Part shown: piece after piece, positions 1-33,278 of the stretch
Position numbering within the stretch: position 1 is the first letter of the stretch
Layout: each line of letters opens with the position of its first letter
Assembly (NCBI GenBank): GCA_016788185.1
Contig: JAEUTF010000242.1
Coordinates: 1 to 33,278, forward strand
Direction of reading: 5' to 3'
Source: Bacteroidia bacterium
GTDB lineage: Bacteria > Bacteroidota > Bacteroidia > AKYH767-A > OLB10
Length of the DNA: 33,278 nucleotides
Translations under genes and position numbers: made by a program
Notes under the pieces: model-generated
Told to the model about the DNA's origin: nothing
Seen by the model: the letters and a program-made list of their open reading frames with translations, nothing else
Database searches by the model: none

Positions 1-1232
1 GTTACACGCACATTCACCTGCTGGTCATCGTTAAATCCACGAAGAACGAGGCGGAATGTTTCAGCAGAAGGATTCGGGAATACGGCAGAGCTGAAGCCTT
101 CCGCTACACGGGTGGCACTTCCGTTGCTGATGGGTGAAGCAGGTACCACGCCAATCACGCAAGGATCACCGTAGCAGTAAGGTGTTCCGCCGATCACAGC
201 ACGCACACGAACCAGGTAGAATTTGTTGGCCTGAATCGCAGGGCTGACATTGGCAAGGTTGCACCAGCGGTTGTTGGAAACGTAAGTCCAGGTAATGCCG
301 GGATTGGTGGTTTCTTCGAATTCAAACTCGTACTGAGGAGCGTTGAGGTAAGTCAGTACAAGACCGGCCTTGATGCTGTCAGCAGGAGTGAAGGTAAGTA
401 CGCCGCAATGTGTGTCGATCAGTTCAGGCTGACGAACAGAACGAACCACGATGCCGGGGTTGGTGAAGAAGCACTGGCCGTTGTTGAGGCCCACCGTAAG
501 GGTTACGGTTTGCGTATCAAGTACGGCACCTGCCTGTGAACCGTCCATGAGGACACTCACATTCTGCGAGGTGGCACCGGTTGACCAGGAGTAAGAACTG
601 AAGCCGGGGTCGGCGCCAAGGTCGATGAAGCCGGGCTGGCAAACCGTAATGGGGCTCAGCGCGGTGATAGCAGGCTGATAGCCCTGATCAAAGACTTCCA
701 CGTGCACCGTGGCGCTGGTTCCGGTACTGCAGGAACCAAATGTGTTGGATACGGTCAGTGTGTAATCACCGGTCTGGTTTACCGTGATGTTGCGGGTAGA
801 CGCACCGGTACTCCACACATAACTGCTGAAGAATTGTCCGCCGCTGCCGAACAGGGTAGCCGACTGACCGGGACATACATTGACTGGTCCTGTAGGATTA
901 ATGGTCGCATTGGTTCCGGGAATTACCAGGAACGGCGTCCAGTTACTGCGTACACGAACCTGGTTACCACCTACGAATCCCCATACAGACACACGGTAAA
1001 ATCCTGTTTGTGAAATAAAGATCGAGGAAGTCGTTGCACCATTGCTCCACAGATAAGTAAGAGGCCCATTCAACCCGGTCACCACAGCGTCAAGCTTGGT
1101 ACCGGCACATACGATCGGTCCGGAAGGGACGATAGTGACGCTTTGAGCCTGCACCGTGGCGCTGAGGCTGGTCACTGTCAGAAATACGCCCAGGACGTAC
1201 TTCCAAACACCTTGAGTAATTTTTGTTGTCAT
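1..1232 (-). CDS. T9SS-exported Ig/PKD-like repeat protein (3' end missing)
   Basis: The reading frame is open from ATG at 1232 to the left edge (410 codons) with no stop, so the C-terminus lies outside the window. Residues 1-30 form a signal peptide (hydrophobic core, then an Ala-x-Ala type end at VQAQ). The body has at least three related Ig/PKD-like modules, each with a Y-x-W-S-x-GA-(T/S) core (YLWSNGATT, YVWSTGAST, YSWSTGATS), followed by a segment with scattered cysteines. Near the left edge the sequence FPNPSAETFRLVLRG matches the start of a type A T9SS sorting domain (PNP motif). In known T9SS cargo this domain directs export across the outer membrane and is then removed. The likely role is a surface or secreted adhesin-like protein; no catalytic domain is visible. 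A good promoter lies 56 nt upstream. Confidence 0.85.
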   Translation of the reverse strand, partial: MTTKITQGVWKYVLGVFLTVTSLSATVQAQSVTIVPSGPIVCAGTKLDAVVTGLNGPLTYLWSNGATTSSIFISQTGFYRVSVWGFVGGNQVRVRSNWTPFLVIPGTNATINPTGPVNVCPGQSATLFGSGGQFFSSYVWSTGASTRNITVNQTGDYTLTVSNTFGSCSTGTSATVHVEVFDQGYQPAITALSPITVCQPGFIDLGADPGFSSYSWSTGATSQNVSVLMDGSQAGAVLDTQTVTLTVGLNNGQCFFTNPGIVVRSVRQPELIDTHCGVLTFTPADSIKAGLVLTYLNAPQYEFEFEETTNPGITWTYVSNNRWCNLANVSPAIQANKFYLVRVRAVIGGTPYCYGDPCVIGVVPASPISNGSATRVAEGFSSAVFPNPSAETFRLVLRGFNDDQQVNVRV

Positions 1233-1287
1233 ATTTGGATTGAGTTGTAGAATTTTTATCTGGATACGTACTGATACTGGATAGTAG

Positions 1288-1320
1288 CAAATGTAGGGAG
1301 TTATTGCTATACCGTGCAAA
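1288..1320 (-). promoter_or_regulatory. Bacteroidota-type promoter for the 1-1232 gene
   Basis: Read on the minus strand, TTTG at 1320-1317 is followed by 21 nt and then TACATTTG at 1295-1288. This matches the Bacteroidota consensus TTTG-N19..21-TAnnTTTG. The predicted start of transcription is near 1282, giving a leader of about 50 nt. The TTTG of the upstream element is itself the end of a second TACATTTG (1324-1317), so two overlapping promoters are possible. Spacing and match are seen; activity is inferred. Confidence 0.6.
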
Positions 1321-1525
1321 TGTATTTTTCACCCTTTTTAATATTTTTCAACGAATTGCTTGTTAAGTACCGCAAACCCCACTTTTTCATAGGTGAATTC
1401 TTCAAATTTCGCAGCACTTTATTTGTTTATTTCTTTGGAATTGAACCAGGTTCCCCTAATTCCCCTTTTTCTTAACATTGCAAACCGGACCTGTCGTTCA
1501 ACTCCGTCCCTCCCTGCACCACAAA

Positions 1526-4500
1526 GTGAACCTGAAGCCCTCTTTCCTGCTGCTCTTGATGATGGGCCTGACAATTTCCTTGTCAATTGATGCTCAGCGT
1601 TTTAACACCGTCAACTATACGGTACAGGAGGATTTACCGGGGAATCATCTCAATAAAATATACCAGGATCGCCTCGGCAGGTTGTGGATTGGGACCATGA
1701 GCGGCGGCTGTCGCTTCGATGGAAAAACCTTTACCCGTTTTGAGCAGGGGAATGTATTGTACAGTAATCCGGTAAAAACCATTTATGAAGACCGGAACGG
1801 AAATATCTGGTTCGGCACGATCCGGAAGGGATTGGTGAAACTGACCGGAGCCAGCTATTCCACTTACACTGCCAACGATGGCTTGCTCAGCGACAATGTG
1901 AATGCCTTGTGTGAAGATCAGAAGGGAAATCTCTGGGTAGGGACCTCGGAAGGAATCAGTCGTTTTGACGGAAAGACATTTTACAACATTACGCAGGCAA
2001 AAGGTCTGGTGAACAACAATGTGTTCGATTTGTTTGCCGACAGTAAAGGACGGATCTGGGTGGCTACCATCGGCGGTGTGAGCTTTTATGACGGGCAGAA
2101 TTTCACCAATTTCACGGTAGAACAGGGCTTGCTGAACAACATCGTGTATTGCATCCGTGAAGACAAAGACGGACGGATATGGATGGGGACCTACGAGGGC
2201 GTGAGTGTATGGGATGGCAAGCGGTTCATCAATTATACCCGCGACAACGGATTACCGAACGAGCGTGTGGAAACCGTGATGATGGATCACTCCGGCAACT
2301 GGTGGGTGGGCACCTATGGGGGCGGAATCGCAAAATTTATAAACGGACGATTTGAAGCGGTGGAGATGAGCGAAGGGATCAACTCCAACATTGTGAAATC
2401 GCTGGTGGAGGATCGTGAAGGGAATTACTGGCTGGGAACTTTAAACGGGCTGTACAAATACAATGGCGACCGCTTTGTGTCGTATACCTTAAAAGACGGT
2501 TTATCCAATAACAATATCCTCTCCGTATTTCCGGATTCGGGAGGAGGAATTTGGTTTGGTACACTGGCGGGTGGAGTCAATTATTTTAAGGACAACCGGT
2601 TTTTAAATATATCCACCGCGGATGGCTTGAAAAGCAATACCATCTGGAGCATTTCGGGCGACCGTTCCGGCTATATCTGGTTTGGCACCACCAACGGGCC
2701 TGCACGCTACAACCCTCTCAGCAAGAAAATTGAACTGGCCTATCCCGAATTGCAGTCCTTGATCATCTACGCCTTTTTGCAGGACCGGAACGGGAATAAT
2801 TATTTCGGAACGGACAAGGGCATTTTCAAATACATGGCTGACGGTACCTCGTTAAGAATCGGGATCAACGAGGGCCTGGCGAACGATAAAGTACGGGTAT
2901 TGTATGAAGACCTGCAGGGGGTGGTATGGGTGGGTACCTTAAAGGGACTTTTCTCGCTCGACAACAACAGGGCCATCAGCTTTGATGAAGCCAACCGGCT
3001 GCCCAAAGCGCCCATCACCTCGATCATCAATGACCGGTACGGAAATCTGGTGATCAGCACCTATGAATTCGGAGTGATCCGTTACAACCCCGGAAAGCAG
3101 GCCAATCCCATTACCATTCTCAACAGGAAAAGCGGATTGAACAGCGAAAAAATATTGTTCAATTTTATCGACAGCCGTGAAATGCTCTGGCTGGGAACCT
3201 CCGAAGGGATCGATAACATCAATTGGAAACAATTCATTGAAGAGGGTAAAATACGTTCGGTGCATTATGACAAGAGCAACGGCTACCTGGGGATTGAAAG
3301 CAATGCCGCCTGTGAGGATAAGTTCGGCAACATCTGGTTTGGTACCGTCAATGGAGCCATTCGTTACAACCCCTCCGCCGGTGAGCTCCCGGTCACCTTG
3401 CCGCTGGTATCCATCGGAAATGTGCAGTTGTTTCTCGAAAACACCAATTGGAAAAAGAAGAAATTCAAGGTCAATCCGTATTCCGGTCTGCCGGAGGATC
3501 TCGTGCTTCCGCATAACAGCAATCACCTAAGTTTTGTATGCCAGGGCATTTACCTTACTGCGCCCGATGAAGTGCGGTACCGTTACATTTTGGAAGGGTT
3601 TGAGGATAACTGGTCGCCGCCCTCTAAAACCTCTACCGTCAGCTATTCCAACATACCACCCGGCTCCTACATCTTCAAGGTCCAGGCCAGCGTGAACGGC
3701 AAAGACTGGAGTGTTCCGGTCACCTACAGCTTCACCATTTTACCACCGGTTTGGAAAACCCCGTTTTTCTATCTCCTCTATGTGGTGGTCGGGGCCGGTT
3801 CGGTCCTGCTGGCCTACAGAGTCAGAACCCGGTCCTTACGGAAAAGCCAGGAATTGCTGAAGCGCAAAGTGGAATCAAGAACACGCGAGTTGCAGGCAAA
3901 AAATCTTGAGCTGGCCAAGTTGTCGCTGGTGGCTTCCGAAACGGACAACGCGGTCATGATCTTTGATGAACACCAGGAGCTGGAATGGGTCAATACCGGA
4001 TATACCAAAATGACCGGCTTTACGCTGGAAGAGACCCGGCAAAGCAAAGGAGGGACGCTGAAAGACCTCACGACCAACCTCGATGTGCTGGATCACCTGG
4101 AAGATTGCATCCGGCTGCGCCGCTCCTTCATTTACGAGTCGAAGATTCAGCACAAAAACGGACAGCATCGCTGGGCTTCGTCCACGCTGACGCCCATCCT
4201 TAACGACAAGAGCCAGCTGAAAAACATTGTGGTGATCGATACAGACATCACCCTCCGTAAGCACATGGAGGAGCAGATCCGGGAGGCTTTGGAGGAAAAG
4301 GGCCTGCTGCTGCGTGAAATCCATCATCGGGTCAAAAACAACCTGCAGATCATCATCAGCCTGTTTAACCTGCAAACCAGTTACGTGACGGATACCAATG
4401 CCTACAAAGCCCTCAAGGAAGGGCAGGATCGCATCAAAAGCATGGCGCTGATTCACGAGCGCTTTTACCAGTCCGACGGACTTTCAAAAATAGATTTCGA

Positions 4501-4909
4501 CGATTACATCAAACGCCTTGCTGAAAACCTGATGCAGTCCTTCCGGGTGAATGCCGACCAGGTAGCTTTGATAATTCATGCGGAGAAAATATCTTTGGAT
4601 ATTGACACGGCGGTACCCTGCGGCCTGATCATCAACGAAATTGTATCCAATTCCCTGAAACATGCGTTTAAAGAAGGACGTAAAGGTGAAATTCTGGTGG
4701 AGTTGAATCAGACCATGCCGGACAGATTCAGGCTGGTGATTGGTGATAACGGCATCGGAATGCCTGAAGGATTTACCCTGGAAAACTCAGATTCGCTGGG
4801 GATCCAGTTGATTCAGGCACTTACCGATCAGCTGGAAGGGGAAATGAAGATTGAAACCGCACCCGGAAAGGGCGTAAAGTATATCATTAATTTTAAACGG
4901 ATCAGTTAA
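1526..4909 (+). CDS. Large sensor histidine kinase: 14-bladed Reg_prop propeller, Y_Y_Y, TM, PAS, HisKA_2, HATPase
   Basis: A membrane sensor kinase of about 1127 residues. After a signal peptide (ending IDAQ) come 14 Reg_prop blades with the G-x-(I/L)-W-(F/V/I)-GT-x-x-G signature (for example [19 protein letters not shown]). A Y_Y_Y domain follows at about 675-745, a transmembrane helix at about 748-768, a coiled linker, and a PAS domain at about 800-910. The kinase core has the HisKA_2 motif [11 protein letters not shown] (phospho-acceptor His about 933/934), the N-box [13 protein letters not shown] and the G-box [10 protein letters not shown]. There is no fused receiver. The start is uncertain: GTG at 1526 gives a clean signal peptide, TTG at 1478 adds 16 residues, and ATG at 1559 would cut the signal peptide too short. 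The response regulator gene starts 13 nt downstream, so the two are surely a pair. In related proteins the propeller senses periplasmic ligands, often glycans; the ligand here is unknown. Confidence 0.9.
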
Positions 4910-4922
4910 AGACCCAATACGA

Positions 4923-6053
4923 ATGAGCAAAACCCGGATACTCGTTGTTGAGGACGAGAGCATCGTCGCAAAAGACATTCAAAAATCACTTGAAAAATTG
5001 GGATACGAGGTGCCTGCAACAGCTTCTTCCGCCGCTGCCGCCTATGAAAAGCTGGAGGAAATTCAGCCGGACCTTGTTTTTCTGGATATCAAGCTGAAGG
5101 GAGAAGAGGACGGCATTCATATTGCCGGACACATCCGTGAGAAATACAACATCCCGGTTATTTTCCTCACGTCTTATGTGGATCAGGAAACGCTGGACCG
5201 CGCCAAAGTGACCGAACCCTATGGGTATATCGTGAAACCGTTTAACGAGTCGGATCTGAAGACCACCGTGGAAATGGCGCTTTTTAAATTTTCCAAAGAC
5301 CGTGAGGTGCGCGACAGTCAGCAAAGACTGGCCAATGCCTTGGCAAAAGTGGAAGAATCCATCATCGTGGTGGATACCGAGGGCCGCGTTTCTTACCTGA
5401 ATGAAAAAGCCGAGAACCTACTGGGTTACTCCACCACTTCCGCCATCGGCATGGACGCGTTCCAGCTTTTTGTTCTGGAAGAGGAGGGCGGGGTAGCCGT
5501 GAAAAAGGACGAGTTGCTGGCGAAAATGAGGAAGGACGAACCCTGGGAAAACCATGATTGCTTCTTGCTGGTAAAGCGTGACAACAGCAGCCTGAACATC
5601 TCGGCTTCGGCTTCCCCCATCCACGATGAAAAAAATCAGTACCTGGGTTGCGCCATTGTGATTTCGGACAAGCAGACGGCAGCGGGCAAGACGACCGCGG
5701 AAGCACCGGTGCAGGCGGCCTTCCTCGACAACCAGATCATCCAGAATTCCTTTTTCGTAAAAAAGGGGTCCATGCTGGTGAAAGTATATCTCGACAACAT
5801 CCTGTGGATCCAGGCCATGGATAATTACGTCATCATTCAGACCACCGCCGATCAGTTTGTGATTCACTCCACCATGAAGGACATTGAAGTGAAATTGCCG
5901 CAAAGTAAATTTTTGCGTGTACACCGGAGCTACATCATACCGATCGACAAGATAAACGTGCTGGATGAAAATACCGTCCTCATCGGCGACAAGACCATCC
6001 CGATCGGTAAGTCCTACAAGGATACCTTTATGGCCCGCCTCAATTTTCTCTGA
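4923..6053 (+). CDS. Response regulator, REC-PAS-LytTR
   Basis: A 376-residue cytoplasmic DNA-binding response regulator. The receiver domain (about 1-125) has the acidic pocket E10/D11, phospho-acceptor D55 (VFLDIKLKG), T83 (FLTSYVD) and K105 (YIVKPFN). A PAS domain follows at about 130-245 (SIIVVDTEGRVSYLNEKAE...). The C-terminal 100 residues are a LytTR DNA-binding domain (VKVYLDNILWIQAMDNYV, FLRVHRSYIIPIDKI). LytTR regulators bind direct repeats at target promoters as dimers. A PAS domain between REC and LytTR is uncommon and suggests a second input. It lies 13 nt after the kinase gene and 2 nt before the methyltransferase start, so all three are probably one transcript. Confidence 0.9.
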   Translation: MSKTRILVVEDESIVAKDIQKSLEKLGYEVPATASSAAAAYEKLEEIQPDLVFLDIKLKGEEDGIHIAGHIREKYNIPVIFLTSYVDQETLDRAKVTEPYGYIVKPFNESDLKTTVEMALFKFSKDREVRDSQQRLANALAKVEESIIVVDTEGRVSYLNEKAENLLGYSTTSAIGMDAFQLFVLEEEGGVAVKKDELLAKMRKDEPWENHDCFLLVKRDNSSLNISASASPIHDEKNQYLGCAIVISDKQTAAGKTTAEAPVQAAFLDNQIIQNSFFVKKGSMLVKVYLDNILWIQAMDNYVIIQTTADQFVIHSTMKDIEVKLPQSKFLRVHRSYIIPIDKINVLDENTVLIGDKTIPIGKSYKDTFMARLNFL

Positions 6054-6055
6054 TC

Positions 6056-6823
6056 TTGGACATCATCCGGTACAACCGGCAGGCTTGGGACCACCTGGTG
6101 AAAACCGGCGATCGCTGGACCGTACCTTTTGGAGAAGCTGAAATTTCGAAAGCCCGTGAGGGCCGGCCGGACTTACTGCTCACACCCTCTAAGCCGGTTC
6201 CCCTTGCCTGGTATCCCCCTTTAAAGCACGCCAGGGTGTTAGCCCTGGCTTCAGGCGGAGGGCAGCAGGTACCGGCTTTGGCAGCTACCGGAGCCGAGGT
6301 GACGGTATTTGATTTGTCGGAGGAACAACTTAACCAGGACCTGCGCACCTGCGAGAAGTTCGGATTCAGCATTACAGCCGTTCAGGGAAACATGATGGAG
6401 ATGTCCGCACTGCCCGATGATACGTATGATCTGGTTTTCCATCCTTGTTCCAACGCTTTTGTACCGGATCTTAAACCGGTCTGGAAGGCCTGCGCAAGAG
6501 TGATGAAGAAAGGAGCTGTGCTGATGTGGGGATTCACGAAGGCGGAAAGCATGTTGCTGCACAGAGATTCTGCATCGGGGGTTTACACCCTCAGGTATAA
6601 AATGCCCTATTCCGATTTGCATTCGCTGACGGAAGAAGAACGGTCAGTATATACGAACAACAACGAACCCTTGATTTTCGGACATTCCCTGGAAGAGCAG
6701 ATGGGCGAACTGCTGGGAAACGGTTTTGTCATCACCGGCCTTTTTGAAGACGACTGGGGAGGGCAGGATCCCTTGGATAGCTATTTTCCGGCATTTGTGG
6801 CCGTCAGGGCGGTTAAAGTTTAA
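6056..6823 (+). CDS. Class I SAM-dependent methyltransferase
   Basis: A 255-residue Rossmann-fold methyltransferase. The glycine-rich SAM loop is VLALASGGGQQVPAL (about 61-75), followed by the acidic strand end VTVFDLSEEQL and the motif YDLVFHPCSNAFV. No methyl acceptor can be deduced. The start is TTG at 6056, 2 nt after the regulator's TGA. I accept it because the N-terminus MDIIRYNRQAWDHLV is the usual one for this family and no ATG lies nearby. The tight spacing suggests translational coupling with the two-component system, although co-transcription alone does not show a shared function. Confidence 0.85.
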   Translation: MDIIRYNRQAWDHLVKTGDRWTVPFGEAEISKAREGRPDLLLTPSKPVPLAWYPPLKHARVLALASGGGQQVPALAATGAEVTVFDLSEEQLNQDLRTCEKFGFSITAVQGNMMEMSALPDDTYDLVFHPCSNAFVPDLKPVWKACARVMKKGAVLMWGFTKAESMLLHRDSASGVYTLRYKMPYSDLHSLTEEERSVYTNNNEPLIFGHSLEEQMGELLGNGFVITGLFEDDWGGQDPLDSYFPAFVAVRAVKV

Positions 6824-6915
6824 GTCCGCGTTGCTGCAGAAAAAGCCCATCCCACGCGGATGATAGCTGCGGGTGCCAGGATCATGAACACCATTCCGGT
6901 GTGTATGAACCGGGT

Positions 6916-8205
6916 TTAATTTTTAATGAAAAAACAGGAATAGGTTTTTTGGAAGCCGGCATCAGGGATCAGGTTGATAAAATAAAAACCCGGCGAAAGA
7001 AAATCAAGCGGTATCCGGGTATCGTCTTCCGTGCTCAGGATGCGCGAGGAAAAACAGTTTCGGCCCTGAGCATCATACAGGGTTAGGGAATACAATGCAT
7101 GCGAAGGCAGGCCTTTCAGCTGAATAAAACTTCCGGCCGGATTCGGGTAAAGCCTGATGTCTCCCCGGCAAATACTGCTTTCTGACAGGGAACTGCTGAG
7201 GCTTCTTTGCCAGTAGGAGGTCCAGGAAAGGGTCTTCACTTCCGCTCCGATGGTATTCGGATCCATGCGGTTTAGCCGGATGCGCTGCATGGGTGCAGGG
7301 CCGTTGATGTATTCCTGAACCCAGTTTTGTCCTCCATTGTTTGAAATGAATATTTTGCCGCTGTCGGCGGCGATAACGAGGAGCGAATCGGTTTTCAGAA
7401 GATCATACGTGAGCAGGGGGAATCCCGGTAAAAATATTCTGTTCCAGTTCAGGCCACTGTCAAGGCTGATGTCCAGGAGGCCGTTCTCAGCGAGTACATG
7501 GAATGCGGTGCCGCCGTTCCAATGAAATTTTTTGATGACGATGCTGGTGTCCTGATAAAACAAACTCCAGGTTTGCCCCGTATCCGAACTCGAATAAATG
7601 TCGGAATTACCGTTCAGCAACAAGGCATGGCGATCGTCGGCAAAAAACAATTGACGGGGCGCGTTGAAGGCCGGCTGTGTAAGGCCGTTCATGCTCACCG
7701 TTCCGTGGATGTATTTTGCGAGGAAGAAATTGCTGAATCCGGCCAGCCAGTAACAGTGACCCGAATCGGGAGCGGAAAAAATACTTAAGTTGCCGGGGGC
7801 GGAAGAACCGATGTAGGTCGATACAGGTCCGGTACCCTGACTCCGGTAGATGCCGCAAAAACCCTGGCTGCATTTTGCGTAGTAGGCGGCGTGGTTATCG
7901 TCCGCATTCCTGATCTCAATGGATGCTGTGCCCATGCCGCTGGCTCCGTCCAGTGGCTGCCAGTTTATCCCGCCGTCATTGGTAAAGTACACTGTCGATG
8001 CTGACCCGCTGCTGGGAGAAAAGTAAACATTGTTCGAGGCAAAACCGGTGTCAGGATGGATGAAGGTGATGTTGGTGGCGCTGGGGGTACCGAAGACGGG
8101 TGGCGGCATATTTGGAAAGGGGACATTGGCTTTGAAGACCCATTGCGCATGCAATGAACAGTTCAGGGAGATCAGCAGGAGGAACAGGCCCCGGGGTAAG
8201 CGCAT
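6916..8205 (-). CDS. T9SS cargo with Ycf48/Asp-box-like repeats
   Basis: A secreted protein of 429 residues with a signal peptide (MRLPRGLFLLLISLNCSLHAQ). The body has repeated Asp-box-like motifs of the BNR/Ycf48 type (DGGINWQPL, SSDTGQTWS, DSGLNWNRI, NNGGQNWVQ), so a beta-propeller is likely. The C-terminus is a type A T9SS sorting domain (RLYPNPAGSFIQL... SPGFYFINLI... ). An upstream ATG at 8253 adds 16 residues, but the dnaK terminator ends only a few nt above it and the extension is unlike a signal peptide, so I prefer 8205. No enzyme motif is visible. The promoter is unclear; only about 50 nt separate this start from the dnaK terminator. Confidence 0.85.
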   Translation of the reverse strand: MRLPRGLFLLLISLNCSLHAQWVFKANVPFPNMPPPVFGTPSATNITFIHPDTGFASNNVYFSPSSGSASTVYFTNDGGINWQPLDGASGMGTASIEIRNADDNHAAYYAKCSQGFCGIYRSQGTGPVSTYIGSSAPGNLSIFSAPDSGHCYWLAGFSNFFLAKYIHGTVSMNGLTQPAFNAPRQLFFADDRHALLLNGNSDIYSSSDTGQTWSLFYQDTSIVIKKFHWNGGTAFHVLAENGLLDISLDSGLNWNRIFLPGFPLLTYDLLKTDSLLVIAADSGKIFISNNGGQNWVQEYINGPAPMQRIRLNRMDPNTIGAEVKTLSWTSYWQRSLSSSLSESSICRGDIRLYPNPAGSFIQLKGLPSHALYSLTLYDAQGRNCFSSRILSTEDDTRIPLDFLSPGFYFINLIPDAGFQKTYSCFFIKN

Positions 8206-8256
8206 TTTGTGTAGCGGAATACTGGAATCAGCAACTAAGGTAGGCATATTCATTCT

Positions 8257-8295
8257 GAAAAAAGAAAAAGGCTGCAGGTTATTCCCGCAGCCTTT
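8257..8295 (-). terminator. Rho-independent terminator of dnaK
   Basis: Inverted repeat AAAGGCTGC (8267-8275) and GCAGCCTTT (8287-8295) around an 11-nt loop, with two further GG/CC pairs possible inside it. On the minus strand the stem runs into a T-rich tail (8266-8257). It lies 20 nt after the dnaK stop. Confidence 0.8.
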
Positions 8296-8314
8296 CTTTT
8301 ATTTGGAAGAGCGC

Positions 8315-10219
8315 TTATTTCTCTTTCACTTCTTCAAAGTCAACATCCGTCACACCGTCACCGCTGTTGGAGGAACCTGCATGGGCATCCGGCTGGGCCG
8401 GATTCTCGCCGGCCTGCTGCGAAGCGTTGTAAAGATCCTTGGAAGCCGCTTCCCAGGCTGCATTCAATCCGGTCATCGCCGTATCAATCGCGTTCAGGTC
8501 TTTGTTCTTGTGCGCTTCTTTCAGTTGCGTAAGGGCATTCTCGATGGCAGATTTCTTGTCGGCAGGTATCTTTTCACCGAATTCTTTCAGTTGTTTCTCC
8601 GTGTTGAAGATCAGGGAGTCGGCCTGGTTTACCTTGTCGGCTTCTTCCTTGGCACGACGGTCTGTTTCCGCATTGGCTTCCGCTTCGCGTTTCATGCGCT
8701 GGATTTCTTCCTCGTTGAGTCCGGAAGAGGCTTCGATGCGGATGTTCTGGGTTTTTCCGCTGGCCTTGTCTTTTGCAGTCACGTGGAGGATCCCGTTGGC
8801 GTCGATGTCAAAAGTCACTTCAACCTGGGGGATGCCGCGCGGTGCAGGAGGGATGCCGTCGAGGTGGAACCTGCCGATGGTGCGGTTGTCGCGTGCCATG
8901 GGACGTTCTCCCTGCAGCACGTGGATTTCTACCGAAGGCTGGTTATCGGATGCGGTAGAAAAGGTTTCGGATTTTCGGGTAGGAATGGTGGTGTTGGATT
9001 CGATCAGTTTGGTCATCACGCCGCCGAGGGTTTCAATACCGAGCGACAGGGGAGTGACATCGAGCAGGAGAACATCCTTCACTTCACCGGTCAGTACGGC
9101 GCCTTGTATGCCGGCGCCGATGGCCACCACTTCATCCGGGTTCACCCCTTTGGAAGGTTTCTTCCCGAAGAATTTTTCTACCAGGTCCTGAATGGCCGGA
9201 ATACGGGTAGATCCACCCACCAGGATGACTTCGTCAATTTCATTGGGCGACATCTTCGCATCGGCCAATGCCTTTTTGCAGGGCTCCAGCGTACGCTGAA
9301 TCAGTTTGTCGGCGAGTTGCTCAAACTTGGCCCGGGTAAGGGTTTTCACCAGGTGTTTGGGAATGCCATCCACCGGCATGATGTACGGAAGATTGATTTC
9401 CGTCTGGGTGGAACTGGAAAGTTCGATTTTGGCTTTTTCAGCCGCTTCTTTCAGGCGCTGCAGAGCCATGGGGTCTTTGCGCAGATCGATGCCTTCGTCA
9501 TTTTTAAATTCATCGGCCATCCAGTCGATGATCACCTGGTCAAAATCGTCGCCGCCGAGGTGGGTATCGCCGTTGGTGGATTTTACTTCGAAAACCCCGT
9601 CGCCCAGTTCGAGAACGGAAATGTCGAACGTACCGCCGCCGAGGTCAAACACCGCCACCTTCGTGTCTTTGTGGTTTTTGTCGAGGCCATAGGCCAGCGC
9701 GGCTGCCGTGGGCTCGTTGATGATACGCAGGACCTTTAGACCGGCAATCTCACCGGCTTCCTTGGTGGCCTGGCGTTGTGCATCGTTGAAATAAGCCGGA
9801 ACGGTAATGACCGCTTCCCCGACTTCATATCCCAGGTAATCTTCCGCGGTCTTCTTCATTTTCTGAAGTATCATGGCGGAGATTTCCTGCGGGGTGTACA
9901 GGCGGTCGTTGATCTTGACACGCGGCGTATTGTTGTCGCCCCTTGTAACTTCGTAGGGTACGCGACCTATTTCAGTACTGACTTTGTCAAAGGACTCACC
10001 CATAAATCGCTTAATGGATGCAATGGTATGCTTAGGGTTTGTAATCGCCTGGCGCTTGGCAGGATCACCTACTTTGCGTTCCCCGTCTTTGATAAAGGCT
10101 ACAATGGAAGGGGTGGTACGGCGTCCTTCACTGTTAGGGATTACCACCGGTTCGTTTCCTTCCATGACGGACACGCAGGAGTTGGTTGTTCCCAGGTCGA
10201 TTCCTATTACTTTTTTCAT
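8315..10219 (-). CDS. dnaK: Molecular chaperone DnaK (Hsp70)
   Basis: A 634-residue protein with all Hsp70 hallmarks: N-terminal [12 protein letters not shown] phosphate-binding loop, [16 protein letters not shown], the signature [14 protein letters not shown], a substrate-binding domain with [17 protein letters not shown], and an acidic C-terminal tail ending [10 protein letters not shown] after a Gln/Asn/Gly/Ser-rich linker. It is the cytosolic ATP-dependent chaperone working with DnaJ and GrpE, neither of which is adjacent. Start ATG at 10219 follows the family N-terminus. It is monocistronic, with its own terminator and a 123-nt upstream gap carrying a distinctive repeated TGNCA element. 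Confidence 0.98.
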
Positions 10220-10317
10220 CTTGGTTTAATTGTTTAGCCGCAGCTAATCAAGGAGTATGCCATGCCCGGCTCAAAGCAACAATGACAGCATCGGCGCCGG
10301 TTTCAACGAAATATTAC

Positions 10318-10338
10318 TGCCAGAATGACATTGTGTCA
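10318..10338. promoter_or_regulatory. Triple TGNCA repeat upstream of dnaK, candidate heat-shock control element
   Basis: Three TGNCA boxes occur at exact 8-nt steps: TGCCA (10318-10322), TGACA (10326-10330) and TGTCA (10334-10338). The last two form a perfect palindrome (TGACA-TTG-TGTCA). The element sits between the stop of the upstream lipoprotein gene (10343) and dnaK, about 100 nt before its ATG. On the minus strand TAATATTTC follows immediately and could be a -10/-7 element. CIRCE (TTAGCACTC-N9-GAGTGCTAA) is absent. Function is inferred from position and regularity. Confidence 0.5.
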
Positions 10339-10342
10339 CGAG

Positions 10343-11329
10343 CTACTCGAAAATATGGCTGGTATAGGTACCCGTCGCCAGCGAATCGTAGGTCAACTCA
10401 TTGAATGAAATTCCTGCAATGGTCGTGTCCAGCCGGCAGGTGAAAATGCCTTTCCCGTCGCTGAGGTTGGTGAAATCGGGAATGAAATTGACCGTGTTGT
10501 TGGGGGAGTTGATTTGCAAATAGTTAAAGAAATCGTCGGTAGCGGAGGTGAAGAGGAAGTCCGCTTTAAAATCCTGGAGCCTGCGGGTCACCGTGGTATC
10601 TTTTTTAATCTTGATGCCCAGAAACTGAAAGACACTTTTCCCATTGACCAGGAACTCCAGTTCCTCACCGCCTGACAAGGTACGGCTGCTGATCTCGGGT
10701 AAACGGTAATCGAGGTAGCGGGTAGAGATGACCTGGGTAAGTTTCTTGGTCTCTGTATAACGGATACGCATGATCAATCCATACAATTTACCGTATTTGG
10801 AGCTGTAAATCCTGATTTTATAAGGGTCGTCGTCGGCCAGGTTAACACGGGTAGTGGGGGAGAGGGTGCGTTGAAAAATGGGTTCAATGATGCGGGTGGT
10901 GGCAGTGACGACTTTGCCTGTGGTCAGATTCTGGAAGCGCAAACGGTATTGTGCGGCAGGATCCAGTCGGGTATTGTTCAGTCGGAAGAGGTAATGGTTT
11001 TTGTCGGCAAAGAGCCCTTCATTTTTGTAGCTGGGGTATTCCGGAAACAAGGGATAGGTTTGTGTCACGGAACCGAGCTGAATTTTTTCAAGGTACACCC
11101 TTACCGTGGCGGTATCGTAATACAGGCTGTCGGGCTCCTGTGCCATTTGCAAGGCATTGCCGGCACCCAGATAGGCGCGCTGAACACGGATATAATGGGT
11201 CGTGCTGGTGGGATTCAGCAAGCCATAAATGACCGGTATTTCACGGTATTCCTCCAGTATGTCCAGATCATTTTCACAGGAGGCCAGCCCAAGGGTGAGG
11301 GCAATGACCAGCCAAAATAGTTTTTGCAT
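10343..11329 (-). CDS. Outer-surface lipoprotein, DUF4249-like
   Basis: A 328-residue lipoprotein. The signal peptide MQKLFWLVIALTLGLASC ends in a lipobox with acylated Cys18, followed by END. The start of the mature protein, with IPVIYGLLNPTSTTHYIRVQRAYLG, resembles DUF4249-type Bacteroidota lipoproteins, which often occur near TonB-dependent or cell-envelope genes; family assignment is tentative. The rest is predicted beta-rich with no catalytic motif. It lies upstream of dnaK in the same orientation, but a 123-nt gap with a regulatory element separates them. A candidate promoter lies directly upstream of the start codon. Confidence 0.75.
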   Translation of the reverse strand: MQKLFWLVIALTLGLASCENDLDILEEYREIPVIYGLLNPTSTTHYIRVQRAYLGAGNALQMAQEPDSLYYDTATVRVYLEKIQLGSVTQTYPLFPEYPSYKNEGLFADKNHYLFRLNNTRLDPAAQYRLRFQNLTTGKVVTATTRIIEPIFQRTLSPTTRVNLADDDPYKIRIYSSKYGKLYGLIMRIRYTETKKLTQVISTRYLDYRLPEISSRTLSGGEELEFLVNGKSVFQFLGIKIKKDTTVTRRLQDFKADFLFTSATDDFFNYLQINSPNNTVNFIPDFTNLSDGKGIFTCRLDTTIAGISFNELTYDSLATGTYTSHIFE

Positions 11330-11334
11330 TGTGC

Positions 11335-11363
11335 CAAAAATACTAATTTGACCGGGATTTCAA
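11335..11363 (-). promoter_or_regulatory. Candidate promoter of the DUF4249-like gene
   Basis: On the minus strand TTG (11363-11361), 18 nt, then TATTTTTG (11342-11335), a full match to TAnnTTTG. Transcription would begin within a few bases of the ATG at 11329, implying a nearly leaderless message. Confidence 0.4.
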
Positions 11364-11471
11364 CATGGTGCAGGATGGCAGACACCCTTCTGAACTTTTA
11401 TAATTTTTTAGCCGGGGCATGGACTGCATAGAAAGGACCTCAGACTGCCGGTGTTTTTTTAGTTTCGTGCC

Positions 11472-12089
11472 ATGCTGGAGGCCATACTATCCGGAATAAC
11501 CCTGGGCTTCGTACTGGCCCTTCTGGTAGGCCCTGTCTTTTTTCTGCTGATCGATACCAGCATCAAGAAGGGATTCAGGAAAGCCGTTTTTCTGGCGGCC
11601 GGGGTGATGTTGAGCGATGCCTTCTACATCCTGATCACCTATTTCAGCAGCACCACGCTTGGGTTCATGCAGACCTACCAGACGGAGATCGGTTATGCCG
11701 GGGGACTCTTGCTCGTGCTCTTCGGAATCGTGACGATTTTTAAGAAACCTCATATCCGGGCTGCCGATATTGACCTTCCCGACGATTCCAGAACCGTGCT
11801 GGTGGACGTGCTGAAGGGATTCATGCTGAACCTGCTGAACCCTTTTGTGCTGATTTTCTGGCTGGGTGTTTCCGGTACGGTTACGTCCGGTCATAAATTT
11901 TCGTATACGCATACCGTTATTTTCTTTTCCTTTGTGCTGCTCACCGTGCTGGGTACGGATATTCTGAAAGCCTGGCTGGCCGCCAGACTGAATGCCTTTC
12001 TGAAGCCTTCGCTGCTGTTGTGGGTGAACAGGGTCAGTGGGGCCGGATTACTCCTGTTCGGACTCCGTATGATCTGGAAAATGGCCTGA
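11472..12089 (+). CDS. LysE/RhtB-family exporter
   Basis: A 205-residue inner-membrane protein with about six hydrophobic helices. The N-terminus (LSGITLGFVLALLVGPVFFLLIDTSIKKGFRKA, quoted in part: GPVFFLLIDTSIKKGF) is the LysE signature: a glycine/proline-rich first helix followed by a basic loop. A second conserved block is LKGFMLNLLNPFVLIFWLG, with the N-x-x-NP core typical of this family. LysE-type proteins export amino acids or related small molecules; the substrate here cannot be told. It stands alone, with 142 nt of upstream sequence and 289 nt before the next start region. Confidence 0.85.
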   Translation: MLEAILSGITLGFVLALLVGPVFFLLIDTSIKKGFRKAVFLAAGVMLSDAFYILITYFSSTTLGFMQTYQTEIGYAGGLLLVLFGIVTIFKKPHIRAADIDLPDDSRTVLVDVLKGFMLNLLNPFVLIFWLGVSGTVTSGHKFSYTHTVIFFSFVLLTVLGTDILKAWLAARLNAFLKPSLLLWVNRVSGAGLLLFGLRMIWKMA

Positions 12090-12244
12090 CAGAGGCCTTT
12101 TCCGGTGTAAGATTTTCATTTTTTTATTAAAAAATCCGGCATCCTGGTATTCTATAAGTTCCTGTTATTCATAAGTTTTGATATTTTTCAGTTGGTTGAT
12201 AAGCCGGGGGGGCGCGCGAACAGGCCCGCTTTTCAGTGTAAGAC

Positions 12245-12275
12245 TTGACTTGTTTTGATACATTCCGTATGTTTA
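12245..12275 (+). promoter_or_regulatory. Bacteroidota-type promoter of the sugar transferase
   Basis: TTG (12245-12247), 20 nt, then TATGTTTA (12268-12275), seven of eight matches to TAnnTTTG. Predicted transcription start is near 12282, giving a leader of about 140 nt before ATG 12424. Confidence 0.5.
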
Positions 12276-12364
12276 CGTATGATCGTGAAGAAGGCGGAAA
12301 AACCCCTGGTTTTTTACCCTTGAAATCGGTCGGTTTACCCTCTGACGGAACCATCTTGCCGAAT

Positions 12365-12380
12365 AAGGCCGAAGGGCCTT
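12365..12380 (+). promoter_or_regulatory. Leader hairpin upstream of the sugar transferase
   Basis: Perfect 6-bp inverted repeat AAGGCC-GAAG-GGCCTT. No T tract follows, so it is not an intrinsic terminator. It ends 43 nt before ATG 12424 and covers the possible TTG start at 12379. Confidence 0.4.
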
Positions 12381-12423
12381 GAGTAAAAGCATTACCTTGA
12401 TGTTGTTCCAGCGAAGAAGAAAA

Positions 12424-13458
12424 ATGAAAGAAGCCCTGTTAAAGGATATTCAACCGGAGGTAAGGAAGTTCCTCAGCAAGTACGCCGACCTGAAATCGTC
12501 GGCTACGCGGGTGCTGATCACAACCACGGCCTTCAATGTGGAAAACCTGGAAGAGCATTCGTCGCAGGCCATTATCAACCTGAAGAAAATAAACGACATC
12601 CGATTCGTCAATAAATTTCAGGAAGCCATCAACGAGCGTTTGCCCATCGGCGGTGTGTATGCCGGCTTTGTTGAAACACAGGAGCAACGAAAATACCGCC
12701 TGCTCAAGAAGTTTATGCCCGGATTGGCGCATTTGTATTTTGTTTTTGATTTCATTTTTAAAAGGGTATTTCCGAAGCTGCCCTTCTTCAAAAAACTGTA
12801 TTTCTTCGTAACCAACGGACGGAACCGCGTGATGTCAAAAGCGGAAGCACTCGGCCGCCTGGCCTCCTGTGGTTTTAAAATCATCGAGGTGAAGGAAATC
12901 GGGAATTACACCTATTTCGTGGGAAAGAAGGAGCGTCAGCCCTATTTTGATCTCAGTCCTTCCTACGGTCCGCTCTTTACCATGAACAGGATCGGGAAAG
13001 ACGGGAAGATGATCCAGGTGTATAAGTTTCGTACGATGTATCCCTATGCAGAATACCTGCAGGAGTACATCTATGAGCAGAACAAACTCGCTTCCGGCGG
13101 TAAATTTGCTGAAGATTTCAGGATTACCTCCTGGGGTAAATTCATGCGCAAATGCTGGCTGGACGAGTTGCCCATGGTGATGAATGTATTGAAGGGCGAT
13201 ATTAAGATTGTGGGCGTGCGGCCTTTGAGCAAACACTATTACAGTCTTTATACGAAGGAGCTCCAGGAAAAAAGAATTTATTCGAAGCCGGGATTACTGC
13301 CGCCTTTTTATGTGGATATGCCCTCTACCCTGGATGAAATCATCGAGTCGGAACTTAAATATCTGCGGGCCTATGAAAAGAGGCCGGTGCTGACCGATAT
13401 CCGGTACTTTTTCTCCATCTGTACCAATATCATTTTCCGCAAAGTGCGCAGCAATTAA
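12424..13458 (+). CDS. Bacterial sugar transferase (phosphoglycosyltransferase-like) with an extended N-terminal region
   Basis: A 344-residue protein whose C-terminal half is a bacterial sugar transferase domain: MNRIGKDGKMIQVYKFRTM, then DFRITSWGKFMRKCWLDELPMV and NVLKGDIKIVGVRPLSK. Such enzymes transfer a sugar-phosphate from a nucleotide sugar to undecaprenyl phosphate, starting polysaccharide or glycan assembly at the inner membrane. The N-terminal half is unusual: a hydrophobic stretch at about 85-120 (LYFVFDFIFKRVFPKL...) is separated from the catalytic core by about 60 soluble residues, rather than joined to it as in the canonical family. I start at ATG 12424, preceded by a purine-rich stretch; ATG 12400 and TTG 12379 are in frame. 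It converges with the exosortase/glycosyltransferase operon and may supply its lipid-linked sugar. Confidence 0.85.
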   Translation: MKEALLKDIQPEVRKFLSKYADLKSSATRVLITTTAFNVENLEEHSSQAIINLKKINDIRFVNKFQEAINERLPIGGVYAGFVETQEQRKYRLLKKFMPGLAHLYFVFDFIFKRVFPKLPFFKKLYFFVTNGRNRVMSKAEALGRLASCGFKIIEVKEIGNYTYFVGKKERQPYFDLSPSYGPLFTMNRIGKDGKMIQVYKFRTMYPYAEYLQEYIYEQNKLASGGKFAEDFRITSWGKFMRKCWLDELPMVMNVLKGDIKIVGVRPLSKHYYSLYTKELQEKRIYSKPGLLPPFYVDMPSTLDEIIESELKYLRAYEKRPVLTDIRYFFSICTNIIFRKVRSN

Positions 13459-13466
13459 AATAGCAG

Positions 13467-13493
13467 TTCTTTTTTAATCTGGTTAAGAAAGAA
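13467..13493. terminator. Possible bidirectional terminator between convergent genes
   Basis: An 11-bp AT-rich inverted repeat with one mismatch (13467-13477 and 13483-13493, 5-nt loop) between the stops at 13458 (+) and 13521 (-). The stem is weak, so confidence is low. Confidence 0.3.
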
Positions 13494-13520
13494 AGCCGTC
13501 TTTACCTTTTACATTACCTC

Positions 13521-15011
13521 TTATTTTGTGCTGCGCCGGTAAACGGTATAATTCCCAATGGTCGTATCGGCTTCGTACTTGTTCAGGCTGACGTCAAGAA
13601 ATTCCTGAAGGGGTTTGTTCTTTTTTTCAATGATGAAGGGGATGCGGCCGTTTTGAACCAGTTGTCCGAATGCATCGAAATGAAATACACCAAGCGGACG
13701 GGTAAAATAGAGCGCCACTTCCCGGCAGGGAAAAAGCGCCCGGTCGGCCAGGTGCAGATTGAGGGTGCTTTCCTTGTGGAAATCCGTTAGTATCCATTCA
13801 CCCGTTTTCAGTTCAGGAAGTACATAAGCCGCCACTTGTCTGGCATGGGCATAGTCGGCTTTGGCTTTTTTCATCAGCCCGATATCACCCCAGCCCTTGT
13901 CGTTCGCGGCGGCCAGCAGGAAAAAGGGGGAAAGGGCCAGTGCAAATAAAACGGAGTTCCCGTTCAGGTAGGTTTCCTGCCGCAACAGCAGGGCCAGGCC
14001 AAAAATCGACAGGGCGATAAACTCAAGGTAATAATTCGGTCCTGACCCCGCCTTGAAGGAAGTCAGGGTGGCAATTACAAAATACCAGGCGATGCCAAAG
14101 CCCAGAAAAGTATGCAGAGTAGTGCGTTTGTCCTTAAAGAGCAGATAGGCCACCATGAATCCGGCAGCCAGAATGTAGGAGAATTTGAGGAAGAAATTTT
14201 TCAGGATGACTTCTGTAAACCAATTGACATTGATTCCGTTTTTAACGCCGTCGACTACATTCAATTTGAAATCAGGGATGGAGCCGGGTAAAATCCAAAG
14301 GGCAAGCAGCACACTGCAGGCCAGCAGGCCGACTGCGTACAATAGCCATTGCCGGGTGGATTTTTCAATGAACAGATAATGGATAAAGCAATACGCCGCA
14401 AGAAACACACCGGTTTGCTTGGTGGCGATGGCGAGGGCGGTTATGGCCCCGGCGAGAAAGGCGCCGGGCAGCCATTTCATGATCCGGCCCTCCGGAAAAG
14501 TATAGGATTTGATCAGCAGGCTGATGGTGGCGAGGAAAAAGAAAAGGTAAAGATTGTCAACACGGCCGTAAATAATACCGGGTATGGAAAGAAAGTATAT
14601 CAGTGCCATGGACCAGGCCGTGAGTGTTGGCAGGGATAGAAACCGGATAAGGGTACGGGCAATCAGCACCACCGAAAGGCAATCGATCAACAGGCAGAAA
14701 AAGCGGCTGGTGATCAGCACAGCGTGTACGTCATGGCTGTTGCCTGATAGCTGCACCAGCGATTTCACAAGATAAAAGTGTAGCGGCATGTACTGGATGA
14801 TGGGAAAGGGAGGCATTTCCGGATGGGTGTAAAGGAAACTGCCTTCCAGCATCCTGATGATGCCATACATAACGTTGATGGATACCCCCCCGGTTTCCGG
14901 AAGATAAGAGCCTGCCAGCAGGATGCGCAAAACCAGCAAACAGGCCGCCATTACCCCTATCAGAGCAAAGAGCAGATGCCCGGGCCGGATAATCCTGAAA
15001 ACCCCTTTCAT
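13521..15011 (-). CDS. Multi-pass GT-C-like glycosyltransferase
   Basis: A 496-residue inner-membrane protein with about 10-11 hydrophobic helices and a soluble C-terminal part of about 120 residues. The region IIQYMPLHFYLVKSL in the first periplasmic loop and the helix YGRVDNLYLFFFLATISLLI are typical of GT-C mannosyl/arabinosyltransferase-like proteins (GT39/GT87 type) using polyprenyl-phosphate sugars. The exact acidic catalytic residues are not certain. The gene overlaps the methyltransferase by 4 nt and is the last of a five-gene operon headed by an exosortase. It could add a sugar in the periplasm to a lipid-linked glycan or a processed peptide; that is inference. Confidence 0.75.
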   Translation of the reverse strand: MKGVFRIIRPGHLLFALIGVMAACLLVLRILLAGSYLPETGGVSINVMYGIIRMLEGSFLYTHPEMPPFPIIQYMPLHFYLVKSLVQLSGNSHDVHAVLITSRFFCLLIDCLSVVLIARTLIRFLSLPTLTAWSMALIYFLSIPGIIYGRVDNLYLFFFLATISLLIKSYTFPEGRIMKWLPGAFLAGAITALAIATKQTGVFLAAYCFIHYLFIEKSTRQWLLYAVGLLACSVLLALWILPGSIPDFKLNVVDGVKNGINVNWFTEVILKNFFLKFSYILAAGFMVAYLLFKDKRTTLHTFLGFGIAWYFVIATLTSFKAGSGPNYYLEFIALSIFGLALLLRQETYLNGNSVLFALALSPFFLLAAANDKGWGDIGLMKKAKADYAHARQVAAYVLPELKTGEWILTDFHKESTLNLHLADRALFPCREVALYFTRPLGVFHFDAFGQLVQNGRIPFIIEKKNKPLQEFLDVSLNKYEADTTIGNYTVYRRSTK

Positions 15012-15718
15012 GGTTTTTGCCAGATTCCTATGAGTGATTTGCCGGTACTGAAAAGGATGAGCGGGTCGACGGCTTTTGATACCGGAACGATCAGGTTGTC
15101 CCAGAATTTAACTTCCTGTGCCGTCGGGTACTCTTTTTTCAGAAATAACTTGTTGGTCAGCGAAGCCAGCAATCCCAGGCTGTCGAGGTAAAAGAGCTCT
15201 TTGCTCTTCAACGATGCGGGAACAGCCTGCCGGAGTAATTTTTTGTTATACCGGCGGTAGTGACCAATGGCTTTATCAAAGGGGCTGAACAACCATTGGT
15301 GTGCAGGCACCAGAATGATCAGGTGTCCGCCTGCTTTAAGCAGTCCGGCGGCCCGGCGAAGTTCAGCCCTGTCGTCCTCGATGTGTTCGATGACATCGAT
15401 GTACACGATCGTGTCGAACAGGGAAGGGAGGGTATAGTCCTCCGTGGTTCCGGTCTTTACACTGATTTTCGGGGGCAGTTCTCCGGTACTTATTTTTTCA
15501 CTGATTTTTTCCGAAAGGGAAGCATCGGGTTCGAGGCAGACCCAGGTATCCACCTGTTCATTCAGGAGGTGCAGCGTGGTTTCTCCGATACCGGCTCCGG
15601 CTTCCAGCACATGGCCGTGTATGTAGGAGCTCAGGCGTTTCCGGTAATATGTCTTCCAGTTCCTGGCATGCCGGAACAACTCCAACTCGTTGCCGATATA
15701 ATGGGCCGCCGTGTTCAT
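15008..15718 (-). CDS. Class I SAM-dependent methyltransferase in the exosortase operon
   Basis: A 236-residue methyltransferase with SAM loop VLEAGAGIGETTLHLL (about 36-51), acidic strand end CLEPDASL, and the post-motif VYIDVIEHIEDD. HYRRYNKKLLRQAVP in the second half is common in methyltransferases of glycan clusters. It is cytoplasmic with no membrane segment. It overlaps the genes on both sides by 4 nt, so the three are translationally coupled. The likely target is a sugar or lipid intermediate made by the neighbouring glycosyltransferases; the substrate is not visible in the sequence. Confidence 0.85.
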   Translation of the reverse strand: MNTAAHYIGNELELFRHARNWKTYYRKRLSSYIHGHVLEAGAGIGETTLHLLNEQVDTWVCLEPDASLSEKISEKISTGELPPKISVKTGTTEDYTLPSLFDTIVYIDVIEHIEDDRAELRRAAGLLKAGGHLIILVPAHQWLFSPFDKAIGHYRRYNKKLLRQAVPASLKSKELFYLDSLGLLASLTNKLFLKKEYPTAQEVKFWDNLIVPVSKAVDPLILFSTGKSLIGIWQKP

Positions 15719-16647
15719 TTGTTTCCGGAAATAAAATTCTGATATTCAAGAGCGGGAATAAAATGTCGTTGCGTACGGTACGATAATACATTGAAGAGGA
15801 GGAGCAGTGAGATCAGAAAGGCCTGGAAGATGATGATCAGAAAACTGAGCACGACAAAGGAAGCCCAGCCCGGTATGGCGAAAGGAGTGAAAAAACGGAT
15901 GGCCGTTACCGTGAGTATTCCGATCAGGGCGATGCAGATCAGGAAAAAGGTAGACACCAGAATCCTGACGGCCAGGATGTCGGTGTATACCGCAATGGCG
16001 CTGAGTCCGTGGATGACCAGCGTAAAGAAATTCATTTTTGAATGTCCGTGATACCGGGTGCCCCTGTCCAGCGGAAGGGCGCCGTAGGGCAGGCGGGAGC
16101 GTATGATGCCGCCTGAGAAATGGTTCCAGATGTCGGAAACATACACGAGGTTATTGACCTTCCCGAAGGGAATGGCGCAGAAATTCCCGAAGCTGATCCT
16201 TTGCCCGGTAAGGATACGGTAAATGCTTTTATACAGGAAGTAGAAAAAACGGAACCAGAATCCTTCGTAGCGCCGTTTTCGGGTGCCAAAAATAATTTTA
16301 CCGTTTTCATTCGCGGCTTTTGCCAGCAACGCAGGAATGTCTGAAGCTTTATCTTCCCCGTCACCATCCATCACCACCACATAATCGGCATTGGCATGGT
16401 CATTCAGAAAACAAAGTCCGATAGCAATGGCACGCTGGTGTCCTACGTTCCTGTTCAGCCGGATAATCCTCAGGTCGCCGGCAGCAGAATCAAAGCGGTC
16501 TTCTTCCCGGTCGGTGGAGCAATCGTCCACCACCACATACTGCACTTCATGATCAGGATAAGACTGAAAACATTTTCTGATATCCCTGATCAGGCAGGCA
16601 CAGGATTCCCAGTCGTTGAAAACAGGAATGAGAATATTGATCTTCAT
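15715..16647 (-). CDS. GT2 glycosyltransferase, polyprenyl-phosphate (GtrB/DPM1-like) type
   Basis: A 310-residue protein. A GT-A catalytic domain occupies about 1-215: NILIPVFNDWE at the N-terminus, VVVDDCSTD (nucleotide binding, D41/D42), and the metal-binding DxD at 94-96 (VVMDGDGED). Two C-terminal transmembrane helices follow at about 229-295. This layout matches GtrB/DPM1-like enzymes, which transfer a sugar from a nucleotide donor to a polyprenyl phosphate on the cytoplasmic face. The product would be a substrate for a GT-C enzyme such as the one encoded two genes later. It starts 20 nt after the membrane partner gene and overlaps the methyltransferase by 4 nt. Confidence 0.88.
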   Translation of the reverse strand: MKINILIPVFNDWESCACLIRDIRKCFQSYPDHEVQYVVVDDCSTDREEDRFDSAAGDLRIIRLNRNVGHQRAIAIGLCFLNDHANADYVVVMDGDGEDKASDIPALLAKAANENGKIIFGTRKRRYEGFWFRFFYFLYKSIYRILTGQRISFGNFCAIPFGKVNNLVYVSDIWNHFSGGIIRSRLPYGALPLDRGTRYHGHSKMNFFTLVIHGLSAIAVYTDILAVRILVSTFFLICIALIGILTVTAIRFFTPFAIPGWASFVVLSFLIIIFQAFLISLLLLFNVLSYRTQRHFIPALEYQNFISGNK

Positions 16648-16667
16648 TGGAGCGAGGTAGACCCGTA

Positions 16668-17189
16668 TTAAACGTTGAATGTTCCTTCCGGGTTCGGTTT
16701 TTTAACAAATCCGAAGGCTTTCACCAATGCCGCGATGGCCAGTATGAGGAAGGGAGATAAAAAAAGGTCTTCGATGTAATGGGAGAGTCCCGTGCTGAGC
16801 CGGTAATCCACCCCGAAATCTCCCAGTTTGAGCAGGATAAAACAAATGATCATGTAGAGGAAATACAGGATGAACATCAGCTTACCGATAAACACCGACC
16901 TTGAATAAACCAGGAGCAATACGCCGGCGATGACCAGGTAAAGGAAACTGAAGAGGACCGAAGACTGCAGTTTTGCGGGCAGTTTAACGCCGAGGGTACC
17001 CTTCATCTCCGATTTTTCAAATTTTGCAACCTCCGGCTTCGGATAGCGGTTAATGAACATGAAGGTTCCTTGTTCAAAAATCAGAAGTTTCTTTTCTCTT
17101 TTGAAACCAAAAAAAATCAAAGCGGCAGTGGCCATGATCAGCACCGCGATGCGCCAGGGGTCGGATAATTCTGCTAGGCGCTTAAGCAT
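16668..17189 (-). CDS. Exosortase-associated four-helix membrane protein (XrtX-associated-like)
   Basis: A 173-residue inner-membrane protein. Predicted helices lie at about 13-29, 76-96, 102-122 and 143-161, with a soluble loop of about 45 residues between the first two (KREKKLLIFEQGTFMFINRY...). I see no catalytic motif. It overlaps the end of the exosortase gene by 8 nt, so the two are translationally coupled and probably work together. Its size and position fit the small membrane partner described beside Bacteroidota exosortases of the XrtX type; I assign this from context and general layout, not from a searched match. Confidence 0.65.
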   Translation of the reverse strand: MLKRLAELSDPWRIAVLIMATAALIFFGFKREKKLLIFEQGTFMFINRYPKPEVAKFEKSEMKGTLGVKLPAKLQSSVLFSFLYLVIAGVLLLVYSRSVFIGKLMFILYFLYMIICFILLKLGDFGVDYRLSTGLSHYIEDLFLSPFLILAIAALVKAFGFVKKPNPEGTFNV

Positions 17190-17745
17190 TTGTTTTCTCC
17201 GTATTGACCAGCAGGTTCAAATGGCTGTAGCGGTTGGTCCAGATAATCCAGAACAAAAAAATAAATGCATACACGATGATGGTAAAGGTGTAATGATGAT
17301 TGAAGTCCAGGTATTCGGGCGCTTTAAACTGAATCAACGCCAGGGCCACCGTTCTTCCTACATTGATCAGGTGAATGAGTGCCGAGCCTGCAAGAATAAA
17401 CCACCATTTGTTTTTCCAGTCGCCTGGAAAGCAAATGATGAATCCGGCAAAAAGTACAAAGAGTTCGAGCCCGTTGCAGGGATTGCCCACGCCCACCATC
17501 TCTTCCTGCCGGATGCAAACAATGGTTTGACGGTCACCGGGCTGGGTGCTTCCCTCAAAGCCCGCAAGTTTTAAAAGGTAACCCGCATCCGTAGCCACCC
17601 GGTAATTGAGGTAAGTATCGAGTTTTCCATGGGGAGCTATAAAGTAGTCGTAGGAAATGAACCAAAAGATGTATAGAAAAACAGCCTTGACGATAAACAG
17701 CACAATGGCTTTTTGACGGGGATCCTTGTTTAAGGCATTAAACAT
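17182..17745 (-). CDS. Exosortase/archaeosortase family transpeptidase, XrtX-like
   Basis: A 187-residue multi-pass inner-membrane protein with the exosortase catalytic triad in order: Cys90 in GNPCNGLELFVLF, Arg131 in INVGRTVAL, and His150/His151 in FNHHYTFTIIVYAF. Exosortases cut C-terminal tripartite sorting tails (short motif, hydrophobic helix, basic end) in the periplasm and are thought to join the product to an acceptor, often a polysaccharide-linked lipid. It heads an operon with a membrane partner, two glycosyltransferases and a methyltransferase. A tiny peptide with a matching tail is encoded 84 nt upstream of its start. The subtype (XrtX) is assigned from the PID-type substrate next door and is less sure than the family. 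Start ATG at 17745; a candidate promoter abuts it. Confidence 0.85.
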   Translation of the reverse strand: MFNALNKDPRQKAIVLFIVKAVFLYIFWFISYDYFIAPHGKLDTYLNYRVATDAGYLLKLAGFEGSTQPGDRQTIVCIRQEEMVGVGNPCNGLELFVLFAGFIICFPGDWKNKWWFILAGSALIHLINVGRTVALALIQFKAPEYLDFNHHYTFTIIVYAFIFLFWIIWTNRYSHLNLLVNTEKTNA

Positions 17746-17749
17746 CGGG

Positions 17750-17778
17750 CTAATTTAATAAGCTTGGGGATACTCCAA
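17750..17778 (-). promoter_or_regulatory. Candidate promoter of the exosortase operon
   Basis: On the minus strand TTG (17778-17776), 18 nt, then TAAATTAG (17757-17750), seven of eight matches to TAnnTTTG. It lies just after the terminator of the peptide gene and so close to ATG 17745 that the message would be almost leaderless. Confidence 0.4.
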
Positions 17779-17804
17779 AAAAAAAGGTCAGCAAAATGCT
17801 AACC
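17777..17804 (-). terminator. Rho-independent terminator of the PID-CTERM-like peptide gene
   Basis: Stem GGTTAGCA (17804-17797) and TGCTGACC (17793-17786, minus strand), 8 bp with one G-U pair and a 3-nt loop, followed by nine T (17785-17777). It separates the peptide gene from the exosortase operon. Confidence 0.85.
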
Positions 17805-17829
17805 TTTCATTTCTTATGACAGGAAAAAA

Positions 17830-18009
17830 TTATTTCTCTTTCTTCTTGTCATAAATCTTTTTGATGCCGTAGCCGGCCCCGGCGGCAAGTAATGCGCTTA
17901 ATCCGCCATCGATGGGCACATTCGGATTGCTCTTTTGTGCAAACATAGGCAGGGCAAACATTACCATGAACACGAGGATCGGGAGGGCTTTATAAAATGT
18001 CTTTTTCAT
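17830..18009 (-). CDS. Tiny exported PID-CTERM-like peptide, probable exosortase substrate
   Basis: A 59-residue protein. Residues 1-25 are a signal peptide (MKKTFYKALPILVFMVMF... ending MFAQ). Only about nine residues (KSNPNVPID) separate it from the tripartite tail: PID motif at 32-34, GG, a small hydrophobic Gly/Ala helix (LSALLAAGAGYGIK), and a basic end (KKIYDKKKEK). This matches the organisation of Bacteroidota PID-CTERM sorting tails. If an exosortase cuts near PID, the released product is only about 7-10 residues. The start is ATG 18009; a longer frame from TTG 18042 would begin inside the promoter -10 element. It has its own promoter and terminator and lies next to the exosortase gene. 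Confidence 0.8.
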   Translation of the reverse strand: MKKTFYKALPILVFMVMFALPMFAQKSNPNVPIDGGLSALLAAGAGYGIKKIYDKKKEK

Positions 18010-18041
18010 GACTTCTGGTTTAATCAAGTGGTTATACTGCA

Positions 18042-18070
18042 ATTATACGGTTTTTTAACCGGCCTGTCAA
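18042..18070 (-). promoter_or_regulatory. Strong promoter of the PID-CTERM-like peptide gene, with palindromic spacer
   Basis: On the minus strand TTGACA (18070-18065), exactly 17 nt, then TATAAT (18047-18042): a perfect classical sigma-70 promoter. It also fits the Bacteroidota form (TTG-N20-TATAATTG). The spacer holds the inverted repeat CGGTT-TTTT-AACCG (18048-18061, plus strand), a possible operator. Predicted leader is about 27 nt. Confidence 0.7.
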
Positions 18071-18141
18071 GATGTAATCTTTCAGGATCCGGAATGTCGG
18101 CATAATTTCTGGTTGATTGTCAGTGTTTTGAATATAAAAGA

Positions 18142-18168
18142 AAAAGGGGGAGGGGTACTCCCCCTTTT
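18142..18168 (-). terminator. Rho-independent terminator of the large T9SS protein gene
   Basis: Perfect 11-bp stem AAAAGGGGGAG (18142-18152) and CTCCCCCTTTT (18158-18168) with a 5-nt loop; on the minus strand it continues into a T-rich tail (to about 18137). It begins 7 nt after the stop at 18175. Confidence 0.9.
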
Positions 18169-18174
18169 CTGATA

Positions 18175-21100
18175 TTATTCAACAATCATCCTGATTTGCT
18201 CGATGGTACCGTTCATTTCGATCACCACAAAGTAAACACCGGCAGCCATTTCGCCTGCATTCACCTCACGCTGATTGACTCCGGCAGCAGCCGTTCCTGC
18301 CTCATTCATCAACACGCGACCAGTCACATCCACAACCTTCAGATTGAAGTCAGCACCTTCGGTACCGTTGAATACGATGGTAGCACGATCCGATACAGGA
18401 TTCGGGAAGAGGTTCAGACCGGTTACAGATCCTTGCTCTCCTACACGAACACAGTGCGAAACGCTGATTGAAATTCCATTGAGGATACGGTTGGCACTGG
18501 TTCCGCAGGCATTGGAAGCATTTACAGAAACGCTCAGACCGCTGGCAGGGTTAGTACCCCAGGTAACCAGGATGTCTTTGGTACCTTGTCCGGAAGTAAT
18601 GGTAGAACCGCCGGGAACCGTCCACAGGTAAGAACTAGCGCCTGAAACTGTACCTACACCATACGTTACGCCGCTTTGTCCGGGGCAGATGGTAAGGTCA
18701 CCGGTAATCACACCGGGTTGTGCAGGTGCACCGGTAACGGCAAGGCTGCGGGCTGCACCGGTACCACAGGCATTGGTACCTGCCACAGTGATATTACCAC
18801 CGGCATAAGCACCGTCAAAATCAACAGTGAGGATATCGGTTCCTTGTCCGTTTACGATCGTAACGCCGGCAGGTACCGTCCAGAAATAACCGGTAGCACC
18901 TACCACATTGGCTGCAGTATAGCTAACACCCGTTCCACCGCAAACACCGGTGGAAGGTCCGCTGATGGACGCCGGGGCAACAGGAGTATTCAAACCAACG
19001 GCACGTGTACGGGCAGGTCCTGTTCCGCAGGCATTGGCTGCGCTGCAGGAAACGGTTCCACCGAGATACGAGAAGTCAACGGATACGGTAATGACATTGG
19101 TTCCTGCACCGGCCGTGATGGTCATACCAACAGGCAGTGACCAAACGTAGTTGCTGGCACGGGCTACGCCCAATACGGAATATACACCGTTGTCGCCGGG
19201 ACAGAGTTTAACCGGTCCTGAGATAGAGGAAGGACGTACAGGAACGGTGTAATTGATGTCGACAGGAAGTGAACTTCCGGTACCTGCACCGCAGGCATTG
19301 GAAGGCACTACGCTGATGTTTCCAATGATTCCGTTGCTGACAGCAGAAGGAGGCCATGAAACAAAGATGGAATTGGTACCCTGTCCGGATACGATGACCA
19401 TGCCGCTGGGTACGGTCCAGTTGTAAGCACTGGCATCAAACACAGGAGCGATAGAGAAGGTTCCTGAACCGGTAACCACCGCCATGCATTGTACGGCAGG
19501 ACCACTGATCGGACCGGCAACGAGTACATTCTCGTCGGTTTGACCGTTACAGTCATCATCTATACCGTTACAGATTTCAATACCTGCAGGATTGGCTGTG
19601 GCTACAGCATCGTTGCAATCCTGGTTATTGGTGACATAACCAACAGGCATCGGGCAAAGTTGGGTCGTGTTGTTCGGATCACCATAACCGTCACCGTCCA
19701 GGTCGGCATAGAAGGTTTCAGATGGAGTTACAACTACATCAAAACTGCATACAACGGCGGGGTTCACGCCATCGTTGGCCGTGTAGGTAACCGTAGTGGT
19801 GCCGATCGGGAAGAAATCGCCGGGGTTGTGGCTGCTGGTGAATGACAAAGGAGCAAGGCAGTTGTCAGGATCTGCAGCAGTAGGAGCGGTCCAGCTTACG
19901 TTGGCGCCGCACAAGCCTGTAGTGGCAGGTGTGGAGGACGTAGAAGGACAATTGCTGATCACCGGTGCATCATTGCTGATCTCAGTCAGCAGGATACCCC
20001 ATGAACCGTTGGTGCCGCTCGAATATCCGTCAACCAGCAGGTAATAGGTGGCACCGGGTGTCAGACAAACCGGCATGATGTAAGAATGATACGGCGAACC
20101 GGAAGAGTCATCGTTGGCGGCAATTAAAGTAGCGCCGCCACTCAGCAGGGCATTGCAGTTGGGGGCACTGTACAGGGCAAACTGGCTGTCCCAAAGAGAG
20201 AAGGCGGGGTTCAGACGTATGCTCATTTTTCCGGAAGCAGGAGCCGTTACCGCAAACCATACGGAGTTAACAGTGCCGGAAGTACACCATCCGTTTTGTG
20301 TATTACATCCGGTTACCGGAGGAACCACTTCACCCACCTGACCGGTGGAGCCGATGTTGGTGTAAGGGCCGCTAGCACCCATGCTGGTAAGCGGAATCGC
20401 GTTGCAAACATCGTCGCCGTTAACGGCAATCACTACAGTAAGGATGTTGGAGTAGGTGGTGCAGGTGGCGGAAGTAGCTTGCAGACGTACATAGAATGTA
20501 CCGCCTCCGCTGGACTGAAGGGATACGTTATCCAGGGTGGCACCCGGTACGTTGGTATAAGGTCCGCCGATCGCTGTTGCGGTCTGCCACTGCAGGTTAC
20601 CGATGTAAGAGCCGGTAGAATAAATCAACGGAGAGTAGGTTACACCGCTGCCAGGGCCGCTGATGATGCCGGCGTCGGCTGAACCATCAAAGGCTACCAG
20701 GACACTGCTGGAGGTGCTGGAAAGACCGGAGTTGGAACAGGTTACCACGCAATGATAATAGGTGTTTGAAGTGGGAGCTGCAGCATAGGTGGCCTGATCA
20801 GCACCGGAAATAGGAACCCAGTTGATGTCATCGGAAGATTCTTCCCACTGGAATGTAAATCCGGTTTCAGCAGCTAAGCCGGTCTGACTCAGGTTGGCAA
20901 CGCCACCCGGGCAGATATATGCGGCGCTTGAAACGGCGGTAGTAGTATTCGGTGTGCCACTGCAGGGCGGAGGACTGATCAGTTCAACATCATAATCTTC
21001 CACTTCACCCCAGGTCGAGGTGGGGTTGATGCCGCAGGCCTGTGCTGCGGTAAAGGTTGCATCCACACCGCCGCGGATACGCAGCCTGGTTAAACCGGCT

Positions 21101-22428
21101 ACAGCGCCCGGAGGAACAGTGAAAACAAAGTTGGCAGTACCGCTACTTCCCGGATTCACCGTGGTAGCACTCAGGGCCTCGGAGGCGTCCAGTACACCAT
21201 CCGCGTTAAAATCGATCCAGGCATTGGTAAACTGGTTCGGGTCGGATTGAACGGTAACGCTCAAAGTATAGGTGTTGCCGATCATCAGTCCGGTAGAAGC
21301 TACGCCCGGGTTAAAATAGGTGTAGTTACCAACAGTTCCCGGACAGCCTGTGCTCGGATTGGAAAGTGTATTCAATACTACGTTGGTGATTCCGTCGCCG
21401 GAACAGCTGGTTTGCTGGGCTACGCAATAACAGTTCAAGAGACTGCCCATGGCTACATACACCGGGGTGGAAACGCCCGGATTGGGATCGCCGGAACAGG
21501 TTACTACGCATTGATAATAGGTAGCTGCTGTTTGGGAAACAGTCTGGCTGGCAGAGTTGGTGCCGAAACTGGTCCAGGTAGAACCATCGGGAGAGGATTG
21601 CCAGTCATAGCTTACGCCAAGTCCGATGGTGGAGTTCTGAAGAGAGAGTCCGAAGGAGGTACCGCTGCAAACAGAAGCTGCTGAAGAAATGGTATTACCC
21701 GGGTTCGGCTGGCCGGAGCAGGGCGTTGTAGAATAGTTGATCTGGGTATTGTAAAAACGAGCCTGGGTGGTCCAACTGCTGTTGGTACCCGCGATCGCTG
21801 CACTGCTTGAGGTTCCCATGGCCTGGTTACCCGCAGAGGTATATTGCCACAGGAAGGAATTGGTCGTAAATGGAGAGGTCATGGCACCTGCGGGGAACCA
21901 CTCGATATAGGCTTCGATCGCCCCACCGGCGTAGGTGAAACCGGAAGTGGGCCAAACCCAGTAACCGGTAGCGGTGGGCATATTCGCCGAGTTGATCGTG
22001 GCCGAGTAGGCGAGTGTAGCACCGGAGATCATGGTGTTCCAGGACGTACCGGAGGCCAGCGTGGTAGCTGAAGAGTTTTTCAGGTACACATTCAGGGTCC
22101 AGGCATTGGCACCGGAAGGGGCACCGTTGTTCGTCTTATTGTAACCCCAGCCGGTAATGCTTGCTCCGGCAGTAACCCCGGCCGTACTCAATTGAGCCGC
22201 GGTCAGGAGTTGGATGGACTTGGAATGGTGAAACGAACTGGTAGAGGCGGAACGGTAAATGGGTGTGCCATTTGTACCGGAGGCCGTCAGGGTACCTGTG
22301 CCGATGATTGCCGTCTGGGCCATGAGATTTGTTCCCGTCAGAACAAACATCAGCATGCCCAACATGGCTTTCCAGCAAATGCTCCTCCCTCTGAGAAGGG
22401 AAGTTTTTGTGTAGCTTTTGTTTTTCAT
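18175..22428 (-). CDS. Giant T9SS-exported multidomain surface protein (PPC-like, GEVED, HYR, metal-binding, PKD-like repeats)
   Basis: A 1417-residue secreted protein. A signal peptide (about 1-38, ending LMAQ) is followed by an N-terminal beta domain (about 40-230) and Ig/PKD-like segments. A GEVED domain lies at about 395-480 (WIDFNADGVLDASEAL ... WGEVEDYDVEL), a PPC-like domain at about 670-815, and a HYR domain at about 821-896. A Cys/Asp-rich metal-binding motif (DLDGDGYGD ... GIDDDCNGQTDE) is at about 906-968. Four tandem PKD-like repeats cover about 968-1325, and a type A T9SS sorting domain (LFPNPVSDRATIVFNG ... GVYFVVIEMNG) ends the protein. No protease or hydrolase site is visible, so adhesion or matrix function is likely. 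It has a good promoter with a leader of about 150 nt and a strong terminator. The PKD-like repeats are related to those of the divergent metalloprotease. Confidence 0.92.
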   Translation of the reverse strand: MKNKSYTKTSLLRGRSICWKAMLGMLMFVLTGTNLMAQTAIIGTGTLTASGTNGTPIYRSASTSSFHHSKSIQLLTAAQLSTAGVTAGASITGWGYNKTNNGAPSGANAWTLNVYLKNSSATTLASGTSWNTMISGATLAYSATINSANMPTATGYWVWPTSGFTYAGGAIEAYIEWFPAGAMTSPFTTNSFLWQYTSAGNQAMGTSSSAAIAGTNSSWTTQARFYNTQINYSTTPCSGQPNPGNTISSAASVCSGTSFGLSLQNSTIGLGVSYDWQSSPDGSTWTSFGTNSASQTVSQTAATYYQCVVTCSGDPNPGVSTPVYVAMGSLLNCYCVAQQTSCSGDGITNVVLNTLSNPSTGCPGTVGNYTYFNPGVASTGLMIGNTYTLSVTVQSDPNQFTNAWIDFNADGVLDASEALSATTVNPGSSGTANFVFTVPPGAVAGLTRLRIRGGVDATFTAAQACGINPTSTWGEVEDYDVELISPPPCSGTPNTTTAVSSAAYICPGGVANLSQTGLAAETGFTFQWEESSDDINWVPISGADQATYAAAPTSNTYYHCVVTCSNSGLSSTSSSVLVAFDGSADAGIISGPGSGVTYSPLIYSTGSYIGNLQWQTATAIGGPYTNVPGATLDNVSLQSSGGGTFYVRLQATSATCTTYSNILTVVIAVNGDDVCNAIPLTSMGASGPYTNIGSTGQVGEVVPPVTGCNTQNGWCTSGTVNSVWFAVTAPASGKMSIRLNPAFSLWDSQFALYSAPNCNALLSGGATLIAANDDSSGSPYHSYIMPVCLTPGATYYLLVDGYSSGTNGSWGILLTEISNDAPVISNCPSTSSTPATTGLCGANVSWTAPTAADPDNCLAPLSFTSSHNPGDFFPIGTTTVTYTANDGVNPAVVCSFDVVVTPSETFYADLDGDGYGDPNNTTQLCPMPVGYVTNNQDCNDAVATANPAGIEICNGIDDDCNGQTDENVLVAGPISGPAVQCMAVVTGSGTFSIAPVFDASAYNWTVPSGMVIVSGQGTNSIFVSWPPSAVSNGIIGNISVVPSNACGAGTGSSLPVDINYTVPVRPSSISGPVKLCPGDNGVYSVLGVARASNYVWSLPVGMTITAGAGTNVITVSVDFSYLGGTVSCSAANACGTGPARTRAVGLNTPVAPASISGPSTGVCGGTGVSYTAANVVGATGYFWTVPAGVTIVNGQGTDILTVDFDGAYAGGNITVAGTNACGTGAARSLAVTGAPAQPGVITGDLTICPGQSGVTYGVGTVSGASSYLWTVPGGSTITSGQGTKDILVTWGTNPASGLSVSVNASNACGTSANRILNGISISVSHCVRVGEQGSVTGLNLFPNPVSDRATIVFNGTEGADFNLKVVDVTGRVLMNEAGTAAAGVNQREVNAGEMAAGVYFVVIEMNGTIEQIRMIVE
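18450..19530 (-). repeat. Four tandem 87-residue (about 261-bp) PKD-like repeats
   Basis: Each unit has an (I/V)-(S/T)-G opening, a Cys-x-G region, Y-x-W-(T/S)-(V/L)-P, a GxGT(N/D/K) turn, and a closing NACG(T/A). The NACG blocks lie near 18505, 18767, 19028 and 19290, so the period is about 261-263 bp. Units differ in sequence, so this is protein-level repetition and not recent DNA duplication. Confidence 0.8.
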
Positions 22429-22468
22429 GATGTTATATTTATTGTTAGATTTTATTTACACGGCAGCA

Positions 22469-22486
22469 TGTACTGGGAACAGTACA
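22469..22486 (-). promoter_or_regulatory. Leader hairpin of the giant T9SS protein
   Basis: Perfect 7-bp inverted repeat TGTACTG-GGAA-CAGTACA, lying 40-58 nt upstream of ATG 22428 and downstream of the predicted transcription start. It would fold in the mRNA leader as a 7-bp stem with a 4-nt loop, or could be a protein-binding palindrome. Confidence 0.45.
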
Positions 22487-22587
22487 GGGTACAATACAAA
22501 AAGCAGGTACATTAAATTTCATGGAAATTTTTAATCGTTCGAACTTAAGGTTAGGATCTGCTGGATTTTCCGGATTCACAGCAAAAA

Positions 22588-22617
22588 CAAATATATGACT
22601 TCTTCTGACAAATGCAA
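22588..22617 (-). promoter_or_regulatory. Bacteroidota consensus promoter of the giant T9SS protein
   Basis: On the minus strand TTG (22617-22615), 19 nt, then TATATTTG (22595-22588), a full match to TAnnTTTG at the expected spacing. Predicted start of transcription is near 22582, giving a leader of about 150 nt. Confidence 0.65.
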
Positions 22618-22677
22618 GCATTTATCATTATTTTGTGAATTAAATTCAGGGTACTCGCGTTCAACATGCCTGCGCAA

Positions 22678-22917
22678 TTATTTGATACTCACATCATCGA
22701 ATTTAGGGCTTTTCAGGGATTTACTTTTCAACTGTTTGGTGAATCTGTTAAAATCATAGGTGAACAACGGAAGGGCTTTGTACGATCGTAAATATTTTTT
22801 TACATTTTCCTTGACTTGTATGTTTTTAATGTAATACCTTGCTGAGTTAAACTGCTTTCCGGAGCCCCTCTTCGTCAGCTGCCAGGCACTTCCATTCAGT
22901 TTAACAGAAATAAAAAA
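22678..22917 (-). other. Start-less 79-codon open frame, possible gene remnant
   Basis: Between TGA (22920-22918) and TAA (22680-22678) the minus strand stays open for 79 codons without any ATG. The translation is basic and protein-like (for example VKLNGSAWQLTKRGSGKQF, then FTYDFNRFTKQLKSK). It has no convincing start codon and no family I recognise. It may be a decayed gene fragment or chance in AT-rich sequence. Confidence 0.2.
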
Positions 22918-22924
22918 TCAGTCT

Positions 22925-25900
22925 ATGGCCATCGCCTGCCCCCCTTCCACCAAGTGGTTCCGAATTGTATTCTTCCTGCTGTTATGGACCATAACGGCCA
23001 GTGTATCCGTAAATGGACAGGATTCGCATTCTTATTGGTCGGAATGGAGCGCCGACCGCTACCGGACCGCACCGTCCCGCTATACCACGGCTGCCGCGTA
23101 CAAAGCCTATCGGCTGGATCTGAACCGGATCAAAGCCGTCCTGTCCAATGCGCCGCGTGAATTCACGGTTCTGGCATCGGCGAGCCCGGTCGCCATGCAT
23201 CTGCCCTTGCCGGATGGCCGGATGGCCGGATTCCGGATGGTGGAATCCTCTGTCATGGATCCGGCGCTGGCTGCGGCATACCCGGGTATCAAAACTTATT
23301 CGGGCCAGGGGGTAGACGACCCTTCCTCCATACTTAAAGTCAGCATCACGCCTTTCGGCCTGCATGCCATGATACTTTCTCCTTCAGGCAGTTTTTTTAT
23401 TGATCCCTGGGAGCAGTTCAACACCGCTGATTATATCGTGTATGAAAAAGGCGATTTGCAGTCGTACCGGAGCTTCTCCTGCGAAACAGACACGCTGGCT
23501 TTGAATAAAGGAAGAACCTTCACACCCATCGCCGGCGGGCAGACCAACCGGTCTCACGGTACCCAGCTACGTAACTACAGGCTGGCACTGGCATGTACCG
23601 GCGAGTATGCCGCGGTTTTCGGGGGCACCAAAGCCGGAGCCCTGGCCGCCATGGTGGTTTCCATGAACCGCGTGAACGGCATTTATGAATCGGAAGTAGC
23701 GGTGCGGATGACCCTCATCCCCAACGATACCCTGATCATTTATACCAATGGTGCCACCGACCCCTATACCAACAGCAACGGGTCCACCATGCTGGGGCAA
23801 AACCAGACCAACATCGATGGCGTCATCGGATCGGCCAATTACGATGTGGGGCACGTTTTCAGCACCGGCGGCGGAGGAGTGGCGCAATTGAACGTGCCTT
23901 GTGTCAGCGGGTCCAAAGCCAGAGGCGTTACCGGCCTGGGCAGCCCGGTGGGGGATGCGTTCGACGTGGATTACGTGGCGCATGAAATGGGGCACCAGTT
24001 CGGGGCGCTGCATACCTTTAACAGCAGTACAGGCTCCTGCAGCGGCAACCGGTCGGCTTCGGCTGCCTTTGAGCCGGGGAGCGGCATTACCATCATGGCG
24101 TATGCCGGAATTTGCGGGACCGATAACCTCGATGCGCACAGCATCGCCTATTTTCATACCTATAGCTTTGATCAGATTGTTACGTTCATCACCACGGGTG
24201 CCGGCAACACCTGTCCGGTCAACACCGCGACCGGCAACAATCCGCCCACCGTCACGCCGGCGGGCCTGCTGTACAACATTCCTTTTCAGACCCCCTTCGT
24301 GCTCACCGCCACCGGGAGCGACCCCAACAACGATCCGCTTACCTATTCGTGGGAGGAGTTTGATCTGGGAACCGCCGGTGCCTGGAACAATCCCACAGGC
24401 AATGCCCCCATCTTTCGGCCTTTCTCACCGGTGAGCAGCGGTTCAAGAACCTTTCCGAAGCTTTCGGATATCCTGAACAATACCACCACCATCGGTGAAA
24501 TTCTGCCCACGTATGCCAGAACGCTTAAATTCAGGGTAACGGTGAGGGATAACCGTGTGGGCGGAGGCGGCGTGATGCATATCGACGATACGGTGAAAGT
24601 GAACGTGATCAATACGACCACACCCTTCAGCGTGACCGCGCCGAATACCGCCCTCACCTGGTTTGCAGGGCAGAATGCCAACGTCAGCTGGAATGTTTCC
24701 TCCACCCATCTGGCTCCCATCAGTTGCGCTTCCGTGAACATTCTCCTCTCCACCGATGGTGGAAATACATTTCCGATTACCCTTCTGTCCGGCACGGCCA
24801 ACGATGGTACCGAAAACATCGTCGTGCCGGTGGCCATTACCAACCAGGCCCGGGTGAAAGTGGAGGCGGCCGGCAATATATTTTTCGATATTTCCAACGC
24901 GAACTTTACGATTCAGTCGGGTTCCGCCGTGCTGACCAGCCTTTCCACCGATGTCATCAGCCCGACTGGATTGTGTGCAGGACAGGCCCTGAACGTGTCT
25001 TTTGCAGGCGATGGTCCTCCGAACAGCGGCAATACCTATACCGCCCAGCTTTCCAATGCCAGCGGCTCCTTTGCTGCTCCTGTAGCCATCGGATCCTTAA
25101 GCAGTACATCATCAACCGGCACCATCTCCTGTATCATTCCCGCCGGTACGGTGCAGGGTACCGGGTACCGGATCCGCGTCATGGCCTCCAACCCCGCCGT
25201 CACGGGTACCAATAACGGAGCAGATCTTTCCATTTTTGCTCCGCTGGGAAGTACCAATACGGTCAGCGGTTCCGCCACGGTTTGCCAGGGTCAGTCCGGA
25301 CTTGTTTACAGCATCGCTCCGGTTTTGAATGCCACCTCCTATGCCTGGACCCTCCCTGCGGGATTTACCATCACCTCCGGGAGCGGGACCCCATCCATAA
25401 CGGTTAGTATATCCGCAGGTGCTGGCGGTGGTATTATCAGCGTGGTTCCGTCCAATCCCTGTCAGACGGGTGCCGCTTCTTCCGGGTTCAGCGTCTCCGT
25501 CAACCCCTTGCCCGCAGCGGCAGGCCCGGTCAGCGGCAGTTCCGTGGTATGTGCGGGTCAATCCGGTGTGCAGTATTCGCTGGCGCCGGTGAGCAATGCT
25601 GTTTCTTATGCATGGACCCTGCCGGCAGGTGCCAGCGTGGTGGCGGGTGCCGGTACGAATGTTATCACGGTGGATTTCGGACCGTTTGCCGTCTCCGGAA
25701 ACATCTCGGTTCAGGGGGTCAATGCCTGTGGCAGCGGAACGGCCTCCATTTTGTCCATCACGGTTGGCGTCACGCCGGTGGCACCTTTAATCAGCGCCGC
25801 AGGTTCCACCACGGTATGCAGCCCCAATACGGTTTCCCTGACTTTCACCCCTTCGCCCGGTCTGAATTACCAGTGGAGGAAAGACGGCGTTCCTATTCAC

Positions 25901-27070
25901 GGCGCTACCGCGTCCAGCTACCAGGCGGCCTCCGCTGGTAATTACGACGTCGTGGCATCCATACAGGCGGTGGGTTCACAACTCTTTACCAACAATACCG
26001 CCGTTTCCATACCTGACAATTCCTGTACGGGGGGAAGCAGCAGCATTTCAGTCAGCGGGTATAATTTCCCGGTACGCTCTTCCGGAATCTACCTTCGCAT
26101 GAATATTACGCATACCTATGTGGGCGATCTCGACATCTTTCTTGAAGCGCCTAACGGCCAACGCCTGGGTCTGAGCGATCAGACCGGAAACGGGAACAAC
26201 GGGGGTGATAATTTTACCAATACGGTCTTTGCCGACTCCGGTACAGCGATTCTTCCGACCAGCGGCGCACCCTATACCGGTCTGTACAAACCCTGGAACG
26301 CCGTTTTTACAGTTTCGTCTTGTGCCATCAGCACCGGCCTTACTTCGTTTGCCGGATTCAACGGCGGGGCCATCCTGCCCAACGGCACCTGGAGTCTGCG
26401 TGCCTACGACCGTTTCACCACGGATGTCGGGAGCATCACCAGCTGGTCCTTGTTCATGCCATATTTCAGCAGTACCTGCACCGCGGTATCCAACACGGTT
26501 TCGGTGACGGTAAACGCGCCGCCACTGATCTCTTCCTTCAGTCCGGCCACCGGAACGGCCGGAACCCTGGTAACCATCAATGGGAGCGGCTTCAGCGGAG
26601 CGAATTCCCTTGCCTTCAATGGCGTGCCGGCCGCAGGCTTTACGGTGGTGAACGACGGCCAGATAACGGCTACGGTTCCCGCCGGTGCCACCACAGGACC
26701 CCTCAGTGTAAGTACGGCATGCGGCACTGCTGTATCGGCCGCTTCCTTCAACATTCCATCCTTCCTTACGCTGAATCTTACCGTGCTGGTTCAGGGCCTT
26801 TACAACGGAGGAGGCAACATGAGAGCGGTGATTTCTCCGACTCAAAGCGATTCGGTCACCGTGGAGCTGCACCAGGCCCTGGCGCCCTACGCCACGGTTT
26901 ATTCTTCCACCGCTGCCATGAACCTCGCCGGACAAACCTCCTTGAATATCCCTTCTGGATTTAACGGAAACTCATATTACATCGTCGTGCGTCACCGCAA
27001 TGCGCTGGAGACCTGGAGTAAATGGCCCGTGCTGTTCGGACCTGTGATCAATTATAACTTCAAGCAATAA
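22925..27070 (+). CDS. Reprolysin-like secreted zinc metalloprotease with PKD-like repeats, P-domain and TIG domain
   Basis: A 1381-residue secreted protease. The signal peptide covers about 1-32 (ending VSVNGQ) and a propeptide-like region extends to about 200. The catalytic domain has the metzincin site HEMGHQFGALH (zinc ligands H353, H357, H363; catalytic E354) and a Met-turn at M391 (IMAYAGICG). After it come Ig-like domains, two PKD-like repeats (about 775-950), a proprotein-convertase P-domain (about 1037-1178), a TIG/IPT domain (about 1198-1277), and a final module at about 1279-1381 (LNLTVLVQGLYNGGGNM ... YYIVVRHRNALETWSKWPV). I see no type A or B T9SS sorting tail after this module, which is odd for such a protein. 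It has a strong bidirectional terminator; its promoter is unclear. Confidence 0.92.
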   Translation: MAIACPPSTKWFRIVFFLLLWTITASVSVNGQDSHSYWSEWSADRYRTAPSRYTTAAAYKAYRLDLNRIKAVLSNAPREFTVLASASPVAMHLPLPDGRMAGFRMVESSVMDPALAAAYPGIKTYSGQGVDDPSSILKVSITPFGLHAMILSPSGSFFIDPWEQFNTADYIVYEKGDLQSYRSFSCETDTLALNKGRTFTPIAGGQTNRSHGTQLRNYRLALACTGEYAAVFGGTKAGALAAMVVSMNRVNGIYESEVAVRMTLIPNDTLIIYTNGATDPYTNSNGSTMLGQNQTNIDGVIGSANYDVGHVFSTGGGGVAQLNVPCVSGSKARGVTGLGSPVGDAFDVDYVAHEMGHQFGALHTFNSSTGSCSGNRSASAAFEPGSGITIMAYAGICGTDNLDAHSIAYFHTYSFDQIVTFITTGAGNTCPVNTATGNNPPTVTPAGLLYNIPFQTPFVLTATGSDPNNDPLTYSWEEFDLGTAGAWNNPTGNAPIFRPFSPVSSGSRTFPKLSDILNNTTTIGEILPTYARTLKFRVTVRDNRVGGGGVMHIDDTVKVNVINTTTPFSVTAPNTALTWFAGQNANVSWNVSSTHLAPISCASVNILLSTDGGNTFPITLLSGTANDGTENIVVPVAITNQARVKVEAAGNIFFDISNANFTIQSGSAVLTSLSTDVISPTGLCAGQALNVSFAGDGPPNSGNTYTAQLSNASGSFAAPVAIGSLSSTSSTGTISCIIPAGTVQGTGYRIRVMASNPAVTGTNNGADLSIFAPLGSTNTVSGSATVCQGQSGLVYSIAPVLNATSYAWTLPAGFTITSGSGTPSITVSISAGAGGGIISVVPSNPCQTGAASSGFSVSVNPLPAAAGPVSGSSVVCAGQSGVQYSLAPVSNAVSYAWTLPAGASVVAGAGTNVITVDFGPFAVSGNISVQGVNACGSGTASILSITVGVTPVAPLISAAGSTTVCSPNTVSLTFTPSPGLNYQWRKDGVPIHGATASSYQAASAGNYDVVASIQAVGSQLFTNNTAVSIPDNSCTGGSSSISVSGYNFPVRSSGIYLRMNITHTYVGDLDIFLEAPNGQRLGLSDQTGNGNNGGDNFTNTVFADSGTAILPTSGAPYTGLYKPWNAVFTVSSCAISTGLTSFAGFNGGAILPNGTWSLRAYDRFTTDVGSITSWSLFMPYFSSTCTAVSNTVSVTVNAPPLISSFSPATGTAGTLVTINGSGFSGANSLAFNGVPAAGFTVVNDGQITATVPAGATTGPLSVSTACGTAVSAASFNIPSFLTLNLTVLVQGLYNGGGNMRAVISPTQSDSVTVELHQALAPYATVYSSTAAMNLAGQTSLNIPSGFNGNSYYIVVRHRNALETWSKWPVLFGPVINYNFKQ
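25245..25775 (+). repeat. Two PKD-like repeats in the metalloprotease
   Basis: Two units of about 265 bp, each with VSGS-x-x-VC-x-GQSG, Y-x-W-TLPAG and a GxGT turn; the second ends in VNACGSG. They are clearly related in pattern to the four repeats of the divergent T9SS protein at 18450-19530. Confidence 0.75.
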
Positions 27071-27077
27071 GTGAAAT

Positions 27078-27110
27078 AAAAAAAGGCGGATCCCGGATCC
27101 GCCTTTTTTT
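27078..27110. terminator. Bidirectional terminator between the metalloprotease and yebC
   Basis: Perfect palindrome GGCGGATCC-C-GGATCCGCC (27085-27103) flanked by A7 on the left and T7 on the right, so it can act in both directions. It lies 7 nt after the metalloprotease stop and 16 nt beyond the yebC stop. Confidence 0.92.
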
Positions 27111-27126
27111 ATGGCTTGCGTTTTGG

Positions 27127-27840
27127 TCAGTCTTCCTTCATGTTGTGGAAGACATTCTGCACATCGTCATCGTCTTCCAGCCTTTCGATCAGAGCATGCA
27201 CTTCTTTCTGCTGCTCGGGACTCAGTTCGGCAGTACTGGTCGGTATTCTGTCGAGTTCGGCGCTGGCAATGGTTATGCCTTTCTCCTCGAGACCTTTCTG
27301 CATTTTACCGAAATCGGTAAAGGAGGTGGTTACGTAAATGCCATCCTCTTCTTCCACCACTTCCTCGGCACCAAAATCGATCAATTCCAGTTCAAGGTCA
27401 TCCAGGCTATGCGGCCCCTTATCAATTTTAAAGATGCCTTTCCGGTCGAAAAGAAAATCCAGTGAGCCCGTTTTTCCCAGTGCGCCGTTGCCCCGGTTGA
27501 AGTGCATTCGGATGTTGGCCACGGTTCGGGTGTTGTTGTCGGTAGCGGCCTCGACGACGATCGCGACGCCGTGTGGTCCGTAACCTTCAAAGACCACTTC
27601 CTCCAGGTCCTTTTCGTCTTTGTTGGCGGCCCTGGCAATCGCGGCCTCGACACGGTCCTTGGGCATGTTGAAGCTTTTCGCATTCTGCAAAACCATTCTC
27701 AAACGGGGGTTTGCATCCGGGTTGGGTCCGGCGAGTTTCACCGCGATGGCGATCTCCTTCCCAATCCGGGTAAATGCTTTGGAGGCTTTGGCATTATTGG
27801 CAAACATCTTGTGCTTGCGTTTTTCAAAGGCGCGTCCCAT
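27127..27840 (-). CDS. yebC: YebC/PmpR-family regulatory protein
   Basis: A 237-residue cytoplasmic protein of the YebC/TACO1 family. The N-terminus MGRAFEKRKHKMFANNAKASKAF is a slightly divergent form of the family start; the block NPRLRMVLQNAKSFNMPKDRVEAAI and the motif EGYGPHGVAIVVEAATDNNTRT are characteristic. Members are DNA-binding regulators or, as shown for TACO1-like proteins, translation factors that relieve ribosome stalling. It starts 125 nt after ychF in the same orientation, so co-transcription is possible. The gap between them shows nothing convincing. Confidence 0.95.
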   Translation of the reverse strand: MGRAFEKRKHKMFANNAKASKAFTRIGKEIAIAVKLAGPNPDANPRLRMVLQNAKSFNMPKDRVEAAIARAANKDEKDLEEVVFEGYGPHGVAIVVEAATDNNTRTVANIRMHFNRGNGALGKTGSLDFLFDRKGIFKIDKGPHSLDDLELELIDFGAEEVVEEEDGIYVTTSFTDFGKMQKGLEEKGITIASAELDRIPTSTAELSPEQQKEVHALIERLEDDDDVQNVFHNMKED

Positions 27841-27965
27841 AATGTATCAGCTGATTAAAGGTGTGTAGTCTGTGTACTGGTATTGAATTCCGGTGAATTG
27901 GTTTCTTGCCGCTCTTCATCATTCGATGCACGATCTTATTAAACGGGAAGGGCAGAAGACCTGTT

Positions 27966-29066
27966 TCATACATTGAACCTGAAATGCATCACATCGCCGT
28001 CCTGCACAATGTATTCTTTTCCTTCAATGCTGAGTTTTCCGGCTTCCTTACAGGCGATTTCGGATCCCAGCGTTACAAAATCTTGGTAATGGATCACCTC
28101 TGCACGGATAAATCCCTTTTCAAAGTCGGAGTGAATGACGCCGGCCGCCTGTGGTGCGGTCATCCCTTCGTGTATGGTCCAGGCGCGCACTTCTTTTTCA
28201 CCGGCTGTGAAATAGGTTTCCAGTTTTAAAAGACGATAGGCCGCTTTGATCAGTTTACTGACACCGGACTCATGCAAACCTAAATCCGCCAGAAAGGCGC
28301 TACGGTCTTCGTAGCTTTCGAGTTGGGCGATGTCGGCTTCAATGGCTGCTGCAATCACCAGCACCTCCGCCGCTTCATCTTTTACCGACTCACGCACTGC
28401 ATCCACATATTTATTTCCGCTGACCACGGATCCTTCGTCCACGTTGCAGATGTACATCACGGGTTTGGCAGTGAGCAGCCACAAGTCGGCGGCAAACTTC
28501 CAGTCGTCTTCCGTAAGTGGCGCCGAGCGTGCTGAGAGCCCTTTTTCGAGGTGCTGCCGGAGAACGGTGTATACTTCAAATGTTTTTTTTGCTTCCTTGT
28601 CGGCTCCGATCTTCGCTTGCTTCTCGATCTTTTGCATGCGCTTTTCCACCGTTTCCAGATCTTTCAGCTGCAGTTCATAGTCGATGGTTTCCTTGTCGCG
28701 CACCGGGTTCACATTTCCGTCAACGTGTACCACATTCGGGTCGTCGAAACAGCGTAAAACATGCAGGATGGCGTCGGTTTCCCGGATATTTCCAAGAAAC
28801 TGATTACCAAGACCTTCACCTTTACTCGCGCCTTTTACCAGTCCGGCAATATCCACAATTTCAACCGTGGTAGGCAAAACCCTTTGCGGTTTCACCAGCT
28901 TTTCCAGCACGTTGAGCCGGTCGTCAGGAACGGTAATCACGCCCAGGTTGGGCTCGATGGTGCAAAAAGGAAAGTTGGCCGCTTGTGCCTTCGCATTCGA
29001 TAAACAATTAAACAAGGTCGATTTACCGACATTCGGAAGACCTACAATACCGCATTTTAATCCCAT
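27966..29066 (-). CDS. ychF: Redox-responsive P-loop ATPase YchF (Obg/OLA1 family)
   Basis: A 366-residue cytoplasmic P-loop NTPase. Walker A is GLPNVGKST (9-17), the G3 region is [20 protein letters not shown], and the G4 position reads NVDE in place of NKxD, which explains the ATP preference known for YchF. A coiled-coil insertion lies in the middle, and a C-terminal TGS domain ends DVMHFRFNV. The family binds ribosomes and takes part in stress and redox responses. The length is normal. A TAnnTTTG element lies about 23 nt upstream. Confidence 0.97.
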
Positions 29067-29088
29067 ATTCGCTTTCTGAAAGAGCCCG

Positions 29089-29096
29089 CAAAGTTA
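29089..29096 (-). promoter_or_regulatory. Possible -7 element of ychF
   Basis: TAACTTTG on the minus strand (29096-29089) fully matches TAnnTTTG and would give a leader of about 16 nt. No clear TTG element is found at the usual distance upstream. Confidence 0.35.
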
Positions 29097-29168
29097 ATGC
29101 ATATTTGAACTGTTCAGCGGGATTCTTTTCTTGCTAAAATTGTAAGCGAAACGAAAGCGCAGCACACT

Positions 29169-30326
29169 ATGGGAAAGGATAAGGCCATCCATTTGAGTTT
29201 CTGGGAGCGGCAAACCTATTTTGAAGATGTTGATCTTCTGATCATTGGGGCGGGTATGGTGGGCCTCAATGCCGCTTTGGCGGTACGAAGCCTGAAGCCA
29301 CGATGGAAGATACTGGTGATTGACCGGGGTGAGTTCCTGCCCTATGGAGCCAGTACCCGAAATGCCGGCTTTGCCTGTTTCGGAAGTATTTCCGAATTGC
29401 TGGACGACCTGCGTACATCGGGCGAAGATGAGGTGTTCGCCCTGGTGCAGCGGCGATGGGAAGGACTGAAAAAGCTGAGGGCGCTATTGTCCGATGAGGT
29501 GCTGGAGTACGAGGGCCTGGGTGGATACGAAGTGTTTACAGGGAATGATCAGGACCTGTTCGAAGCCTGTGCAGGTCACCTGGAAGACTTCAATAAAAAA
29601 ATGGAGCCCATTACCGGAATCCGGCAAACTTATGCAGTGGTGTCGGAGAAAAAAAATGAATTTGGTTTCAGGGGCGTGGAGCAACTTATTCTGAACCGGG
29701 GAGAAGGGCAGTTGCATACGGGAAAGATGATGCAAGCCCTCCTGGCCTGCACTCGTGAACGAGCGGTGGAGGTATTGAACGGCATTGAGGTAAAAGGCTG
29801 GCACAGCGGCCAGGGTTCCGTCCTGCTGGAAACATCCAATGGCTTTTCATTCCGTGCTCAAAAGGTGCTGGTCACCACCAATGCCTTTGCCAGGCAATTG
29901 TTGCCGGAGTTGAATGTGGTACCCGGGCGTGCCCAGGTGCTGATCACCGCGCCGGTAAAAAACCTGAAAATCAGGGGCAGCTTTCATTACGACAAAGGGT
30001 ATTATTACTTCCGCAACGTAGGCGACCGCGTGTTGTTCGGTGGCGGCAGAAACCTGGATTTTGAAGGAGAAAAAACCTGGGAATTCGGCCTGACCGACCG
30101 TATTCAGACTCGCCTGGAAGAGTTGTTGCGGGAGATCATTCTGCCCGACGAGGCCTATACCATAGAGCAACGATGGAGCGGGATCATGGGACTCGGCGAC
30201 CGTAAATCGGCCATTATCCGGAAAGCTGAAGATCGGATATACTGTGCCGTTAGGATGGGGGGCATGGGGGTGGCCATTGGCAGCCTGGTAGGGGAAGATG
30301 CCGCCCGCATGCTGGTGGAAGACTGA
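29169..30326 (+). CDS. FAD-dependent oxidoreductase (DAO family)
   Basis: A 385-residue flavoprotein. After about 22 residues comes the Rossmann dinucleotide motif VDLLIIGAGMVGLNAALAV, with the acidic residue at strand end LVIDRGEF. A second conserved part, GASTRNAGFACFGS, fits the FAD-contacting region of DAO-type amine oxidases. The C-terminus GMGVAIGSLVGEDAARML closes the FAD site. Such enzymes oxidise amino acids or other amines; the substrate is not evident. No signal peptide is seen. It is divergent from ychF and convergent with the protease gene, so it is probably monocistronic. Confidence 0.88.
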   Translation: MGKDKAIHLSFWERQTYFEDVDLLIIGAGMVGLNAALAVRSLKPRWKILVIDRGEFLPYGASTRNAGFACFGSISELLDDLRTSGEDEVFALVQRRWEGLKKLRALLSDEVLEYEGLGGYEVFTGNDQDLFEACAGHLEDFNKKMEPITGIRQTYAVVSEKKNEFGFRGVEQLILNRGEGQLHTGKMMQALLACTRERAVEVLNGIEVKGWHSGQGSVLLETSNGFSFRAQKVLVTTNAFARQLLPELNVVPGRAQVLITAPVKNLKIRGSFHYDKGYYYFRNVGDRVLFGGGRNLDFEGEKTWEFGLTDRIQTRLEELLREIILPDEAYTIEQRWSGIMGLGDRKSAIIRKAEDRIYCAVRMGGMGVAIGSLVGEDAARMLVED

Positions 30327-30351
30327 AGCAGCGGGCAGGGACTTCGCCTTT

Positions 30352-31236
30352 TCAACTTTCGAAATAGCGGATGTTGTGTTCTTTCAGGAAATTTTTAATG
30401 ATGCCGCCGTGTACGCATTGGCCGACATGCAGAAAAGGCGTGTTGGTCACTCTTTTTGATCCGGCCCCGATGGGGATTTCAAAATTTTCGAGGTCAAAAC
30501 CCAGGTGAAGATGCCGTGTTGAACTCTGCATGCCATACACGAAACCTTCGGGATCGAAGAGCGGGCCGCCGCTTTGCCCGCGCAGGCCGGGAGAACTCAT
30601 TTCAATGCCGGAAATCTGCCCCTGCTGGGCAATGAGCCGGGTGATGATGCCTTCTATGGGAAAGGACGGCGTCCGTGGATTCCCTTCACGGGTCCACTCA
30701 ATATCGTCCTTCTGGTAATTGTAGCTGTAATTACTGAATTCAGGAAAGGGGAAACCGGAACGGCAGAGCATCCGGCCGGGCTTGGCCATGCTGTCATCGG
30801 CCAGGAAGCGTGCATACCCCTGGTAATAAATCTGTGTAAAACCCTTGAACCGGATGATGGCAAGGTCGACATGCGGATGCACATGGCAGTCGAAGCCGCT
30901 GATTTTGTCGAAACAGGAGACGAAGGAATGCTTGGCCTGGATGACGGAGTCGTGGTGGAAATTGTATTGAAGTTCCAGTTCCTTGAGGTTGGCTTCGTAG
31001 TGTTCGTCCTTTTTAAGTCTGAAACGGGCCTGTGAAAACAGAAGATACTGCTGGTTGATCTTTTCTGAGTGCAGCAGGTGTTCGGCAACGTGCCGGCAGG
31101 TCACGGCTATTCCTTCGTTATTTACAAAAAAGAGAGTGGATGCGCCGGGCCATACTTTGTTGGAGCCGTAGCTGCGCATGATGGTATGAATCGGCCTGGT
31201 AAAACGGTTGATTTCTTCGATGGCTTTTACAAACAT
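30352..31236 (-). CDS. Trypsin-like serine protease without signal peptide
   Basis: A 294-residue protein with a chymotrypsin-fold triad in order: His49 (VTCRHVAEH), Asp124 (HVDLAIIRF) and Ser222 (GLRGQSGGPLFD). The GQSGGPLFD block and the preceding oxyanion region are typical of S1-type trypsin-like peptidases. There is no N-terminal signal peptide, transmembrane helix or PDZ domain, unlike DegP/HtrA, so the protein is probably cytoplasmic. The C-terminal 70 residues (KRVTNTPFLHVGQCVHGGIIKN) are not recognised. Its start codon lies 58 nt from the divergent DUF4199-like gene. Neighbours give no hint of its target. Confidence 0.82.
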   Translation of the reverse strand: MFVKAIEEINRFTRPIHTIMRSYGSNKVWPGASTLFFVNNEGIAVTCRHVAEHLLHSEKINQQYLLFSQARFRLKKDEHYEANLKELELQYNFHHDSVIQAKHSFVSCFDKISGFDCHVHPHVDLAIIRFKGFTQIYYQGYARFLADDSMAKPGRMLCRSGFPFPEFSNYSYNYQKDDIEWTREGNPRTPSFPIEGIITRLIAQQGQISGIEMSSPGLRGQSGGPLFDPEGFVYGMQSSTRHLHLGFDLENFEIPIGAGSKRVTNTPFLHVGQCVHGGIIKNFLKEHNIRYFES

Positions 31237-31243
31237 AAATTTG
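31236..31243 (+). promoter_or_regulatory. Possible -7 element of the DUF4199-like gene
   Basis: TAAATTTG (31236-31243) fully matches TAnnTTTG and overlaps the start codon of the divergent protease gene. The nearest upstream TTG (31208-31210) is 25 nt away, longer than usual. Confidence 0.3.
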
Positions 31244-31294
31244 TTTCTACGGCGGAATCACTTTTCTTTGAGGTAAAATTAAACATCCTTCATC

Positions 31295-31804
31295 ATGAAA
31301 ATCGCTTTGAAGTACGGATTAATCTACAGCGCTATTAACATTATCTGGTCGCTCTTGATGTATGTGACCGACCTGAACCGTTCCGACAGCAGCTGGGTTT
31401 TTAACCTGCTGGCACTCTCCATCCCGGTGGTGTGCATCATCCTGGCGGTGAAGGAGTACAAAGCAACAGTGGGGGGTGGATTCATGAAGTTTTCGGAGGT
31501 TTTTAAGCACGGGCTGGTGATCTTCCTGGTAGGGGGTATCATTGCCGCGGCCTACAGCATCCTCTATGTGAAGGTGATCGATCCGGATTTCATGGACTAT
31601 GTGATGGAGAAGCAGGTGGCCGGGATGCAGGAAATGGGAATGCCGGAAGATCAGATTGAAGAGGCCATTAACAGAAGCGCCAAATTCCAAACGCCGTTCT
31701 GGATGTTTACCTGGGCCTTGCTGGGTACTTTGTTTGTTGGAGCGGTGATTTCCCTGATCATGGCGGCCGTACTCAAGAAACCGGATCCCGGGGAGATAGC
31801 CTGA
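31295..31804 (+). CDS. DUF4199-like membrane protein
   Basis: A 169-residue inner-membrane protein with four predicted helices at about 6-24, 34-51, 70-92 and 136-160. Between the third and fourth is a short soluble, acidic segment rich in Met (MEKQVAGMQEMGMPEDQIEEAI). The layout and the KEY-x-x-x-VGGGFMKFSE loop fit the DUF4199 family of Bacteroidota, whose function is unknown. It stands alone between a divergent protease gene and the convergent rocD. Confidence 0.78.
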   Translation: MKIALKYGLIYSAINIIWSLLMYVTDLNRSDSSWVFNLLALSIPVVCIILAVKEYKATVGGGFMKFSEVFKHGLVIFLVGGIIAAAYSILYVKVIDPDFMDYVMEKQVAGMQEMGMPEDQIEEAINRSAKFQTPFWMFTWALLGTLFVGAVISLIMAAVLKKPDPGEIA

Positions 31805-31878
31805 TCCGTCACCACTCAGGATAGCCAGGTTTAACAGCGGTTTCCTGCGTCCCGGGAAAGATTCCGGACAAGAACCGC

Positions 31879-33108
31879 TTACAGTCCTTCAATCGTTCTG
31901 CGGATGATGGCGCTGCATTCCATCAGCTGATCTTCCGTAATGACGAGCGGTGGGGCAAAGCGGATGATGTCGCCATGTGTGGGTTTGGCGAGCAATCCGT
32001 TGTCTTTTAATTTCAGACATACGTCCCAGGCGTCAATGCCGTCTTTTTCCTTGATGACGATGGCGTTCAGCAGGCCTTTTCCGCGAATGGCCGTGATGCG
32101 GTCCGATTTTATGTTACCGAGTTCCGCTCTCAGTAAGGTACCCATGCGGGCCGAATGCTCAGCGAGGTTTTCGTCGATAACGACCTGCATAGCCGCCATG
32201 GCCACCTTGCAGGCAAGCGGGTTGCCGCCGTAGGTGGAGCCATGCTCTCCCGGTTTGATGGTGAGCATGATTTCATCGTCCGCCAGGACGGCAGAAACCG
32301 GAAGCAATCCGCCGGAAAGCGCTTTTCCCAGGATCAGAATGTCCGGACGTACTGCTTCGTGGTCGCAGGCCAGCATTTTGCCGGTCCGGGCAATACCGGT
32401 CTGTACCTCATCCGCAATGAACAAAACCCGCTTTGATTTGCAAAGAGCAGCTGCTTTTTTGAGGTAGCCCTCATCGGGTACGATCACCCCGGCTTCCCCT
32501 TGAATAGGTTCCACCATGAAAGCCGCCAAATCCGGGTCCTCCAGCGCCTTTTCAAGCGCCACTAAATCATTGTAGGGTATTCGCTCAAAGCCGGGCATAT
32601 AGGGTCCAAAACCCTCATAGCTGCTCGGGTCTGTGGAAGATGAAATAGCCGAAAGCGTACGCCCCCAGAAATTGCCTTCCGCAAACAGAATTTTGGCTTT
32701 GTTTTTCGCTGTGCCTTTCACAGCATAGGCCCAGCGTCGTGCCAGTTTAATGGCGGTTTCTCCTCCTTCAACACCGGTATTCATCGGTAACAATTTATCG
32801 TAACCGAAAAGTTGGGTCATGAAGGCTTCGTACTCCCCGAGTACGTCGTTGTGAAAGGCTCTGGAAGTGAGGGTAAGCCTGGAGGCCTGGTCCATCATGG
32901 CCTGGACAATTCTGGGGTGGCAATGGCCTTGGTTTACAGCAGAATAAGCTGCAAGAAAATCATAATAGCGCTGTCCCTCCACATCCCATAGATAAACACC
33001 TTCGCCCCTGCTGATGACCACCGGAATCGGATGGTAGTTGTGCGCTCCGTATTTTTCTTCAAGTTCGATGGCTTGCTGACTGCTGATCAAGGGCTGTTCA
33101 AATCGCAT
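31879..33108 (-). CDS. rocD: Ornithine--oxo-acid transaminase
   Basis: A 409-residue class III PLP-dependent aminotransferase. The PLP lysine is K262 ([15 protein letters not shown]), the conserved Asp is D233 ([15 protein letters not shown]), and the cofactor phosphate region is [16 protein letters not shown]. The substrate-binding start [23 protein letters not shown], with the Asn-Tyr-His-Pro stretch, is specific to ornithine aminotransferase. It converts ornithine and 2-oxoglutarate to glutamate semialdehyde and glutamate in arginine/proline metabolism. It is a single gene with a consensus promoter directly upstream. Confidence 0.95.
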
Positions 33109-33124
33109 GGGTTGAGATGAGGTA

Positions 33125-33155
33125 CAAAGGTAAGGATTGAGGGCACCGGCTTCAA
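33125..33155 (-). promoter_or_regulatory. Bacteroidota consensus promoter of rocD
   Basis: On the minus strand TTG (33155-33153), 20 nt, then TACCTTTG (33132-33125), a full match to TAnnTTTG at ideal spacing. The leader before ATG 33108 would be only about 10 nt. Confidence 0.6.
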
Positions 33156-33179
33156 GTTCTCGGCTTAAAATCTGCCGTA

Positions 33180-33278
33180 TCAGCGGATAAGGCTCACGGT
33201 ACCTGACTTTTCGAGGATGTCTTTTTTATCGAAGCCACTGAAACGGACCCGGAACAAGTATACGCCCTGCGGGCAGTC
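33180..33278 (-). CDS. C-terminal end of a T9SS-type (probably type B/CHU_C-like) secreted protein
   Basis: The minus strand is open from the right edge to TGA at 33182-33180, giving 32 residues that begin [13 protein letters not shown] and end KSGTVSLIR. This matches the last strand pair of a T9SS sorting domain: the (P/D)-x-G-x-Y-x-(F/Y)-x-(V/I) strand followed by a final (G/S)-x-(V/L)-x-L-(I/L)-R, most like type B/gliding-associated tails. The bulk of the gene lies outside the window. Confidence 0.65.

Follow-up and report, generated by a model that had tools for sequence, protein, structure and literature searches.

The analysed window is the whole 33,278-nt stretch of contig JAEUTF010000242.1 from a Bacteroidia bacterium (assembly GCA_016788185.1). 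It carries five genes on the minus strand between positions 17745 and 13521, with spacings, overlaps and orientation as the initial annotation had described them. The first encodes an exosortase X (XrtX, 17182..17745) and overlaps by 8 nt the gene of an XrtX-associated membrane partner with four transmembrane segments (XAP, 16668..17189). A cassette of three genes begins 20 nt past the partner: a GtrB/ArnC-like polyprenyl-phosphate glycosyltransferase of the GT2 type (15715..16647), a class I SAM-dependent methyltransferase (15008..15718, 4-nt overlap with GT2) and an ArnT-like glycosyltransferase of GT-C fold (13521..15011, 4-nt overlap with the methyltransferase). On the same strand and 84 nt upstream of the exosortase gene lies the gene of a peptide of 59 aa counted from its ATG (17830..18009), whose PID-CTERM sorting signal was recovered by a six-frame match (17845..17919, E=3.3e-12). 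Immediately upstream of the peptide gene is that of a T9SS type-A cargo protein of 1417 aa (18175..22428, minus strand). A polyprenyl sugar-phosphate transferase with a Bac_transf domain (12379..13458, plus strand; PF02397, 95 bits) is convergent with this array. Rfam gave no match anywhere in the window.

Several regulatory features set the peptide gene apart. The terminator of the cargo gene lies between cargo and peptide (18141-18169, minus strand), and is followed by a promoter-like TTGACA-17-TATAAT sequence upstream of the peptide that agrees with the consensus at 12 of 12 positions (18042..18070, minus strand). The gap between peptide and exosortase contains an intrinsic terminator with a 12-bp stem and a run of nine T (17782..17808, minus strand). 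The locus had been proposed to form a strand-uniform operon. The common strand and the tight overlaps hold, but because of the strong terminator at 17808-17782 and its own promoter-like site the peptide gene does not simply head such an operon. The terminator is kept in 6 of 7 loci of the taxonomic family, and the same GGTTAGC-loop-GCTAACC hairpin with its T-run occurs in G003, G005, G006, G008 and G019; in Hymenobacter, an unrelated hairpin is found in 16 of the 24 peptide-XrtX gaps of at least 40 nt. Relatives carry a Bacteroidota-type TAnnTTTG in place of the putative promoter of the window. Since the peptide has both a promoter-like site of its own and a terminator, this arrangement suggests that it would be made in excess over the exosortase.

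Exosortase X and its single PID-CTERM peptide

The exosortase scored 199.4 bits against the NCBIfam exosortase X model (NF046081, cut-off 170), twice its score against the XrtF model (95 bits, cut-off 90). The predicted catalytic residues Cys90, Arg131 and His150 are invariant among 26 aligned XrtX proteins; His151, which the initial annotation had also named, is not. The partner matched NF046082 over residues 12-157 (30.3 bits, E=2.9e-7) without reaching the curated cut-off of 75, and in 96 of 117 loci the gene that follows XrtX encodes a partner homologue. Its predicted fold had no structural match in the PDB, where no sequence relatives of XrtX were found either. The peptide consists of an N-terminal signal peptide, a mature segment of about 10 residues (QKSNPNVPID) and a tail of the form GG-hydrophobic-KKIYDKKKEK. 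This tail reached 48.3 bits against the PID_CTERM model NF046080 (cut-off 26), which establishes as real the small peptide with a PID-hydrophobic-basic tail noticed earlier. On the evidence of their sequences, exosortase, peptide and partner belong to the catalogued NCBIfam XrtX system, the partner weakly so. We found no account of the biochemistry, function or substrate chemistry of XrtX in the literature searched.

The suggestion of a single tiny peptide beside the exosortase was also borne out: a search of the 97%-complete genome for further PID-CTERM tails returned no other over the cut-off, and the system therefore appears to be dedicated to this one target. A single target is the usual situation, with exactly one PID-CTERM in 81 of 102 XrtX genomes. 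In the taxonomic family of the window, a PID peptide is found alongside XrtX in 7 of 8 XrtX genomes and in none of 16 others, the sole XrtX genome without one having its XrtX at a contig end. The pairing extends to the class sample (92/102 XrtX genomes vs 78/293 others, Fisher 1e-30), but it is not absolute, as 10 XrtX genomes of the class had no PID match at E<=0.001. In 83 of 117 loci, the gene immediately preceding XrtX is that of the peptide.

The neighbouring sugar genes

The GT2 enzyme matched PF00535 and the PHROG GtrB profile (86 bits), and its residues 2-274 of 280 align with the structures of ArnC and sll0501. The methyltransferase matched PF13489 (43 bits); its counterpart in G018 is intact (tblastn, 65.5% over 235 aa). 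For the third enzyme there was no Pfam assignment and no sequence relative in the PDB. The initial annotation had called it GT-C-like, and this is backed by its predicted fold (pLDDT 71.5), whose best PDB match is ArnT (5f15, E=3.3e-6).

From this gene content it had been proposed that the exosortase locus includes a built-in lipid-sugar pathway: the operon would make a methylated polyprenyl-linked sugar that XrtX or the GT-C enzyme joins to the peptide, yielding a small glycolipid-peptide. Genes on one strand with overlaps of 4-8 nt, and a GT2 and a GT-C enzyme both of the polyprenyl-phosphate-sugar type, are what such a model calls for. The peptide itself has Ser in place of Cys in both cassette loci where it can be read (QKSNPNVP and QKSDPNVP vs Q[NS]CNPNVP), and this Ser could be a sugar acceptor, although these are two cases confounded by relatedness. 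The proposal depended on the glycosyltransferase genes being conserved beside the exosortase in relatives, and they are not. The whole cassette is missing from the same syntenic site in 5 of the 8 XrtX loci of the family (G003, G004, G005, G006 and G008), and was present in none of the XrtX loci examined outside it. Conversely, G017, of the same genus, has the complete cassette at this site but lacks exosortase, partner and peptide alike, and cassette and XrtX are not significantly associated within the family (Fisher p=0.09). We therefore reject the glycolipid-peptide operon as a general model on the gene content of relatives, and consider it very improbable for the window. As judged from these comparisons, the cassette is a separable ArnC/GtrB-plus-ArnT-like module that neither needs the exosortase nor is needed by it. 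The partner gene is followed in three genomes by the tightly overlapping cassette genes; these may be co-transcribed with it, and some functional link to XrtX may thus exist in those strains.

Two other genes were set aside. The sugar-phosphate transferase at 12379-13458 was considered as an XrtX partner and rejected: it has full-length homologues within polysaccharide-type clusters in many relatives that lack XrtX, and, whether or not a relative has XrtX, its homologue occupies this position and marks the end of the conserved site. A Wzc-type kinase was uninformative as a co-occurrence marker in the family, being found in 24 of 24 genomes.

T9SS cargo beside PID-CTERM peptides

The large protein encoded directly upstream of the peptide exceeds the cut-off of TIGR04183 (40.7 bits vs 23), and its position recalls a wider pattern. 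Across the class, 38 of the 55 PID peptides encoded away from XrtX are immediately preceded on the same strand by a large cargo gene, T9SS-A or of the same family; for other genes the figure is 15 of 304 (p=6e-26). Such a gene is also directly upstream in 39 of 117 XrtX loci, and some of the other loci have the order XrtX-partner-cargo-peptide. In G274 (5/5) and G413 (4/4), a PID peptide comes after every strong member of the common cargo family. We found no description of this link in the literature searched. It raises the serious, if not yet favoured, possibility that PID-CTERM peptides are dedicated partners of T9SS cargo. An exosortase-processed peptide of the inner membrane and a giant protein secreted across the outer membrane would then make up a cassette of two genes, which some genomes have duplicated, and XrtX and T9SS would act on one surface structure, the window being a diverged case in which the cargo was replaced. 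More tentatively, we propose a role for the processed peptide in anchoring, capping or licensing this large protein at the cell surface. Against this, 6 of 10 strong cargo-family members in G098 have no adjoining PID peptide. The position of the window cargo fits the pairing, but its body differs, with no match to the common cargo-family profile at E<=1e-5; the genome of the window matches that family weakly (44 bits), and the cargo has no counterpart at this site in G003, G005, G006, G008 and G019.

The peptide might instead be a short signal or pheromone that is secreted after processing. The mature segment would be short enough, at about 10 residues here and a heuristically estimated median of 25 in 89 peptides, and PID peptides are GP-rich, with a CWPPPC-type motif in 53 of 83, from which the window peptide departs. 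The peptide has no conserved receptor or regulator gene as a neighbour, however; XrtX loci instead lie near exopolysaccharide export genes (59/117) and T9SS cargo, and the predicted excess over the enzyme is also compatible with a structural role. We thus regard a signalling function as unlikely.

A proposed mechanism and its relation to known systems

We consider it probable that the window encodes a dedicated exosortase X system in which a single exosortase with its 4-TM partner acts on one tiny PID-CTERM precursor, with the sugar cassette a separate module. We infer the following course of export, cleavage and transfer. The precursor would most likely be exported by Sec and lose its N-terminus to signal peptidase, its tail keeping it in the inner membrane. 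XrtX would then cut at or near PID through Cys90/Arg131/His150 and, helped by the partner, would probably hand the product of about 10 residues to an acceptor, either lipid or glycan. An excess of peptide over enzyme would be expected if the peptide served a structural purpose or formed part of the surface, more than if it were a signal. The cassette would transfer a sugar from a polyprenyl-phosphate donor onto some extracytoplasmic acceptor, sharing with the exosortase a genomic site. The attractive glycolipid-peptide model is hereby corrected as unsupported. Three points turn XrtX from an orphan annotation into a system testable, for example, in culturable Hymenobacter: XrtX nearly always has a single, very short peptide as its target, it can occur apart from the sugar genes, and the peptides usually lie beside a T9SS cargo gene.

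The locus shares with the NCBIfam XrtX/PID-CTERM system (NF046081, NF046080, NF046082) an exosortase and a tail over their cut-offs, and the peptide-XrtX-partner order seen in most of the 117 loci. It differs in having a partner below cut-off, a peptide without the CWPPPC that most relatives carry, and a terminator between its peptide and enzyme genes. The XrtF system of Flavobacterium johnsoniae likewise combines a Bacteroidota exosortase with a small membrane partner (Fjoh_1448, Fjoh_1449). Deletion of either gene lowers surface colonisation and biofilm formation, and no substrate was identified (PMC10936215), whereas the window offers an evident one in the adjoining peptide. In rhombosortase/GlyGly-CTERM systems, a target that is alone in its genome tends to adjoin the enzyme gene, as a 'dedicated system' (PMC3237569). 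The window resembles this arrangement, with one target encoded next to its enzyme, although rhombosortase is a serine rhomboid enzyme and its targets are larger. The tripartite tail, the Cys/Arg/His exosortase and the exopolysaccharide export genes near half of the XrtX loci recall PEP-CTERM/EpsH, whose genomes often hold twenty or more targets (PMC3237569), in contrast to the one tiny target here. The cassette, finally, resembles GtrABC and ArnC-ArnT modules in its GtrB/ArnC-like GT2 and ArnT-like GT-C enzymes, but differs from them in having no GtrA flippase gene among its ORFs and a methyltransferase gene between those of the two enzymes.

The exosortase X locus and its peptide

On its minus strand the window encodes a peptide of 59 aa, an exosortase, a small membrane protein, a GT2 glycosyltransferase, a methyltransferase and a protein resembling GT-C enzymes; gene set and overlaps are exactly those described in the initial annotation. 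The exosortase is exosortase X (XrtX; NF046081, 199 bits for a cut-off of 170) and the peptide a PID-CTERM protein (NF046080, 48 bits for a cut-off of 26), which together form a system already catalogued in NCBIfam. The partner scores 30 bits against the XrtX-associated membrane protein NF046082, below the cut-off of 75. Residues Cys90, Arg131 and His150 of XrtX show no variation across 26 aligned XrtX proteins. The annotation had also proposed a single substrate, and a profile search of the genome (3.2 Mb assembly, 97% complete) indeed recovered no second PID-CTERM above the cut-off.

As a rule, an XrtX genome has one tiny substrate. Of 395 genomes sampled across the class, 102 have XrtX above its cut-off; a PID-CTERM match is present in 92 of these and exactly one in 81; nearly all the PID frames among those listed measure 50-195 aa. 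Among 117 distinct loci, 83 have the peptide immediately upstream of XrtX and 96 have a homologue of the partner immediately downstream; both counts are lower bounds, since contig ends truncate some loci and the tail pattern misses divergent tails (e.g. PIDSG, PLDD). Within the window's family, PID is found in 7/8 XrtX genomes vs 0/16 others (p=2e-5). The mature segments are Gly/Pro-rich, and a CWPPPC-like motif just before PID (53 of 83 peptides) is absent from the peptides of this family. In most XrtX loci outside it, the short mature segment ends in CWPPPC[IV]P[IV]DGG, which may be a site for a disulphide or a modification. Three relatives carry a tRNA-Met gene, possibly an integration point, directly upstream of the PID-XrtX unit (L020 8304-8378, L021 7260-7334, L022 2437-2511). 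Wzc, Wzt, Wzm, NeuB, Wzx or NusG-like genes occur in the fetched flanks of 59/117 XrtX loci (raw count), in line with the known association between exosortases and exopolysaccharides.

Proposed expression and processing of the peptide

Upstream of the peptide, TTGACA-17-TATAAT (window 18042-18070, minus strand) matches the E. coli-type consensus at 12/12 positions; relatives carry a Bacteroidota-type TAnnTTTG box in its place. On the same strand, a terminator with a 12-bp stem and nine T separates the peptide from xrtX, and relatives share the GGTTAGC hairpin and T-run after the peptide. Where peptide and xrtX lie 40-250 nt apart (24 loci), 16 show a terminator-like hairpin; in most remaining loci the gap is too short to hold one. 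We infer that the peptide is probably transcribed mostly by itself, in excess over the enzyme. Most likely, the precursor would be exported by Sec, cleaved by signal peptidase, retained by its PID-CTERM tail and cut near PID by XrtX. Judging by archaeosortases and other sorting enzymes, XrtX would probably also pass the product to an acceptor, and a very short surface peptide would result.

The sugar cassette

All eight family XrtX genomes share, as far as contigs extend, a site bounded by sugar-phosphate transferase, LysE, DUF4249 and DnaK genes. Only three of them carry the GT2-methyltransferase-GT-C cassette there, between the partner and the transferase: the window genome, G018 and G019. 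In G019 the GT-C gene is present as three tandem paralogues (L017 11740-16236). In the other five (G003, G004, G005, G006, G008) the transferase comes straight after the partner. The converse case is G017, a 96%-complete genome of the same genus as the window genome. Its GT2, methyltransferase (56% identity) and GT-C (48%) genes occupy this site, and the interval from the reprolysin-like gene to GT2 holds neither exosortase nor partner nor peptide. The association of cassette and XrtX in the family is not significant (3/8 vs 1/16, p=0.09), and single-sequence phmmer (E<=1e-5) found no methyltransferase or GT-C in XrtX loci outside it. The cassette is a module separate from the exosortase system. 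The initial annotation, confirmed in its observations, was half right in its interpretation: the lipid-sugar genes it considered built in are not conserved beside the exosortase.

The GT2 aligns nearly end to end with ArnC and sll0501 glycosyltransferase structures, and also with the phage GtrB family. The third protein has no Pfam match over cut-off; its predicted GT-C fold (pLDDT 71.5, a model of moderate quality) is nearest to ArnT (E=3.3e-6). Pairs of this kind in ArnC/ArnT and Gtr systems load a sugar onto polyprenyl phosphate and then transfer it outside the inner membrane. By analogy, the cassette probably makes a polyprenyl-phosphate sugar and moves the sugar to an acceptor there. G035 (58% complete, no XrtX match) has a distant homologue of the GT-C (L278 1248-4204) next to a UbiA prenyltransferase gene. 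A reprolysin-like PKD-type secreted protein (1381 aa; window 22925-27070, plus strand) is kept beside the site in G003, G019 and the XrtX-minus G017 (54-63% identity).

Type IX secretion cargo beside PID peptides

Directly upstream of the window's peptide lies a gene for a 1417-aa protein with a type IX secretion type-A tail (T9SS-A). The link is only suggestive here, because a terminator separates the two genes, the body (PKD-like, GEVED, HYR) is of another type than the cargo family described below, the protein is absent at this position in the relatives compared, and the cargo-family profile matches the window genome only weakly.

Across the class, large T9SS-A proteins are encoded on the same strand directly upstream in 39 of 117 XrtX loci and directly past the partner in 10; 48 of them form one BLAST-linked family, with no Pfam or NCBIfam name except the T9SS tail in the four members scanned. 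Independence from XrtX was assessed by applying a profile built from XrtX-adjacent members to the loci of 55 PID peptides elsewhere in the genomes, of which 3 are in loci also holding an exosortase-like gene. A T9SS-A or same-family gene lies immediately upstream, on the same strand, in 38/55, vs 15/304 for other genes >=150 aa (p=6e-26, inflated by relatedness). Despite this inflation, the spread of the link over about a dozen taxonomic families argues for a real cargo-PID pairing. A PID peptide follows 5/5 strong cargo-family members in G274 and 4/4 in G413, and only 4/10 in G098. Among the papers searched, none came up for PID-CTERM and four name both exosortase and type IX secretion; we found no mention of this pairing. 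The link is new, testable and lies outside the window's own lineage. Among the PID genes directly downstream of T9SS-A cargo genes in L291-L345 and the XrtX loci, the arrangement is in tandem in L300 and occurs twice in L306.
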